Assembly: GCA_002839855.1 (NCBI GenBank)
Contig: PGYV01000007.1
Location: forward strand, 1-64,000
DNA: 64,000 nucleotides
Source: Candidatus Goldiibacteriota bacterium HGW-Goldbacteria-1
Lineage (GTDB): Bacteria > Oederibacteriota > PGYV01
Reading direction: 5' to 3'
Under the pieces are notes generated by a model that did no database searches, was not told the DNA's origin, and saw only the letters and a list, made by a program, of their open reading frames with translations. Position 1 is the first letter of the stretch; each line of letters opens with the position of its first letter. Shown piece by piece: positions 1-64,000 of the stretch. Position numbers and translations under genes: made by a program.

Positions 1-1712
1 TGTGTTGCGGTTTCTGTGATGGTTTGAGTCATAGTCTGCGTCATTGTTTCGGTTATAGTTTGCGTTACAGTCTGTGTTGTAGTCTGTGTCATTGTCTCTG
101 TCACAGTCTGCGAAACAGTCTGTGTTGCGGTTTCTGTGACAGTTTGTGTCATAGTCTGCGTCATTGTCTCGGTTACAGTTTGCGTTACAGTCTGTGTTGT
201 GGTCTGTGTCATTGTCTGCGTCATTGTTTTGGTTACAGTCTGTGTCACAGTCTGCGTTGCAGTTTCTGTGATGGTATGTGTCACAGTCTGCGTAGTTGTT
301 TCTGTTACAGTCTGCGTTACAGTTGACGTATGCACAAGCACTGCCTGAGAATAACCTGTAGGAACGGATGCAATAACCGCGCCGCCCATCCCATTTAATT
401 CCGCGGTAAATGTTTTTAATCCCGCGTCTGATATTGCGCTAAATTTTATTATGTCAAAATTAGGGTCAGAGAAAACATTCCATCCCGCGCCGGCATATGT
501 TACTTCAACATCAGCGCCGTTCATTGCCGCTGTTGCGCCCGGATATGTGGTTGAAAGGCCGCCGGTTACATTAACCCCTGCAGGTATTTTTATAAGCACG
601 CTTGTGATAGGACCTTCATTTCTTGATGATAACCTGTAAGTGTATCCTGTCAGCTGTCCGAACGCCGTATAATTGGGTTCTATATATCCATACGCCGAAG
701 GGGTAAAAGTGGATGTGGCCGTAGCGGTTTGGGTTATTGTCTGCGTTACTGTCTGCGTGGCAGTTTCTGTTATAGTCTGTGTTGCGGTCTTAGTAACAGT
801 GTCAGTACTTGTCTTTGTTGTTGTTTGTGTCACTGTCTGTGTGTTTGTTCCCGTCACTGTTTCCGACACTGTGCTTGTTACAGTCTGCGTGGCTGTTTCT
901 GTAATTGTCCGGGTATTCGTTCCTGTCGCTGTTTCCGACACTGTTCCTGTTACACTCCGCGTTGCGGTTGCGGTAATGGTCTGCGTATTTGTTTCTGTCA
1001 CAGTCTGTGAAACTGTACCGGTTGCAGTTTCAGTTGATGTCTGTGTTACGGTTTGTGTTTCTGTCTGCGTCATTGTTTCAGTTATAGTCTCTGTTACTGT
1101 CTGCGATATAGAACTTGTTGCAGTTTGTGTTACAGTCAGCGTTTCAGTTGCTGTCTGCGAAACCGTCGGCGTAACTGTCTTTGTGGGCGCGCTATAGTCA
1201 ATTTCAAGATAAAAATGATCAATATATACAATGTCCGTTATATCCCTTGCTGTTATAACAACACCAAGGCTGTCAACTGTTGCCGCGTTCCATGCATAAC
1301 CTGCCGTTATATCAACATCAAGGATTTCAAGCGCGCTTGTGGTGTGCGTCACGGCATAATACGTATCAATATTACCTGTCTGCCACGTAATGCCGTTATT
1401 CGTTGTAAGGTTAATATCCAGCCTGTCATCAACAAGCACACCTGAAGCGTACTGCCTTATACGCAGTTTAACGGAATTAATTATGATTTCACTTGTAAGA
1501 AGGTTGTTAAAACCGGTATATAACCTGTTCCCCGAAACGCCTGTCTGGGCAAGCCCATTATTAAAAGAAACAATATTTTCAGGTGTTGTCCAGTCAGACG
1601 ACTGTCCGGGCATGGAACCATTGGCGGAAAGCGTAATAATATCCGCGCTAACCCCGGAAAACAAACCAGCTATGAAAACTGTAATTATCAAAAACACTCG
1701 CAGCACTGACAT
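1..1712 (-). CDS. Secreted Thr/Gln-rich repeat surface protein, 3' end outside window
   Basis: The reverse frame is open from 1712 to the window edge (about 570 codons), so the C-terminus is missing. It opens with a signal peptide (hydrophobic core FLIITVFIAGLF, cleavage near VSA-D). Residues about 25-175 form a beta-rich domain ending in YIDHFYLEIDY, as in jelly-roll domains of surface proteins. Residues about 176-330 are a low-complexity linker of TQTVTET-type units, followed by a second folded domain of about 125 residues (about 331-460) and a second TQT linker that runs off the edge. ATG 1712 has GAGG only 1-2 nt upstream; GTG 1706 is better spaced and may be the true start. The linkers probably act as extended, perhaps glycosylated, stalks. 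Function unknown. No stop was met in the translation, so it is not an obvious pseudogene. Confidence 0.8.
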   Translation of the reverse strand, partial: MSVLRVFLIITVFIAGLFSGVSADIITLSANGSMPGQSSDWTTPENIVSFNNGLAQTGVSGNRLYTGFNNLLTSEIIINSVKLRIRQYASGVLVDDRLDINLTTNNGITWQTGNIDTYYAVTHTTSALEILDVDITAGYAWNAATVDSLGVVITARDITDIVYIDHFYLEIDYSAPTKTVTPTVSQTATETLTVTQTATSSISQTVTETITETMTQTETQTVTQTSTETATGTVSQTVTETNTQTITATATRSVTGTVSETATGTNTRTITETATQTVTSTVSETVTGTNTQTVTQTTTKTSTDTVTKTATQTITETATQTVTQTITQTATATSTFTPSAYGYIEPNYTAFGQLTGYTYRLSSRNEGPITSVLIKIPAGVNVTGGLSTTYPGATAAMNGADVEVTYAGAGWNVFSDPNFDIIKFSAISDAGLKTFTAELNGMGGAVIASVPTGYSQAVLVHTSTVTQTVTETTTQTVTHTITETATQTVTQTVTKTMTQTMTQTTTQTVTQTVTETMTQTMTQTVTETATQTVSQTVTETMTQTTTQTVTQTITETMTQTMTQTITETAT

Positions 1713-1764
1713 ACCTCTATACTAATTTAGGCCTTTGTATTCCCCCGGCTTTATTTGTACTAAT

Positions 1765-1792
1765 ATTATACTATATAATATAGGCAAATAAA
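1765..1792 (-). promoter_or_regulatory. Possible sigma70-type promoter for the Thr-rich surface protein
   Basis: On the minus strand a perfect TATAAT (1770-1765) lies 16 bp from a weak TTTATT (1792-1787) and about 50 nt before the start codon. The region is very AT-rich, so other -10-like hexamers exist; the assignment is tentative. Confidence 0.35.
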
Positions 1793-1820
1793 GGGATTAT
1801 TATAAGGAAGGGGGAAAGGC

Positions 1821-1869
1821 GGCAGCTCGGCAGCTCGGCAGCTTGGCAGCTCAGCAGCTCAGCAGCTTG
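1821..1869. repeat. Octamer tandem array, GGCAGCTC type
   Basis: Six consecutive 8-bp units: GGCAGCTC, GGCAGCTC, GGCAGCTT, GGCAGCTC, AGCAGCTC, AGCAGCTT. The period is exactly 8 with changes at the first and last base. It is intergenic and related in register to the other octamer arrays of this window. Confidence 0.85.
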
Positions 1870-2021
1870 GTTGAAGCGAGCCTGCGATACGGAAATCCCC
1901 TGGCTTGCCCGAGTCTACGAGCGCAAGTGTCAGAGGACGGCACGCGCTTAAAAAATACACCCAATCCCTGTGGAACATAGGATTGTAAGGTAAGAGAGTT
2001 AAAGTCAAATAACTATGTAAC

Positions 2022-2109
2022 TGCCGCGCCCTAAAGGGACGCGCCTACCAGGACTTTAAAAACAATAATTAAATACAAAATCCGCGGGCTAAAGACCCGC
2101 GTCTACCAA
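2022..2109. repeat. Pair of GC-rich hairpin repeats, locus A
   Basis: Two short palindromes about 30 bp apart. The first (2022-2054) folds around CGCGCCCTAAAGGGACGCG and ends CCTACCAGG. The second (2081-2109) folds as CGCGGG-CTAAAGA-CCCGCG and ends GTCTACCA. The same pair, in the same order and spacing, recurs at 50519-50606. They lie downstream of xerC and could act as transcription-end or mRNA-stabilising structures, but there is no U-run. Confidence 0.75.
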
Positions 2110-2123
2110 TACCAAACCCGGTT

Positions 2124-2155
2124 GCCCAGCTGCTTAGCTGCCCAGCCGCCGAGCT
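2124..2155. repeat. Octamer tandem array touching the xerC stop codon
   Basis: Four 8-bp units GCCCAGCT, GCTTAGCT, GCCCAGCC, GCCGAGCT, followed by GCT that runs into the xerC stop codon (complement of CTA at 2157-2159). Its complement has the AGC(T/A)G character of the array at 1821. Confidence 0.7.
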
Positions 2156-2156
2156 G

Positions 2157-3038
2157 CTATTTCTTCGCCCTTGGGTGTGCTTTATCGTATTCCTTTTTCA
2201 GCCTTGCCACGGTTAAGTGGGTGTATATCTGGGTTGTGGACAGGCTGCTGTGTCCTAAAAGTTCCTGCACGGAGCGCAGGTCGGCGCCGCGGTCTAAAAG
2301 ATGCGTGGCATATGAATGCCTTAGCGTATGCGGGGTCACTTCTTTTTGTATGCCGGCTTTCAATACATATTTTTTCATCATTCTTTCTATGCTTCTTGCG
2401 GTAAGCCGCGTCCCGTTTTTATTGACAAACAAAGGGCCGGAATCAAACTTTGATTTTAATTCCCTTATATACTGTTTAAGTATATTAAGCGCGATTCCCC
2501 CAACGGGTACTATGCGCTCTTTGGAACCTTTTCCCAGAACTTTTATTTCTTCATTCACGTAATCAATATCACCTGAATTAAGTTTTACAAGTTCATCTAT
2601 TCGCACACCGGTGGAATAAATGAATTCAAGTATTGCCCTGTCGCGCAGCCCGAAAAATTGGCTTATGTCCGGGGTTTCCAGAAGCGCCGCTGTTTCCGCT
2701 TCGGTTAAAAAACCGGGCAGCCGTTTTTCGGCTTTGGGGGTTAAGATGTATTCAAAAGGGTTGGATGTAATTTTTTTGGAGCGCAGCAGAAACCTGTAAA
2801 AATTTCTGCACGCCACTATTTTTCTTATGACAGAATTGCGGTTGTATTTAGCGCGGGACATTTTTTCCATAAATGCCCTTATTGATGTTTCATCGGCTTT
2901 TTCAAAACCGCCGGTATGTTTTAAAAACTGACGTATGTCATTGCCGTAACTTTCGGCAGTCTTGGGCGAATAATTCTTTTCGTGTAAAAGGTGGCGCAGG
3001 TACAGTTCAAGTTCCGGGCTGTTTTCCGGCTCACTCAT
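2157..3038 (-). CDS. xerC: Tyrosine recombinase XerC/XerD family
   Basis: Site-specific recombinase, expected to resolve chromosome dimers at a dif site. From ATG 3038 (293 aa): SAM-like core-binding domain at about 5-90, catalytic domain at about 105-285. All catalytic residues are visible: Arg146 (STGVR), Lys170 (LGKGSK), His237 and Arg240 (HTLRHSYATH), His263 (LLGH) and nucleophile Tyr272 (QIYTH). The frame extends to ATG 3059, but that codon has no SD; ATG 3038 is preceded by AAGGAAA and overlaps the topA stop, implying coupling. Placement behind dprA and topA is common for XerC/CodV, but XerC versus XerD cannot be settled from one gene. No phage genes are nearby, so a housekeeping role is more likely than an integrase. 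Confidence 0.9.
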   Translation of the reverse strand: MSEPENSPELELYLRHLLHEKNYSPKTAESYGNDIRQFLKHTGGFEKADETSIRAFMEKMSRAKYNRNSVIRKIVACRNFYRFLLRSKKITSNPFEYILTPKAEKRLPGFLTEAETAALLETPDISQFFGLRDRAILEFIYSTGVRIDELVKLNSGDIDYVNEEIKVLGKGSKERIVPVGGIALNILKQYIRELKSKFDSGPLFVNKNGTRLTARSIERMMKKYVLKAGIQKEVTPHTLRHSYATHLLDRGADLRSVQELLGHSSLSTTQIYTHLTVARLKKEYDKAHPRAKK

Positions 3039-5409
3039 TCGAAACAGTTTCCTTGTCATACTTGTAATCGCACTGCCTGCAGTATACCGTCACGTTATTT
3101 TTGCGCCATTTTTCAAGAAGGAAAGGCGCCGCGCATTTGGGGCACTTTTCATCTATGGGCTTATCCCAGACCATGAATTTGCACTTTGGGTAATTGCTGC
3201 ACCCGTAAAATTTTCTGGTCATCTTAAACGTTCTTTCTATTATATCGCCGCCGCATTCCGGACACGGAACGCCGGCTTTTATTATGTGCTGTTTTGTGTA
3301 CTTACATTCAGGGTAGCGCGAACACGCGATAAAGGCGCCGTACGGGCCGCGTTTTAATAAAAGCGGGCTGCTGCAGTCAGGGCAGCTTCCTTCTATTTTT
3401 TCCTGCTCCCTTTCCATTCCTTCCATCGGCTTGGCGTTTTTGCATTCGGGATATTTTTCGCAGGACAGGAATTTTCCGAACCTGCCCCACTTTATTATCA
3501 TCCTGCTGCCGCATTTTTCGCACTTTTCTTCAATATTGCCTTCAAGCTCGCGCTTCATTTCATCCATATGCGGTTCCGCCGCCGCTATAAGTTCCGTTAA
3601 ATTGGCAAAGAAACCCTTTAACAGCGTCTTCCATTCCACGCTTCCTTCTTCCACGCGGTCAAGGTCGCCTTCCATTTTAGCGGTAAATTCTTCATTTATA
3701 ATTGTGGGGAAATTCTTTGACAGAATGCCCGACACAAGCGTGCCAAGTTCCGTAGGCATAAATTTGCCCCTGTCCCTGTCCACGTATTTTCTGTATACAA
3801 GGGTGGATATAATTGGCGCGTAAGTGGACGGCCTGCCTATATCTTTTTCTTCCAGCGCTTTTACAAGCGAAGCGTCCGTAAAATACGGCGGCGGCTGTGT
3901 AAAATGCTGCTCCGGCATTAATTCAAGAAGGTTAAGCGCGTCGCCTGTGTTTAATTCGGGAAGCAGCGCCTGTTCCTGGCTGCCGTCATTTGAATCCTGT
4001 TCCCCGCCTTCCTGTTCTTTGGGTTCTTCGTCATAAAGTTTCATGAAACCGTCAAATTTCTTAATTGACCCGTTTGCCTGAAGCGTATAAGGGCCGGCGG
4101 CTATTTTTACGCGCGTGTCGTCAAATACGGCGGGCACGCTCTGTGACGCCATGAATCTTTTCCATATTATGGAGTATATCTTAAACTGATCCGGGTCAAG
4201 GCTGTCTTTTATTGCGCCTAAATTTCTGTAAGCGGATGACGGCCTTATGGCTTCATGCGCGTCCTGTGAAGATTTTTTGCTTTTATAGAAATTCGGTTCC
4301 GCAGGCACATATTCAGCCCCCAGGTTTTCACCTATGTATTTCATGGCTTCCTGCTGGGCTTCCGCGGATACCCTTAAGCTGTCAGTTCTCATGTATGTTA
4401 TTAAACCCACATGCCCTTCGCCTTTAATTTCAACACCTTCATAAAGCTGCTGCGCCAGCATCATGGTCTTCTGCGCGGTAAACCTGAAACGCTTTGCGGC
4501 ATCCTGCTGCAGGGTGCTGGTTATAAAAGGCGGGTACTGCTTGCGCCTTCTTTCTTTTTTCACCACATCAGAAACTGTGTACTGCTGATTTTGAAGTTCC
4601 GCCACAACGACAGCCGAATCCGGCTCTGCTTTTAAATCTATTTTTTCGCCGTTTTTTTCCGTAAGCTTGGCTTCAAATTTACCGGCATTTAATTTTTCAA
4701 ATAACCCTTTTACGCTCCAGTATTCCACGGGGTTAAAGGCATCAATTTCTACCTGCCTGTCCACAATTAATTTTAACGCAACTGACTGCACCCTTCCTGC
4801 CGACAGCCCTTTCCTTAATACTTTCCATAACAGCGGGCTTAAGCGGTAACCTACAAGCCTGTCTAACACCCTTCTTGCCTGCTGGGCGTTTACAAGGTTT
4901 ATGTTTATTTCGCGCGGGTTATCAAGCGCGTTTAAAACAGCGGACTTTGTAATTTCATTAAAAGTCACCCTTACTATCTTTTGGGAGCCGGGTTCTTTCT
5001 GCACGCGCAGAATTTCGTTGGCAACGTGCCAGCAGATTGCCTCTCCTTCGCGGTCAGGGTCAGTAGCCAGATATATTTCTGCGGCATTTTTTGTCTCTTC
5101 TTTTATTTCCTTTAATATTTTCTTTTTATCCTTCATTACTATATAGGTCGGGGTGAAGTCATTTTCAACGTCCACACCCAGTTTTGTCTTGGGAAGGTCA
5201 AAGATGTGCCCTTTGGTGGCAAGCACTTTATATTTGCCGGCAACAAACTTTTTAATGGTATTAACCTTGGTGGGAGACTCAACAAGTATAATCTTTCCGC
5301 TTTTTTCTTTGCCGGACTTTTTTGATTTAACCGCTTTTTTCTTCTTTGCGGCCGGTTTTGCCTTTTTCGCCGGGCTTTTCTTTTTTATTTCTTCGGTGCT
5401 GTCAGACAA
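3031..5409 (-). CDS. topA: DNA topoisomerase I (type IA)
   Basis: Relaxes negatively supercoiled DNA by a 5'-phosphotyrosine intermediate. After a Lys/Ala-rich tail of about 35 residues comes the TOPRIM domain (LVESPTK, then TDPDREGEA), the toroid with active-site Tyr in ITYMRTDS (residue 339) and an acidic Glu/Gln-rich stretch near residues 455-480. Four C-terminal zinc-ribbon modules follow (CEKC, CPDC, CPEC, CPKC); the third and fourth are divergent and the last ends CRQCDYKYD. I chose TTG 5409 because AGGAGGT lies 6 nt upstream and this removes an overlap with dprA; an upstream in-frame TTG at 5442 lacks such a site. The gene is 16 bp after dprA and overlaps xerC by 8 bp, so the three are probably one operon. 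Confidence 0.96.
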   Translation of the reverse strand: MSDSTEEIKKKSPAKKAKPAAKKKKAVKSKKSGKEKSGKIILVESPTKVNTIKKFVAGKYKVLATKGHIFDLPKTKLGVDVENDFTPTYIVMKDKKKILKEIKEETKNAAEIYLATDPDREGEAICWHVANEILRVQKEPGSQKIVRVTFNEITKSAVLNALDNPREININLVNAQQARRVLDRLVGYRLSPLLWKVLRKGLSAGRVQSVALKLIVDRQVEIDAFNPVEYWSVKGLFEKLNAGKFEAKLTEKNGEKIDLKAEPDSAVVVAELQNQQYTVSDVVKKERRRKQYPPFITSTLQQDAAKRFRFTAQKTMMLAQQLYEGVEIKGEGHVGLITYMRTDSLRVSAEAQQEAMKYIGENLGAEYVPAEPNFYKSKKSSQDAHEAIRPSSAYRNLGAIKDSLDPDQFKIYSIIWKRFMASQSVPAVFDDTRVKIAAGPYTLQANGSIKKFDGFMKLYDEEPKEQEGGEQDSNDGSQEQALLPELNTGDALNLLELMPEQHFTQPPPYFTDASLVKALEEKDIGRPSTYAPIISTLVYRKYVDRDRGKFMPTELGTLVSGILSKNFPTIINEEFTAKMEGDLDRVEEGSVEWKTLLKGFFANLTELIAAAEPHMDEMKRELEGNIEEKCEKCGSRMIIKWGRFGKFLSCEKYPECKNAKPMEGMEREQEKIEGSCPDCSSPLLLKRGPYGAFIACSRYPECKYTKQHIIKAGVPCPECGGDIIERTFKMTRKFYGCSNYPKCKFMVWDKPIDEKCPKCAAPFLLEKWRKNNVTVYCRQCDYKYDKETVSNE

Positions 5410-5425
5410 TGTATGACCTCCTGGT

Positions 5426-6538
5426 TTACCTGTTGCGGACAAAATTCATTCCAGCAAGCTGCCTTACCGCGCCCTTCATTTCAAGAAGAGTCAGCATGGA
5501 ACTCAATTTAATTACATCAATATTACTTTCAAACGCTATAATGTCAACATGTTTTTTTTCAAAACTTATTTTTTCATATACCTTTTTTTCATCGTCAGTC
5601 AGTTTTAACGCCGTATTTACGGCTGTTTCACTCTCTTTTTCGGGTATTTTTATGTCTTCAAAAAATTCTATTAAAATGTCGTCCGCGTCCTGCGCTATCT
5701 TTGCACCCTGTGAAATAAGCCTGTTGGCGCCGCGCGACTTTAAGGAAAATATTGACCCCGGAACCGCAAAAACTTCCCTGCCCTGCTCCAGCGCGAAATC
5801 AGCCGTTATCATTGTGCCGCTTTTCTCTCCGGCTTCCACCACCAGCACGCCTTTGGCAAGCCCGCTTATAACCCTGTTGCGCTGAGGAAAGTTCTGCTTT
5901 AACCCTTCCGCGTAAAACGGAAATTCGGATATTATAGTCGCCTTTTCAAGCATCTCTTTTATAAGGGGCCTGTTTGCCATTGTCAAAAGCTGCCCGAACC
6001 CAAAACCTAAAACACCCGCCGTATACACACCGCTGTTTAACGCCGCCCTGTGTGCCCTGCTGTCTATGCCGGTGGCAAGCCCGCTGATTATGGAAAAATC
6101 TGAAAAAATTGCGCGCATACGCTGAACCATTCGCCTTACCGCGGCTTCACCATATTCCGTGCACTGCCTGGTGCCCACTATCGCAAGCGGAAGCGCTGTC
6201 TCCTGATAGTCCACCCCTGCCATGTACAGGACCGGAGGCGGGTCGTAAATGGTCTTTAACTGCTTTGGATATTCTATGTCATCCAGGCAGATAATCCTGA
6301 TGGAATGTTTTTCGCACGCATCTTCTTCACGTTCGGTAATTTCCGGGGTTAAGGCAAGTATGTCACGCGCAATCTGTTCGCCTATCCCTTCAACCCCCAT
6401 AAGCATCTGCTGCGGCGCGTCAAATATATCAAGGCATGTGCCAAAAGCATTTATAAGCCTGCGGAGTTTTATCCCGCCGATTGCGGGAATTGTATTAATG
6501 GCAATTAACGCGTCTTTTTCCGTGCAGAATTTTCCCAT
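5426..6538 (-). CDS. dprA: DNA-processing protein DprA/Smf
   Basis: Binds incoming single-stranded DNA and loads RecA during natural transformation. A helix-hairpin-helix region (about residues 15-65, IPAIGGIKL and GVEGIGEQIAR) precedes the Rossmann-like DprA domain, with VGTRQCTEYG, ISGLATGID, RNRVISGLAKG, KSGTMITADFALEQGRE and VFAVPGS. A short winged-helix C-terminus follows (about 300-370). ATG 6538 is preceded by GAGGGG; an in-frame TTG at 6571 has no SD. The usual GLGxG-type turn reads GVLGFGFGQ here. No com genes are in the window, so competence itself is not shown. It leads the dprA-topA-xerC cluster. Confidence 0.93.
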   Translation of the reverse strand: MGKFCTEKDALIAINTIPAIGGIKLRRLINAFGTCLDIFDAPQQMLMGVEGIGEQIARDILALTPEITEREEDACEKHSIRIICLDDIEYPKQLKTIYDPPPVLYMAGVDYQETALPLAIVGTRQCTEYGEAAVRRMVQRMRAIFSDFSIISGLATGIDSRAHRAALNSGVYTAGVLGFGFGQLLTMANRPLIKEMLEKATIISEFPFYAEGLKQNFPQRNRVISGLAKGVLVVEAGEKSGTMITADFALEQGREVFAVPGSIFSLKSRGANRLISQGAKIAQDADDILIEFFEDIKIPEKESETAVNTALKLTDDEKKVYEKISFEKKHVDIIAFESNIDVIKLSSMLTLLEMKGAVRQLAGMNFVRNR

Positions 6539-6622
6539 TATCAAAAACCCCTCTAAAGTTTTTTTGTTCAATAGGATTTTACTATTGTGAACGGGGCGGT
6601 GTCAAGGCAAGAATAGATACTT

Positions 6623-6654
6623 TGATGCTTGGATGCTCAGATGGTTGGATGACG
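6623..6654. repeat. Octamer array, GGATGCTC type
   Basis: Four degenerate 8-bp units TGATGCTT, GGATGCTC, AGATGGTT, GGATGACG between dprA and the next gene. Same register as the GGCAGCTC array at 1821 (R-G-N-N-G-C-T-Y), though with substitutions. Confidence 0.6.
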
Positions 6655-6681
6655 GAAGAACGAATTTTTAGATTTCGCTTT

Positions 6682-6713
6682 TGCTTATCTGCTTATAGCT
6701 TATACTGCTGCTA
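6682..6713. repeat. Octamer array, GCTTATNT type
   Basis: Four 8-bp units TGCTTATC, TGCTTATA, GCTTATAC, TGCTGCTA. Related to the array at 8631-8710. Degenerate, so the boundaries are approximate. Confidence 0.5.
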
Positions 6714-6728
6714 TTTTTTAGTTTTCTT

Positions 6729-6760
6729 CCGTCCCTCTGTCCCTCCGTGCATCCGTCCCT
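6729..6760. repeat. Octamer array, CCGTCCCT type
   Basis: Units CCGTCCCT, CTGTCCCT, CCGTGCAT, CCGTCCCT end 9 bp before the stop codon of the neighbouring gene. The same unit variants (including GTGCAT) occur in the arrays at 49444 and 50614. Confidence 0.8.
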
Positions 6761-6769
6761 CGCGCTTCA

Positions 6770-7783
6770 TTAATTAGGCTTCATCTTCCCTATCAGCAGA
6801 TAATCTTTATCAAAGCCGGCGCTGTAATAGATATAACCGTCAGGGCAAACAGCGGCTGGATAAACATTTTTCCCGGCCGAGATATTCTGGTAGCATAAAT
6901 CGTCCCCGCCGTCTAAATTTATATTCTGCGTGCTGTGCCTGTCAAGATTTTCCCCGTTATAACACACAACCTGGAACTTGGATTTTTTGTCTTTTTTGGC
7001 AAGAAAATATATTCTGCCTTCGTAATCCCCAATATACGCGTGAACCAAGTACCCTGTCCCTTTTTCCTGTTCTACAGTCCCTTCGGCAAGGTTGTACTTC
7101 ATAAGCTTCATCTTACCTTTATCCACATAATCCTGTATCGCATACACGGTATATTTTCCGCCTATATACGCCTCGTCCAGCAGGCTCATATTATTTATCC
7201 CTATAAATTTTCCCATTACGCCGGTTATTCTGCTCTCTTCATCCCCGCTGCCGGCGGGAGGCAGTATTGAATATTGGCCCCTGTGAGGCATCTGGTTTTT
7301 ATTGCCTTTTTCCACGGGAAGGTATTTTAACCCTTTTTGTTCATACACGCGCCCGTTTTTAGAGTCTATAAAAGCATTACTTATCTCTTTAAAAGTAATA
7401 AGCCGCTCACCCTGCGTGTCATAAAAATGCAGCTGCTGCCCCCTTAAAAAATATACGCCGTTGTCATAAAACCCGCGGAACTTCATCCTTATGACCCTGA
7501 ATGAATCGCTTTTATAAAAAGTATGAATCACTTTGCATTTATCATCTTCCTTTATATACTTAAGAATCCTGTCATTTGCCTGATCTAAAAAATACATCTG
7601 CCCCGCGGCATCCGCGGCAAACTGGGTATAAAGATGGCAGCTGTCAGTACCGGCGCCGGATTCCACATTTATTCTGCCCATGTTTTTTCCCATAGCGCTT
7701 CTTGGTATTTTTATGATTTCATCCGCGGATAATACACCGGCAAACAGCAGCATAATTATAATTACAAAATATCTCCTCATCAT
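6770..7783 (-). CDS. Secreted propeller-like protein, function unknown
   Basis: 337 aa with a signal peptide (FVIIIMLLFAGVLSA). The rest is beta-rich with recurring 'Y/F-x-D, YYSAG, IYFLA' strands such as QMYFLDQANDRILKY, GRIYFLAKKD and GYIYYSAGFDKDYL, suggesting an NHL- or YVTN-like propeller of six or so blades. No catalytic motif was recognised. The start ATGATG overlaps the stop of the upstream NlpC/P60 gene by 4 bp, so the two are probably co-translated and may act together in the envelope. The 3' end abuts an octamer array. Family unidentified. Confidence 0.6.
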   Translation of the reverse strand: MMRRYFVIIIMLLFAGVLSADEIIKIPRSAMGKNMGRINVESGAGTDSCHLYTQFAADAAGQMYFLDQANDRILKYIKEDDKCKVIHTFYKSDSFRVIRMKFRGFYDNGVYFLRGQQLHFYDTQGERLITFKEISNAFIDSKNGRVYEQKGLKYLPVEKGNKNQMPHRGQYSILPPAGSGDEESRITGVMGKFIGINNMSLLDEAYIGGKYTVYAIQDYVDKGKMKLMKYNLAEGTVEQEKGTGYLVHAYIGDYEGRIYFLAKKDKKSKFQVVCYNGENLDRHSTQNINLDGGDDLCYQNISAGKNVYPAAVCPDGYIYYSAGFDKDYLLIGKMKPN

Positions 7784-8565
7784 TCAGCCACCGTGACAGC
7801 GCTTTGCCCTTCGTGTGCATTGTCACATTCTGCCAGAGCCCCGCGCATCGTTGACATTGGCACGCACACAATATCCCCGGGTACGGTATCGGTGGAATAA
7901 TGGTCAAGTATACCGCTTGCGTGTATTACCACATCCCCTTCATACGAATAGCTGTAACCGGTAAATTCGCCTTCACTGTCAAATTCAGCTTTTCTCTGAA
8001 TATCGTTTACCAGATACGGCAGGTCGCCGTCATTTAAGAAAGCCGCTTCGTTTCTTTTCCATGTGACTTTTTTATCCGTGAAAAACAGCCCTACATGCCT
8101 TGGCGACCTGTAAAAAAATATTATGTCGCCATTTTTTATTTTTTTAGTTTCCTGTTTTTTCAGAGCTTCAGATTTCTTCTTTTTTTCATACCAGCTGTTT
8201 TCCATACACACAAACTGCGTGCTTACAAGGTCTGATACTTTTATTGACTTCACCCCGTTGGTTTTATAGACGTACTGAATAAACCCGGAACAGTCAAAAC
8301 CGGTCAAACATTTTGTGGCGCTGTCGTAACAGCCGGAAGGTTTTTCCGGGCAGGTTCTGCATTTTATGCAGGGCCCTTTTCTATTGTCATTTTTACTGCA
8401 TGCAAAATGGTCATACGGCGACTTTGCGCCATAGACATAATCTTTGCCTATAAAATGAACCGCGGTTTTATATACCGCTTTGGCAAACTCCGTTTCCTGT
8501 TCAGCCGCGCCTGCCGCCGCGAATAAAAAAATAACAGCGGAAATAATAATCATTGTTTTTTTCAT
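7780..8565 (-). CDS. Secreted NlpC/P60-family endopeptidase with Cys-rich insertion
   Basis: Predicted cell-wall peptidase (or a related NlpC/P60 activity). Signal peptide at residues 1-21. The papain-like core has catalytic Cys92 in GFDCSGF, His157 in RHVGLFF and a third polar residue, probably His215 in VVIHASG. The usual 'YVWGG...DCSG' segment is split: KDYVYGAKSPY is followed by about 37 residues with six cysteines (56, 66, 69, 72, 79, 86) before the catalytic Cys. These could form disulphides in the periplasm or bind metal. A Lys-rich stretch lies at about 128-145. Start ATG 8565 has AGGA 8 nt upstream. It overlaps the downstream propeller gene by 4 bp. Confidence 0.82.
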   Translation of the reverse strand: MKKTMIIISAVIFLFAAAGAAEQETEFAKAVYKTAVHFIGKDYVYGAKSPYDHFACSKNDNRKGPCIKCRTCPEKPSGCYDSATKCLTGFDCSGFIQYVYKTNGVKSIKVSDLVSTQFVCMENSWYEKKKKSEALKKQETKKIKNGDIIFFYRSPRHVGLFFTDKKVTWKRNEAAFLNDGDLPYLVNDIQRKAEFDSEGEFTGYSYSYEGDVVIHASGILDHYSTDTVPGDIVCVPMSTMRGALAECDNAHEGQSAVTVAE

Positions 8566-8630
8566 TCAGACATCCTGTTTTAAGGTAATTTCAAATTGCA
8601 GTATGCTATTATTTTTTCGATTTATTTTCC

Positions 8631-8710
8631 GCTTCTGCTTAACCGCTTATAGCTTATTTTTTCAGGTTTGTTTCCGCTTCTGCTTAACTGCTTACTGCTT
8701 TTCTGCTTAA
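8631..8710. repeat. Degenerate octamer repeats, GCTTAACT type
   Basis: Interrupted runs of GCTTCTGC/TTAACCGC/TTATAGCT and GCTTAACT/GCTTACT/GCTTTTCT/GCTTAAGT, ending 5 bp before the stop codon of the FtsA-like gene. The complement reads AGCAGTTA AGCAGAAG. It resembles the array at 6682-6713. One unit is 7 bp. Confidence 0.55.
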
Positions 8711-8714
8711 GTCC

Positions 8715-10832
8715 TTACACAAACCTTATTTCCACATTGTCCCCGTTCTTAATAGGCGTTGTGTATCCCGCTTTTTCCCCGTTTAACTTAAGGTCAAGCA
8801 TCTTTCCCTTAAGCCTGCCCGTATCAATCGGATAGTTTTTAAATATTGTGGAAAGTATAACCGGTTCCTGCGGCGCTTTAATCTCTATGGACGCGCCGTT
8901 TATTATGAATTCATCTTCTCCGGCCCTTCTTCCGTTCATAGTAATTTCAAACCTGTCGGCTTCTATTTCATATGGTTTTCCGTTTATTGAAATTGTAATT
9001 TTACTTTTAAGTTCTTCTTTAAAAAGGTCGCGTATCCTGTAATAGCTTGGCTTGTCAGAATATTCCAGCCTGTCCATGTTTTTTACCGTAAAATCAGGCG
9101 GCACATCCATGCCGTTTACCTTAAGCTGATAAGTTCTCTGTTTTAACACTTCGGGTTCGCCGTTTAACGTGATTATTATATCGCGTTCCTGCGCCTGCGC
9201 GCCTATTGCAAGCCCTGATTTGGACAGCACTTCAGATACGGTTTTTGGCGCCGATAATGTGACAGATGCCCTGTCCGGAACCGCTTCGTTTTCGCTTACC
9301 TGAAACCCGTTTATATAAATCTCCGGCGCTATTTTTTCCACCCTGCCGTTTATTTCCACCGTAAGGGCGTTATCCGCTGTTACAAGGTCACCGGCTTTTA
9401 CCGCCGCGTTAACGCCGTTTTTAACGGCTGTTATCAAAATTTCATCGCCATTCTTAATCACGTCATCAATGCCGTGCTGAACTCCGTTTACAAAGAATTT
9501 AGCATGTTCCCCGTGGCCGCCGCGCACTATATTTAGCTGCCCGTTAACCGTAAAAGATACAGCTTCGCCCGGTTTTCCATACAGGTGTTTCAATTCCATG
9601 CCTGATGCAATTACAGCGTCCATTACTTTTATTTCCTGCTCCATGTTAATAATATAATGTTTTTCTCCGTTTACTTTAACTTCTATGAATCCCAGCCCGC
9701 GTCCGTACAGCGCGGTGTCAAGTATGCCAAGCGGGGTCGCGCCTTCTGTGCCGCCTAATTCTTCCGGCAGATTCTCTATTTTCATTGTGTTCCTGGGTTC
9801 TCTGCTGCCCACCCTGTTTTCCGGCAGCCCAAGTTTTTCCGCCACCCTGTTTCTTAAATAAACAAAAGAACTTCCTCCGCCCACCATGACAACGGCGCGC
9901 GGCTGCCTGCCGTTTAACATCAGTATTTCATCCGCGATGTCCGCGGCTATTTCTTCTGTTTTTTCTTTTACAGCCAGTATAAAATCAGCGTGAGAAATTT
10001 CAAAAGCATTACCGAAAATATCATTGCCTGACAGTGAAGTTCCGGCAGCTGACGCCCTTTTTATGATTTCCGCCTGGTTAAAATCAGTCAGGTATTCATT
10101 AACTATAACTTCCGTAATTTCATCGCCGGCTTTTGGTATCATGCCATAAGCCGTGATTTTCCCGGATTCGGTAATCGCAATGTCCGACGTGCCCGCGCCC
10201 ACGTCCACCAGCGCCAGATTTAAAAGCCGCATATCTTCGGGAATGGTCACAGCCATGGCCGCTATCGGTTCAAGGGTAAGCCCTGTAAGTTTTAACCCGC
10301 AATTTTTCAAAACAGATATCAAGCTGTCAAAAGTTATTTTAGGAAGGAATGTGATAATTGTGTCCACGCTTAAACTTTCTTTGGCAAAATGCTGCAGCGG
10401 GTTTTTAACATGCTGGCCGTCAAGGGTGTAATGCGACACGCTGTACCCCACGCAGTAATACCCCTGCTTTTTTTCTTCTGTCATCTTAAGCGTCGCTTTT
10501 TTAACGCACTCTATCGTAAGGCCGCGCAGCTCATCGCGCGTTATTTCGCCTTTCTTATTTATCCGCGCTTCTGTCTTTTCGGTATGCAGGTTTCTTCCCG
10601 CAAGCGCAGTGACAGTTTCTGTTATTATAATATTATTTCTTTCTTCAAGTTCTTTTTTTATTTTTGCGACTATCCCGGAAACCTCTTCAATGCTGTGTAT
10701 CTGCCCGTCCACCATTGCCCTTTTTTCGTGCTCGCGCACACAGGCATCAACTATGCGCATTTTATCGCCGCTTAATTCGCCAAGTATTCCGGCCACTTTT
10801 CGTGTCCCTATATCAAGGGCAAAAACAGCCAT
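8715..10832 (-). CDS. FtsA/PilM-like actin-fold ATPase with long beta-rich tail
   Basis: 705 aa. Residues 1-340 show the actin/FtsA nucleotide fold: phosphate-1 FALDIGTRKVAGIL (4-17), an FtsA-like 1C region (GYSVSHYTLDGQ, then SLISVLKNCGLKLTGLTLEP), phosphate-2 LALVDVGAGTSDIAI (206-220) and adenosine motif VVMVGGGSSF (314-323). Residues about 370-705 are a tail of small beta modules with recurring 'VNG...IxNGDxVxI' patterns (FTVNGQLNIV, IKNGDEILI, IKNGDNVEIRFV at the C-terminus). No FtsA-type amphipathic helix is seen at the end. It is 3 bp behind a cheC and is the last gene of the chemosensory operon; ftsZ is absent. It may anchor or position the signalling array or a pilus (inference). Long-tailed 'FtsA' proteins occur in some anaerobes, so division cannot be excluded. 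Confidence 0.75.
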   Translation of the reverse strand: MAVFALDIGTRKVAGILGELSGDKMRIVDACVREHEKRAMVDGQIHSIEEVSGIVAKIKKELEERNNIIITETVTALAGRNLHTEKTEARINKKGEITRDELRGLTIECVKKATLKMTEEKKQGYYCVGYSVSHYTLDGQHVKNPLQHFAKESLSVDTIITFLPKITFDSLISVLKNCGLKLTGLTLEPIAAMAVTIPEDMRLLNLALVDVGAGTSDIAITESGKITAYGMIPKAGDEITEVIVNEYLTDFNQAEIIKRASAAGTSLSGNDIFGNAFEISHADFILAVKEKTEEIAADIADEILMLNGRQPRAVVMVGGGSSFVYLRNRVAEKLGLPENRVGSREPRNTMKIENLPEELGGTEGATPLGILDTALYGRGLGFIEVKVNGEKHYIINMEQEIKVMDAVIASGMELKHLYGKPGEAVSFTVNGQLNIVRGGHGEHAKFFVNGVQHGIDDVIKNGDEILITAVKNGVNAAVKAGDLVTADNALTVEINGRVEKIAPEIYINGFQVSENEAVPDRASVTLSAPKTVSEVLSKSGLAIGAQAQERDIIITLNGEPEVLKQRTYQLKVNGMDVPPDFTVKNMDRLEYSDKPSYYRIRDLFKEELKSKITISINGKPYEIEADRFEITMNGRRAGEDEFIINGASIEIKAPQEPVILSTIFKNYPIDTGRLKGKMLDLKLNGEKAGYTTPIKNGDNVEIRFV

Positions 10833-10835
10833 TGT

Positions 10836-11459
10836 TTAATCCACCTTTATGGCTGACAGCAGCACTTGTACGGAAGGAATATCAGGTACTAACAGCAGAT
10901 ACCCTTTTATCACTTTATCATTTGCCTCTGAGAACTGGGTTTCAATGGAAAGAATATGATTTGACATGCCTTCAAACCCTTCTGAAAGAGAATTTAAAAT
11001 AGCGCCCGATATGTCAAAAACCAGGCTGGGTACAGACGGCAATAATAACAGCCCCAGAAATTCATTAAGGGCATTCATATATGCGCCGGCAAGGATGTTG
11101 CCGGTCTCTTTTATGGCGGAATTGCCGACTTCTGACAGCACTTTGGTGGTGCCGGCCGGATTCTGCAGCAGCATATCCGCAAGCGACAGCGCGCTTTCCC
11201 TTGTAAGCAAAAGCAGAATTTTTGCAGTCACGTCGCCAAGCACGTTCATTATTATGCCCGCGACAAGGGTATTGGAATCCCCAAGCAGGTTTTCCACTTC
11301 CTTAAGTTTTAATATCTTAACCTGCGGCACTGATATCATAATTTTTCTTTTTAAAAGCTGCGACAGCGCGGTGGCCGCGTGTCCCGCACCCACATTACCC
11401 ACTTCTTTAAGCGCATCCACCTGAACTTCAGTCAGCGTCAGCAGTGAATCATCCGGCAT
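10836..11459 (-). CDS. cheC: CheC-family CheY-P phosphatase (first copy)
   Basis: 207 aa, expected to dephosphorylate CheY-P. Both active-site signatures D/S-x3-E-x2-N are intact: Asp15-Glu19-Asn22 (DALKEVGN) and Ser114-Glu118-Asn121 (SAIKETGN), each leading a long helix, so two phosphatase sites are predicted. Length fits CheC rather than CheX. SD AGAGGT lies 7 nt before ATG 11459. It is between cheA and the FtsA-like gene. About 30-35% identical by eye to the second CheC at 17192-17812. No CheZ is seen. Confidence 0.92.
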   Translation of the reverse strand: MPDDSLLTLTEVQVDALKEVGNVGAGHAATALSQLLKRKIMISVPQVKILKLKEVENLLGDSNTLVAGIIMNVLGDVTAKILLLLTRESALSLADMLLQNPAGTTKVLSEVGNSAIKETGNILAGAYMNALNEFLGLLLLPSVPSLVFDISGAILNSLSEGFEGMSNHILSIETQFSEANDKVIKGYLLLVPDIPSVQVLLSAIKVD

Positions 11460-11507
11460 TTTATTACCTCTTTTAATTTTTTTGTCAAACAGTATATGCC
11501 TGCACGT

Positions 11508-13526
11508 TTAAAGCAGCGAAGTGATATCCACAATTAAGCTTATACTTCCGTCTCCCAGGATGGTGACGCCGGAAAATCCTTTAGCGAATTTTAAAAATTC
11601 ACCCAGGCTCTTTATCGCCACTTCCTGTTGACCTATCACGCGGTCCACTTCTATGGCCGCCTTTTTATCCCTTACATCCACTATCACAAGTTCGTGCACT
11701 TCAGCTTCAACGCGTTTTTTTCCAAGCAGTTCCATTAAACTGTAAACAGGTATAACTTCTTCTCTTAATATTATTACTTTTCTGTTCTGAATATAGCGGT
11801 ACTCTTTTTCAAAACTTTCAAATGTTTCCACCGTGTGAATAACCGGTATGGAATATGTTTCCTTGCCGGCTTTTACAAGCAGCGCCTGTACAATTGCCAG
11901 GGTAAGCGGCAGTTTAAGTATAAATTTAGAGCCCTCTTTCGGATAATTTTCTATCCTGAATATACCGCCAAAACCTTCTACCTTAGTTTTAACCACATCC
12001 ACACCCACGCCGCGTCCCGAAACTTTATTCACGCTTTCCATAGTGGAAAAACCCGGAAGGGCAATAAGCGCCACCACTTCATCATCATTCATATTTTTAA
12101 GACGCTCTTCAGTAACCACTTTTCTTTCCAGCGCTTTTTTTCTTACCGCCGCGGTGTTAATTCCGGCGCCGTCATCAGACACCTCTATTATTACGGAGTT
12201 GCGCTCCCTTTTAGCTGAAAGTCTGATTACACCCTTGGGATTTTTACCGGCTTTTATCCTTACATCCGGCATTTCTATACCATGGGCAAGCGAATTTCTT
12301 ATCAGGTGAAGCAGCGGTTCGTTCATCTCTTCTAACACAGTCCTGTCAATTTCAATATCCCCGCCTTCTATTTCCACTTCCACCTGTTTGCCCGCCTGCA
12401 TTGCAAGGTCGCGGACAGAACGCGGATACCTGTCAAAAATATGCGACACGGGAAGCATTCTTACGCTTGTAATTTCTATCTGCAGCTCGTCTATAACCCT
12501 GTCAAATTCTTCCACTGTATCATTAAGAAGTTCATATTTTTTTTCCTTGGCTATCTGGTCAAACCTTATCTTGTTGATGACAAGCTCTCCCACAAGGTTC
12601 ATAAGCGTGTCCAATTTTTCAATGTTCACCCTTACGCTCTGCGCCGAAGAATGTTTTTTCTGTTCCCCTTCACGAGGGTTTTCTTCCGGCTTAACAGGCG
12701 CGTTTTTTTCCGGCTGTGACAAAACAGCTTCTGCCGTTTTTTCAGCCGTTAATTCTTTAATATTAACATCTTTAACCTCGGACACTTTTAACACAAGTGA
12801 TTTTGTTTCCTGTACGCCAAGCGCCGTTGCAAAAACAAATTCAAATTCACTGTCAAATTTTCCTTCTTCTATATCCCGGGAAGACGGGTAAGAGCCTATT
12901 ATTTCGCCTTTCTCGGAAAGGTTTCTTGACACCATAAATGAACGCACGTTTTTAAACGCGCAGTTTTCAACAAGGATTGTTTTAATAAGGTATACTTTCA
13001 TTGATTTTGCCATGGCTTCACTTACTATTTTTTCATCCGCTTTCACGTTAAATCCTGCGGCTTCTGTCAAAGGTGTTTCTTTTCTTACCTCGGATTTTTT
13101 TGCCGTAATTTTTGGCGCGCTTTGAACAGGCAGCGGCTGCCCCGCATCAAGCTGTTTTTTTATGCTGTCTGCCACAATTGCGGCGCCGGCTGAATAATCG
13201 CTGTTAGTCTCTGCAATGGAATCAATAAAATCAGAAAGCGCGTCCACACTTTTAAACAGCAGGTTCATTATTTCCAGCGTCGGCCTTGTTTTGCCGGAAC
13301 GCACAGAATCAAGCACTTCTTCAAGTATATGGGTAAATCCGGCCATTCTGTCGTAACCCATAGTGGCCGACATGCCTTTTAAAGTATGCGCAGCCCTGAA
13401 AAGTTCATTGACCGGCGTTAAATCATCAAGATTTTTTTCAAGGTCCAAAAGGGAATTGTTCAGGTTATTGACATTTTCCCTGGCCTCTTCCATAAAGACT
13501 TCCCTGTAACTGTCCATATTCATCAT
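11508..13526 (-). CDS. cheA: Chemotaxis histidine kinase CheA
   Basis: 672 aa with full CheA architecture: HPt/P1 with phospho-acceptor His47 (AAHTLKGMS), a P2-like domain at about 165-255, dimerisation P3 at about 295-360, HATPase P4 with N box LIRNSLAHGIEM, G1 DDGAGIN and G2 GRGVGVDVV, and CheW-like P5 from about 535. It receives receptor signals via CheW and phosphorylates CheY and CheB. ATGATG overlaps the cheB stop by 4 bp, indicating coupling. A 48-bp gap separates it from the downstream cheC. Confidence 0.97.
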   Translation of the reverse strand: MMNMDSYREVFMEEARENVNNLNNSLLDLEKNLDDLTPVNELFRAAHTLKGMSATMGYDRMAGFTHILEEVLDSVRSGKTRPTLEIMNLLFKSVDALSDFIDSIAETNSDYSAGAAIVADSIKKQLDAGQPLPVQSAPKITAKKSEVRKETPLTEAAGFNVKADEKIVSEAMAKSMKVYLIKTILVENCAFKNVRSFMVSRNLSEKGEIIGSYPSSRDIEEGKFDSEFEFVFATALGVQETKSLVLKVSEVKDVNIKELTAEKTAEAVLSQPEKNAPVKPEENPREGEQKKHSSAQSVRVNIEKLDTLMNLVGELVINKIRFDQIAKEKKYELLNDTVEEFDRVIDELQIEITSVRMLPVSHIFDRYPRSVRDLAMQAGKQVEVEIEGGDIEIDRTVLEEMNEPLLHLIRNSLAHGIEMPDVRIKAGKNPKGVIRLSAKRERNSVIIEVSDDGAGINTAAVRKKALERKVVTEERLKNMNDDEVVALIALPGFSTMESVNKVSGRGVGVDVVKTKVEGFGGIFRIENYPKEGSKFILKLPLTLAIVQALLVKAGKETYSIPVIHTVETFESFEKEYRYIQNRKVIILREEVIPVYSLMELLGKKRVEAEVHELVIVDVRDKKAAIEVDRVIGQQEVAIKSLGEFLKFAKGFSGVTILGDGSISLIVDITSLL

Positions 13527-14584
13527 TTGCCGCCCGTTATACGCGCAATTGCCGACACAAGCGCGTCTTTCATCCCTGCGATGGATGATACTTCATCAGC
13601 CAATCCTCTTTCGATTACCGCCCTGGGCATTCCATAAATTACACTGCTGTCTTTATCCTGTGCAAGCACAAGGGCTTTTTTTGCCTTTAAGCGCTCTACT
13701 CCGGCTGATCCGTCCTTGCCCATTCCGGTAAGAACCACTGCAATTGATTTGCCTTCAAATTTTTCAGCCGCTGAAAACAGCGTCATATCTGCGCTTGGCC
13801 TTACACCCAGCCTTGTGGGTTTCTGGTTAAGCGCTATAATATAATTTCCGTCAATTTTTTCAATTTCCATGTGGAAATTTCCCGGCGCCACGTATGCCCT
13901 TCCCGCTGTTATTATTTCGCCGTCTTCCGCTTCTTTAATACTGATAAGCGACTGGCTGTTAAGCCTTTCTGCAAGCGTTTTTGTAAAACCCTGCGACATG
14001 TGCTGTACTACCAGATACGCGGCAGGAAGGTTCCTTGGAATTTTCGGTATAAATTCGGAAAGCGCCCTTGGCCCGCCCGTGGAAGTCGCGATAATTACAA
14101 GGACAAAATCTTTTACTTCTTTCTCTTTTTCCGGCGCTTTTTTTTCAACTGTTTCCGGCGCAAAAAATGTAAGTTTTGAAGCGTCGGTGGTTGCCGCAAT
14201 TTTTATCTTGCTTATAAGTTCGTCTTTTACTTTTTTTATGTCTATGGAAATTTCACCGGAAGGTTTACATACAAAATCCACAGCGCCATATTCAAGCGCC
14301 TGAAGGGTAATTTCCGCCCCTTTGGGAGTATAAGCGGAAAGCATTATAACCGGCGTGGGACGCTCGCTCATTATATAACCAAGGGTGGCAAGCCCGTTCA
14401 TTTTTGGCATTTCCACATCAAGGGTGATTACATCGGGTTTTAATTCAATGGTTTTCTTAAAGGCTTCCTGCCCGTCTTTCGCGGTGTCTATAACCTCAAT
14501 TCCGTCATCTTCCTGAAGGATTTGAGGAATGATTTTTCTCATGAAAGCGGAATCGTCTACAACAAGGACCCTTATCTTTCCCAT
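13523..14584 (-). CDS. cheB: Chemotaxis methylesterase/deamidase CheB
   Basis: 353 aa. N-terminal receiver domain with phospho-acceptor Asp56 (ITLDVEMPKMNG) and acidic pair VVDDS; Lys-rich linker about 145-160; C-terminal methylesterase with the triad Ser168 (IATSTGGP), His195 (VQHMSQGF) and Asp291 (TGMGKDGSAG). Removes receptor methyl groups, opposing CheR (22562-23380). SD AGGAGA overlaps the end of the upstream cheY. Overlaps cheA by 4 bp. Confidence 0.97.
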   Translation of the reverse strand: MGKIRVLVVDDSAFMRKIIPQILQEDDGIEVIDTAKDGQEAFKKTIELKPDVITLDVEMPKMNGLATLGYIMSERPTPVIMLSAYTPKGAEITLQALEYGAVDFVCKPSGEISIDIKKVKDELISKIKIAATTDASKLTFFAPETVEKKAPEKEKEVKDFVLVIIATSTGGPRALSEFIPKIPRNLPAAYLVVQHMSQGFTKTLAERLNSQSLISIKEAEDGEIITAGRAYVAPGNFHMEIEKIDGNYIIALNQKPTRLGVRPSADMTLFSAAEKFEGKSIAVVLTGMGKDGSAGVERLKAKKALVLAQDKDSSVIYGMPRAVIERGLADEVSSIAGMKDALVSAIARITGGK

Positions 14585-14587
14585 TTA

Positions 14588-14953
14588 TCAGTTCTCCTGA
14601 AGCGTTCTGTCAACCGCCTCCAGAACCCTTGCGGGTTGAAAAGGTTTAATAACAAAATCTCTGGCCCCGGCCTGAATTGCCTCTATAACCATTGCCTGCT
14701 GCCCCATGGCGCTGCACATAAGTATTTTTGCGGAAGGGTCTTCTGATAAAATGGCTTTTACGGCTTCTATACCATTCATTTCCGGCATTATAATATCCAT
14801 AGTAACAAGGTCGGGTTTTAACTCCCTGTATTTTTCAACGGCATCTTTGCCGTTTACAGCTTCGCCCACCACTTCAATATCCTTTTTTTTAAGAATATTG
14901 CGCAGCATGCTTCTCATAAACTTTGTATCGTCAACTATCAGGACTTTCTTCAA
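14588..14953 (-). CDS. cheY: CheY-type response regulator (first copy)
   Basis: 121 aa single receiver domain. Acidic pocket VDD (8-9), phospho-acceptor Asp53 (VTMDIIMPEMNG), Ser/Thr switch at MCSAMGQQ and Lys in VIKPFQP. No output domain, so it probably signals by binding a motor, pilus or other target. Overlaps the end of cheW by 23 bp and is 3 bp before cheB. Very similar to the second CheY at 17813-18178, including AIQAGARDFVIKPF versus AIQAGAKDYIVKPF. Confidence 0.95.
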   Translation of the reverse strand: MKKVLIVDDTKFMRSMLRNILKKKDIEVVGEAVNGKDAVEKYRELKPDLVTMDIIMPEMNGIEAVKAILSEDPSAKILMCSAMGQQAMVIEAIQAGARDFVIKPFQPARVLEAVDRTLQEN

Positions 14954-15419
14954 TTCCTGCCTCCATCATTGATATTCCCTGCATCTCGGTATTTTCCTGG
15001 TCAGAAAATATTTTTTCTATGTCAAGAAATACTATTATTTTTTCGTCCAGCTGAACCACGGCTTCTATATACCTTCCTCCGACGCTTACTATGGAAGGCG
15101 GCGCCGGCAGTATCTGTTCTTCCGGCACGGTAATTACCTGCGTGACTTCGTCCACAATCACGCCAACAAGCTGATTCCCGTGCATTTCAATTATTATTAT
15201 CCTTACGTTTTTTCCGCGCTTGTCTTCATGCAGCATAAACCGTTTACGCAGGTCTATAATGGGAATAATTTTTCCCCTTAAATTTATTACGCCTTCAATA
15301 AAAGACGGCGCCGTAGGCACGGGTGTTATCTGCTTTAACCTTATAATTTCAACCACTTTCATTATGTTAAAGGCAAATTCCTCTCCCTTAAGCCTGAAAC
15401 CCACTATTTTCTTTTCCAC
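14931..15419 (-). CDS. cheW: Chemotaxis coupling protein CheW
   Basis: 162 aa CheW fold that links receptors to CheA. Typical features: GFRLKGEEFAFNIMKVVEI at the N-terminus, GVINLRGKIIPIIDLRKRF, IIIEMHGNQLVGVIVDEV and a C-terminal KIIVFLDIEKIF. The last about 20 residues (from NTEMQG) are extra and overlap cheY. GTG 15419 is chosen: GGAG lies 5 nt upstream. It follows the receptor gene by 2 bp, so receptor and coupler are made together. Confidence 0.95.
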   Translation of the reverse strand: MEKKIVGFRLKGEEFAFNIMKVVEIIRLKQITPVPTAPSFIEGVINLRGKIIPIIDLRKRFMLHEDKRGKNVRIIIIEMHGNQLVGVIVDEVTQVITVPEEQILPAPPSIVSVGGRYIEAVVQLDEKIIVFLDIEKIFSDQENTEMQGISMMEAGIEESPDS

Positions 15420-15421
15420 TT

Positions 15422-16699
15422 TTACTCCGTTTTAAACTTTGAAATGGATTCACGAAGTGTTTCCGTCATCTGCGCCAGTTCCTGTGCCTGCGCCGCTATT
15501 TCCTGCATGGATGCGGTCTGTTCCTGCGTGGAAGCGGAAGCCTGCTGCGTGCCTGCCGCGGTTTCTTCAGATACCGCCGCAATTTCTTCAACCGCCTTTA
15601 CCACTTTATCCGTGTCTTCCGCCTGCGCCTTTGTAAGGTTAAAAATTTCATTTGAAAGTTTAACCACTTTTGTGACAACAGCATTTATTTCTTTTAAGGC
15701 CTGCCCGCTTTCCTTTACCACAAGCTTGCCTTCTTCTGTTTCGCGTACCCCCGTCATTATATCCACAACCACCTGGGCCGTGCGTTCGTGTATGTCTTCC
15801 ACAAGCCTGGCAATTTCCTTTGCGGCATCGCCTGAACCTTCGGCAAGTTTTCTTACTTCTTCCGCCACAACGGCAAAACCGCGCCCCGCCTCACCCGCGC
15901 GCGCCGCTTCTATGTTCGCGTTTAACGCCAGCAGGTTTGTCTCGTCCGCTATTTCGGTGATGATATTTACAACTTCTTCTATTTTTTCGGAATACCTTTT
16001 AAGTTCTTCTATTGAATCCTTTGCCTTGCTTGTCACCTGGACTATATCGTCAATTTTAATTATTGTCTGCCTTACAGCTTCCATTCCTTTTTCAGAAGCC
16101 TGTTTGGCCTCATTGGCCACGTTTAGCACGTCTTCGGACTTTGACGCCACTGTCTGTATGGAATCCGACATGTTTTCCATAATTCTGGAAGTCTCCACCG
16201 TACGCTCCGCCTGCTGTTCCACGCCGTGGGCTATCTGCTGGACAGTGCTGCTTATCTCTTCCGCAGACGCGTTTATCTCTTCGGTTGAAGCCGACAGATT
16301 TTCCGACAACATCCTCATGGTATCTATGGACTCTTTCATCTGCAGAAGCACTTTCTTGGTGCTTGCGGTCATTTTATTTATGGGCCTGGCAATAACGGGC
16401 AAAAATCCGTCGCTTTCCTCAACCCTTGTGGTCAAATCCCCGTCCGCTATCCTGTCAAAAAAGAAAGCCACATTTGTAAAAGCATCTATCACGGCTTTTG
16501 CCCCCATAAAAACAGCAGCAGCCCCCGCAAGGGCAAGCACACCTATGGTAAGCATGAAAAACATAAAAGGTTTTTCATATAACCTTAAAAAATACAGTAA
16601 TGACGCAAGCAGAACGCCCGTAAAAACGGCAACCGATAGGTTTATTACCAGCATCTTTTTAAGAAAAAAACCTTTTTTACCGCTGTTATTTCCTGCCAT
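15422..16699 (-). CDS. Methyl-accepting chemotaxis protein without a periplasmic sensor domain
   Basis: 425 aa. Two membrane helices (about 13-33 and 38-62) are separated by only a few residues, so there is no room for a periplasmic ligand domain. A HAMP-like linker follows ([23 protein letters not shown]), then the cytoplasmic signalling domain with hairpin tip near [20 protein letters not shown] and [12 protein letters not shown]. Gln/Glu-rich helices around residues 375-415 hold likely methylation sites. Stimulus could be intramembrane, cytoplasmic or passed from a partner. A 558-codon open frame on the opposite strand is an artefact of this gene. Confidence 0.95.
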
Positions 16700-16706
16700 T
16701 ATTACC

Positions 16707-17183
16707 TCACACTATTTTAATATCCCTGCCAAAACTTTTCACTTTCGCTTTTTTTTCAGTTACAAAGTATTCTATTGTCCTTCCGTAATTACTTCCGGTA
16801 TCTTCTCCCAATATCAGAATTCCCTTTTTCTCAAGTATTTCTTTTGCTTTTTTCACATTTCTGTTTCCTATAGAGTCGCCTTGACTTCCTATTTCAAACA
16901 TCCTCGCTCCGCCAAAAATCTTCGCGCGCATATCTTTTATATTTACTCCCATGTCTATCATTGCCTTTACAAGATTTTCAATTCCTGTATCCGCATATCT
17001 GTTCTTATCATGCCCTTTGCCTATCTTTTCCGGAAGCATAGCGTGAAGCATTCCGGCCCTGGGTTTTTCAACGTCAAAACACACCACCACAATACAGGAT
17101 CCTATACCATAAGCGGTTAACACATCCCCGCTTCCGCCCGTGTGCAGTTCTCCCATACCAACCTTAATGCTTTTATCAGACAT
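16707..17183 (-). CDS. cheD: Chemoreceptor glutamine deamidase CheD
   Basis: 158 aa. Converts receptor Gln to Glu and, in known systems, is held by CheC. Catalytic Cys30 (GIGSCIVV) and His47 (MLHAMLP) are present, with the family segments [11 protein letters not shown] and GNRNV. It lies directly between cheC and the receptor gene, the arrangement expected for a CheC-CheD feedback loop. Confidence 0.95.
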
Positions 17184-17191
17184 TTATTTTT

Positions 17192-17812
17192 TTAAGCGCC
17201 GCTTGCCGTATTATCAAGCGACGTTAATATCTTCCTCATGGATTCTTCATCAGGTATTAAAAATACTGTTGCCTGTATCTTCGCGGTTTCTTCCACCATG
17301 TCAGTTTCTATTAAAAGCGCTTCGGATCCTGTCTCTGCTATTTCCGCGGAAACCGTCTGAAATACCGCTTCCACCATATCCACGGCAAGCGCCGGCACTG
17401 AAGGCACCGAATTTAACCCCATTAATTTTGCTATCGCGTTCATGTAGGAAGATATAAGTATATTGCCGATTTCTTTTAACGCGGACTGTTCATTTTCGCC
17501 AAACTCTTTTGTGGTTCCAAGGGCACGTCTCATTAGAAGGTCAACAATTAAGAATACTTTATTCTGCGGAAATATCATCAGCGCCCTGCCTGTAATATCT
17601 CCGAAAATTTTCAGGTAAACAGCGGCTACAATCTCATTTTTAAATTCTATCCTGTCCACCATTTTATCCACAGGAACCATTAAAACTTTTGGAACGCTTA
17701 AGGAAACATCTTTTCCCAAAAGCTGTGAAAGCGCGGTCGCCGCGTTGCCGGCGCCAATATTTCCCATTTCACGAAGGGCGTCTTTATGAAAATCACTAAG
17801 TTTAATGGTCAT
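17192..17812 (-). CDS. cheC: CheC-family CheY-P phosphatase (second copy)
   Basis: 206 aa. Both phosphatase signatures are intact: Asp11-Glu15-Asn18 (DALREMGN) and Ser110-Glu114-Asn117 (SALKEIGN). The start ATG follows the cheY stop directly (TAGATG), so CheY and its phosphatase are coupled. CheD is next downstream (8 bp gap). With the copy at 10836-11459 the operon encodes two CheC proteins; which one binds CheD cannot be told here. Confidence 0.93.
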   Translation of the reverse strand: MTIKLSDFHKDALREMGNIGAGNAATALSQLLGKDVSLSVPKVLMVPVDKMVDRIEFKNEIVAAVYLKIFGDITGRALMIFPQNKVFLIVDLLMRRALGTTKEFGENEQSALKEIGNILISSYMNAIAKLMGLNSVPSVPALAVDMVEAVFQTVSAEIAETGSEALLIETDMVEETAKIQATVFLIPDEESMRKILTSLDNTASGA

Positions 17813-18178
17813 CTATACACCCAGTATCTTTCCCACAGTTTCAAGCACGTTTGACTGATCAAAAGGTTTTACAATATAGTCCTTTGCCCCGGCCTGAATG
17901 GCTTCAATTACAAGCGCCTGCTGGCCGATAGCACTGCAGATAAGCACGTTGGCATTAGGATAATCTTTCATTATCTCCCTTAACGTGTCAATTCCGCCCA
18001 TTTCAGGCATAACCATATCTGAAATAAGCATGTCAGGCAAAAGTTTTCTATAAAGTTCAACAGCCTCACGCCCGTTTCCGGCTTCGCCTACAACTTCGTA
18101 TCCGCCTTCGGTAAGTATATTTTTCAGCATCATTCTCATAAACGCCGCGTCATCAGCTATTAATACTCTTTTTGCCAT
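17813..18178 (-). CDS. cheY: CheY-type response regulator (second copy)
   Basis: 121 aa receiver domain: acidic pair ADDAAF, phospho-acceptor Asp54 (LISDMVMPEMGG), switch ICSAIGQQ and Lys in YIVKPFDQS. No output domain. SD GGAGT lies upstream of ATG 18178. The 79-bp AT-rich gap before it is the longest inside the 3' half of the operon and may carry an internal promoter, though no convincing -35/-10 pair was found. Confidence 0.95.
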   Translation of the reverse strand: MAKRVLIADDAAFMRMMLKNILTEGGYEVVGEAGNGREAVELYRKLLPDMLISDMVMPEMGGIDTLREIMKDYPNANVLICSAIGQQALVIEAIQAGAKDYIVKPFDQSNVLETVGKILGV

Positions 18179-18257
18179 TTAAGTACTCCTTTTTTTAAAT
18201 TTATATCATGCACTTTATTACTATTATGAACTTTCTTAATATAATTTATTTGTAATA

Positions 18258-18596
18258 TTAAATGGCATCTTCTTTTCTTTCGCCCGTCCTTATCCTTAAA
18301 ACATCCGTGATTTCGGAAATAAAAATTTTACCGTCTCCAATTCTTCCGGTTCTGGTACAGTCCACAATTTCTTTTATAACCATTTCTGCTTCGCTGTCTT
18401 TTACCACCATTTCCACCTTTGACTTTGGCAGAAACTCCACGGCTATATCCTGGTCCCTCATCTTTTCAAGCTTGCTTTTCTGCACTCCAAAGCCATCGGC
18501 AGCGGTTACCGTAAGGCCGCACACGCCTGTTTCTATCATCCGCTTTCTTAAAGCGTCAAACTTTGAAGGGGCTATAATTACGGTTATCTTTTTCAT
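18258..18596 (-). CDS. PII-family signal protein lacking the uridylylation tyrosine
   Basis: 112 aa, the exact length of canonical GlnB, and alignable without gaps. Conserved: Gly35-Phe36-Gly37, Gln39 and Lys40 at the T-loop base, FLPK at 55-58, B-loop TGRIGDGKIF and C-terminal RIRTGE, so ATP/ADP and possibly 2-oxoglutarate binding look kept. The T-loop itself is replaced (SKLEKMRDQDIAV): Tyr51 is Ile and Tyr46 is Met, so GlnD-type uridylylation is not possible there. The start overlaps the TPR gene stop as ATGA. No amtB, glnA or glnD is near. It probably reports energy or nitrogen state to the chemosensory or TPR proteins (inference). Confidence 0.9.
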   Translation of the reverse strand: MKKITVIIAPSKFDALRKRMIETGVCGLTVTAADGFGVQKSKLEKMRDQDIAVEFLPKSKVEMVVKDSEAEMVIKEIVDCTRTGRIGDGKIFISEITDVLRIRTGERKEDAI

Positions 18597-20779
18597 TTAA
18601 TAATCTTTTTTCTGCCGGCAGAAGGCGAAAGCATAAGTTCTTTTCTCCATATTTCCACCATGCGTATGTTTTCCTGCGACTGTGTTGCAAGCTCGCTTTC
18701 CGGATTTACTTCAATATACTTTTTCCACATTTCAATTGCTTCATCCCACCAGCTTTTATTACGGAACACTTCGCCAAGCCTGAAATACGCTTCTGTCATT
18801 TTGGGGTCAATTTCAATTGTTTTGTGGTATTCAATATCCGCCTCGTCCCACCACTCTTTCTTCTGATATGCCATAGCCAGTTTCATATGCGCCACCGGGT
18901 CTTTGCTGCTGCCGGAAACGGCGGATATGAAACATTTTATAGCCTCATCATATTTGGCGGTCTCATAATAGGCAGACCCTAAATTTATAATGGCATCCCT
19001 GTTATCAGGCTGTATTTCAAGCACTTTTTTATATTCTACAATAGCCTCCTGCAAATGTCCAGTATTTCTATATGCACTGGCTAAATCGTAGTGAATCAGG
19101 GGATTTTCCCCTTCATTTATTGCCTTTTCGCTCAGTTTTGTAATTGTTTCCTTAAAGACAGTATCCTTTTTTTTGGCCGATTCAAGATTTTTTCTGGCAA
19201 CTTCATAACCCGGCTCAATTTCAAGGGCTTTTTCAAAGTATTTCTGCGCGTCTATAAAGAAATTCTTTTTATAAAATGCCACACCCAGGTTATTGTATGC
19301 CTTAAAATATTTCGGGTCTATCTCCGCGGCTTTTTTATAAAATTCTATCGCCTTGTCCAGATCACCCATATTTTTGTATGATACCCCCATGCTGTTATAA
19401 GCCACCGCGTTTGACGGCTGCATAGAAATAACTTTCTGATACTCAATCACAGCTTCTTCATTTCTTCCTTTATCCGTTAAAACCAGCCCCAGGTATAAAT
19501 TCACCTCGGGTTTTCTCATGTAATGCGGCTGCATTTCAAGAGCGTTTCTGAATTCTGTCACGGCCTCATCATACCGTTTCTGTTTGTAATAACAGGTGCC
19601 AAGATAATAACGTGCTTCATTGTCATACGGCTCCTTTATAAGGTGAACGGTAAGTTTTTTTACAGCGTCATCAAGAAGGTCCTGCTTTATGAACACAACC
19701 GCCCTTTCAAGTTCTATTCTTCTGAATTCAGGGTTTTCTTCTTCCACCGCGTCTAAAACAGCAAGTGCTTTTGCGTAATCGCCCATTTCCCTGTAAGCCA
19801 CCGCTATGTTAACCTTTGCGTCCACCAAGCCCGGGTCTATTTTCAGAGTCTGCTTGAAAACTTCTATGGCATCACTCAGAAGGTGTTTTTTTATAAGCAG
19901 TTCCCCGAAGAAATTATAATATATTGGATTACTGCCGTTATGGGATATGGCTTTTTTAATTTCCCTGATAGCGTCGTCAATATACCCTTTCATTTTATTT
20001 ACGCGCGCAAGGTTATAATACGCCTCTTCTTTTCTGTCTTCTTTCATGGATTCCACAAACTTTTCGCGTTTCTGAGATTTTTCGTCAAAGTGCTCTATTA
20101 CCAGGCTCTTATTGGACTGCACAAACGAAGGGTTAAGTTCAATGGCCCTGTTATAACACATCTGCGCCTCTTCGTCCTTGGACAGCTCGCCATATACAAA
20201 GCTTAAATTATAATAGGCAAGGGCGTATTCCTTATTTATCTGCACAGCCTTTTTAAGTTCATCTTCCGCCTCTTCATACATACCCCTTTTATAAAGGGTT
20301 TCGCCCAGGTTGTTCCTTATCTCCGCGTAATTCGGATACTGCTCCAGCGCTTTTTTAAACACCTCTTCGGCTTTGTCATATTCGCCTATATTTTTATAAA
20401 TTACACCCATAAGGTTTCTTGCAAGCAGGTGTTCCGGATTAAGTTCAAGCGCTCGGTTTAAAAGTTTAAGGCTTTCCTGGTATTCCCCGGTATAGCTTAA
20501 AGCATTGCCAAGGTTATAGTACGCTTCCGGGTCACCGGCATAAAACTGTACCGCTTTACGATAGGCCAGTATGGCGCGGTCATATATCCCTGTCTGTTTG
20601 TTTACGGATTTTAGATTTTCCTGGGCCTGGGTGTAGGTGGGATTCATTTCAATTGCTTTCTTAAAATTTTCTATAGCTTCCTGATACATTCCCTTGGAAT
20701 AATAATACACTCCAAGGTTATTTAAAGATACGGCATCTTCCTTCTTTTCCTGTTTTGGAATTTCAGCTTTGTCAGCCAC
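18593..20779 (-). CDS. Large TPR-repeat protein
   Basis: 728 aa, almost wholly tetratricopeptide repeats from about residue 15 to 705 (roughly 18-20 units; e.g. AYYNLGNALSYTGEYQESLK, AYNNLGVAFYKKNFFIDAQK). No signal peptide or membrane helix, so cytoplasmic. Such solenoids are protein-binding scaffolds. It is coupled to the PII gene at its end (4-bp overlap), and its start overlaps the stop of the CheW-fusion gene by one base. A role as scaffold of the signalling complex is inference. The lack of spacer suggests all three products are made together. Confidence 0.9.
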   Translation of the reverse strand: MADKAEIPKQEKKEDAVSLNNLGVYYYSKGMYQEAIENFKKAIEMNPTYTQAQENLKSVNKQTGIYDRAILAYRKAVQFYAGDPEAYYNLGNALSYTGEYQESLKLLNRALELNPEHLLARNLMGVIYKNIGEYDKAEEVFKKALEQYPNYAEIRNNLGETLYKRGMYEEAEDELKKAVQINKEYALAYYNLSFVYGELSKDEEAQMCYNRAIELNPSFVQSNKSLVIEHFDEKSQKREKFVESMKEDRKEEAYYNLARVNKMKGYIDDAIREIKKAISHNGSNPIYYNFFGELLIKKHLLSDAIEVFKQTLKIDPGLVDAKVNIAVAYREMGDYAKALAVLDAVEEENPEFRRIELERAVVFIKQDLLDDAVKKLTVHLIKEPYDNEARYYLGTCYYKQKRYDEAVTEFRNALEMQPHYMRKPEVNLYLGLVLTDKGRNEEAVIEYQKVISMQPSNAVAYNSMGVSYKNMGDLDKAIEFYKKAAEIDPKYFKAYNNLGVAFYKKNFFIDAQKYFEKALEIEPGYEVARKNLESAKKKDTVFKETITKLSEKAINEGENPLIHYDLASAYRNTGHLQEAIVEYKKVLEIQPDNRDAIINLGSAYYETAKYDEAIKCFISAVSGSSKDPVAHMKLAMAYQKKEWWDEADIEYHKTIEIDPKMTEAYFRLGEVFRNKSWWDEAIEMWKKYIEVNPESELATQSQENIRMVEIWRKELMLSPSAGRKKIIK

Positions 20780-21387
20780 TATGTCTCATTATCCTTTTCC
20801 GCGAAAGCTTCCGGTTTTAAAAGCGTCACTATCCTGTCTTTATCCCTGATAATACCGGCTATGTATTTTTTATCCGCGCTGAAATTATGTTTTGCAGCGT
20901 TTTCAAAATCAGACGCTTCAAAATTACGCACCGAAAAAACACTGTCTACAAGAAGGCCTATTCTTTCTTCTTTCACTTCCACCACAATAACCCTTGAATT
21001 TTCGTCAATGTGGCTCTGTTTCCCGAAAATTTTCATTGATAAACTGATTACCGGCACCACATCTTCCCTGATTCCCATAAGGCCAAGAATGTAAGGCGGA
21101 ACACCGGGGACAGGGATTATTTTTTTTGTTTTTATGATTTCCTTGGAAAATACCACTTCAAGGGCGTACAGTTCTTCGCACACCTGAAACACCACGACAA
21201 GCATTCCTTTAAGCATTTCCATAATCTGCTGTTCTTTAATAATGCCTTTTTTTACAAGAATTTTTCCCAGATGTTCGCCGGTTGATACCTGTTCACGCAG
21301 CGCTTCATCAAGCTGCTCTTTTGTAATATATTCCGCCTGCATAAGCAGCGTTCCCAGGCTTTTATCCTGTTTTTTTATTGTATCCAT
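20779..21387 (-). CDS. CheW-like coupling protein with MshEN-like N-terminal module
   Basis: 202 aa. Residues about 10-57 match the paired half-repeats found at the N-terminus of type II/IV secretion ATPases: LGTLLMQAEYITKEQLDEAL and LGKILVKKGIIKEQQIMEML, with 'Q-x-LG' spacing. Residues about 60-195 are a CheW domain (VVFQVCEELYALEV, ILGLMGIREDVVPVISLSMK, VIVVEVKEERIGLLVDSVF). In full MshEN domains this module binds c-di-GMP; here the first half lacks the usual Gly, so binding is uncertain. The combination would connect c-di-GMP or a pilus/secretion ATPase to the chemosensory array. Lies between two TPR genes. Confidence 0.8.
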   Translation of the reverse strand: MDTIKKQDKSLGTLLMQAEYITKEQLDEALREQVSTGEHLGKILVKKGIIKEQQIMEMLKGMLVVVFQVCEELYALEVVFSKEIIKTKKIIPVPGVPPYILGLMGIREDVVPVISLSMKIFGKQSHIDENSRVIVVEVKEERIGLLVDSVFSVRNFEASDFENAAKHNFSADKKYIAGIIRDKDRIVTLLKPEAFAEKDNET

Positions 21388-21394
21388 CTTTCGC

Positions 21395-22561
21395 TTAACC
21401 GCCCAGCAGTTTTAAGTTCTTTTTTACTATCTCGTTTTCCGGGTTAAGTTCCAGAGACTTTTTCCAGTATTTTTTTGCGTCTTCCGCTTTGCTTTCTTTA
21501 AGAGCCATATTCCCCATTTTATAATACATGTCCCCGTTTTCCCTGCCTTTTTCAATTGACCTGGTAAAATATTCCTTTGCCTCTTTATACATTACTTTCT
21601 TGTAATAAATATTGCCTATATTTTCCAGTATGGTCACATCATCGCCTTTTTTATCAAGCGCTTTTTTATATTCAATAATAGCATCGTCCTGCTGCCCTTC
21701 TTCCATGTATATAAACCCCAGCGCCTTGTGAACCTCTGAATCTGCCGCGCCCATTTCAGCCACTTTTTTATACTCTTCTATGGCTTCCTTCTTTTTCCCA
21801 AGTTTGCCGTAAATCTCGCCTACAAGAAGGCATATATCAGAGTTCCCCACGGAGCTTTTTGACCGCTGCAGCTCTTTTAACGCCTGCTCAAACTTACCCT
21901 GGTTATAATATAAAATCCCAAGGTTATATGCCACGCCTGTTTCAGAAGGATTCAGCTTAATGGCTTTTTCATAATAATCTATTGCCCTGGAATAGTCTTT
22001 AAGTTCCCTGTAAACGTTGCCAAGCATGGAGTTTATTCCGGAACTTTTAGGGTTTGCCTGAAGCACTTTTTCATATTCAGCCGCGGCTTCCGTGTGTTTT
22101 TTCTGTGCTTCATAAATATAACCGGTTTTAAACCTTACTTCGCTGTATTCCGGTTTTAAATCAAGTATATCCCTGTATATCTTAAGCGCTTCTTCATAAT
22201 TATCCATTTTAAGGTATAAATCGCCAAGCGCGTGTTTTAATTCCATATCTTTGGGCTTTACCTCTATGGCTTTCTTATATTCTTCAAGGGCTTTTTCATG
22301 TTTTCCCATATTTGCGTGCAGCCTGCCAAGCCTCATAAGCGCGCTCATATTCATGGGATTAAGTTTAAGCGCCTTTTCATATTCCTGCACGCCTTTTTCA
22401 AAATCACCTTTAAAGACAAGCACATTGGCAAGATGCGAATGAACTTCCGCGTCATCGGGATTAATTGAAAGTGCCCTTTCAAACTCTGCAATGGCCTGTC
22501 CAAAATTTTTGCTTACCGTAAAGGCAAGGCCAAGGTTAATATGGTCCTGAACTGTCTGCAT
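21395..22561 (-). CDS. TPR-repeat protein
   Basis: 388 aa made of about 11 tetratricopeptide repeats (e.g. VHSHLANVLVFKGDFEKGVQ, GVAYNLGILYYNQGKFEQAL). No signal peptide. Starts immediately after the cheR stop (1-bp step) and ends 7 bp before the CheW-fusion gene. CheR proteins are often fused to TPRs; here the TPR is a separate coupled gene, so an interaction with CheR is plausible. Confidence 0.88.
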   Translation of the reverse strand: MQTVQDHINLGLAFTVSKNFGQAIAEFERALSINPDDAEVHSHLANVLVFKGDFEKGVQEYEKALKLNPMNMSALMRLGRLHANMGKHEKALEEYKKAIEVKPKDMELKHALGDLYLKMDNYEEALKIYRDILDLKPEYSEVRFKTGYIYEAQKKHTEAAAEYEKVLQANPKSSGINSMLGNVYRELKDYSRAIDYYEKAIKLNPSETGVAYNLGILYYNQGKFEQALKELQRSKSSVGNSDICLLVGEIYGKLGKKKEAIEEYKKVAEMGAADSEVHKALGFIYMEEGQQDDAIIEYKKALDKKGDDVTILENIGNIYYKKVMYKEAKEYFTRSIEKGRENGDMYYKMGNMALKESKAEDAKKYWKKSLELNPENEIVKKNLKLLGG

Positions 22562-23380
22562 CTATTCTGCCTTTCTTTCTTCAAGTTTTGTAAAAATCCG
22601 TTCTTTTATATTGATACATTTAAACTTGTCGCGGTATTCCAGAAGCATGGTTTCTGTCTTACCCATAAAAAAAATGCCGTCTTTTTTAAGCGCGTCATGA
22701 AAAAACATAATCACGCTTTTTTGAAGTTCTCTTGAAAAATATATTATCACATTCCTGCAGAAAACAAAATCAAACTGCTCTTTTAAGTAAGGTTTCATAA
22801 GGTTCGCCTTGACAAATTTTACTTTCTTTTTTATTGAATCCTTAATCCTGAAAAAATTACCGTCCTTTATAAAATACTTTGTTTTCCTGTTGACGGCCAC
22901 ATTATCCAGTGTGTGCCCTTCGTATTTGCCCTCTATAGCCCTGTATAAAATGGCATCATCAATATCCGTGGCGTGAATCTCGTAATCAATACCTTTAATA
23001 CCCAGTTTTTCCATTGTTTCTTCAATTGAAATAGCTATTGAATAAGGTTCTTCGCCGGAACTGCACCCGGCGCTCCAGACGCTTATTTTTTTTTTGCCTT
23101 CAAGCATCTTTGGCAGAAGATCATTTTCAAATACTATAAACACTTCGGGGTCCCTGAAAAATTCGGTGACGTTGATGGTAAGTTTGTCAAGCAGAACGGA
23201 CATTTCCCTGCTGTCTTTTTCAATCACATTCAGATAATCAGCGTAAAGTTTTGTTCCAAGAGCCCTCATCCTTACCGCAAACCTTCTTTTTAAATAATTC
23301 TCCTTATACTGGCTGACATCAAGCCCGCGGTCAGCATGTATCTTTTCTTTTATCTTCACATACGCAATATTGTCATCCAT
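22562..23380 (-). CDS. cheR: Chemoreceptor methyltransferase CheR
   Basis: 272 aa. N-terminal helical domain (YLKRRFAVRMRALG, TINVTEFFRDPEVF) and SAM-binding domain with VWSAGCSSGEEPYS, EIHATDIDD and FDFVFCRNVIIYF. Methylates receptor glutamates using S-adenosylmethionine, the partner of CheB. It is the first classical che gene of the operon, one base after the HD-GYP gene. Confidence 0.96.
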   Translation of the reverse strand: MDDNIAYVKIKEKIHADRGLDVSQYKENYLKRRFAVRMRALGTKLYADYLNVIEKDSREMSVLLDKLTINVTEFFRDPEVFIVFENDLLPKMLEGKKKISVWSAGCSSGEEPYSIAISIEETMEKLGIKGIDYEIHATDIDDAILYRAIEGKYEGHTLDNVAVNRKTKYFIKDGNFFRIKDSIKKKVKFVKANLMKPYLKEQFDFVFCRNVIIYFSRELQKSVIMFFHDALKKDGIFFMGKTETMLLEYRDKFKCINIKERIFTKLEERKAE

Positions 23381-23381
23381 A

Positions 23382-24764
23382 TCAGTTCAGCTGAATCCCG
23401 CCGGCGCTGCCGTTTTCTTCATTAATAATTTCAAGAAACTTTCCCACAAGTTTTGAATCAAACTGGGTGCCGGAACATTTTTTCAGTTCATTTACCGCGG
23501 CCTCTTTTGTAAGGGCTTTCCTGTAAGGCCTGTCAGAACGCATTACAGAGTATGCGTCAGCTATAGAACATATCCTGGCGCCAAGCGGTATTTCCTCGCC
23601 TTTAAGGCTGGACGGATACCCTTTACCGTCAAAATGCTCGTGATGATACAGGATAATAGGAAGAATTTCATCAAATATTTCCAGTTTATTTAAAATATCA
23701 ACCCCTTCCGCGGGGTGTTTCATTATTATTCCAAACTCTTCCTGCGTAAGTGAAGAAGGCTTATTAAGGATGCTGCTGCTTATGTTTATTTTGCCTATGT
23801 CATGCAGAAGTGAAGCATAGCGAATTTTTTCTTTTTCCGGCTCAGAAAGCCCAAGTTTTTCGGCAAGTTTTATTGCATACGTCATTGTGGCCATAGAATG
23901 TCCGTGCGTTTCATGGTCTTTTGTGTCAATTGCAATTGCAAGAGCCTGTATTATTTTTTCATAATTGCCTTTAAGTTTTGAAATAAGGGCGTGTTTTTCC
24001 ATAATTATAAAAACCTGCTCACTAAAAAATTCAAGTATATAAATGTCAATTTCCCTGAATTCCTTTTCGCGCACGGCTATCGTAATTTCGCGCAGCTTAT
24101 TTTCATCAAACACAGGGACAATAACAGCATTCAACCCGTCCGCCCCCGAAATAAATCCTGTGGAATTTGCGCTGATATTTTTTAGCAGTAAGTCATTTAT
24201 AATATCCTGGTTTATTTCATCCTTAATCTGCCCGTGCATATCCCCGTGTGAAAAAACGGATGAAAGCATTCCGTTTTTTTTAGGGTCTATAGAATACACA
24301 AGCATGTGTTTTATTCCCATTATTGACTCTATATTCCTTGAAAGCACTTTTCTTACAGACATGGAATTGGTATCAGTTTTTATTTCACGAAGCATGTCGT
24401 GGTCCAGCATAAGGGAATTTACCACTTTATTCACAAACTCCCGTTCTTCCATATCCGTATTTTTTGTTTCCGGATCTTTCCTTATTTTTCTTGAAAAATC
24501 GGCAAGTACAGACAGAACAGGGAGTGAAAACAGGTAAAAAAACAGTTCCCCTGTCCTTAACCCGTTCATGGAGTAAAAAATAAAAACAGAAAACATGGAT
24601 AGAAAAAGTCCGTTTACCCAGGATTTAATATAGGACAATAAAACTGCCAGGCAGCAAATTAAAGCAAATACCCATTTCGCTTCCAAAGCCAAAGGATTAA
24701 GCGCTAAAACAAACGCTAAAAAACCCGCCAGAACCTGTAAAGAAAAAATCCCGTCCTGTTTCAT
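23382..24764 (-). CDS. Membrane HD-GYP cyclic-di-GMP phosphodiesterase
   Basis: 460 aa. About four membrane helices in residues 1-90, a GAF-like region at about 110-270, then a complete HD-GYP domain: ETHGHSMATM, LLHDIGKINI, ILNKPSSLTQEEF, HPAEGV, YHHEHFDGKGYP and ICSIADAYSVM. Predicted to hydrolyse c-di-GMP to GMP. Placed directly before cheR, it may tie c-di-GMP level to chemosensory output, in line with the MshEN-like CheW downstream. A diguanylate cyclase is at 48130-49374. Confidence 0.92.
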   Translation of the reverse strand: MKQDGIFSLQVLAGFLAFVLALNPLALEAKWVFALICCLAVLLSYIKSWVNGLFLSMFSVFIFYSMNGLRTGELFFYLFSLPVLSVLADFSRKIRKDPETKNTDMEEREFVNKVVNSLMLDHDMLREIKTDTNSMSVRKVLSRNIESIMGIKHMLVYSIDPKKNGMLSSVFSHGDMHGQIKDEINQDIINDLLLKNISANSTGFISGADGLNAVIVPVFDENKLREITIAVREKEFREIDIYILEFFSEQVFIIMEKHALISKLKGNYEKIIQALAIAIDTKDHETHGHSMATMTYAIKLAEKLGLSEPEKEKIRYASLLHDIGKINISSSILNKPSSLTQEEFGIIMKHPAEGVDILNKLEIFDEILPIILYHHEHFDGKGYPSSLKGEEIPLGARICSIADAYSVMRSDRPYRKALTKEAAVNELKKCSGTQFDSKLVGKFLEIINEENGSAGGIQLN

Positions 24765-24772
24765 GAATACCT

Positions 24773-25951
24773 CTATTTCGCAATAGTTTTTACTGCGTAA
24801 CCTTCGCTGAAGACCTCGGTCTGTTCAATAACTATCGCTGTTGCACTGCTTTTCATTGAATTTATTACCATAATCCTGCCCGCCACATGATACAGGTCTG
24901 CGTCCTTGCTTTCCGGGTCCTGTGTTTCACGTATAACTTCAAGTTTTTCTCCCGGCATAATACCTTTGTCAAGCCCGATATTAATATATACAATATCCTT
25001 ATTCTGAAAATTAACAGGGCCTTTTACAGTTTTAATCACACGGCCTTCCCTTTCAACGTTTTTAGATTTTATTTTTCTTGAAAGTTTTGCCTGGTAGTCC
25101 TTTACTTCCCTGCGCAGTTTTATCTTATTTTTGTTCTCTATGGGTTCATAGCTTTTTATTATGACCACCTGAAATATATTGTCCTTAATTTTCTTTGTTA
25201 CCCTTGCCACACCATTTACTTTAATAAGTTTTCCCAGAGCCTCTCCCGTTTCTTTTTCAAAAATTTCCTCGGAATCATCGTATATCATCAGTTCACTTCC
25301 GGCTTTTACGCTTTTCCCGACTGTTATTTTAACGTATGCCCTGTCGTTCTGGACAATCATAAGTTTATTATCCACGGTATAAATAAAACCGTCATCCGCA
25401 AAATTGTCTGTTATAAACCCGGCCCGTTCCACAAGCACATATCCCGCGCTTTGAATTCTTCCCTTTTTTTCATCTTCCACAAGTATAAGTTCGCCTTCGG
25501 TATCCGCTTCGTAATCCACGACAAATTCACCGTCTTCACCGCGTTCTTCAAGGTCGCCGTAATCCACATCCGCCCTTTTTTCCTGCGGAGCCGCATCTTC
25601 TTTTTTTCTGGCTATAAATTTTTCTATCTCTGCAGGTTCGGTTTCACCCGGAAGCAGTATAATTATACCGTCTGTATCACCGCTTTCATCCACCACTATT
25701 GCCTGCGTTGCAGCCGGCTGCACCGTATTAACCGCTGTTGCTTCTGCTTCCTGCTGCTGTGCGGGTTCCGTTTCGGCTGCAGATGTTCTTTCAGACGGTA
25801 TAGGAGGTATAACATCCTGCGCTTCTTCAACAGCTTTTTTTTCCTCTATCTGCTGTGCAGGTCCGCTTGACATAATAAAATCGTCATCAGCTGCAAAAAT
25901 AAAACCGGATAAAACAAAGAAAGACAGTACAAATACCTGTATTATTTTCAT
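24773..25951 (-). CDS. Secreted acidic protein, function unknown
   Basis: 392 aa. Signal peptide (VFVLSFFVLSGFIFA-A). Residues about 25-165 are Glu/Ala/Asp/Gln-rich and probably disordered. The C-terminal half is beta-rich with 'IVYINIGLDKGIMPGEKLEV' and 'AGRIMVINSMKSSATAIVI', the look of envelope domains that follow a LysM or sit in flagellar/pilus assembly factors. No enzyme motif. It is 8 bp before the HD-GYP gene and behind the small gene 25967-26383, so is probably in the operon. Family not identified. Confidence 0.65.
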   Translation of the reverse strand: MKIIQVFVLSFFVLSGFIFAADDDFIMSSGPAQQIEEKKAVEEAQDVIPPIPSERTSAAETEPAQQQEAEATAVNTVQPAATQAIVVDESGDTDGIIILLPGETEPAEIEKFIARKKEDAAPQEKRADVDYGDLEERGEDGEFVVDYEADTEGELILVEDEKKGRIQSAGYVLVERAGFITDNFADDGFIYTVDNKLMIVQNDRAYVKITVGKSVKAGSELMIYDDSEEIFEKETGEALGKLIKVNGVARVTKKIKDNIFQVVIIKSYEPIENKNKIKLRREVKDYQAKLSRKIKSKNVEREGRVIKTVKGPVNFQNKDIVYINIGLDKGIMPGEKLEVIRETQDPESKDADLYHVAGRIMVINSMKSSATAIVIEQTEVFSEGYAVKTIAK

Positions 25952-25966
25952 TTTTCACCTTCCCAA

Positions 25967-26383
25967 TTAGAAGTTCCCAAGTTCCATAAGCCTGTCTTTC
26001 GCTTCCTGATAATTCTTGCCATTAGGAAACCTTTCCATATAAGCCTTATACGCAAATCTGGCTTTTGTCCCTTCAATCATCCTGTCAAGGGTCCTTGCCT
26101 TAAAGAAATTAATATCATCTATTCTGTCGCTGGAATCATTTTTATCATATTCATCATAAATATCATATGCTTCTATATACTTATCCACCATTTGAAGGGT
26201 TCTTTCATACTTTCCAACCGCATAAACATATTTTATATTCTTATAAAGTGCTTCTTCCAGGTACTGGTCCTGCAGCTCTGCCCTTGATTTTTCTTCCCAT
26301 TTCACGCTTATACTCTCCGCTCCGCCCACAAAAACCACGGCAACTATAATAAGAATTGCTGCGATTATACCTAATCCTTTCAT
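25967..26383 (-). CDS. Small membrane-anchored helical (TPR-like) protein
   Basis: 138 aa from ATG 26383, chosen because AAGGAGG lies 5 nt upstream; the frame extends to 26431 without an SD. One N-terminal membrane helix or uncleaved signal (LGIIAAILIIVAVVFVGG), then about 105 residues of helical, charged sequence with tetratricopeptide-like pairs (LEEALYKNIKYVYAVGKYER, FPNGKNYQEAKDRLMELG). Likely faces the periplasm. It is the most upstream gene of the chemosensory transcription unit. Function unknown. Confidence 0.65.
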   Translation of the reverse strand: MKGLGIIAAILIIVAVVFVGGAESISVKWEEKSRAELQDQYLEEALYKNIKYVYAVGKYERTLQMVDKYIEAYDIYDEYDKNDSSDRIDDINFFKARTLDRMIEGTKARFAYKAYMERFPNGKNYQEAKDRLMELGNF

Positions 26384-26550
26384 ACTTTCCTCCTTATAAA
26401 TTAAGATAATAATACATAATAATAATATCAATAATAAGGTATTTTGTCAATTTTTGAATACAGGTGTTTTTTGCAGGTAATAAATAAGAAAACTATACCA
26501 CAGACCGAAACAGCCGTTTATTTATGATATTTTTATGTATTTTATAAATA

Positions 26551-26583
26551 AAAAAGCCCGCGGCACGAAACCGCGGGCTTTTT
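26551..26583 (-). terminator. Rho-independent terminator after hcp
   Basis: Perfect stem AAAAAGCCCGCGG / CCGCGGGCTTTTT around a 7-nt loop, with a T-run on both strands. It lies 21 bp past the hcp stop and separates the hcp unit from the chemosensory operon. Confidence 0.93.
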
Positions 26584-26603
26584 TTAATACTATTACAATA
26601 AAT

Positions 26604-28232
26604 TTATTTTCCTGCCATCATCGCTTCCACATCGCCTTTTACATCCCCAATGGGTTTTATGTTAAACTTTTCCACCAGAACCTTTACCACATTAGGTGAT
26701 ATAAACGCAGGAATTGTAGGCCCAAGCCTTATGCCTTTTACTCCCAGCGAAAGAAGTGCCAGCAGCACAGCCACTGCTTTTTGTTCGTACCACGCGATGT
26801 CAAAAGAAATCGGCAGTTCATTAATGTCTTTTAAGCCAAAAACTTCTTTTAATTTTAATGCCACAACCGCAAGCGAATAGGAATCATTGCACTGTCCGGC
26901 ATCAAGTACTCGCGGTATGCCGCCTATATCCCCAAGATTAAGCTTGTTATACCTGTACTTGGCGCAGCCGGCTGTAAGAATCACAGTATCTTTTGGAAGT
27001 GTTTCCGCCACTTCGGTAAAATAACTTCTTGAAGGCTGCCTGCCGTCGCATCCGCCCATTACTACAAATCTTTTTATCGCGCCGCTCTTTATGGCATCCA
27101 CCACTTTGTCAGCAAGAGCAAGAATCTGGTCGTGGGCAAAACCGCCTATAATTTCGCCTTTTTCAATTTCAGTCGGCGGCGGGCATTTTTTTGCAAGTTC
27201 AATTAAAACAGAAAAATCTTTTGCCTTTCCATCTTCTCTTTCTGCAATGTGTTTAACTCCGGGATACCCGGCCATTCCGGTGGTAAATATCCTGTCTTTA
27301 TAGGAATCTTTAACCGGCACAATGCAATTGGTTGTCATTAATATAGGCCCGTTAAATGTTTCAAATTCTTTATTCTGATGCCACCACGAACCGCCGTAAT
27401 TACCGGCAAATTGTTTATATTTTTTAAAGGCAGGGTAGTAATTTGCCGGAAGCATCTCGCTGTGAGTATAAACGTCAACTCCTGTGCCTTCTGTCTGCTT
27501 TAACAGTTCGCTCATGTCCTTTAAATCATGGCCGGATATCAGTATACCCGGGTTATTTCTTACCCCTATATTTACCTTTGTAATTTCCGGTTTTCCGTAT
27601 GTTTCGGTATTGGCCTTATCAAGCAGCGCCATTGTTTTCACCGCTGTATCCCCGGTTGCAAGCACAAGTGCGGTAAGTTCATCCGCACCAAGGTTTTTAG
27701 GAATTGAAGCAAGCGCCTTTATCACAAACGCGAATACTTCATCGTCATAATACCCAAGCATTGCGGCGTGGTCCGCGTAAGCGGCTATTCCTTTAAGCCC
27801 ATAAACCATCAGAGATTTCAAAGACCTTGCGTCTTCGTTGGAACTGTAGCTTAAAACCCCTGTTAAAAGGGCTTTTTGTGCGAATTCTTCTTTTGTGGAC
27901 CCTTCCCACACCGCACAGTCAGGCGCGTCAGAATCAGCGCCGGCTTTTACTTTTAACTCGCCCCTTAATACAAGCGCTTTTTTAATAAGATTTTCTATTT
28001 TATCATCGTCAAAATTCGCGTTTGTAATTGTGGCAAAGAGGCCCTGGCACAGAAATAATCCGTATTTTCTGTCTTTATTACCTGTTTTTTCCGCGTAGTA
28101 AGATATTCCCTGCAGAAGGAATATCAGAAGGTCCTGCAGGTTTGAAGTACTGTCGTTCTTCCCGCATACCCCCTTCATCGTACAGGCTGTGTTCTTAACT
28201 GTTTCCTGACACTGATTACAGTACATTCCCAT
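26604..28232 (-). CDS. hcp: Hybrid-cluster protein (hydroxylamine/NO reductase type)
   Basis: 542 aa. N-terminal cysteines at 5, 8, 17 and 23 (C-x2-C-x8-C-x5-C) are the class I (anaerobe) [4Fe-4S] spacing. Ligands of the hybrid 4Fe-2O-2S cluster are visible in GHDLKD, TNCIVP, GGCDGR, AGCAKYR and [10 protein letters not shown]. Known family roles are reduction of hydroxylamine and of nitric oxide. No reductase gene (hcr) is adjacent. SD AGGAGG before ATG 28232; 11 bp behind the Rrf2 regulator, with which it probably forms a nitrosative-stress operon. Confidence 0.96.
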
Positions 28233-28243
28233 CTTTTGCCTCC

Positions 28244-28651
28244 TTAATTTTTATTTTGGAGCAGAGATTTAATTGTCATTTTTTCAAACCTGCCTGTCAC
28301 AAGTTTTTCAATCTTCATCACTTCACGCCTTAACACACAGGTCTGACGGTTGCAGCACGGTTTCCCGCGGAACATGCATTCGGACATTTCAAATCCTTTG
28401 TGATATATTTTTATCAGGTCAATCACTTTTATTTTACCGGGGTGTATAAGAAGCCTAACCCCGCCTTCCGCGCCTTCTTTTGATTCTACCACTTTATTTT
28501 TTATCAAAGGTTTTAAAAGCCTGCGCAGAAACGGATAGGGGATGTTCTGTACTTTAGAGATAGCTTTCGCCGACATGTAAGAATCACCGTTTCCTGCAAG
28601 CGTCATCAGCGCCCTTACCGCGTAATCAGTGTCTTTATTTATGATTTTCAT
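28244..28651 (-). CDS. Rrf2-family Fe-S transcription regulator (NsrR-like)
   Basis: 135 aa winged-helix Rrf2 protein ([38 protein letters not shown]). Cys92, Cys99 and Cys105 have the C-x6-C-x5-C spacing of cluster-binding Rrf2 regulators; an extra Cys100 lies between. Next to hcp, nitric oxide sensing as in NsrR or HcpR-like control is the best guess. A perfect palindrome starts 14 bp before its start codon, so autoregulation is likely. SD AGGAGC. Confidence 0.9.
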
Positions 28652-28664
28652 TTAAGCTCCTTTT

Positions 28665-28695
28665 ATTAACTGATACCAGTTTAGTATCAGTTAAT
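28665..28695 (-). promoter_or_regulatory. Predicted operator of the Rrf2 regulator
   Basis: Perfect inverted repeat with 12-bp arms ATTAACTGATAC and GTATCAGTTAAT and a 7-bp spacer (31 bp in all), ending just before the SD of the rrf2-hcp unit. Position and length suit an Rrf2 dimer site. One arm recurs before the cupin gene (42995-43006). Confidence 0.75.
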
Positions 28696-28840
28696 AAAAT
28701 TGTCAAGCAAAATATAATATTATTTCAAATATCCGGACTGCGATGACTATAGGAACGTATGTATTCGAGGGTTTTTTATCTTTTTTTCAGATTATTTAAT
28801 CCGCCTTATGATTTCACTTTGGCGCAATATATGCAAAAAA

Positions 28841-28874
28841 AAAGCCCGGGTGCCTTTCGGCGCCCGGGCTTTTA
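28841..28874 (-). terminator. Terminator of the cold-shock gene
   Basis: Stem AGCCCGGGTGCC / GGCGCCCGGGCT (one G-U pair) with a TTTC loop, flanked by a 9-nt A-run on the left, which is a T-run on the minus strand. Sixteen bp past the csp stop. The 28696-28834 stretch to its left holds no recognised feature. Confidence 0.92.
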
Positions 28875-28889
28875 AACGTTATTTAAGGT

Positions 28890-29090
28890 TTAGGCCTTTG
28901 TTACGTTTGCGGCCTGTGGCCCTTTCTGTCCTTCTACGATGTCAAAATTAACTGCTTCGCCTTCTCTGAGGTTCTTAAAGCCGTCCATCTGAATCGCTTC
29001 GTAATGTACAAATACGTCCTTTCCGCCTTCCTGTTCGATGAAACCGTACCCTTTCTTTTCGTTAAACCATTTCACTTTTCCTGTTGCCAT
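28890..29090 (-). CDS. Cold-shock protein (CspA family)
   Basis: 66 aa single cold-shock domain that binds single-stranded RNA/DNA and melts RNA structure. RNP1 KGYGFIEQ and RNP2 VFVHYEAI are present, ending AANVTKA. Strong SD AAGGAGG. Monocistronic, with its own terminator; the 70-bp gap to proS presumably holds its promoter. Confidence 0.96.
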
Positions 29091-29160
29091 AATTCTAAAT
29101 CCTCCTTAAAAACTTTAAACTCTTGCGGTATTAAAACCGCAACTTATACGGATAAGTATA

Positions 29161-30891
29161 TCACAAAATTCCCTTTTTTTCCTTATTTATTATATTTATT
29201 ATTTCTTCAAAGGCGGCGCCCTTGTCCAGCATTACCCGGTTCTTCGGGTCGCGCCTTAGGGACATTTCCACCTGTCCGGCTGCAAAGTTCTTTTCACCCA
29301 CCACTATCCTTAACGGGAAACCAATAAGATCGGCATCCTTAAACTTAACGCCCGGAGATATATCACGGTCGTCCATTATGACATCCACACCCGCTTCTTT
29401 AAGCTGTTTATACAGCGCTTCAGAATAATCCATACCTTCCTTATATTTCGCGTTTACCACAACAATATTCACTTCATAAGGAGCTATTGCCATGGGCCAG
29501 ATAATGCCGTTCTCGTCATTATTCTGTTCTATAGAGGCTGCAACCACCCTTGAAACACCGATGCCATAGCAGCCCATTACCATTTCCTTTGATTTTCCCG
29601 ATTCATCAAGAAATGTGGCTTTCATGGATTTGGAATATTTATTGCCAAGGAAAAACACGTGTCCCATTTCAATGCCTTTCTGCTCGTTTAATTCCCCGCC
29701 GCACTTGGGGCAGCTGTCGCCCTTTTTAGCGGCTGCAAAATCCGCAATAAGATTTTCCTGATAATCCCTGCCGCGGTTGACCCCTGTGTAATGGTAGTCG
29801 TTTTCATTTCCGCCGGTGACCGTGTTTTTTAAATATGCCGCTGTTTCATCCACTGCCAGCCTTACACCCTTTTCTCTTAAGTTAATCGGTCCGGCAAATC
29901 CGACAGGCGCGCCTGTTTTTTCAAGTATTTCTTCAGGTGTGGCAAGGCGTAATTCTGCCGCGCCAAGGGCATTTTTTAATTTAACTTCATTTATTTCCCT
30001 GTCGCCCCTGATAACAGCCCCTGCCATTTTTTTGCCGTCAACAATGTATAGAATTGTCTTTGCTGTTTCTTCAGGTTTTTTTCCAAGAAAAGCGGCAAGT
30101 TCTTCCACTGTCCTGATATTGGGAGTGTGGACTTTGGTAAGCGCCTCTTCAGGCGCGTCCATTGCCGGCTCTTTTTTAAAAGCAGCTTTTTCCATATTCG
30201 CGGCGTACTCGCATTTTTCACAGTAAATGATTGTGTCTTCGCCTGTTTCAGCCAGCACCATAAATTCCGATGATAAATTGCCGCCTATGGCGCCGGAATC
30301 CGCTTCCACCGCGCGGAACTTAAAACCAATTCTTTTGCAGATTTTTACATAAGTTTCAAACATATTTCTGTAGCTTTTCATCGCGCCTTCTTCATCACGG
30401 TCAAAGGAATAAGCGTCCTTCATAAGAAATTCCCTGGAGCGCATAACGCCAAAACGCGGCCTTATTTCATCGCGGAATTTTCCCTGTATCTGGTATAAAT
30501 TTATCGGCAGCTGTTTGTAAGAATTTACTTCCCTTCTTACAAGGTCAGTTATAACTTCTTCGTGAGTCGGCCCAAGCGCGAATTCGTTGTCGTGCCTGTC
30601 TTTTATCCTCATCAGCTCTTTCCCGTAAACGTTCCAGCGGCCGGTTTCTTTCCAAAGTTCTGCAGGTGATAATACAGGTAATAATACTTCCTGCGCCCCC
30701 GCTTTGTTCATCTCTTCCCTTATTATATTAATTACTTTCTGAAGCGACTTAAATCCCAGCGGCATCCAGTCATATATGCCAGCCCCAAGTTTTTTTATCA
30801 TGCACGCGCGCAGCATGAATTTATGCGCGACTGTTTCCGCCTCTTTTGGCGTCTCGCGAAGAGTATTTATCAGAGCATTGCTGAATCTCAT
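29161..30891 (-). CDS. proS: Prolyl-tRNA synthetase, bacterial type with editing domain
   Basis: 576 aa class II synthetase that charges tRNA-Pro. Motif 2 region FRDEIRPRFGVMRSREFLMK, ALGPTHEEVITDL, motif 3 MGCYGIGVSRVVAA, and C-terminal anticodon-binding domain (about 470-576). The YbaK-like insertion at about residues 225-390 (IRGDREINEVKLKNALG) is the cis-editing domain against Ala. A CPKCGGE segment lies near residue 395. SD GGAGGT before ATG 30891. Confidence 0.97.
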   Translation of the reverse strand: MRFSNALINTLRETPKEAETVAHKFMLRACMIKKLGAGIYDWMPLGFKSLQKVINIIREEMNKAGAQEVLLPVLSPAELWKETGRWNVYGKELMRIKDRHDNEFALGPTHEEVITDLVRREVNSYKQLPINLYQIQGKFRDEIRPRFGVMRSREFLMKDAYSFDRDEEGAMKSYRNMFETYVKICKRIGFKFRAVEADSGAIGGNLSSEFMVLAETGEDTIIYCEKCEYAANMEKAAFKKEPAMDAPEEALTKVHTPNIRTVEELAAFLGKKPEETAKTILYIVDGKKMAGAVIRGDREINEVKLKNALGAAELRLATPEEILEKTGAPVGFAGPINLREKGVRLAVDETAAYLKNTVTGGNENDYHYTGVNRGRDYQENLIADFAAAKKGDSCPKCGGELNEQKGIEMGHVFFLGNKYSKSMKATFLDESGKSKEMVMGCYGIGVSRVVAASIEQNNDENGIIWPMAIAPYEVNIVVVNAKYKEGMDYSEALYKQLKEAGVDVIMDDRDISPGVKFKDADLIGFPLRIVVGEKNFAAGQVEMSLRRDPKNRVMLDKGAAFEEIINIINKEKKGIL

Positions 30892-31011
30892 TTTATTACC
30901 TCCTGAATTTTTAAACCTGTTAATAATTCAATATAGAATTTAACATATCCACGGAGTTTACTCTATTTATTTTTTATATGCTCGTCGGTACAGCCTGCCT
31001 GACAAGCCCCC

Positions 31012-31737
31012 CTAAAAGACGCTTAAAATTTTTAAATCTCCGTTCGTTTCAAGTTTAGTGCATATCACAAGTTTGTCGGTATAATCTCCATGGCCTTCTA
31101 TAGCGCTGATAGAATATAGAAACATCATATCCTCATATCCGTCTTCATTAAAGTCACCATAAGCAACAGGTGTCAGCAGGTGAGAAAATATATAACCTTT
31201 AAATTCCAGAAAATTATTATCAACATTTGATGCAACTATCTTATCTTCCTGCCTTAGCGTCGCTGCACATTCCATATTTTTATTTCCGCAGCAAAGGGAA
31301 CCGGGTAAAAGGTCAACTATATATTCATCAAGCTTTACATCTTTAATAAAGGATATTTTTGAAGGTTTAACAGAAAACAATACCCTTAACGCCTCACAAT
31401 CCATTTTCATTGATGAAAATCTGCGGTTCTGATCACTTCCGCCGGTCATCGAGTAATATTCATCCCCATAATCAAATAATTCCTTACAGGTACAGATATC
31501 TTTTTTTTCATTAGATCTATTATTACATTCAAAACAGTCGTAAAGTTCCGTTTTCAAAAGTTCATCTATTCTTTTTTTTCCGTCATCTGTAATTAAAGAT
31601 ATGCCTTTCAAATAGCCCGTTATGTGCCACTGTTTAAATAATCTTGGTTTTATTAACATCCCGCCGTCAGGCTTTGAATTACAGGAAAAAAATATTCCTG
31701 TAATTAATAACAAAATTAATACCTGCGCCGCCTTCAT
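31012..31737 (-). CDS. Predicted lipoprotein, function unknown
   Basis: 241 aa. Lipoprotein signal with IFFSC as the probable lipobox (Cys19). Cys-rich: pairs at DCFEC, CTC, CC and others could be disulphide bonded. Near the C-terminus GDFNEDGYEDMMFL is an FG-GAP/EF-hand-like calcium loop. Its start overlaps the RCC1-like gene stop by 4 bp, so the two are co-translated. More AT-rich than the housekeeping genes around it. Family not recognised. Confidence 0.6.
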   Translation of the reverse strand: MKAAQVLILLLITGIFFSCNSKPDGGMLIKPRLFKQWHITGYLKGISLITDDGKKRIDELLKTELYDCFECNNRSNEKKDICTCKELFDYGDEYYSMTGGSDQNRRFSSMKMDCEALRVLFSVKPSKISFIKDVKLDEYIVDLLPGSLCCGNKNMECAATLRQEDKIVASNVDNNFLEFKGYIFSHLLTPVAYGDFNEDGYEDMMFLYSISAIEGHGDYTDKLVICTKLETNGDLKILSVF

Positions 31738-32843
31738 TTTTCAGCCTCCGCGCTTAAAGGTTTAATCATTTTCCATGAACTACATTCTTTATTATCACCT
31801 GTACCCAGCTGACCTTTAATATTTTTACCTGAAACCCATAAACTTCCGTCACTTTTAACCGCCAGACTATGATTAAAACCGCAGGTAATAAGTGAAGTGT
31901 TATCAAGGGTTTTTTCAAATATATTTACGGCTTTATTATCAGGCAGCCCAAGCTCTCCGTTTTGATTACTTCCGGCGGCCCATAAAAAGCTGTCATTTGT
32001 GATAACAAGTGTGTGCCCATAACCAGCGCTTACAGTTTTTACATCATCCTTAACTTTTACAAAAAAATCCCTGTTTTCATAATCCCCTGTCCCAAGCTGT
32101 CCGTATCTGTTATTCCCGCACGCCCAAAGGGTATTGTTATCCTTTACCACATAACTTGAACCAAATCCGCATGCAATAAATTTTACACCATCCATGATTC
32201 TGACCGGTTTATCGGTTTTGATGATATTCTTTTTTCCCAAACATCCGTAATTATTGGAACCGGCACCCCATAAAGACCCGTCATTTTTTAAAATAAGGGT
32301 GTGATTTCCGCCGCAGGAAACCTGTTTTACATCTTTAAATATTTCAGTGTATTGGCTTATATCACCGGAATATTTCCCCCTGTTTATGCCAAGTTCCCCG
32401 TTTTTATTGTAACCCGCACCCCACAGGGTGCTGTCCGTCTTTATCACCATACTGTGATACCACCCGCCTGATGCCGAAACAACATCCTGCATTACCGGTT
32501 CAGGTTCATAAACAATATTTTTTTCTGAAATCCCCAACTGTCCATTATCATTAAGCCCATACACCAGCAGAGAACTGTCCTCTTTTATCGCTAAAAACGA
32601 ATCACCAAATCCTGTTACATCCTTTATTCCGTTTAATATATTTTTAAAAGCCGTGCTGTCCTCCGCGCTTTCAGACCCTATTATTCCCTTTTCCCCCGCA
32701 GCCCATACGCTACCGTTATCCAGCAGCACGTAACTTGTATCCCATCCTGCTGATACTTTAATAATATTGTTTATTTCATCCGCACCGGCATAAACAGAAC
32801 AAAAAATAAACAGCACAGCGGCTGATAACATAATTTTTTTCAT
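31734..32843 (-). CDS. Secreted RCC1-repeat propeller protein
   Basis: 369 aa. Signal peptide (MLSAAVLFIFCSVYAGA) and about seven RCC1 repeats of about 50 residues with the core 'GxxHSLAVKxDGSLWxxGxNxxGQLG' (e.g. SCGFNHSLAVKSDGSLWVSG, KTVSAGYGHTLVITNDSF). Predicts a seven-bladed propeller in the envelope. RCC1 repeats are widespread in secreted bacterial proteins of unknown function; the eukaryotic GEF activity should not be assumed. Coupled to the lipoprotein gene. Confidence 0.85.
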   Translation of the reverse strand: MKKIMLSAAVLFIFCSVYAGADEINNIIKVSAGWDTSYVLLDNGSVWAAGEKGIIGSESAEDSTAFKNILNGIKDVTGFGDSFLAIKEDSSLLVYGLNDNGQLGISEKNIVYEPEPVMQDVVSASGGWYHSMVIKTDSTLWGAGYNKNGELGINRGKYSGDISQYTEIFKDVKQVSCGGNHTLILKNDGSLWGAGSNNYGCLGKKNIIKTDKPVRIMDGVKFIACGFGSSYVVKDNNTLWACGNNRYGQLGTGDYENRDFFVKVKDDVKTVSAGYGHTLVITNDSFLWAAGSNQNGELGLPDNKAVNIFEKTLDNTSLITCGFNHSLAVKSDGSLWVSGKNIKGQLGTGDNKECSSWKMIKPLSAEAEK

Positions 32844-33049
32844 TTATCTCCCGGTAAAACCGACAAATTATTTGTTCATTATTTTATTAACTTTATTTTA
32901 ATTGCTAAAGAATTTAACACACAAATAAACAAAAAAATAATGAATTTTATTTTAACTGAATTGTAATATATTTAATAATCAGTTATATATTAAAATACAT
33001 AAATATAGTCTAACCCAACAAATCACATTCAGGAATAAATATCTTTAAA

Positions 33050-33622
33050 TCAAATATATATGCTTACAAACAATCCCGAAGTATCCGGCTGTATAATTGG
33101 ATATACACTTAAACCTGACTCTTTTGATATTGGTATTTGTCTTTCAAACATCATCATGGCTACAGAAACACTTGCAACAAATAATCCCACCCATCCCCTT
33201 ATTTGTTGTTCGGTATTTTTTGTCACATAACCATTGATTATACCGTAATACGGATAAAGAATAATACCTCCTAATCCTAAAGCAAATAAACCTGTTCCTA
33301 AACCAGACCAAGAATTATCATTTTTTTCCCCACTCAGAACTCCAATTCCAATACCGACAATAGCTGCGCTATCACAGATTATTGCGTAAGTCAAATTTTT
33401 ATCTGCACAAATTTCATAATTGAAATAGATAAGCGTTGCACCAAATACCCCCATCATTAAAGGCGAATCAATAATTGAACGCCTATAATAATATTCTTCT
33501 TTAGGTGTATTCTGTATATATGAACCATTTTCGTCGGCTTTACTGACAGGATTAGAAATTGTTTCGGCAATACAGAACTTAGAAATAATCAGTAGAATTG
33601 AAATTATAATTAACTTTTTCAT
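33050..33622 (-). CDS. Small membrane protein, function unknown
   Basis: 190 aa. Signal peptide (MKKLIIISILLIISKFCIA) and about four short hydrophobic, Gly-rich segments between residues 55 and 160 (VGIGIGVLSG, FALGLGGIILYPYYGIINGY). C-terminus GLFVSIYI looks like a final beta strand. AT-rich coding and a 206-bp AT-rich spacer to its right (32844-33049 has no feature I recognise). Possibly recently acquired. Unidentified. Confidence 0.5.
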   Translation of the reverse strand: MKKLIIISILLIISKFCIAETISNPVSKADENGSYIQNTPKEEYYYRRSIIDSPLMMGVFGATLIYFNYEICADKNLTYAIICDSAAIVGIGIGVLSGEKNDNSWSGLGTGLFALGLGGIILYPYYGIINGYVTKNTEQQIRGWVGLFVASVSVAMMMFERQIPISKESGLSVYPIIQPDTSGLFVSIYI

Positions 33623-33691
33623 TTCTCCCCCTGATAAACATTTAAAATATTTTAAACTCAGTCCGTCATTTCATTAAATCATTAAAAAATA

Positions 33692-34093
33692 TTAACTTTT
33701 TGAAAGCGTAAATGTTTTTTGCGGATAGTTAACGGTTAAGATAAATTCCGAAAGAAAACTTTTCACCCCTAAAAGAGGGGTATGCAGGCCAGGCATAAAA
33801 TCTATGAGTACGTTTGATATAATAAGCCCGTCTATTCTAATATCAACTGTATGAGAATAAGCGGTTGAAATACCGCTTCCCGTCCTGATAGTTTTTGGCT
33901 TTCCTTTTCTTAAATTGTGCCCAAGTATTTCTGCCAAATCCTGCGGCATTGCGCATTCATCAGCCCCTGTATCAATAAGAGCAACAACAGAAATTGCCTT
34001 ATTTGTATCCGGATTTTTTAATTCAATTTCCAGCCAGGGCCTTGGAATCTGCCCCTGTGCCAGCAGTCTAAAAGGTTTAGTTATGCTGAACAT
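33692..34093 (-). CDS. Retropepsin-like (clan AA) aspartic protease domain protein
   Basis: 133 aa, one domain. Active-site DTGAD with Asp41 (VALIDTGADECAMP), and the second family hallmark LLGVKSFLSEFILTVNY. Like retropepsins it would need to dimerise. No signal peptide. Its ATG follows the stop of the 62-aa partner gene directly (TAAATG), a conserved-looking two-gene unit. Substrate unknown; related proteins appear as stand-alone genes in many bacteria and archaea. Confidence 0.8.
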   Translation of the reverse strand: MFSITKPFRLLAQGQIPRPWLEIELKNPDTNKAISVVALIDTGADECAMPQDLAEILGHNLRKGKPKTIRTGSGISTAYSHTVDIRIDGLIISNVLIDFMPGLHTPLLGVKSFLSEFILTVNYPQKTFTLSKS

Positions 34094-34282
34094 TTAATAA
34101 ATATGCACCGTATTTTTTTCAGGAACATATATTAATAAAGGTTTTTCAACACCCGTCTTTACCGCTTTATCAAAAGCTATTTTCATACTGCTTCCGCTTG
34201 CAATAACCTTGGTGTCTTTCATACTTTTTACAGCCACATATTTACCCTGATACTTTTTTTCTTTTATCATTACCTGATGCAT
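34094..34282 (-). CDS. DUF5678-like small protein, partner of the aspartic protease
   Basis: 62 aa. YQGKYVAVKSMKDTKVIASG and KTGVEKPLLIYVPEK match the pattern of short DUF5678-type proteins ('Y-x-G-K-W/Y-V-A-V ... V-I-A-S-G ... P-x-x-Y-V-P'); assignment is from memory of the pattern, not a search. SD AAGGAGA before ATG 34282. Directly coupled to the protease. Size, order and coupling resemble a toxin-antitoxin pair but no such function is shown. Confidence 0.65.
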   Translation of the reverse strand: MHQVMIKEKKYQGKYVAVKSMKDTKVIASGSSMKIAFDKAVKTGVEKPLLIYVPEKNTVHIY

Positions 34283-34406
34283 TTTTTTCTCCTTGAAAAC
34301 GTCATTATTACAGTAATTATAATCTTTATATTTTCTTTGTCAATCATTCTAACGTATAAAACCAGTCTGCAACTTGATAACATACTTTAGAATTATACTG
34401 CCAAAA

Positions 34407-35468
34407 CTATTTTATAAACTTCATCAGTTCTTTATTGAACTCTTTTAAAAGGTCTTTTTTGGGGACGCGTTTGATTATCTTTCCCTTAACAGTTATAATG
34501 CCCACTTTCTTACCGCCGGACACGCCAATGTCCGCGTGCGCCGCTTCTCCGGGGCCGTTTACAGAGCAACCCATAACAGCCACTTTAAGGGGTTTGGGAA
34601 TGTACATTGTCATTTTTTCCACGTCTTTGGCAAGTTTGATTACGTTAATTTCAGTCCTGGCGCATGTGGGGCAGGATATTATTTCAACGCCATATTTACG
34701 TATGCCCAGGTTGGACAGCATTCTGTACGCCGCATAGATTTCCAGTTCCGGCTCTGCCGTTAATGACACCCTCATGGTATCACCAAGGCCTTCATATAAA
34801 AGTATGCCAAGCCCTTCGGCAGATTTTATCATGCCCGATATTTCCGTGCCCGCCTCTGTTATCCCTATATGCAGCGGGTAATCGCGCTCTTTAGAAAATA
34901 ATTTGTACGCTTCCACCGTGGTCATTACATCGGATGCTTTCAGGGAGACAACAATATTATTAAAATCATATTTTTCAAATGTTTCAATGTGTTCCATAAG
35001 GCTGGCTACCATTATATTGGCATCAGCGTTATTGCTTTTATTCTTAAGCGTATATTTTACATTTTTCTGAAGCGATCCTGAATTAACACCAATGCGTATT
35101 ACAGTTTTGTGTTTTTTAGCGGCGTTTATTACGGCTATTACCTTTTCTTCACTGCCAATATTACCCGGGTTTATCCTTATCTTATCAGCGCCGTTTCCCA
35201 TTGCCTCTATGGCAAGTTTGTAGTCAAAATGAATGTCGGCTATAAGAGGGATGTTTATCTTCTTTTTTATCTGTTTTAACGCAAGGGCGGATTCATGGTC
35301 AGGCACGGAACAGCGGACAAGTTCGCACCCCGCTTTTTCAAGCCTTTTAATCTGTTCTACTGTCCCTTTAACATCAACAGTCTTTGTGTTGGTCATGGAC
35401 TGCACGCGAACAGGCGCGCCGCCGCCTGTTTTTAATCCGCCAATAATTACTGTTTTTGTCTTATGCAT
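34407..35468 (-). CDS. ispG: 4-hydroxy-3-methylbut-2-en-1-yl diphosphate synthase IspG
   Basis: 353 aa. Penultimate step of the DXP pathway, forming HMBPP from MEcPP with a [4Fe-4S] cluster. TIM-barrel part with VRVQSMTNTKT and PLIADIHFDYKLA; cluster ligands in ISCPTCARTE and MGCSVNGPGEA. Short, bacterial two-domain form. Follows rseP and dxr, another enzyme of the same pathway. SD AAGGA. Confidence 0.97.
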   Translation of the reverse strand: MHKTKTVIIGGLKTGGGAPVRVQSMTNTKTVDVKGTVEQIKRLEKAGCELVRCSVPDHESALALKQIKKKINIPLIADIHFDYKLAIEAMGNGADKIRINPGNIGSEEKVIAVINAAKKHKTVIRIGVNSGSLQKNVKYTLKNKSNNADANIMVASLMEHIETFEKYDFNNIVVSLKASDVMTTVEAYKLFSKERDYPLHIGITEAGTEISGMIKSAEGLGILLYEGLGDTMRVSLTAEPELEIYAAYRMLSNLGIRKYGVEIISCPTCARTEINVIKLAKDVEKMTMYIPKPLKVAVMGCSVNGPGEAAHADIGVSGGKKVGIITVKGKIIKRVPKKDLLKEFNKELMKFIK

Positions 35469-35525
35469 ATTTTTCCTTTTATGTAAAAATATTAAAACTT
35501 CCGCTTTCTTTAACCTTTTTAAAAA

Positions 35526-36845
35526 CTACACTTTAAAAAATAACCTTACAATATCCTTATAAGTAACAAATACAAGAAGCGCGATTAATAGAAACCAGCC
35601 AAGCTGCATTAAGGCTTCCTGTACTTTTAAAGACACAGGTTTTTTTGTTATTCCCTCAATTGTAAATATCAGGGCAAGACCGCCGTCCAGCGGCAGCACA
35701 GGCAGAAAGTTTACAATGGCTAAGTTTATATTAATTATGGCAAAAAGCATCAGCAGGTTTATTATCCCGGTCTTGGCCACTTTATATGATATTTCCATAA
35801 CGCCTATAGGCCCTGCCACATCCGCCGCCATTTTTCTTGTTATCATCCTGTAAATGGATTTAACCGTAAGTGAAGTCAGTTCCCATGTTTTATCAACAGC
35901 TTTGCCCAATGCAGTTATAGGATTATACCTTTCTTTTATTGCGTTATAAGCCGGAACTATTCCCGCAATATAAATAATTTCATTCTCGTTTTTCTGTTCT
36001 TTTGGGGTGATTTTAAATTTCATTATAGCGCTGTTTCTTTCCACTTCTATTACGGAATCTTTACCTTTTGTGTTTTGCATCTGCGCCTTAAAATCTTCCC
36101 AGTATTCTGTCTTATTTCCGTTTACTGAAATAAGTTTATCGCCTTTTTTTAAGCCGGATGTTTCCGCGGGGTAGCCCTTTTCAAAACTGTCTATATACAT
36201 TGTTTCCGCAAGCGGGCTTATGCCAATAAAAGGCCTTTTTACCTTCTCGTTTAGAATCGTAACCGAGTCTTCTATTTTAGGAATAATCTTAATTGTCTCT
36301 TCTTTGCCGCCGCGCGTTAATTTAATTATCATTTCTTTTTCGCCGGCTTCTTTTATTCCTTCTGACAGGTCTTCCCAGTACTTTACTTTTTTACCGTTTA
36401 TTTCTGTTACCATGTCTCCTATCTTTATTCCTGCCGCAGCGGCAGGATACCCCGGTGTTAATTTTCCTACCTGCGGTTTTAAAACATCCGTACCCGCCAT
36501 TAAAACCACCCATATAAGAAAAACAGCAAAAACATAATTCATAAAAACCCCGGATACTGCCACAAGCAGTTTTTTATGCACCGGCTGATTTAAAAAAGCA
36601 TTTTCATTTTCAGGGTGAGCTTCTTCCGGGTGTTCCCCTTCAAGTTTTACAAAACCGCCAAGGAAAAAAAGCCAGGAAATCATGTATTCAGTGTCGCCTT
36701 TTTTAAAGGACACAATAGGCGGGCCCCAGCCGATTGAAAACTTTTCAACTTTTATCCCCTGCGCTTTGGCGGAAACAAAATGTCCAAGTTCGTGTACAAG
36801 AACCGTTATACCAAGGGCAACTATTATATACAGTACTTCAACCAT
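35526..36845 (-). CDS. rseP: Site-2 intramembrane zinc metalloprotease RseP
   Basis: 439 aa M50B protease. Zinc motif HELGH (18-22) in the first membrane helix, GGFVKLEGE after it, two tandem PDZ domains at about 120-210 and 210-290, and the third ligand region NFLPVLPLDGG in a C-terminal helix. Cleaves anti-sigma factors or signal-peptide remnants within the membrane. Overlaps dxr by 8 bp. 439 aa is near the usual length. Confidence 0.96.
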   Translation of the reverse strand: MVEVLYIIVALGITVLVHELGHFVSAKAQGIKVEKFSIGWGPPIVSFKKGDTEYMISWLFFLGGFVKLEGEHPEEAHPENENAFLNQPVHKKLLVAVSGVFMNYVFAVFLIWVVLMAGTDVLKPQVGKLTPGYPAAAAGIKIGDMVTEINGKKVKYWEDLSEGIKEAGEKEMIIKLTRGGKEETIKIIPKIEDSVTILNEKVKRPFIGISPLAETMYIDSFEKGYPAETSGLKKGDKLISVNGNKTEYWEDFKAQMQNTKGKDSVIEVERNSAIMKFKITPKEQKNENEIIYIAGIVPAYNAIKERYNPITALGKAVDKTWELTSLTVKSIYRMITRKMAADVAGPIGVMEISYKVAKTGIINLLMLFAIININLAIVNFLPVLPLDGGLALIFTIEGITKKPVSLKVQEALMQLGWFLLIALLVFVTYKDIVRLFFKV

Positions 36846-37983
36846 TTATAATCTCCTCTGCAGCCTGCCTTGATAGCAGGTCAGTTTTTAATATCTGTTC
36901 CAGATTTGGATTTTTTATATTTTTATGCAATAAAATAACTTTTTCAACTATGTCCGTAATTTTATCAAACGTGATGCGTTTTTCAAGAAACGCGTGAACG
37001 GCAGTTTCATTTGCGGCATTCATGCAGGCAGGCATTGTGCCGCCTGCCTTTCCCGCTTTTAACGCGATTGAAAAAGCCTTAAACTTTGTAAAATCCACCG
37101 GAAAAAACTCAAGTTTTCCGGCCTGCGCAAGGTTTAACGGTTTTACAATACCACGCCTTCTTTCCGGATATGTAAGCGCGTACATAATAGGCAGTTTCAT
37201 GTCCGGATTTGAAAGCTGCGCGATGACAGAACCGTCTATGTATTCCACAAGCGAATGTACTATTGACTGCGGGTGTATCACCACTTCTATTTTTTCAAAA
37301 GGAATGTCAAACAGGTAGTGCGCTTCAATAACTTCCAGCCCCTTATTCATCAAGGTGGACGAGTCAATTGTTATCTTTTTTCCCATTTTCCAGGTGGGGT
37401 GTGCAAGCGCCTGTTCCACTGATATTTTATTAAAACTTTCAAACGGCATGTTTTTTAAAGGGCCGCCGGACGCGGTAATAATTAGTTTTTTTATGTATTC
37501 TTTTTTATTTCCCTGCATTGCCTGAAAAACCGCATTGTGTTCACTGTCCACGGGAAGTATTACGGCTTTATATTTTTTTACCTCTTTTTTTATAAGTTCG
37601 CCCGCTATAATCAGGGCTTCTTTGTTTGCAAGCGCTATTGTTTTTCCTTTTCTGATGGCGGATAAAAGCGGCACCATTCCCACAGCGCCTACAACGGATA
37701 ATAAAACTACGTCAGCTTCTTTTAATACCGCAAGTTCAATAAGCCCTTCCAGTCCGGACAGAACTTTAACGCCTTTTAATTTCTTTTTTAAATATTCCGC
37801 GGCTTTTGTATCAAGCATGGCTATATATTTTGGCTTATACTTTTTTGCCTGTTTTAACATTTCCTGCACGTTGTCATTGGCAGACAGGGCAATAACTTTA
37901 TAATCTGACAGCGGCCCGTCAAACAGTTCAAGCGCGGATTTTCCTATGGAACCTGTAGAGCCAAGTATAGCTATCTTTTTCAA
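36838..37983 (-). CDS. dxr: 1-deoxy-D-xylulose 5-phosphate reductoisomerase
   Basis: 381 aa. First committed step of the DXP pathway (NADPH, Mn/Mg). NADP-binding LGSTGSIGKSALE at the N-terminus, substrate/metal segment LPVDSEHNAVFQ, ITASGGPLKN, TWKMGKKITIDSSTLMNKGL and HPQSIVHSLVEY. Complete. Between cdsA (14-bp gap) and rseP. Confidence 0.97.
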   Translation of the reverse strand: MKKIAILGSTGSIGKSALELFDGPLSDYKVIALSANDNVQEMLKQAKKYKPKYIAMLDTKAAEYLKKKLKGVKVLSGLEGLIELAVLKEADVVLLSVVGAVGMVPLLSAIRKGKTIALANKEALIIAGELIKKEVKKYKAVILPVDSEHNAVFQAMQGNKKEYIKKLIITASGGPLKNMPFESFNKISVEQALAHPTWKMGKKITIDSSTLMNKGLEVIEAHYLFDIPFEKIEVVIHPQSIVHSLVEYIDGSVIAQLSNPDMKLPIMYALTYPERRRGIVKPLNLAQAGKLEFFPVDFTKFKAFSIALKAGKAGGTMPACMNAANETAVHAFLEKRITFDKITDIVEKVILLHKNIKNPNLEQILKTDLLSRQAAEEIING

Positions 37984-37997
37984 AGTTTATCCTTTTA

Positions 37998-38801
37998 TTA
38001 CATTAAAAAAGTTTTTATATAAAAATATAAAACCGGGGCATTAAACATCATGGAATCAATTTTATCCAGCGCGCCGCCGTGTTCCGGCAGCAGGTTGGAT
38101 GAATTCTTTACCCCGGCGTACCTTTTAATTACAGATTCCGCAATATCGCCAATCTGACCGGTAAAAGATAACAAAACAGCAAGTATCATGACGTGATGCA
38201 CCGCTATGAATCCTTTTGGAAGCACAGTTAAAGAAATAACCGCCGCCACAATAACGTTTACCACAACACCGCCTATGCACCCTTCTATTGTTTTACCCGG
38301 CGACAGTTCAGGTATAAGTTTATGTTTGCCGATTGAAGATCCCACAAAATATGCACCGCCGTCATATGTAAGCGTTAAAAGCCCAAGCAGGAATACCCAC
38401 CAGCTGCCTCCCGGTTCTATGAACCTTAACAGTATTCCAAACGAACCAAGGATTGTAATATAAAACACAGGCCCAAGGGTATTGAACACCCTTGGCAGCC
38501 CTGCCACATCCTTTTTTATTATTACCATAAAAAACAGCCCCATAATAAAGAGCGCGGAAGCAAAAAACACATAGGACTTTTCCATCTGCATTGTGATTAA
38601 TGCAAGGACCACAAAAGAGATGGCAAGGCCTGTCATCCTGAAATTTTTGTCCCCCTTATTTTCAAGCATCACATACAGCTCGTTTAACGCCATTGTAAGG
38701 GCAACAATATTAAGGGCAATAAAGAAATAAGGATTTGGATAAAATATTAAAAAAACAAAAACCGGAAGAATAATAAGCGAGATGATAATTCTTTTAACCA
38801 T
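37998..38801 (-). CDS. cdsA: Phosphatidate cytidylyltransferase CdsA
   Basis: 267 aa with about eight membrane helices. Makes CDP-diacylglycerol from CTP and phosphatidate. The C-terminal signature is present: SFTGQIGDIAESVIKRYAGV then LLPEHGGALDKIDSMMF. Overlaps uppS by 8 bp, with its SD GGAGG within uppS. Confidence 0.96.
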   Translation of the reverse strand: MVKRIIISLIILPVFVFLIFYPNPYFFIALNIVALTMALNELYVMLENKGDKNFRMTGLAISFVVLALITMQMEKSYVFFASALFIMGLFFMVIIKKDVAGLPRVFNTLGPVFYITILGSFGILLRFIEPGGSWWVFLLGLLTLTYDGGAYFVGSSIGKHKLIPELSPGKTIEGCIGGVVVNVIVAAVISLTVLPKGFIAVHHVMILAVLLSFTGQIGDIAESVIKRYAGVKNSSNLLPEHGGALDKIDSMMFNAPVLYFYIKTFLM

Positions 38802-39510
38802 TTGTCAGCCCTCCGAACCTTCTGTCGCGCTTCTGATACTCTTCAATAGCCGCGGCAAGTTCTTTTTTTCTGAAATCCGGCCACAAAGTGCCGGTCACGT
38901 ACAGTTCCGAATAAGCAAGCTGCCACAGCAGAAAATTACTTATTCTCATCTCTCCGCTTGTCCTTATCATCAGGTCCGGGTCAGGTATGTTTTTTGTGTA
39001 AAGGTTTTCTTCTATCATTTTTTCCGTTATATCAGAAGGTTTAACTTCCCCTGTTTTTACCTTTTTGGCTATTTTAATGACAGCCTTTTTTATTTCATCA
39101 CGCGAACCGTAGTTTAACGCCAATATCATGGTAAGGCCCGTGTTTTTTAAGGATTCTTTTTCAAGATAATTTATTTTTTCCACCACTGCATCGGGAAGTT
39201 TTTTCCTGTCCCCTATTGATTTAAACCGTATATTATTTTTCATTATGGTTGCGCGCTCGCGCTTTAAATATGAATCCAGCATGGACATCAAAAATTTCAC
39301 TTCAGGTTTGGGGCGCTTCCAGTTTTCCGTGGAAAAAGCGTAAAAGGTCAGGTATTTTATCCCAATTTGCGCGCAAGTTTCCGTTATTGCCCTTACGGAT
39401 TCCGCGCCCTCTTTATGCCCCATTATTCTGGGCAGTCCCCTTTTTTTTGCCCATCTTCCATTGCCGTCCATGATAATGGCAATGTGAACCGGCAGGCGGT
39501 TTTTATCCAC
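38794..39510 (-). CDS. uppS: Undecaprenyl diphosphate synthase
   Basis: 238 aa cis-prenyltransferase giving the C55 lipid carrier for peptidoglycan. IAIIMDGNGRWAKKRGLPR with catalytic Asp, GHKEGA, LTFYAFSTENWKRP, ALNYGSRDEI and PDLMIRTSGEMRISNFLLWQ are all present. Complete. Confidence 0.97.
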   Translation of the reverse strand: MDKNRLPVHIAIIMDGNGRWAKKRGLPRIMGHKEGAESVRAITETCAQIGIKYLTFYAFSTENWKRPKPEVKFLMSMLDSYLKRERATIMKNNIRFKSIGDRKKLPDAVVEKINYLEKESLKNTGLTMILALNYGSRDEIKKAVIKIAKKVKTGEVKPSDITEKMIEENLYTKNIPDPDLMIRTSGEMRISNFLLWQLAYSELYVTGTLWPDFRKKELAAAIEEYQKRDRRFGGLTNG

Positions 39511-39521
39511 AATATTTATCC

Positions 39522-40076
39522 TTAAATCTTCATCAATTCTTCTTCTTTTTGTTTGGCTATGTGGTCTATATCCGCTATGGCTTTATCGGTTATCTTCTGA
39601 ATTTTACCTTCCGCGTTTTTTAATTCATCTTCTGATACTTCTTTATTTTTTTCTTTTTCTTTTGCTTTCTCATTGGCATCACGACGTATGTTTCTGACAT
39701 CTACCTTTGTTTCTTCCGCCATCTTTTTTACTTTTTTTACCATATCTTTTCTTGTCTCTTCCGTCAGCTCGGGAAACCTTACTTTAAGCGAGTCGCCGGT
39801 ATTGGTAACAGAGACTCCAAGGTTTGATGATATAACAGCTTTTTCAATTTCAGACAAAGCGCCTTTGTCCCACGGTTTAATATCTATTGTCTTAGCTTCT
39901 ATTACAGCCATGCTTGCCACCTGATTGATGGGCATTTCATTTCCGTAATAGGGAACCTTTATGCCGTCAAGTACGGAAGTACTTGCCCTTCCCGTCCTTA
40001 ATGACCCAAGTTCCTTGACAAAATGTTCTGTGGTTTTTTTCATTTTGCCTTCGCAGTCCGCAAATATATTGTTCAT
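39522..40076 (-). CDS. frr: Ribosome recycling factor
   Basis: 184 aa, typical length. Conserved LRTGRAS, YYGNEMPINQVASM, IKPWD, PELTEETRKDMVKKVK and VRNIRRDANEK. Splits post-termination ribosomes with EF-G. SD AGGAGG before ATG 40076; 10 bp after pyrH. Confidence 0.98.
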   Translation of the reverse strand: MNNIFADCEGKMKKTTEHFVKELGSLRTGRASTSVLDGIKVPYYGNEMPINQVASMAVIEAKTIDIKPWDKGALSEIEKAVISSNLGVSVTNTGDSLKVRFPELTEETRKDMVKKVKKMAEETKVDVRNIRRDANEKAKEKEKNKEVSEDELKNAEGKIQKITDKAIADIDHIAKQKEEELMKI

Positions 40077-40086
40077 ATTGCCCTCC

Positions 40087-40815
40087 TTAGCTAATGGTTG
40101 TGCCTATGTTTTTCTTCTGCACAACTTTCTTTACATTCCCCTTTTCTTTCATATTAAATATAACCAGCGGTATATTATTTTCCATGCAAAGCGATATCGC
40201 CGTGGAATCTATTACCTTTAAATTTTTGCTTAACACATCCATATATTTTAAAGCAGTATAGCGTTTGGCATTTTTATCCGTCATGGGGTCTCCGCTGTAA
40301 ACGCCGGAAACCTTTGTGGCTTTTAAAAAAACTTCCGCGCCTATTTCAATCCCCCTTAAAGCCGCCGCGGTATCTGTTGTAAAATAGGGGTTTCCCGTGC
40401 CTCCCGCAAAGATAACCACCCGCCCTTTTTCAAGGTGTCTCATAGCCCTTCTTCTGATATATGGTTCCGCTATCTGTTTCATTTCAATTGCCGTTAAAAC
40501 CCTTGTCTGAACGCCCATGTGCTCTAAAATATCCTGCACAGCCATTGCGTTTATAATTGTGGCAAGCATTCCCATATAATCGCCTACCACCCTGTCTATT
40601 TTTATCTTGCCCCGGCCTCCGCGGAAAATATTTCCCCCGCCTATTACCACACCTATCTGAACGCCCATTTTCTGAACTTCTTTTATCTCTGAAGCAATTC
40701 TATAAATTGTTTCATAGTCAATTCCGCTGCTTTTGTCCCCGGCTAAAGCTTCGCCGCTTATTTTCAGCATAATACGTTTATAATTTTTACCGCCAGATTT
40801 TGCTTTTTTAGCCAT
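40087..40815 (-). CDS. pyrH: UMP kinase
   Basis: 242 aa amino-acid-kinase fold. [61 protein letters not shown] and [13 protein letters not shown] mark it as bacterial UMP kinase. Converts UMP to UDP with ATP. Between tsf and frr, the usual order. SD GGAGA. Confidence 0.97.
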
Positions 40816-40879
40816 CAGAGTCTCCGCCTTTTATCAGGATACCGCTATAATTTCATTAATTTAAGCCCTTAAAATACTA

Positions 40880-40907
40880 TCCCCTCCCCAGGTTAGTGAG
40901 GAGGGGA
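40880..40907 (-). terminator. Hairpin between tsf and pyrH, possible attenuator
   Basis: Perfect 8-bp arms TCCCCTCC and GGAGGGGA around a 12-nt loop in the 156-bp tsf-pyrH gap. On the minus strand it is followed by ATAGTATTTTAAG, so there is no strong U-run; it may slow rather than stop transcription, or mark an RNA processing site. Confidence 0.4.
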
Positions 40908-40971
40908 ATTGTTTAATTATTATAAAACATCCGCCTGTAAATCACAATGAAATATTAAGGTTTCGCCTGTG

Positions 40972-41574
40972 TTAAACGTTCTCTCCAAGTACAAACCTGG
41001 CAAACCTTTTAACAGAGATATTTTCCCCTATTTTGGCAATCTTTTCCTTAATAAGCGTATCAATATTTTTGGTGTCGTCTTTTACAAAAAGCTGTTCCAC
41101 CAAACACACTTCGCTGAAATACTTGTCAAGTTTTCCAAGCACAATTTTTTCAATGATATTTGCCGGCTTTTTTGTTTCTGCCATCTGTGCCGTGTATATT
41201 TCTTTTTCTTTTTCAATTATTTCAAGCGGGACTTCTTCACGCCTTACATAAAGCGGATTCATTGCCGCTATCTGCATGGCTATGTCCTTGCAAAGTTCTT
41301 TGAAATCCTCTGTCCTTGCTACAAAATCTGTTTCACAGTTTAATTCAAGAAGCACTCCCACTTTTCCTTCGCCGTGAATATAGCTGAAAATAAGCCCCTG
41401 GTTCGCGGACTTTCCCGCCCTTTTACCGGCAGATGCAATTCCTTTTTCGCGCAGCCACTCGCCTGCTTTTTCAATGTCGCCTTCGCACTCCATAAGAGCC
41501 TTCCGGCAGTCGCCTATTCCGGCGCCTGTTTTTTCCCTTAATTCTTTTACCAGTTCAGTTGTCACTTCTGCCAT
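40972..41574 (-). CDS. tsf: Elongation factor Ts
   Basis: 200 aa, the short form of EF-Ts. N-terminal UBA-like part LVKELREKTGAGIGDCRKAL, core GLIFSYIHGEGKVGVLLELN and CETDFVARTEDFK. Exchanges GDP for GTP on EF-Tu. Ends RFVLGENV. Thirty bp after rpsB, with SD AGGTGAG. Confidence 0.97.
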   Translation of the reverse strand: MAEVTTELVKELREKTGAGIGDCRKALMECEGDIEKAGEWLREKGIASAGKRAGKSANQGLIFSYIHGEGKVGVLLELNCETDFVARTEDFKELCKDIAMQIAAMNPLYVRREEVPLEIIEKEKEIYTAQMAETKKPANIIEKIVLGKLDKYFSEVCLVEQLFVKDDTKNIDTLIKEKIAKIGENISVKRFARFVLGENV

Positions 41575-41604
41575 TTTATCTCACCTTTTTTTATAGTTTG
41601 GATC

Positions 41605-42447
41605 TTACTTTGTGCCTTCCGGCTTATCTTTAAATACTTCCGCGTAATTTGTATTATCAGCTGCCGCAGCCGCAACTTCTGCCGCGTTTTCCATTCCTTC
41701 AACAGACTGTTCTTTTGTCTTTTCCGATTCTTCTTTCTGCATTGCCACTTCTTTTTCTTTTTCCATGGCCACTTTTTCTTCAATAATTGTATCAGCCATT
41801 ATCTTGCACATAAGCCTTACAGCCCTTATTGCGTCGTCATTACCGGGGATTATTTTGTCAATTCCATCAGGATCGCAGTTTGTATCAACAACAGCCACTA
41901 CCGGAACTCCAAGCCTGTTGCCTTCACGTACGGCGTTTTCTTCCCTTTTTACGTCTATGATGAAAAGCGCTCCGGGAATTTCGTTCATGTCCTTTAAGCC
42001 GCCAAGGTTATTCTGCAGCTTTTTCATTTCCTTAAGCATATTCATTTTTTCTTTTACCGGATAGCGGTTGATGTAGCCGGTTGCTTCCATATCTTCAAGC
42101 TGTTTTAAACGGGCTACCCTGGTTTTTATTGTGGTGAAGTTGGTAAGAATTCCGCCAAGCCAGCGTGTTGCAATGTAAGGCATTCCGCAGCGTATGGCTT
42201 CTTCTTTGATGGCGTCTTTGGCCTGTTTTTTGGTGCCGACAAATATGACTTTTTCGCCGTTCCTGACAATGGTCCTTAAGTACTGTGAAGCTTCCTTGGT
42301 GTACTTTAAGGTCTTCTGAAGGTCAATGATGTAAATCCCGTTCCTTGCGGCAAAGATGTAAGGTTTCATCTTTGGGTTCCATCTTTTGGTCTGGTGTCCG
42401 AAATGGACCCCTGATTCAAGCAGGGCTTTCATGGTAATCTGTGGCAT
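41605..42447 (-). CDS. rpsB: Ribosomal protein S2
   Basis: 280 aa from ATG 42447, where GGAGGAATACT precedes the start and the protein begins [19 protein letters not shown], as S2 proteins do. The frame runs upstream to 42540 but that part lies in the leader. Conserved [34 protein letters not shown] and [18 protein letters not shown] Glu/Lys/Ala-rich tail of about 50 residues extends past the usual end. Confidence 0.96.
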
Positions 42448-42560
42448 AGTATTCCTCCGTACCGGTTTTTTCGCCTCTGTTTTCATCAGCTCCCGCAGCA
42501 CCCTTATGATAAAGGGACCAGCCGCAAAATCCGAAAACATGCGTTTTTTAAAAGCCTGAC
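42448..42560 (-). promoter_or_regulatory. 5' leader of rpsB, possibly structured
   Basis: On the minus strand the leader contains a GCGGC / GCTGC outer stem enclosing a CCCTT-TATCAT-AAGGG hairpin (about 42496-42525). S2 operons are often autoregulated through their leaders; whether this is such an element is a guess from position and pairing only. Confidence 0.3.
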
Positions 42561-42611
42561 AATAATATCAGACTTAAGTCCTTAAATCAAGCACAATTTC
42601 CTTTTTTAACC

Positions 42612-42968
42612 TTACTTTTCATTCCTGTGAACGGAATTCATGGTGAACGCCGGCAGGCATACGGAAAAATACTCCGCGCCTTTAGGGGTGGAATACTGCA
42701 CCCACGTATCTTTTGTCATAATCACAGACTGCCCCGCTTTAATATCCGCTGTCTTGGTTTTTGTTTTTACACGCAGAAAACCTTTAATAACGGTAATGTA
42801 CTCGTCAAAATCAGGGGTCTGCCCCGGCTCGCTCCAGCCTGAAAGGCTTTTCATGCGCGCTATACTTATTTCTTTTATCCCGTTATTCTCCATGCCAATA
42901 AATTCTTCTATCTTTTTCGGAGGCTTTCCCGCAGTCTTCATAACTTTTGCTTTTTTAATTATTTCCAT
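42612..42968 (-). CDS. Small cupin-domain protein
   Basis: 118 aa from ATG 42968, where GGAGGT stands 4 nt before the start; the longer frame to 43034 has no SD. One beta-barrel cupin: GWSEPGQTPDFDEYITVIKG (motif 1 lacks the usual two His), then IKAGQSVIMTKDTWVQYSTP as motif 2. Metal ligands are therefore mostly missing, so a binding or sensing role is as likely as catalysis. A half-site of the Rrf2 operator is about 30 bp upstream. Confidence 0.75.
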   Translation of the reverse strand: MEIIKKAKVMKTAGKPPKKIEEFIGMENNGIKEISIARMKSLSGWSEPGQTPDFDEYITVIKGFLRVKTKTKTADIKAGQSVIMTKDTWVQYSTPKGAEYFSVCLPAFTMNSVHRNEK

Positions 42969-42994
42969 TATTACCTCCGTTTTTTTATTTAAAA

Positions 42995-43006
42995 ATAAAC
43001 TGATAC
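42995..43006 (-). promoter_or_regulatory. Half-site matching the Rrf2 operator, upstream of the cupin gene
   Basis: ATAAACTGATAC matches one 12-bp arm of the operator at 28665-28695 with one mismatch, and on the minus strand both read GGTATCAGTT followed by the SD and start. The second arm is not conserved. Confidence 0.35.
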
Positions 43007-43131
43007 CACTTACGCCATAATTGCCAATACACAAACCGCCGTCAGTAATTTGGATTATTTCCCCTTAACAAAAATTATCAAAAAAAACACGCGGGTTTTA
43101 TACAATAAGTATGCCCGCGCCTGATAAAAAA

Positions 43132-44784
43132 CTAAATGTCGTACTTAAACAGTGTCTTTAATCCGTTATATAAAAGCACGTTAGCATAAGGCTTAACCAC
43201 AGTTTTAATGGGTTCTATAAACCACGGATGTTTAAGCATGTACCTGTAATCATCCGGTTCTTCCTGCCCTATGATATTTTTTATTTTACCCGCGGAAACC
43301 GGGATACTTACCACATATACCTTGCTTTCTTTTATCTTCATGGACGTAAGGTAAGGATACGCGTCATTTAACAGGGCTAAGTGTTTTCCGTCAGTCACTT
43401 CAAGTTTTAAATATAACTCCTCGTCCAGGTGCTGCGTGCGTCCGGCGTATTTTATTCTGCTTACCCTTACTTCTTCTCTTACCTCTTTAACACCAAAATA
43501 TTTTTTTATGGATTTCGCGAAACCTGTGGTCATAAGGATGTCTTTTTTTAGTTTTAATAACCTGTTAAACAGCGCCGGCCTGTCCTGTTCGCGCGCGGAC
43601 TGTTCTGTAAGTATTATCAGTTTTTCCCTGTATTTTGTCTCTACAGGCGTAAGGTATGCGGGAATACCCGCCATTAAAAGGTACTGATGAAGGTACTCTT
43701 CACCTTCTGTATTTGCGGCCCTTATTACCGGCACCGCGAATATTTTGCTGAACCCCGACAGCCTGTCTATTTTTTCCGTGGATTCAATTAACGCAGTTAC
43801 AAGCGGACGCATGGTTTTCTGCGGTATTATTCCCGCGCAGAATATTATAATTTCATCCGCACCGCCCAGAAGCGACTGGTATGCCTGTTCCGTGAATATT
43901 TTTTCATCGCACATATAAATGTCAAACCACGCTTTTTTAACTTTTTCAGGAGCAAGCTGTTTTATATATGTAAATAACATGGACCCGTGAACGGGCATAA
44001 ACCTTGTTGTCTTTGGATCCCTGCTTTCCGTTCCCACTGCAATTTCATCAAACAGCGGCACAAGCCTTTCAAGGTCATAGCCGTTTTTGTGAAAATCCTG
44101 GTACCAATTTGGCAGTTTTAGAATAAGCTTAACTTTGCTGTTTATTTTTTTAGAAGGTTCTATTATATATTTTTTCGCGGCGTCCGCGATAATTCTGCAC
44201 CTGTATTCCGGCCATTCCCTGGCGCCCTTTGCCTTTACGCAGGCAGGGCATTTACACACCGTAAAAAACCAGTCATCTATTATAATTTCATTAAAGATTG
44301 ATGCCGTGGTTTCAAATATTTTTTTAAGGTTTTTTAACGCTGTTTTATCCGTATAGCAGCTTGCTGCAGACGGGCTTTCGTTGTATTTGGCAAGGTCAGA
44401 CAGGTGCGTGGTGGTAACGCACCCTGATACCGCGTACCCTTCTTTTTCAAGGTCTTTTTTTACCTGCTTTAAAAGCGCGGTATCCACGCTATAACCGTCC
44501 CTGTATGACTCTATATAAAAACGCCTGATGTTAAGGTTATCAAATATTTTTATAAATTTTTTTATTTCAGGCCCGTAATCGCGCACGTCAAAAGCCGTGA
44601 AAATAAGAGAGTATGAGAAATTTTTTGGCGTAGTTTTCTTTCCGGGTATCGGCGTATAGTCAGTTATAATCGGGTCCTTGGGAACCGACAGCGGCCACTT
44701 TCCAAGCGGCCTGTGTTTTTTCGCGGGGTAACTTAATGCCTCAATAAATTCAAGAGGTAATTCTTTTTTAGTGGTTTCCTTCAT
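43132..44784 (-). CDS. TIM-barrel glycoside-hydrolase-like protein
   Basis: 550 aa, no signal peptide or membrane segment. Beta/alpha-barrel look over residues about 55-345: SLIFTAFDVRDYG, IRRFYIESYRDGY, EIIIDDWFFTVCKCPACVKA, KLILKLPNWY, EIAVGTESRD and ADEIIIFCAG. The Asp-Asp followed by C-x-C-x2-C recalls uncharacterised glycosidase-like proteins of environmental bacteria. Residues about 350-550 form a second, unrecognised domain. No substrate can be named. Stands alone between the cupin and FecR-like genes. Gap 42969-43131 holds nothing else seen. Confidence 0.55.
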   Translation of the reverse strand: MKETTKKELPLEFIEALSYPAKKHRPLGKWPLSVPKDPIITDYTPIPGKKTTPKNFSYSLIFTAFDVRDYGPEIKKFIKIFDNLNIRRFYIESYRDGYSVDTALLKQVKKDLEKEGYAVSGCVTTTHLSDLAKYNESPSAASCYTDKTALKNLKKIFETTASIFNEIIIDDWFFTVCKCPACVKAKGAREWPEYRCRIIADAAKKYIIEPSKKINSKVKLILKLPNWYQDFHKNGYDLERLVPLFDEIAVGTESRDPKTTRFMPVHGSMLFTYIKQLAPEKVKKAWFDIYMCDEKIFTEQAYQSLLGGADEIIIFCAGIIPQKTMRPLVTALIESTEKIDRLSGFSKIFAVPVIRAANTEGEEYLHQYLLMAGIPAYLTPVETKYREKLIILTEQSAREQDRPALFNRLLKLKKDILMTTGFAKSIKKYFGVKEVREEVRVSRIKYAGRTQHLDEELYLKLEVTDGKHLALLNDAYPYLTSMKIKESKVYVVSIPVSAGKIKNIIGQEEPDDYRYMLKHPWFIEPIKTVVKPYANVLLYNGLKTLFKYDI

Positions 44785-44934
44785 TTTTGCTCCTATTCAC
44801 AGCAAGTTCATTATACACCCGCGGGGCAAAAGTGACAATAGCTTAGAATTTTATAATCGCATCAGTTTCACAGCGCAAAACCTGCGTTCCGGCAGCATTA
44901 AACCGAATGAATGGGTGTATTTATTAATATTATT

Positions 44935-45291
44935 CTATTTAAATACAGACTTGGGAAGGTTTTTCTTAAGTTCGCTTATAATTAATTGTGCCTGGCTTAT
45001 ATTCAAATTATCAGCCAGGACATCCTGTTTGCTGTTATGTTCAACCGTAATTTCTATGTTGTTTTCTGTTTTAGCGGCTGTTATTACTTTTTTTATACTG
45101 TGCCTTTCAGCAGAAAAATACATAATATCCGTTAAAAATACCGGATACACCCCAATTATTCTTTCTTTGTATATTGTTATTTTTATTGTCCGGCCGGGTT
45201 TAAAGATATATGACGGCCTGAATTTTCTATTTACAATAAACTGCGTGCCGTGCGGAACTTTTTGGGCCAAAATGGTATTGTTATTCTTCAT
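44935..45291 (-). CDS. Small hypothetical protein behind the FecR-like gene
   Basis: 118 aa from ATG 45291 (MKNNNTILAQKVPHG), overlapping the FecR-like stop by 11 bp; an in-frame TTG at 45321 is possible. Basic, beta-rich start (QFIVNRKFRPSYIFKPGRTI) with helical C-terminus (ISQAQLIISELKKNLP). No signal peptide or known motif. Likely co-translated with the FecR-domain gene. The 150 bp to its right (44785-44934) hold no feature seen. Confidence 0.5.
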   Translation of the reverse strand: MKNNNTILAQKVPHGTQFIVNRKFRPSYIFKPGRTIKITIYKERIIGVYPVFLTDIMYFSAERHSIKKVITAAKTENNIEITVEHNSKQDVLADNLNISQAQLIISELKKNLPKSVFK

Positions 45292-46264
45292 CCGCTGCGC
45301 TTGATGCTTTTTTATTGTCAATTATTTTCTTTATTCTCTGTTTTGTCTTTCTTTCATCCCTTTCTATTTCATTAAGCTGGGCCCTGTAGAACGGTTCAAG
45401 TTCTTCCATGCGTTTGATATATTCTTTCTGTTCGGCGCTCATTTTTCCGCTTAACTTCCGGCTGGATTTCATAATCTTTAAATTATCTATTCTTTCCAGC
45501 CTGCGTTCAAGCCTGTATTTTTTTATTTTGCCGTCCCTGCGCAGCTGCCTTACATGTTCTATTTTGCCGCGCATATCCTTTATTTCACTGTACCTTTTTA
45601 CAAAATTGCGGCTTAATTTTTTGGCTTTTTCGGGTTTGCGTAATTTCTTGGTTATAACCGTTTCTTTATCCTTATCCAGTATTATGCTGTGCAGTTCGTT
45701 TCCGTCCATGTCATATCCCGTTACTGATACAGCACCGTCAAAAACCGCAACTTTATCATCATCCCCTGCCGTAACAACAAATTCAGTGCCTTTTACGGCG
45801 GCCATTGCCATTTTGGTTTTTACGGAAAATTCCTCTTCACGCGTCAGTTTTTTTACAACCGATAACAGGCTTCCTTTTATAAGATCAAGTATGGTTTTAT
45901 TTGCCTTGCCCCTCTTTAAAAGTTTAATGGTCAGTTTGCTGTTTGGGTCAAGTTTTATGATTGTGGCGTCGTCAAATATAATTTCCAGTTTTGACTGTAT
46001 TTCCGTGTATACAGTGTCCCCTTCATAAAGCGGAATAAAGATGTCTTTTATTGTTTCCGCGTAGCTTTCGCCCTTTCTTTTTACCTGGCATTCGCCTTCA
46101 ATATCATTGATATATGCCGCGGCGTTATCGGGAAAAAGCGATTCCTGCACGGCAGAAGGCACGGGAGTTTTTTTCTTTGAAACAGCAGGGGCGGTTTTAC
46201 CCGCGGCGAAAAGTGATGATACCAAAAATATACCCATAAAAATCAATACGGCTGTTTTTTTCAT
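45281..46264 (-). CDS. Secreted FecR-domain protein with charged coiled-coil tail
   Basis: 327 aa. Signal peptide (VLIFMGIFLVSSLFA-A). Residues about 50-190 form a FecR domain: GECQVKRKGESYAE, PLYEGDTVYTEIQSKLEI, LIKGSLLSVVKKL and MAAVKGTEFVVTAGD. Residues about 200-327 are Lys/Arg/Glu-rich helices, probably a coiled coil. Free-standing FecR domains of this type are not sigma-factor regulators but periplasmic binding domains of unclear role. No sigma/anti-sigma pair is nearby. Confidence 0.8.
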   Translation of the reverse strand: MKKTAVLIFMGIFLVSSLFAAGKTAPAVSKKKTPVPSAVQESLFPDNAAAYINDIEGECQVKRKGESYAETIKDIFIPLYEGDTVYTEIQSKLEIIFDDATIIKLDPNSKLTIKLLKRGKANKTILDLIKGSLLSVVKKLTREEEFSVKTKMAMAAVKGTEFVVTAGDDDKVAVFDGAVSVTGYDMDGNELHSIILDKDKETVITKKLRKPEKAKKLSRNFVKRYSEIKDMRGKIEHVRQLRRDGKIKKYRLERRLERIDNLKIMKSSRKLSGKMSAEQKEYIKRMEELEPFYRAQLNEIERDERKTKQRIKKIIDNKKASSAADEE

Positions 46265-46313
46265 ATGACACCTCTTTATTATATTTCAGAAGACTTCAAT
46301 AATAGACGCAATA

Positions 46314-47723
46314 TCAGCCTTTTTTGTTTACCTGAAAAACAGAAAGCCTTCCTTTTTCCCCGCCTGTGCCGTGAAAATTAACAAATACAATATTCTGTAC
46401 TTTAGGGAAACATTTTTTCACCGCGGCAGCCGCTTTTACCGGAGTATTGCCTTTCACATACACCGGCACCACTCCGTGATACATAGCCAGCTTATAAAAC
46501 AGATTCTTATCATCAGTAACCGCGGCAATCATATTTTTGGGCCTGTAATCAGAAACATACCTTATATCATTCAGCCCGCAGGCGCATACCGATATCACGC
46601 TGTTCTTTAAAACCCTTCCGCTTAAAGCGGCGCCGTAAGAAATTACATTTTCACAGTCATGGTCGGTTTCTATAAAAACCGGCATACTGTCAGACTTTTC
46701 AATATTTTCTTCCGCTTTTTGTAAAATATCCGACATTACTGTCACGCTTTTTTCCGGATACCTTCCCATTGATGTTTCCCCTGAAAGCATAACCGCATCC
46801 GCGCCGTCCACAACCGCGTTATAAACATCGGTTATTTCCGCCCGGCCGGGATATGGGTTGTTTATCATGCTTTCAAGCATCTGCGTGGCCACTATAACTA
46901 TTTTGCCGGCGCTGTTAGCCGCTTTTATAAGTTTTTTCTGATACTCCGGAATATTGGCATAGCCGGCTTCCACGGCAAGGTCGCCGCGCGCCACCATTAT
47001 GCCATCCGCTTCCGCAAGTATTGCTTTTATATCCTTAACCGCTTCCGGTTTTTCTATTTTGGCTATTATAAGCGGGGTGTTTTTTGTATTTAATTTTTTA
47101 ATTATTTTTTTCATTTCCACAAGGTCTGCCGCGCGCCTTACAAATGACAGGCACACTATATCAACACTGTTTTTAAGCCCGAATTCAAGGTCCTGCCTGT
47201 CCTTTTTACTCATTGAACTTATGGGAAGTATTATCCCCGGAAGATTTACGCCTTTTCTTCCCGCCACATCGCCTCCCGCCGTGACACAGCACAGAATTTC
47301 TTTTTTTTCAATATCCACGGAAACAACTTTAATCTGAACCATCCCGTCGTTAATAAGAATTTCACTGCCTTTTTTTACGTATTTATATAATATCGGTACA
47401 TCTATGGGAATAATTTTAATATCGGCGCCCGCGTTAAATTTACCGGCGCAGGAAATAATCACCTTTTCATTTTTTTTAAGGGTTACAGGCGCGGGTATTT
47501 TTCCAACCCTTATTTTTGGACCCTGCAGGTCCTGCATTATCGCCGCAGTATGCCCCAAAGCACGCACTTTTTTAATGGATGCGATTATGCCGCCAAAAAA
47601 AGCGTAATTGCCGTGTGAAAAATTAAGCCTGAATACGTTTACCCCGTTTTTTGCCAGCTGAAGTATTTTCGAACTGCCCGCTGTAGCAGGGCCTAATGTC
47701 GCCACTATCTTTGTTTTTTTCAT
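46314..47723 (-). CDS. pyk: Pyruvate kinase
   Basis: 469 aa from ATG 47723, which overlaps the cutA stop as ATGA. MKKTKIVATLGPA, VFRLNFSHG, IMQDLQGPKIRVG, PLIIAKIEKPEAV, DGIMVARGDLAVE, VIVATQMLESM and AVMLSGETSMGRYPE are the expected motifs. Transfers phosphate from PEP to ADP. C-terminal allosteric domain about 355-469 without an extra PEP-utiliser domain. Confidence 0.97.
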   Translation of the reverse strand: MKKTKIVATLGPATAGSSKILQLAKNGVNVFRLNFSHGNYAFFGGIIASIKKVRALGHTAAIMQDLQGPKIRVGKIPAPVTLKKNEKVIISCAGKFNAGADIKIIPIDVPILYKYVKKGSEILINDGMVQIKVVSVDIEKKEILCCVTAGGDVAGRKGVNLPGIILPISSMSKKDRQDLEFGLKNSVDIVCLSFVRRAADLVEMKKIIKKLNTKNTPLIIAKIEKPEAVKDIKAILAEADGIMVARGDLAVEAGYANIPEYQKKLIKAANSAGKIVIVATQMLESMINNPYPGRAEITDVYNAVVDGADAVMLSGETSMGRYPEKSVTVMSDILQKAEENIEKSDSMPVFIETDHDCENVISYGAALSGRVLKNSVISVCACGLNDIRYVSDYRPKNMIAAVTDDKNLFYKLAMYHGVVPVYVKGNTPVKAAAAVKKCFPKVQNIVFVNFHGTGGEKGRLSVFQVNKKG

Positions 47724-48040
47724 TTTGTATTTTCCATTATCCATTTTATATAGTTTGAATTCCCGTTTTTAATCTCAACACATGCCACTTCCGGCACTTC
47801 ATATGAATGCAATTCTTTTACCCTTTCTGTTATTTCCGGCACAAGCGCTTCTTTTGTAGAAATCATCATCAGTTTTTCTTCGGCTTTTTCTATAGTCCCG
47901 TTCCACCAGTACGAAGACTTAACCCCCTGAATGACGCTTACGCATGCGGCAAGTTTTTCATTAAGCAGCGCTTCTTCTATTTTATCCACATCTTCCTGCC
48001 TGTCCGCAGTAATATAAACAAAACAAGGTTTATCCTGCAT
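47720..48040 (-). CDS. cutA: CutA1 family protein (divalent-cation tolerance)
   Basis: 106 aa from ATG 48040, with GGAGGT 6 nt upstream; an in-frame extension to 48097 has no support. Trimeric ferredoxin-like fold: YITADRQEDVDKIEEALL, AACVSVIQGVKSSYWWNG and HSYEVPEVACVEI. Structurally a PII relative; function in metal tolerance is debated. Coupled to pyk by a 4-bp overlap. Confidence 0.93.
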   Translation of the reverse strand: MQDKPCFVYITADRQEDVDKIEEALLNEKLAACVSVIQGVKSSYWWNGTIEKAEEKLMMISTKEALVPEITERVKELHSYEVPEVACVEIKNGNSNYIKWIMENTK

Positions 48041-48129
48041 ATCATTACCTCCCCCAAAAAATTTTCTGCATACCATGTTTAAAGTATAACACAACATAAA
48101 ACGGTTACAAGTTCAAGGTTAAAGCCCGT

Positions 48130-49374
48130 TTAATTAACCACCCTGTCCCTGCCCGCTTTCTTTGCTTTATAAACATTATCATCCGCCTGTTTTATCTTTG
48201 CGCTAATTGCGTTAAGCCCTGAATCTGAATACGCCACACCTATACTAAGTGTTGCTTTTATTGATTTGCCCTTATAATTAAAGACAGCTTTTTTTACGTT
48301 TTTTCTTATCTTCTCGGCCCTGGTTTGTGCCTCTGCCGCGGTTTTATCCCTTAAAAAAACTATTATCTCTTCGCCGCCATACCGGCAGACAATGCCTTCC
48401 GGCAGCGCGGTTTCCCGGATTATAGACGCCACCCTGTTTAACACAACATCCCCGGCCGCGTGGCCATAAGTGTCATTTATTTTTTTAAAGTGGTCAATGT
48501 CTATCATCATCACCGCAAGTTTATTTCCTATTTTTGCGTCCGCCACACCGCTTACTATTCCTTCCATATACTGCCTGTTATAAATCTTAAGCAGCGGATC
48601 GTAGTTGGCCATATGAAACAGGCAGCTTATCCAGTGCGCAAGCATTCCAAGAAATAAGATAATTCCCATGACCGGCGCCAGCATAAGTGTTTTTTCATAA
48701 GGGTCAGCGTGCATGTTCAGATAAAAAACAGTAACCGCCAGGCTTACTATTACGCTTCCAAAATTATGTTCTTCTTCTATTGTCAATATGGAAAAAATCA
48801 TTGTTAAAACAAGCACCAGAAGGTTAAAGGTATTAAAATATGAATCGCTGTCCTTTTCAAACGCCGGAAAAACATTAAGAAGAAAGACATACGCGGCAAT
48901 ATTGAAAACAAAAATCGAAACAGCCCACGCCCTGCCCGCTGCAAATCCCGTGGTGGCAGTGGCAAGTATCACAAGCAGAAGGTTTAACGCCAGCAGAAGC
49001 AGCATTATCTTTATGCCAAACCCTTCCGGCAGTAATTGAGCCTTCTGATAAAGATCAAGCGAAATATCCATAACCTTAATCCCGCTAAAAGGCCTGTTAT
49101 ATACCAGAAAAAGGTTTATAAAAAAGGATGAGAGTACCGCGCCGGACAGCAACATCTTGAATTTGTATATTCTTGGGTAGGAAAATAAAGCCGTAAATAT
49201 TATAACCGCGCCTGTCAGAATAAGCACAACGTTATAATTCAAGGAATTAAAATAACCTGACATCTGATTCTGATAAAGATAATACGCGGAATGGAAAACC
49301 GCAAGCATAAGAAGTGTTCCTATTACAAATTCAGCCCTGTATTTTTTAAATGTATCTTCGTGTTTTTGGTTCAT
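48130..49374 (-). CDS. Membrane diguanylate cyclase (GGDEF domain)
   Basis: 414 aa from ATG 49374 (SD GGAGAG). About eight membrane helices in residues 15-230, then a GGDEF domain: DPLLKIYNRQYMEGI, VMMIDIDHFKKINDTYGHAA and active loop RYGGEEIIVF. The loop reads GGEEI, an accepted active variant. The inhibitory RxxD site is not conserved (Arg-Glu-Thr-Ala). Predicted to make c-di-GMP, opposing the HD-GYP protein. The in-frame extension to 49527 is translation of an octamer array and is left out. Confidence 0.9.
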   Translation of the reverse strand: MNQKHEDTFKKYRAEFVIGTLLMLAVFHSAYYLYQNQMSGYFNSLNYNVVLILTGAVIIFTALFSYPRIYKFKMLLSGAVLSSFFINLFLVYNRPFSGIKVMDISLDLYQKAQLLPEGFGIKIMLLLLALNLLLVILATATTGFAAGRAWAVSIFVFNIAAYVFLLNVFPAFEKDSDSYFNTFNLLVLVLTMIFSILTIEEEHNFGSVIVSLAVTVFYLNMHADPYEKTLMLAPVMGIILFLGMLAHWISCLFHMANYDPLLKIYNRQYMEGIVSGVADAKIGNKLAVMMIDIDHFKKINDTYGHAAGDVVLNRVASIIRETALPEGIVCRYGGEEIIVFLRDKTAAEAQTRAEKIRKNVKKAVFNYKGKSIKATLSIGVAYSDSGLNAISAKIKQADDNVYKAKKAGRDRVVN

Positions 49375-49443
49375 TTTTCTCTCCGCATCATATTCAGACA
49401 AAATACAACAAATCATTAAAATATGCAAGCGACGTAAAAGAAC

Positions 49444-49483
49444 GAGGGACGGAGGGACAGATGCACGGACGCACGGATGCACG
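49444..49483. repeat. Octamer array, GATGCACG/GAGGGACG type
   Basis: Five 8-bp units: GAGGGACG, GAGGGACA, GATGCACG, GACGCACG, GATGCACG. The complement of the array at 6729-6760 has the same two unit types. Lies 70 bp upstream of the GGDEF start. Confidence 0.85.
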
Positions 49484-49591
49484 GTTAGATCGAAACCGCA
49501 GGCTAAAATCCCTGTTAAAGGCAGCATTTAGGAAGTTTGAAAACTTATATTAACGCCGTTAAAAGACAAATATTTTATGAGGCAAATATTA

Positions 49592-50242
49592 CTATTTTAC
49601 CTTACACACGTATAATCTTGCGGTGGCGAACCTGTTAGTCCACGGAAGAAACAGCGCAAGTATGTTCCCCTTTATTTCTTTTTCTATAACAAAACTTTCT
49701 TCAAGCACTTTTCTGAATTGTTTCTGCGTCCAGCACCTTACATGTGACGGGTCAGTTAACAGCATACCCGGATGTATGATGCCTGATAACAGCTGCATTG
49801 GATGATACATATCATCATATACAACAAGCATTTTCCCGTTCTTTTTAAGAATTTTTGGTACAGCTTTAAACCACTGCCGCCTTACTTCATCTTCCAGATG
49901 CTCTATCAGATTCACGCACGTTATAACAGAATATTTATTTTTATCTGTTATAAGGCTTTTTATTGTTTTATTCATGAACTTTATTTTGGGATAATTTTTT
50001 TTTGCAAATGCAATGGCGCTTTTATTTACATCAACACCGGTTGCTCCAAGAAATGAAGTTATATAGCCAATACCGCATCCAAAATCCAGAATGTCCTTTG
50101 ATTCTCCCGCTTCTTTTTTCAGGGTGCTGTATATGGACATGGTATTCAAATCGCGCTTCATAACAACAGAGTAGTTTTTGTAATAATTTATTCCCTTATG
50201 AAAAGGGGAAAACAACAGCCTGAAACGGCGCATAAGTGTCAT
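49592..50242 (-). CDS. Class I SAM-dependent methyltransferase
   Basis: 216 aa. SAM-binding motif I DILDFGCGIGYITSFLG, motif II GVDVNKSAIA, then VITCVNLIEHLEDE and KILKKNGKMLVVYDD. C-terminal LLTDPSHVRCWTQKQF resembles Methyltransf_11/23 enzymes acting on lipids, sugars or quinones. Substrate unknown. AAGGAGG is about 13 nt upstream of ATG 50242, longer than usual. It faces away from the plus-strand island. Confidence 0.82.
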   Translation of the reverse strand: MTLMRRFRLLFSPFHKGINYYKNYSVVMKRDLNTMSIYSTLKKEAGESKDILDFGCGIGYITSFLGATGVDVNKSAIAFAKKNYPKIKFMNKTIKSLITDKNKYSVITCVNLIEHLEDEVRRQWFKAVPKILKKNGKMLVVYDDMYHPMQLLSGIIHPGMLLTDPSHVRCWTQKQFRKVLEESFVIEKEIKGNILALFLPWTNRFATARLYVCKVK

Positions 50243-50518
50243 ATTTCTATTATATCCTCCTTAATTTATCCCTGCAAAACAGCCTGCAAACACATTCTTA
50301 AGTTCCCTATAAGTACTTAATAATAACACATTAACAACAGCTTTTCCCGCATGCTTTATCCCGTAAACCCGCTTCAGCCGCCCTTCCGACCCCTCAGTTT
50401 TACCGGTGTTGGATATATTTTTTCATCACGCGCCGCAATTAAGGCGGATTGGAAGAACTGAGGTTTGATAGATGCGGTTTTTTAGTCTGCGCGTAGTAGT
50501 GAATTATTTATATTCTAC

Positions 50519-50606
50519 TGCCGCGCCTTAAAAGGCGCGCCTACCGGAACAAAACCAATTCCAAAACAAAAACAACTGCCGCGGGCTAAAGACCCGCGTC
50601 TACCAA
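50519..50606. repeat. Pair of GC-rich hairpin repeats, locus B
   Basis: First copy (50519-50549) folds around GCGCCTTAAAAGGCGC and ends CCTACCGG; second (50576-50606) folds CGCGGG-CTAAAGA-CCCGCG and ends GTCTACCAA. Same order, orientation and approximate spacing as locus A at 2022-2109, 48 kb away. Confidence 0.8.
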
Positions 50607-50613
50607 ATACAAA

Positions 50614-50733
50614 CCGTCCCTCCGTCCCTCCGTCCCTCCGTCCCTCCGTCCTTCCGTCCCTCCGTCCTTCCGTCCCTCCGTCCCTCCGTCCCTCCGTCCC
50701 TCTGTCCCTCTGTCCCTCTGTCCCTCTGTCCCT
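50614..50733. repeat. Fifteen-unit octamer array, CCGTCCCT type
   Basis: Fifteen head-to-tail 8-bp units: eleven CCGTCC(C/T)T then four CTGTCCCT, with only C/T changes. The clean ordering suggests recent slippage growth. Translated in reverse it gives an Arg/Gly/Thr/Glu-rich pseudo-protein that is not a gene. Confidence 0.97.
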
Positions 50734-50766
50734 CCATTTCTTTACTTTCCTTATAATAATATGATA

Positions 50767-50795
50767 TTGACGCTTTATGGGTTTACTGTTAAAAT
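50767..50795 (+). promoter_or_regulatory. Sigma70-type promoter of the plus-strand island
   Basis: TTGACG (50767-50772), a 17-bp spacer and TAAAAT (50790-50795), 31 bp before the GTG start at 50826. Good match to consensus at both boxes. Confidence 0.75.
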
Positions 50796-50825
50796 AACTA
50801 AAATTTTGAATCCCGGAGGACAATT

Positions 50826-51452
50826 GTGAATAAATACACCGCAAAACTTATAACAGTTTTAATACTTTCAGCTTTTATTTCCGTTATCGCAGGCGGAAGC
50901 ACCAAGCTGACCAAAAGCGAACTTAAAGCCCGCGGCCTTCTGTGCAGTTTCGAAAAAACACAGTCAGACACCACCCTTGGGGAATTTTTATGGGAAACTT
51001 ACGGTTATGTAAAACTTGAACAGTTTAAAAAGCACGCCACAAAAGGAAAATACAGCGCCAAAACCACTTTTTCAGTCCCTGCTGATTTTCTTACGGAAAG
51101 GGAGCTTAAAAAAACCGCATCATGGATTTCACCCTTAATTATAAGCATAAACACCCTTACAAAACTTAAGGTCACCGACTGGTCACAGTACAAAAAACTT
51201 GGCGTTGATATTTATAACAACGAAGAAAAAAAATATGATTTTTACATAAAGTTAAACGACGCTGCAGGCCGCGAGTATCTGGCTTTAAGGCCCGTTGTCA
51301 AAGGTAAAAATAAACTTGAAATAGTAATAGAAGATGTTGTCAACAAAAGGATAGATATTGCCAACATAGTTTCCGTCACCCTTTATCTTGATACCAAAGC
51401 GGAACCGCAGGACGTTGTCCTTTACATAGACAATCTAAGGCTGATTCCATAA
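50826..51452 (+). CDS. Secreted beta-rich protein, function unknown
   Basis: 208 aa, GTG start with GGAGGA 5 nt upstream. Signal peptide (KLITVLILSAFISVIAG). The rest resembles a jelly-roll/galactose-binding fold: LLCSFEKTQSDTTLG at the start, ADWxx-type KLKVTDWSQYKKLGVDIYN and a final VVLYIDNLRLIP, the usual last strands of such carbohydrate-binding-like domains. No catalytic residues. First gene of the three-gene plus-strand unit; 5 bp before the UbiA gene. Confidence 0.6.
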   Translation: MNKYTAKLITVLILSAFISVIAGGSTKLTKSELKARGLLCSFEKTQSDTTLGEFLWETYGYVKLEQFKKHATKGKYSAKTTFSVPADFLTERELKKTASWISPLIISINTLTKLKVTDWSQYKKLGVDIYNNEEKKYDFYIKLNDAAGREYLALRPVVKGKNKLEIVIEDVVNKRIDIANIVSVTLYLDTKAEPQDVVLYIDNLRLIP

Positions 51453-51457
51453 AAATT

Positions 51458-52333
51458 ATGCACATACACTTTAAAACCATTACCGAACTTTTAAGGGTAA
51501 AACAATGGATTAAAAATCTGCTTCTTTTCGCCGCTCTGGTCTTTACAGGAAACATCCTTAACCTTCCTTTATTCCTGAAAGTCCTTACCGGTTTTTTTCT
51601 TTTTTGTTTTGCAGCAAGCTCGCTTTATATCATAAACGACCTTAAAGACGCAAAAGAAGACCGGCTGCACCCTCTTAAAAAAAACAGGCCCATTGCTTCA
51701 GGCACTATAGACAGTGTTTTTGCCGTCACGCTTTCCTGCCTGCTGTTTGTAATTTCTCTTACGGGCGCTTTTTTCCTTAATTTTAACTTTTTTATTGTGC
51801 TTCTTTCATACATAATAATGACAATGCTTTATACATATTATCTGAAACACATCGTTATCCTTGACGTACTGGAAGTGGCGGCGGGATTTGTTTTAAGGCC
51901 TGTTGCCGGCGCTTTTATAATAGACGCTGTAATTTCCCCCTGGCTTTTAGTATGCACCACTTTGCTGGCGCTTTTTGTCATCCTCTCCAAAAGAAGGCAC
52001 GAATTGTTAACTTTAAATGACGCTTCCAAACACAGAAAAACCCTGGCGGAATATTCGCCGGAATTGCTTAATGAAATGATGTCAATTGTCACTTCTTCCA
52101 CCCTTATTGCTTACTGCCTTTATACATTTTCTTCCACTACCTCATCTAACCATCATTATATGATGTTCACCATCCCGTTTGTACTTTACGGTATTTTCAG
52201 ATATCTGTATCTTATGCACAAAAAAAATCTTGGCGGGGCCCCCGAACTTATTTTTTTAAAAGACATTCCTATGATAATAGATATCTCCCTTTGGGTTATT
52301 ACCTCTGCCATAATTATCACTTTCTTTAAATGA
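51458..52333 (+). CDS. UbiA-family prenyltransferase, decaprenyl-phosphate phosphoribosyltransferase-like
   Basis: 291 aa with about eight membrane helices. LLRVKQWIKNLLLFAALVF and IINDLKDAKEDRLHPLKKNRPIASG are typical of the branch that includes 5-phosphoribosyl-1-diphosphate:decaprenyl-phosphate phosphoribosyltransferase. The first Asp motif N-D-x2-D-x3-D-x2-H is intact; the second region is YTYYLKHIVILDVLEVAAGF. It would place a phosphoribosyl or similar group on a polyprenyl phosphate. Overlaps the PfkB gene by 4 bp. Confidence 0.82.
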   Translation: MHIHFKTITELLRVKQWIKNLLLFAALVFTGNILNLPLFLKVLTGFFLFCFAASSLYIINDLKDAKEDRLHPLKKNRPIASGTIDSVFAVTLSCLLFVISLTGAFFLNFNFFIVLLSYIIMTMLYTYYLKHIVILDVLEVAAGFVLRPVAGAFIIDAVISPWLLVCTTLLALFVILSKRRHELLTLNDASKHRKTLAEYSPELLNEMMSIVTSSTLIAYCLYTFSSTTSSNHHYMMFTIPFVLYGIFRYLYLMHKKNLGGAPELIFLKDIPMIIDISLWVITSAIIITFFK

Positions 52334-53241
52334 TACTGGCCGTTTCCTTAAACACCACGCAGGATATTTCTGCATCCATACCCCGTTATGAAAGCGGCAT
52401 CGTCCTTCGCACCGCTGAAATAACATCATATCCCGGAGGAAAAGCGCTGAATGCAGCCAGGGCATTATCAATTCTTGGCGCAAAAACGCTTTTAACAGGG
52501 CTGTGCGGTACTGAAAGTTTGCAGATAACAGAGTCTTTCTGCGCTGCATACGGTGTTAAAACAGATATGACACAGGCCGCAGGGGCAAACAGGATATGCC
52601 TGATAATAAACGAAACAGAAGAACACTCCGAAACTGTTATAAACAGCGAATCTTCTTTTAAAACACCCGGAAAAACAGCGGGGCTTGTCCTGACTAAAAT
52701 ACAGCAGAATTCAAAAAAATCATCATACGTACTTTTTTCAGGAAGCCTTCCAAAAGAATTTCCGGCGGATTTTTATGTCAAAGCCATCGAAAAAACATCA
52801 GATAAAAAAAAGGTAATGATAGATACTTCCGGCCGTTTTTTATTTCACGCCATTAAGGCAGGCCCGGGTATTGTAAAAATAAATTTAAAGGAACTTGAAG
52901 ACGCCTTTTCGGTAAATTTAAAAAGCATGTCAAAACTTGAAAAATTCGCTTCGCTGTTATCCACCAAGTACGGAATATGGCTTTTTATAGTTACCCTTGG
53001 GGAAAGCGGGGCAATGATATACAGCAGCGGGAAACACACCTATCACCCGCCGTGCGTGGTAAAAAATATCGTTTCTCCGGTAGGGTCAGGCGACGCTTTT
53101 TCAGCCGGACTTTTATACGGCCTTTCAAATAAAATGAGTATAGCGCAGTCAGCCAAATGGGCAAATGCCTCGGCCGCAGCCAACCTTTCGTCAAAAGGCG
53201 CCTGCTTTTTCACCAAAGAAGATGTATTAAAATACCTTTAA
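52330..53241 (+). CDS. PfkB-family sugar kinase (phosphofructokinase-1/tagatose kinase-like)
   Basis: 303 aa ribokinase fold. SLNTTQDISASIPRYESG, ITSYPGGKALNAARALSILG (substrate loop), LFSGSLPKEFP and signature VSPVGSGDAFSAGLLYG with the catalytic Asp. Pattern is nearest to 1-phosphofructokinase (FruK/LacC) type; exact substrate is open. ATG overlaps the UbiA stop (ATGA). Together they may supply and attach a phosphorylated sugar. Confidence 0.85.
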   Translation: MILAVSLNTTQDISASIPRYESGIVLRTAEITSYPGGKALNAARALSILGAKTLLTGLCGTESLQITESFCAAYGVKTDMTQAAGANRICLIINETEEHSETVINSESSFKTPGKTAGLVLTKIQQNSKKSSYVLFSGSLPKEFPADFYVKAIEKTSDKKKVMIDTSGRFLFHAIKAGPGIVKINLKELEDAFSVNLKSMSKLEKFASLLSTKYGIWLFIVTLGESGAMIYSSGKHTYHPPCVVKNIVSPVGSGDAFSAGLLYGLSNKMSIAQSAKWANASAAANLSSKGACFFTKEDVLKYL

Positions 53242-53270
53242 AAAAACCACCCGTGTTTTTGATAATAAAA

Positions 53271-53297
53271 AAGGCCTTCCCGATTTGGGAAGGCCTT
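53271..53297. terminator. Bidirectional terminator between convergent units
   Basis: Perfect 11-bp arms AAGGCCTTCCC / GGGAAGGCCTT with a 5-nt loop, A-rich on the left and TATAATTTATT on the right. It lies 29 bp past the PfkB stop and 25 bp past the stop of the convergent YVTN gene. Confidence 0.88.
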
Positions 53298-53322
53298 ATA
53301 ATTTATTAAATCAGCTGTTCTT

Positions 53323-54714
53323 TTATTGCCTTTTGCTGACTTTTATTTCAATGTAATTTTCCACTCCCCTGTTTACCGTATACGCTACGGCTTTTTCTTT
53401 TATGAAAGTGGCTTCCACGCTTATTATGTAAGCTCCTAACGTAAGCTTGTTAAACTTAAAGTATCCGGAGCTGTCAGTTTTAACTTCAACTATTCTATTA
53501 TTATGTTTGCTTATAGCCTTTACTTTTACGGAAGCCACAGGCTGGCCTGACATTGTCACTTTTCCCCTTAAATCCTCGCTTAAAAGCGAAGGGGTGGCAG
53601 TTGCTGCCGGAGTGGGTTTTCTTGTGGGCTTTTTTGTGGGCACTTTTGTATAAGTGTTTGTAGGCGTAAAAGTAGCCGTATATGTGGGAGTATTCGTAAA
53701 AGTATGGGTAACTGTGGCCTTGGGAGTGTTTGTGCTTGTTGATGTGGGCACGTGGGTTGCCGTAGGCCTGATTTTTCTTATTTCCAGATAATATGGCCAT
53801 CCGTCAATATCAACTTCTGCCACAATTTCGTTAACTTCCGGATCTACTACAGCTATCTTTCCGGTTGCGCTTCCCTTGTCATATCCGGCTATGTAAATCT
53901 TATTTCCTGATGATGTCTTGCCGTATGCCGCGTCATATACCACATAATCCAGCCCCATTGACGCGGGTTTTTCAAACCTTTTTGTTTCAAATACATCCAC
54001 ACCGTTCATTACGGATACATATATCATCCCGTTGTGGTATGCCACACCCCTTGGTGTATCAGAGGTGATAACTTCATTTGTAACTTTGTCGTTTCTTACA
54101 TCAATTACTGAAATACTTGCCAGCCCTTCATTGGAAACGTAAAGGTTCGGGTATTTTAATTCCATACCCCACGGGTCAGCCCCGGTTTCAATTGTTTTAA
54201 TATGTTTATTTGTCGCGGTATTTATAACAGCCACACCCGCGTTTCCGCCAAGCGCCACATATACCTTCTGGTCATCATCAGTTATCGCCACAGCCCTTGG
54301 TGAACCCGGCATCTGAATGGGATCCATAATTACTTCCATTTTTTCAAGGTCCACAACGGATACGTTATTGGATTTGCTGTTGCCAACATAGGCGTATTTT
54401 CCGCTGTTGGTTATTTCAAAAGTAAGCGGCATGTATCCCACATTTACAAAATCATCGTCTATCCTGTGATTTTTTGTGACAATCCTGTAAAGGGAATTAT
54501 TCTCTGAACTTAAAAAATACAGGTATTTGTTATCCGGTGAAAGTTTAAGGTCTTTTACGGAAAAAGGCGCCTTTATTTCCCCAATCACTTTATTTACCGC
54601 GGTGTCAAAAACTGATATTTTCTTAAACTGGCTGTTGGAAATGTACAAGTAAGGGGCCGCAAACGCGGCTGACGCAAACGCAAGCAGCATAACTGCCATA
54701 ATGATTTTTTTCAT
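53323..54714 (-). CDS. YVTN beta-propeller surface protein with Thr/Pro-rich linker and C-terminal CarboxypepD-reg-like domain
   Basis: 463 aa. Signal peptide (IMAVMLLAFASAAFA). Residues about 20-315 hold six to seven YVTN/NHL blades (KYAYVGNSKSNNVSVVDLEK, QKVYVALGGNAGVAVINTAT). A linker at about 320-378 is Thr/Pro/Ser-rich (TPTYTATFTPTNTYT, KVPTKKPTRKPTP). The end is a carboxypeptidase-regulatory-like fold (GKVTMSGQPVASVKVKAIS, GYFKFNKLTLGAYIISVEA). Probably exported to the surface. Linker style matches the gene at 1-1712. SD AGGAGG. Confidence 0.85.
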   Translation of the reverse strand: MKKIIMAVMLLAFASAAFAAPYLYISNSQFKKISVFDTAVNKVIGEIKAPFSVKDLKLSPDNKYLYFLSSENNSLYRIVTKNHRIDDDFVNVGYMPLTFEITNSGKYAYVGNSKSNNVSVVDLEKMEVIMDPIQMPGSPRAVAITDDDQKVYVALGGNAGVAVINTATNKHIKTIETGADPWGMELKYPNLYVSNEGLASISVIDVRNDKVTNEVITSDTPRGVAYHNGMIYVSVMNGVDVFETKRFEKPASMGLDYVVYDAAYGKTSSGNKIYIAGYDKGSATGKIAVVDPEVNEIVAEVDIDGWPYYLEIRKIRPTATHVPTSTSTNTPKATVTHTFTNTPTYTATFTPTNTYTKVPTKKPTRKPTPAATATPSLLSEDLRGKVTMSGQPVASVKVKAISKHNNRIVEVKTDSSGYFKFNKLTLGAYIISVEATFIKEKAVAYTVNRGVENYIEIKVSKRQ

Positions 54715-54824
54715 TTTAATCCTCCTGAATTTGTTTATTTAATATAACACGCATAAATAAAAGTTCCAATAAAAAATTCTATATTCATATTTATAGGACG
54801 TATTAAAACCGCTTTTGTATTACA

Positions 54825-56450
54825 TCACTCCCTGTATTTATTGGTAATAGGCATCCTTCTGTCCCTGCCGAACGACTTGGGCGTGATTTTAACCCCGGGC
54901 GGCGCCTGCCTTCTTTTATATTCCGCAAGGTCTATCATTCTTAAAACTTTTTTCAGTATCTGCTGGTCATATTTATTTTTAAGTTCTACATACGTCATGT
55001 CATTTTCCACATAATCCTTTATTATGCTGTCAAGCACCGGATAAGGCGGCAGTGTGTCCTGGTCTTTCTGGTTAAATTTAAGCTCCGCGGTTGGCGCCTT
55101 TTTAATAATATTTGCGGGTATAACTTCCCTGCCATTCTTCTTATTTATATGGCGGCATAAATCATATACTATTGTTTTAGGCACATCTTTTATAACCGCA
55201 AAACCGCCTGCCATATCCCCGTAAAGCGTGGCATAACCCGTGCTCATTTCACTTTTGTTGCCGGTAGTAAGCACAAGCGCGTGGAATTTGTTGGACATAG
55301 CCATTACTATATTTCCCCTTATCCTGGCCTGCAGGTTCTCTTCAGTTATATCCGGCTGCATTCCAACAAACAGCCCCTGCAGTTTCTTATTATAAAGGTC
55401 CGCAATATCCTGAATTGCCAGCACCTGAAGCTTTATCCCAATATTTTCAGCCATTGCTTTTGCATCCGTTAATGACTCTTGTGAGGAATACTTTGTGGGC
55501 AGAAATATAAGCGTTACATTTTCTTTTCCGGCGGCTTCCGCGGCTATAAGAGACACAATTGCCGAATCAATGCCCCCGCTTAAAGCCACTATTACTTTTT
55601 TAAACCCGTTCTTTCTTATATAATCCTTTGTTCCTGTCACAAGCGCCCTGTAAATTTCCTCTTCCCTGGAAAGCCGGCTTTTTACGGCGCTATTTTTATC
55701 TTTCACGGCAGAATCTTTTTCACTGTAAAAATAAACCATATCTTCGTTGAACTGCGCGGCCTGCATTATAAGTTTCCCTTTTTTATCTATTACCAGGCTG
55801 TGCCCGTCAAAAACAAGTTCATCCTGGCCGCCGCACAGATTGGCATAGATTATTCCGGCTTTATAATTTTTTGCCATTTTGGAAAAAACACGCACCCTTT
55901 CCATTCCCTTGCCCATATGGTAAGGTGACGCACTTATGTTAATTATCCAGTCTGTTTTGCCTTTTGTTTTTTCCAGCACCGGGTTTTTATACCAGATATC
56001 CTCGCAGACGGTTACGGCAAAAGATATGCCGCGGACTTTAAAAATAAAATTTTTATTTCCGTGCCCAAAGTACCGTTTTTCATCAAACACCCCGTAATTG
56101 GGAAGCAGCGTTTTTCTATAAATGCCGGATATCTTGCCGTTTGAAACCACGGCGGCGGAATTATAATTTATACCGTCTTCGCGCTCTACAAACCCTATTA
56201 CCGCAGTTATACCTTTTATTTTTCGCGCGGCAGCTTTCATGGCTTTTATATTGTCATTAATGAATTTCTTCTTTAAGAGCAGGTCTTCGGGCGGATATCC
56301 GGTGATTGTCAGTTCCGGAAATACGATTATTTCAGCGCCGTTATCCGCGGCTTCCTGAGCCTTTAACAGAATGGCGGATGTATTTTCCCTGATGTCCCCA
56401 ACCGCTGTATTAAGCTGACAGATGCATATTTTAACCTTACTTTTGTTCAT
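54825..56450 (-). CDS. nadE: Glutamine-dependent NAD+ synthetase
   Basis: 541 aa. N-terminal nitrilase-type glutaminase with triad Glu46 (VFPELTITGYPP), Lys113 (YRKTLLPNYG) and Cys149 (TVCEDIWY). C-terminal synthetase with P-loop ALSGGIDSA (289-297), LPTKYSSQESLTDA, TGNKSEMSTGYATLYGDMAG and a C-terminal KRRQAPPGVKITPKSFGRDR. Makes NAD+ from deamido-NAD+. Overlaps the downstream end of the acyl-CoA ligase by 14 bp. Confidence 0.97.
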   Translation of the reverse strand: MNKSKVKICICQLNTAVGDIRENTSAILLKAQEAADNGAEIIVFPELTITGYPPEDLLLKKKFINDNIKAMKAAARKIKGITAVIGFVEREDGINYNSAAVVSNGKISGIYRKTLLPNYGVFDEKRYFGHGNKNFIFKVRGISFAVTVCEDIWYKNPVLEKTKGKTDWIINISASPYHMGKGMERVRVFSKMAKNYKAGIIYANLCGGQDELVFDGHSLVIDKKGKLIMQAAQFNEDMVYFYSEKDSAVKDKNSAVKSRLSREEEIYRALVTGTKDYIRKNGFKKVIVALSGGIDSAIVSLIAAEAAGKENVTLIFLPTKYSSQESLTDAKAMAENIGIKLQVLAIQDIADLYNKKLQGLFVGMQPDITEENLQARIRGNIVMAMSNKFHALVLTTGNKSEMSTGYATLYGDMAGGFAVIKDVPKTIVYDLCRHINKKNGREVIPANIIKKAPTAELKFNQKDQDTLPPYPVLDSIIKDYVENDMTYVELKNKYDQQILKKVLRMIDLAEYKRRQAPPGVKITPKSFGRDRRMPITNKYRE

Positions 56451-57963
56451 TGATTATCCTTTTAATCTCTCTCTTTAATATTTTTCCTGTGGCATTTCTT
56501 GGAATTTCAGCCCAGAATTCAAATTTATGCGGTACCTTAAAATTGGCAAGATGCGGTTTGCAGAACTTTCTAAGTTCCGCGTCAGTTGCTGCCGCGCCTT
56601 CTTTCAGCAGAATAACACCTATGGGTATTTCGCCGTGTATGTTGTCTTTTTTTGCCACTACTGCCGCATCAGCCACCGCCGGGTGGCTGTAAAGCACTTC
56701 TTCCACTTCTCTGGGGTACAGGTTCATCCCGTTAACAAGTATAAGGTCTTTTTTTCTGTCCATTATAAAAAGATACCCGTCCGTATCAAGCCTTCCTATA
56801 TCTCCGGTAAACAGCCAGCCGTCTTTTAAGACTTCCGCTGTTTCCGTCTCCCTATTGTAATACCCTTTCATTATATTGGGGCCCTTTATCATTATTTCTC
56901 CGGCTGAACCCTGCGCAGCATCTTTTCCGTCTTCATCAACTATCCGCACTTCAACGCCGGGTATGGGTTTACCCACGGAACCGGCTTTTCTTGTATTATC
57001 AAAAGGGTTAACCGATACCACAGGGGACGCTTCAGACAAGCCATACCCTTCCATCAGGGGCACCCTGAATTTTTTTTCAAAGTTTTTTAATACCTCTCCC
57101 GCAAGCGGCGCAGCCCCGGAAATGCACAGCCTGATAGGGTTAAGCCACAGAAGCCAGCCCGGTATTTTTTTTCCCGACAGCACATTATAAACAGGAGGAA
57201 TGGCTACAAATATGGATATCCTGTCTTTCATAATAGCTTTAATTATATTGCTGAACGGCTGTATTGATTTTATTATTGTCAGCCTGCAGTTTACGTACAG
57301 CGGGATAAGTACGCATACGGTAAATGAAAAAGCATGAAACATGGGAAGAAAAATTACAAATCTGTCGCTTGGTTTTATGTTAATGGCTTTAATTGACTGT
57401 TCCACATTGGAAACAAGGTTGCTGTGAGTCAGCATGGCGCCTTTGGGGTGCCCCGTTGTTCCGGATGTGTAAATAATAGCCGCGGTGTCCGTATCCTTTG
57501 GTGCAACAGGCGTAAAAGGTGTGTCTGACAGCACTTGCTGAAAATTTAAACATTTTATTTCATTTAGATTACCGGTGGAAATTATATGCTTTAAACAGTT
57601 TGCCCTTGATATGCTGAAATCCTTCAGCGCAGGATAAAAATCAGGGGATGTGATAAGCACCACCGCGTTTGAATCATTTAAGATGTATATTATTTCCTCA
57701 AGCCTTAAAAAGGTGTTAAGCGGAATTATTTCCGCGCCCAGATACTGGGCGGCAAAGTAGGAATAAATAAATTCAGGGCTGTTGTTAAGCAGCAGCGCCA
57801 CCCTTTCGCCTTTTTTAACGCCAAGTTTTGACAAGCCGGATGCCAGTTCAATAACTTTTTTTCTTACGTCACCGAAACTTACGGGTTTTTTCTTATCTTC
57901 TATTAAAAATATTTTTTTTCCATTTTTTTCGGCAGCCTTTTCAAGCATGTCAATAAGGTTCAC
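56437..57963 (-). CDS. Long-chain acyl-CoA/acyl-acyl carrier ligase (AMP-forming)
   Basis: 508 aa ANL superfamily. P-loop AIIYTSGTTGHPKGAMLTHS, A5 MEGYGLSEASPVVSVNP, A7 GWLFTGDIGRLDTDGYLF, A8 RKKDLILVNGMNLYPREVEE and catalytic Lys in RNATGKILKR near the C-terminus. Length and motifs suit fatty acid activation. Substrate length unknown. Coupled to nadE. Confidence 0.9.
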   Translation of the reverse strand: MNLIDMLEKAAEKNGKKIFLIEDKKKPVSFGDVRKKVIELASGLSKLGVKKGERVALLLNNSPEFIYSYFAAQYLGAEIIPLNTFLRLEEIIYILNDSNAVVLITSPDFYPALKDFSISRANCLKHIISTGNLNEIKCLNFQQVLSDTPFTPVAPKDTDTAAIIYTSGTTGHPKGAMLTHSNLVSNVEQSIKAINIKPSDRFVIFLPMFHAFSFTVCVLIPLYVNCRLTIIKSIQPFSNIIKAIMKDRISIFVAIPPVYNVLSGKKIPGWLLWLNPIRLCISGAAPLAGEVLKNFEKKFRVPLMEGYGLSEASPVVSVNPFDNTRKAGSVGKPIPGVEVRIVDEDGKDAAQGSAGEIMIKGPNIMKGYYNRETETAEVLKDGWLFTGDIGRLDTDGYLFIMDRKKDLILVNGMNLYPREVEEVLYSHPAVADAAVVAKKDNIHGEIPIGVILLKEGAAATDAELRKFCKPHLANFKVPHKFEFWAEIPRNATGKILKREIKRIINEQK

Positions 57964-57996
57964 TTTTTAATACCTCCAAAAAAATCCTGATATGTT

Positions 57997-59208
57997 TTAA
58001 ACTTTTTCATACGGGTCATAAAGCTTTTTATATTCTTCCAGTATGGACCTGTCTGTCATACCCGCTATATAGTCGCATATAACCCTTTTTAAAGAGTCTT
58101 CCCCCAGCCTTTTTCTTACTTCAGGCGGTAATATCGAATTTATCACATCTTTCTTACGTTTGTCTTTTACCGCGCCCTTTTTTTCATAAATCTCAAAAAG
58201 GTCTTTTATAATCTTTTCCGCCTTGTATTCCATGCGGATTATTTTGTAGTGTTTGTAAAAATTCCTGTAAAGGAAATCCTTAAGGTCTTTATGCATGTCT
58301 TTCATTACAGGGTCAAACATCACAAGGTTCTCTTTGTGCTTTCTTACCTTATCAACCGAATCAATGGAATTTTTTTCCAGATTCTCCATCGTGTTTTTTA
58401 AAAGGGCCGTAATCTGCACGTTTATTAGAGCCCTTGTAATGTTATATTTTTTCATCTCAAGCGGAAGTTCTTCAAACTTTTTCATGTCTATCTTTTTTTC
58501 CATCTCTCCCCATATCTTTAAAGTCTTTAAAGATTCAACGCTTAAGATGGCGGAAGTGATGCCGTCATCAAAGTCGTGGGAGTTGTAGGCAATCTCGTCG
58601 GCAAAATTAACCGCCTGCGCTTCCAGCGTGGGCGCCAGTTTTGGTTCGTATTCTTTTGTATGGGGATTGTCGTAATCCGAACTGTGCTTTATAATCCCTT
58701 CACGCGTTTCCCAGGAAAGGTTAAGCCCCACAAAGTCGGGGTATTTAAGTTCCAGCTTGTCCAACACCCTTAAACTTTGAATGTTGTGTTCAAACCCGCC
58801 TTCTTCTTCCATTAACCTGTTTAACACTTCTTCACCGGAATGTCCGAAAGGCGTGTGCCCTATGTCATGCGCCAGCGCTATGGATTCGGTAAGTTCCTCG
58901 TTAAGGCGCAGCGCTTTTGCCAGCGACCGTGCTATCTGCACCACTTCCGCGGTATGGGTCATCCTTGTCCGGTAATAATCGCCTTCAAGGTTTACAAAGA
59001 CCTGAGTTTTATATTCAAGCCTTCTGTACGCGGTGGAATGTATTATACGGTCGCGGTCGCGCTGATAAACGGAACGGAAAGGGTCTTCTGTTTCTTTATA
59101 ACGCCTGCCTTTTGTATCTTTGCTTTTCATCGCGTAGGGGGCAAGAAATTTTTCTTCCTGCGCCTCAAGTTCCTGCCTTGTTAAAAGCCCGAATTTATAC
59201 GCGCTCAT
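57997..59208 (-). CDS. dGTPase-like HD-domain phosphohydrolase
   Basis: 403 aa. Conserved YQRDRDRIIHSTAYRRLEYK and THTAEVVQIARSLAKALRL, then HD motif ALAHDIGHTPFGHSGE, QSLRVLDKLE and FADEIAYNSHDFDD. Close to the dNTP triphosphohydrolase type 2 subfamily (dgtA/dgt-like) that cuts dNTPs to nucleosides and PPPi. Overlaps the downstream end of the coiled-coil gene by 4 bp, so they are co-translated. Confidence 0.92.
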   Translation of the reverse strand: MSAYKFGLLTRQELEAQEEKFLAPYAMKSKDTKGRRYKETEDPFRSVYQRDRDRIIHSTAYRRLEYKTQVFVNLEGDYYRTRMTHTAEVVQIARSLAKALRLNEELTESIALAHDIGHTPFGHSGEEVLNRLMEEEGGFEHNIQSLRVLDKLELKYPDFVGLNLSWETREGIIKHSSDYDNPHTKEYEPKLAPTLEAQAVNFADEIAYNSHDFDDGITSAILSVESLKTLKIWGEMEKKIDMKKFEELPLEMKKYNITRALINVQITALLKNTMENLEKNSIDSVDKVRKHKENLVMFDPVMKDMHKDLKDFLYRNFYKHYKIIRMEYKAEKIIKDLFEIYEKKGAVKDKRKKDVINSILPPEVRKRLGEDSLKRVICDYIAGMTDRSILEEYKKLYDPYEKV

Positions 59209-60404
59209 GTATTTTCACCGCTTTGCATGCTTGTATTTGGAACTATATATTCCATGAAATAATTTCCCATTTTTCTGTTGAACTCGCTTTTTGCAAACAC
59301 GCGGTCCACCTTTGCAAGAAGCGCGGACATTATTTTGTCTTTTGTTTCAAGGTCTGTGCCTACTTCCGCTTCTAATATGCGCTCGTCAAATATGTCCTGC
59401 AGCGCCGCAAAAAATAACAAACTCTTTTTTTCTTCTGATACGGTAAGGGCGTTTACGTTGGACAGCACGCGGGCCACTTCCACGGAACCGTCATGCCTTA
59501 TCTTGCCTTCCTTATCCACAGCGGCTTTTTTAAGCACTTCAGGGTTTTTCTTCTCTGCTTTTTCTACAGAACGCGCAAAAATAGTTTCCACTTTTTTCGC
59601 GGACATGTACGCGGTCATAAGTTCCATTAATATTTTCTGCGTCTCTTCAAACAGCCTTAAAAGCACAAGTTTTTCGCTGTGTGCTATGACCACCGCGCCG
59701 TGTTTTTGAACTTCCTGCCTTACTTTTTCTTTTTTAAGCTGGTCGGTTATCGTGGACTTTTGCGAAGTTTCAAGTTTTTTCAGAAGTTCGGCTTTTTTCT
59801 TTTCGCGTTCTTCTTCTATTTCTTTCTTCATTTCTTCTTTAAGGGATTTCTTTATTTCGTCTTCCTGAAGCCTTGCGTTTTTGGCCTCTATGCCTTCTAT
59901 CATTTCAAGTTTTTTAATTATCTCTTCCTGCTTTTTATTCCTTTCAAATTCCACATCGCGGCGTATTCTGGCTTCAAGCTCCGCTTCTATTTTTTTTCTC
60001 ATCTCTTTTTCACGCAGCGCCACGTCCGCTTCCACTTTTTCCACGTCTTTCATTATGTCTTCGTACTTAACCCTCATTTCCGCTTCAACCTGTTTTCTTA
60101 TGTCAGGTTCTATTTCCGCCCTTATCTGGTCTGCAAGATCCACCCTTAATTCAAGTTCTATCTTGGCGCGCAGTTCATTTTCTATTTTGGCGCGCATCTC
60201 TTCTTCTATAAGTTTGCGCAGCTCCGTTACATCCGCTTCCGTGGCTTTCGCGGAACCGCCGTTTTGGCGTGCAGGTTCTTCTTTTTTCTGTTCCGGCTCC
60301 GGGGACTTTTCCCTTCGCTCCTCTTCGAACTCCCTTAAAAGGGCCTCTTCTTCCTCTGTAAGCACTGCGGAATTTTCCGCCTGCATTTCATTATTCTTAT
60401 CCAT
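59205..60404 (-). CDS. Coiled-coil protein with unrecognised C-terminal domain (paralogue 1)
   Basis: 399 aa. Residues 15-240 are very rich in Glu, Lys, Arg and Leu with repeats of about eight residues (ELRAKIELELRVDLADQIRA), so a long coiled coil. Residues about 240-399 form a folded helical domain shared with the next protein: RLFEETQKILMELM, KNPEVLKKA, GSVEVARVLSNVNAL, LLFFAALQDIFDERI and NYFMEYIVPNTSMQSGE. No signal peptide. ATGA overlap with the dGTPase-like gene. Function unknown. Confidence 0.8.
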   Translation of the reverse strand: MDKNNEMQAENSAVLTEEEEALLREFEEERREKSPEPEQKKEEPARQNGGSAKATEADVTELRKLIEEEMRAKIENELRAKIELELRVDLADQIRAEIEPDIRKQVEAEMRVKYEDIMKDVEKVEADVALREKEMRKKIEAELEARIRRDVEFERNKKQEEIIKKLEMIEGIEAKNARLQEDEIKKSLKEEMKKEIEEEREKKKAELLKKLETSQKSTITDQLKKEKVRQEVQKHGAVVIAHSEKLVLLRLFEETQKILMELMTAYMSAKKVETIFARSVEKAEKKNPEVLKKAAVDKEGKIRHDGSVEVARVLSNVNALTVSEEKKSLLFFAALQDIFDERILEAEVGTDLETKDKIMSALLAKVDRVFAKSEFNRKMGNYFMEYIVPNTSMQSGENT

Positions 60405-60410
60405 TTTTTT

Positions 60411-61313
60411 CTATTCTCCCGGCTTTAAGGTGGTGCTTGGCACCACATGTTCAAAGAATGCATGTGTAAGTTTTTTTGGATACTCTTTTTTATAAAACAA
60501 TTTTTCCGACTGAATCAGTATGTTTGACATCACTTCGTCTTTAGTCTCTATTCCTGCCGCCATTTCCACGGCTATCAGCCGCTCTTCAAATACATCCCTT
60601 AACGCAGCAAAAAACTTAAACAGCTTTTTTTCTGCCGGTTCCTGCAATATATTATAATTGGAAAAAACCCTTGCCGGTTCAAGCGACCCATCCGCCCTTG
60701 CGCTGCCTTTGCTGTTTAGATCGGCTTTTTTTAATATTTCAGGGTTGTTTTTCATAGCTTTTTCCAGGGTCTTTAAAAACATATTCAGAACAGGCGTCTT
60801 TTTTATAAGTTTTGAAAGCAGCGCCATAAAAATCTGCTGCGACGCGTCAAAAAGTGATATCATCATAACAATTTCATTATAGGAAAAAACCGCGGTTTTA
60901 GCCGCAGCCTGCTGTTGTACCGGTATTATTTTCGCCGCCGCTTGCGCTTTTTTATCATTTTCTTCAAGCCTTCTTAAAAGTTCTTCCCTTTTTTTCAGCC
61001 TTTCAGGGTCAAGTTCCGGAAGTTTTTTTACACCCGGCGGCAGAACCTCTTCTTTTTTTACCTCTTCTTCAATGCCAAAGAGATCCAGCGCGGTTATCTT
61101 TTCCGCCTTATATTCCTTTAAAAGGTCTTCCTCTGCCGGCACTTCGGATACTTCCGGCAGTTCAATGCCGGATAAAAACAGGTTTTCAGTTTCCTGCTTT
61201 AAAATACCCTTTGCTTTTGCGGCGTCAATTTTTTCAACTTTTTCGCCGAAAAGTTCCGAAACCATATCTATAATATCGTCCATAGAAAACTTTAAATCAT
61301 CATCTTCAACCAC
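60411..61313 (-). CDS. Protein with unrecognised C-terminal domain (paralogue 2)
   Basis: 300 aa from GTG 61313, preceded by AAGGGG with 6-nt spacing; the frame runs on to GTG 61352, which has no SD. An acidic helical N-terminus (DDIIDMVSELFGEKVEKID), a charged linker, and a C-terminal domain (about 150-300) alignable to paralogue 1: LFDASQQIFMALLSKL, NNPEILKKA, GSLEPARVFSNYNIL, FFAALRDVFEERL and FFEHVVPSTTLKPGE. Six bp before paralogue 1. Function unknown. Confidence 0.78.
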   Translation of the reverse strand: MVEDDDLKFSMDDIIDMVSELFGEKVEKIDAAKAKGILKQETENLFLSGIELPEVSEVPAEEDLLKEYKAEKITALDLFGIEEEVKKEEVLPPGVKKLPELDPERLKKREELLRRLEENDKKAQAAAKIIPVQQQAAAKTAVFSYNEIVMMISLFDASQQIFMALLSKLIKKTPVLNMFLKTLEKAMKNNPEILKKADLNSKGSARADGSLEPARVFSNYNILQEPAEKKLFKFFAALRDVFEERLIAVEMAAGIETKDEVMSNILIQSEKLFYKKEYPKKLTHAFFEHVVPSTTLKPGE

Positions 61314-61412
61314 ACCGCACCCCTTGTCTGCTAATATTACCCAATTTAACACAAGAAAAGGCGGGTGTCAATGAAGGCAAAAGTACGGGGTAAACGGGAG
61401 AGGTTTTATAAA

Positions 61413-61436
61413 GTAGAGACGCATCATGGTGCGTCT
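61413..61436. repeat. Palindromic repeat, AGACGCA type
   Basis: Inverted repeat AGACGCA-TCATGG-TGCGTCT preceded by GTAG. Stops 14 bp before a related palindrome. Confidence 0.7.
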
Positions 61437-61449
61437 TGTTTTTTAAAAA

Positions 61450-61485
61450 GCGAGACGCAATATATTGCGCCTCTACGGTAGAAAA
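61450..61485. repeat. Palindromic repeat GAGRCGYAAT type, left of the outer-membrane gene
   Basis: Arms GAGACGCAAT / ATTGCGCCTC with a 2-bp centre, followed by TACGGTAGAAAA. A copy in the same orientation lies at 62812-62847, on the other side of the gene. Confidence 0.85.
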
Positions 61486-61492
61486 ATCTGTT

Positions 61493-62659
61493 TTATATTT
61501 TAGTTTGAAGCCTTAACTCAATAATATAATCATTCTTGTCCTCACTGATTTCAAACATATTTCTTAACATCATATGAATATCAGATAATTCATAATTTAC
61601 ATCAACTGCCATACTTTCTTTCCAGGGTTCGTTATAATAAAACATCCTGATAAAATCAATTTTCATTTTTTCAAAGCCCAGAAATTCACTCCATTCAAGT
61701 TTAGCTGTTTCTGCACCCTTATATAATGCATCGTATTCACGGGCTCTATCATCCTCCATATATGATTCAAAAATAACATATATGTTGTCAAATATTCTTA
61801 CATTGAATCCTATTTCGCGGCCCTGCTTATGTCTATGTAAATTTGAATTATCTCTTTTATATCCCCCATAAAGTTTAAAAACATCAAATAAAACCACATA
61901 ACCATCAGCGCCAAATTCAAAATTTTCTTTATATATCCGTCCTAAGTCACCCGTACTGCAGTTTATTATATCCGCTATACCCGCTTGTGCCGCCACACCT
62001 AAAAAACCAAAATCTAACAATAACCTTGAAACAATATCATATTTTCCAAGGTCAGAATAATATTCAACAGGCTTGTCTTGCGGCATACGCGGTAAAAATG
62101 CTGACTGCCATTTCACTTTATCCCAAATCATATTTACAGCCGCTTCCGCCATAATATACCCTTCTAAAGGAGCGGTCTCATCAAGGGGGTCTTTATGTGG
62201 ACCTATGAAATTACCCTGCTGATAATACTCAAACTGCCCCCACCTTACAACTTTCTTGCCTAAAGATACATGTGTCCCGTCTTCTTCGCCATACATTATA
62301 TACAGCTCATCGACCTGCTGTTTAAAAGTATTATCGTTCATCACAGTGCCAAGGGATCCATCAAACTGCCTTTGCCTTAAAATAAGATTTACCTCTTTAT
62401 CATACACAGCTTTAAATAAAAACAACTCCGCATTATACTTATATTCAACTTTGCCTCTGACAAAAAGAGAATACGACTGAAACATAGAATTGTTTCTGTC
62501 TGCAGTTATTGAAATATTAGGCCAAAGGTCAACATCGCAGGATAATCCGGGCATAGCAGCAGAAAGTTTTTGTCCTGTATTTGTGCCTATAACGAAATCT
62601 TCGGCATGTACACCTATACACAAAAACATAAAGACAAATATAAAAATATTTTTTCTCAT
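61493..62659 (-). CDS. Predicted outer-membrane beta-barrel protein
   Basis: 388 aa. Signal peptide (IFIFVFMFLCIGVHA-E). Alternating aromatic beta strands throughout, with ELYIMYGEEDGTHVSLGKKV and RWGQFEYYQQGNFIGP resembling porin-type proteins, and a C-terminal strand YIIELRLQTKI. Transport role is inferred. More AT-rich than neighbouring genes and flanked by direct copies of a palindromic repeat. Stands alone. Confidence 0.68.
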   Translation of the reverse strand: MRKNIFIFVFMFLCIGVHAEDFVIGTNTGQKLSAAMPGLSCDVDLWPNISITADRNNSMFQSYSLFVRGKVEYKYNAELFLFKAVYDKEVNLILRQRQFDGSLGTVMNDNTFKQQVDELYIMYGEEDGTHVSLGKKVVRWGQFEYYQQGNFIGPHKDPLDETAPLEGYIMAEAAVNMIWDKVKWQSAFLPRMPQDKPVEYYSDLGKYDIVSRLLLDFGFLGVAAQAGIADIINCSTGDLGRIYKENFEFGADGYVVLFDVFKLYGGYKRDNSNLHRHKQGREIGFNVRIFDNIYVIFESYMEDDRAREYDALYKGAETAKLEWSEFLGFEKMKIDFIRMFYYNEPWKESMAVDVNYELSDIHMMLRNMFEISEDKNDYIIELRLQTKI

Positions 62660-62811
62660 TGTATTCCCCGTCCCTTCAACGCGCTCTCCTAATTATGCAG
62701 CTTTCTTTATCATCTCACAAACGCTTTATCAGATCAACTTTAAGCGGCTTTTTAACTACAAATGAATTCTTTAGTACTTTGATACATCATAAATTATTTA
62801 GTATTTTAAAA

Positions 62812-62847
62812 ACGAGGCGTAATGTATTACGCCTCTACGCTAGAAAG
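62812..62847. repeat. Palindromic repeat GAGRCGYAAT type, right of the outer-membrane gene
   Basis: Perfect arms GAGGCGTAAT / ATTACGCCTC around GT, followed by TACGCTAGAAAG. Direct copy of the repeat at 61450-61485. Confidence 0.85.
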
Positions 62848-62890
62848 TAAAACAGATAAATATAAACTATGGACCTTTTAATTTTTTACC

Positions 62891-62933
62891 CGGGCTGCAG
62901 AGCTGCTGTACGCGCAAAGCGCGCCGAGCTGCC
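62891..62933. repeat. Degenerate GCAGAGCT-type octamer repeat
   Basis: GGGCTGCA GAGCTGCT then GTACGCGC AAAGCGCG CCGAGCTG CC, ending next to the stop codon of the helicase gene. Too degenerate to define units firmly; it resembles the array touching xerC at 2124-2155. Confidence 0.5.
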
Positions 62934-62937
62934 TTTA

Positions 62938-64000
62938 TCAGATCTTAGCAAGCCCCGCGTATTTTGCTGAAAGCTCTTTTCTCCCGTTCTTTTTAAACAT
63001 TACAGTTATCCTGTAATCATCCCCATAGGGCTCTATTTTGGTGATAATTCCTTCACCCATCTTTATGTGACTGACCTTGTCCCCCGGTTCCAGCTGCATT
63101 ACCGCAGGCTCCGCGTCCGTTGCTTCGTAATTGGGCTGCGCGTCTATTCCCATGTCATGCACAGCGCCGGATAATTTTTCATCCAGCTGCTTAGCAGGCG
63201 GCCTGCCTTTGTGATGCAGGTATTCTTCGGGAATCTCGTTTATAAACCTTGATATCGCCCCAAGCGTCCTGGCACCAAACTGCCTGCGCGAAATTGCGGA
63301 GAGCAGGTAAAGCCTTTTTCTTGCGCGGGTAATACCCACATATGCAAGCCGGCGTTCTTCTTCTATTCCGCCCTCTTCTTCTATGCAGTTCTTATGCGGA
63401 AATATTTTTTCATCCATACCCGCTATGAACACATTGTCAAATTCAAGGCCTTTGGCGCTGTGAATTGTCATAAGCGTCACGGCATCGGCATTTTCGTCAA
63501 GTTTATCAACTTCGGATATAAGCGCCACCTGGGATAAAAAGTCTTCCAGTGTCGCGTCTTTTTTCTCTTCTTCAAATTCCGCCACAGCAGAGACAAGTTC
63601 CTTAACGTTTTCTATTCTTTCCTTTGCTTTGGGGTTCTGGTCATTTTCCCAAAAAGAAATATACCCTGTGCCGGTCAGAATTTCCGCCATAAGGTCCCTT
63701 AACTTCATATTGTTCCTGTTTATCGCAAGCCCTGTTAAAAGCGCATGCAGCTGCGAGCACGACTGTTTTACCATAGGCTTAATATTTTCCGTTTCCTGTG
63801 TCCTTCCAAGGGCTTCAAGAAGGGTTATGTCATTCTGAAAAGCAAACTGTTCCACTTTTTCCACCGTGGTGTCGCTGATGCCGCGCGGCGGTACGTTGAC
63901 TATCCTTTTAAAACTTATTACATCACGCGGATTGGCAATTATCCTCATGTATGACAGCATGTCTTTTATTTCCATCCTGCCGTAAAAACTGAATCCGCCG
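62938..64000 (-). CDS. uvrD: UvrD/PcrA-family DNA helicase, 5' end outside window
   Basis: The frame continues upstream to the window edge (GGFSFYGRMEIKDM), so about the C-terminal half of a 650-750 aa helicase is present. Motifs: RIVNVPPRGISD, LMTIHSAKGLEFDNVFIAG, EERRLAYVGITRARKRLYL. C-terminal Tudor-like end DKVSHIKMGEGIITKIEP. 3'-5' helicase for nucleotide-excision and mismatch repair or replication restart. Confidence 0.93.
   Translation of the reverse strand, partial: GGFSFYGRMEIKDMLSYMRIIANPRDVISFKRIVNVPPRGISDTTVEKVEQFAFQNDITLLEALGRTQETENIKPMVKQSCSQLHALLTGLAINRNNMKLRDLMAEILTGTGYISFWENDQNPKAKERIENVKELVSAVAEFEEEKKDATLEDFLSQVALISEVDKLDENADAVTLMTIHSAKGLEFDNVFIAGMDEKIFPHKNCIEEEGGIEEERRLAYVGITRARKRLYLLSAISRRQFGARTLGAISRFINEIPEEYLHHKGRPPAKQLDEKLSGAVHDMGIDAQPNYEATDAEPAVMQLEPGDKVSHIKMGEGIITKIEPYGDDYRITVMFKKNGRKELSAKYAGLAKI

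Follow-up and report, generated by a model that had tools for sequence, protein, structure and literature searches.

The window, a stretch of 64,000 nt from Candidatus Goldiibacteriota bacterium HGW-Goldbacteria-1 (contig PGYV01000007.1), encodes a chemosensory operon on its minus strand. The genes follow each other in the order orf154, orf392, HD-GYP-type protein, CheR, TPR1, CheW fusion, TPR2 and PII in the first half of the operon, and continue after the PII gene with CheY, CheC, CheD, MCP, CheW, CheY, CheB, CheA, CheC and a PilM/FtsA-like protein (Table 1). Based on Pfam, the chemosensory set is complete, with CheA (Hpt and kinase domains), CheW, CheY, MCP, CheR and CheB found together. 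From its sequence, the HD-GYP-type protein may be a c-di-GMP phosphodiesterase. The position of the PilM/FtsA-like gene is conserved in the order of the window and in two further genomes (G023 and G017); its product additionally gave weak ThiS/TGS-like matches. A hybrid-cluster (prismane) protein with an Rrf2-type regulator is encoded directly upstream of the che block (window positions 26604-28651).

Table 1 Genes of the chemosensory operon in the window, in operon order.
Feature	Coordinates	Strand	Characteristics
154-aa protein (orf154)	25967..26431	minus	one hydrophobic segment; no family above cut-off; conserved in the order
392-aa protein (orf392)	24773..25951	minus	signal-peptide-like start; no family above cut-off; conserved in the order
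HD-GYP-type protein	23382..24764	minus	PF13487, 128.8 bits; HDIGK...HHEHFDGKGYP; hydrophobic N-terminal region
CheR methyltransferase	22562..23380	minus	PF01739, 179.9 bits
TPR1, 388 aa	21395..22561	minus	Pfam; position conserved among relatives
CheW fusion	20779..21387	minus	N-terminal MshEN-like (PilB/PilF N-domain-like) segment; PF01584 at 64-197
TPR2, 728-aa TPR solenoid	18593..20779	minus	Pfam TPR; conserved C-terminal tail (SPS..RKKIIK)
PII of the chemosensory operon (che-PII)	18258..18596	minus	112 aa, ATG start; PF00543
CheY1 response regulator	17813..18178	minus	PF00072, 103.5 bits
CheC phosphatase	17192..17812	minus	PF04509
CheD	16707..17183	minus	PF03975
Chemoreceptor (MCP)	15422..16699	minus	PF00015, 144.3 bits; two N-terminal hydrophobic segments
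CheW	14931..15419	minus	PF01584, 138.5 bits
CheY2 response regulator	14588..14953	minus	PF00072, 113.4 bits
CheB	13523..14584	minus	PF01339 and PF00072
CheA kinase	11508..13526	minus	Hpt, P2, dimerisation, HATPase and CheW domains
Second CheC-type phosphatase	10836..11459	minus	PF04509, 79.5 bits
PilM/FtsA-like ATPase, 705 aa	8715..10832	minus	PF14450 and PF11104, both exceeding the cut-off; last gene of the conserved block

The PII protein matches the Pfam profile over residues 1-106 with 85.4 bits (cut-off 25) and aligns with other PIIs without gaps. In an AlphaFold model (pLDDT 85), structure comparison recovered the ferredoxin-like PII fold, with TM values of 0.7-0.8 against solved PII structures; the nearest solved structure by profile is 2eg1. 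Gln39, Lys40, the FLPK motif and the B- and C-loops (TGRIGDGKIF and RIRTGE) are intact and position 51 carries isoleucine, all as described in the initial annotation. Its statement that the base of the T-loop is intact holds for Gln39, Lys40 and FLPK, but not for Arg38 and Gly41, which are replaced by valine and serine, respectively. All residues of the nucleotide site (G87, D88, G89, K90, R101 and R103) are present, as are both Q39 and K58. The start codon overlaps the stop codon of the 728-aa TPR2 gene by 4 bases, in agreement with the coupling of these two genes noticed earlier, and the CheY1 gene begins 79 bases after che-PII. We thus confirmed a genuine PII gene within a complete che operon.

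We searched 45 genomes of the phylum for this arrangement, counting TPR2 at an E-value below 1e-100. TPR2 is present in 26 of them, and in all 26 the next gene is a PII gene on the same strand, starting at most about 105 bases from the end of TPR2; several genomes show overlaps of 1-4 bases between PII and its upstream gene. A 27th genome (G017) carries the order CheR-TPR1-CheWf-PII-CheY-CheC-CheD, in which PII overlaps the CheW fusion (CheWf) by 4 bases and no TPR2 match was found. The gene directly downstream of PII encodes CheY in 27/27 genomes, and CheY, CheC and CheD follow in this order wherever the contig extends. These genomes represent one species each and belong to ten families (f1, f2, f4, f6, f7, f10, f12, f13, f14 and f15), so that the membership of PII in a chemosensory operon, first proposed for the window, recurs in 26 other species. 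Two genomes of a single genus, G004 and G009 (83-84% complete), lack both TPR2 and PII, and their che operon is broken in two precisely at this slot (loci L240/L241 and L242/L243). Other che clusters inspected within the phylum (G016 C6, G030 C63 and G007 C80) gave no PII match.

As a control, we searched the surroundings of 79 PII loci from other phyla, which were lightly sampled, with the operon proteins and found a che operon around none of them; seven loci had single CheY-like matches and another one an MCP match. When 27 genomes were searched by locus, TPR2 turned up in only one, the same assembly as G012. A scan of genome contigs with the PII alignment was swamped by generic PIIs and served as a negative control. 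The position of PII within the che operon is not a chance context.

The genome of the window encodes two other PIIs, each located behind amtB and with a glutamine synthetase-like gene nearby, whereas che-PII has no genetic link to amtB or glnA and is surrounded by che genes. The two tandem amtB-PII pairs lie at L004 6402-10971 (G000 C1) close to a 707-aa glutamine synthetase-like gene, and their PIIs lack Tyr51. In a phylogenetic tree of 113 PIIs, from which the G017 protein was left out, a single branch (SH-aLRT 78, not starred) sets the 26 remaining che-PIIs off from the amtB-linked PIIs of the phylum and the named references. The phylogeny suggested as a check in the initial annotation hence separates che-PII from the two amtB-linked PIIs of the same genome and groups it with PIIs from other che operons. 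Calculated on 112 columns, few for a tree of this size, it favours but does not prove a single clade of che-PIIs. Comparison with the sister species G001 yielded a dN of 0.05 and a dS of 0.73 (dN/dS about 0.07), similar to other genes of the operon; che-PII is under strong purifying selection.

The initial annotation was headed by the lost uridylylation tyrosine. We rejected this loss as the key feature of the protein. Tyr51 is lost in the ten che-PIIs of the window's order and in G017, but kept in 16 che-PIIs, all outside that order (families f7, f12, f13, f14 and f15), and it is also missing from both amtB-linked PIIs of the window's genome. A search for GlnD recovered E. coli and other controls, but none of the 45 genomes of the phylum gave a match above the cut-off. 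Since the phylum has no recognisable GlnD, the amtB-linked PIIs of this genome lack Tyr51 and other che-PIIs keep it, its absence is uninformative. Matches to PF08335 were paired within single long frames, which look like GlnE rather than GlnD. Open frames of about 1260-1285 amino acids combine two GlnD/GlnE-type domains with a region similar to the C-terminal portion (614-841) of the GlnD model; they occur at G034 C16, G031 C171, G037 C154, G020 C52, G014 C66, G025 C6, G028 C6 and G040 C361 and are possibly GlnE proteins with ACT-type domains.

Judging from the alignments, the informative changes in che-PIIs are instead those in the 2-oxoglutarate site and the T-loop. G41 is lost in 26 of the 27 che-PIIs and kept in 86 of 87 other PIIs, and R38 is absent from all 27. 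K58, invariant in the 87 other PIIs, is Arg or Gln in 19/27 che-PIIs, and Q39 is replaced in ten of them. In known PII structures, Q39 and K58 contact 2-oxoglutarate/Mg. The G017 protein has, in addition, a two-residue deletion in the T-loop. K90, R101 and R103, on the other hand, are kept in 27/27 che-PIIs. Because these three residues are invariant and Q39 and K58 are variable, the candidate function conserved in the group is nucleotide binding. The window protein could plausibly sense 2-oxoglutarate as well, whereas this does not hold for every member of the group. Of the ligands originally suggested (ATP, ADP and 2-oxoglutarate), the nucleotides are thus backed by the retained residues, while 2-oxoglutarate is doubtful for many members with replaced K58 or Q39. 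The lineage-specific change of the T-loop is what would be expected if the protein contacted a new partner, as had been proposed.

Looking at candidate partners within the operon, TPR2 is modelled by AlphaFold as a long all-helical TPR solenoid of about 40 helices with a low-confidence tail (residues 714-728). This tail is conserved in 26 genomes (SPS/SPG/APS..., ending in I/L-K/R). Its last ~11 residues (SPS..RKKIIK), low-confidence in the model yet conserved, resemble a C-terminal docking peptide. The tail is kept also where the genes are ~100 bases apart, so it is kept as protein, and it is a good candidate for a peptide on which PII, CheY or another product docks. The joint absence of TPR2 and PII from G004 and G009 supports a link between the two, with the restriction that these genomes are of one genus and 83-84% completeness. 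The case for TPR2 as an obligate partner of PII suffers from G017, where PII is present but TPR2 gave no hit; the shortened T-loop in this single genome would fit a lost contact. Residues 7-53 of the CheW fusion match PilF (6f8l; best E-value 2.6e-13). Its N-terminus shares the two-motif layout of the MshEN domain in PilB, PilF and MshE but, unlike in these proteins, both arginines of the RLG motifs are replaced and an ATPase domain is lacking. Among the 22 fusions examined, nearly all have other residues in place of the RLG arginines, which makes a role of this segment as a c-di-GMP sensor doubtful. An obligate partnership between PII and the CheW fusion was rejected, as the f7 loci keep PII and have no CheWf match.

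With regard to the output of the system, flagellins were found in 4/45 genomes of the phylum, and the window's genome (G000) has no Flagellin_N match. It encodes one CheA/CheW set, four MCP matches and six T2SSE-type ATPases; ATPases of the PilB and PilT types are present, and a PilM-like gene lies within the che block itself. The missing flagellin match, the PilB- and PilT-type ATPases and the PilM-like gene make pili the likeliest output, and by gene content the operon probably controls a type IV pilus-driven behaviour. The flagellins in four genomes of the phylum count against this assignment.

Chemosensory operons with CheC and CheD and alternative outputs such as type IV pili share CheA, CheW, CheY, CheB, CheR, CheC, CheD and MCP with the operon described here, which goes beyond them in containing PII, two TPR proteins, the MshEN-like CheW fusion and the PilM-like ATPase. 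GlnB/GlnK-type PIIs (2eg1, S. elongatus PII and A. brasilense GlnZ) have length, fold, B-loop and C-loop in common with che-PII, and the window copy also has Q39 and K58. In contrast to them, che-PII is without amtB link, Tyr51 and GlnD, has R38 and G41 replaced and is encoded in a che operon. The targets known for PII proteins belong to nitrogen and carbon metabolism and comprise enzymes, transporters and transcription regulators; in chemosensory arrays, metabolism is usually sensed by the receptors. A PII gene in the che operon of 27 species suggests that metabolism is wired directly into a system steering behaviour. In our literature searches, no previous description of a che operon with a PII gene came up, in line with the initial annotation, which knew of no such operon. 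They yielded only a case from Azospirillum brasilense, in which PII affects aerotaxis as well as c-di-GMP; the PII protein GlnZ of this species binds two c-di-GMP enzymes and changes aerotactic behaviour (PMC7646526). GlnZ is likewise a PII influencing taxis-related behaviour, but it is a general nitrogen PII that acts via c-di-GMP enzymes and has no operon linkage, whereas che-PII is encoded within the chemosensory operon.

We consider it about an even chance that che-PII is a dedicated adenylate sensor adjusting the chemosensory array, with pili as the probable output; here, we infer ligand, partner, direction of control and output. According to this reading, a PII would have become a dedicated part of a chemosensory operon common to the phylum, while the amtB-linked PIIs would serve nitrogen uptake. 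The PII trimer would bind ATP or ADP in the conserved inter-subunit sites, and in the window's lineage perhaps 2-oxoglutarate as well. Its altered T-loop might then dock on TPR2, TPR1, the CheW fusion or CheY1, and docking would alter the activity of the kinase array or the availability of CheY according to the energy state of the cell. The full chain, in which an array with a built-in PII subunit passes the energy state through a T-loop contact with scaffold, CheW or CheY to CheA signalling, throughout the phylum and separately from nitrogen control, is held somewhat more tentatively, at slightly less than even chances. If true, adenylate state and behaviour would be directly linked through a PII encoded in the operon across the phylum, and the operon offers a defined gene set for testing this link.

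Information could also flow in reverse, with PII as the output: CheA/CheY activity or occupancy of the scaffold would sequester or release PII, and PII would in turn act on a metabolic target elsewhere. Non-taxis outputs of chemosensory systems are known (PMC6978683), CheA1 and CheA4 affect nitrogen metabolism in Azospirillum (PMC8561660), and the lack of a flagellin match in the window's genome favours this possibility as well. We nevertheless regard it as unlikely, given that the altered T-loop makes the standard PII targets improbable and that the amtB-linked PIIs already serve them. Similarly unlikely is a PII that has become a structural subunit of an accessory scaffold with vestigial ligand sensing. 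The replaced 2-oxoglutarate residues (K58 in 19/27, Q39 in 10/27) and the T-loop of G017, two residues shorter, would agree with such a role; a pure scaffold, however, would not need nucleotide residues, and K90, R101 and R103 are invariant.

Control of c-di-GMP by PII, which would regulate the HD-GYP-type protein while the MshEN-CheW fusion relays the signal to the array or the pili, has a precedent in Azospirillum GlnZ (PMC7646526) with its two bound c-di-GMP enzymes and altered aerotaxis, and both required genes lie within the operon. We give this route a slightly lower chance still, because almost none of the examined fusions retains the MshEN arginines and PII is kept in f7 loci without HD5 or CheWf match, with the loci of f12, f13 and f15 also having no HD5 match. 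An ordinary nitrogen-regulation PII residing in the operon by accident would account for a fold and a nucleotide site like those of any PII, but is strongly disfavoured and very improbable: che-PII occupies the same slot in 27 species of ten families, has its own position in the tree, is not linked to amtB and has lost G41 and R38.
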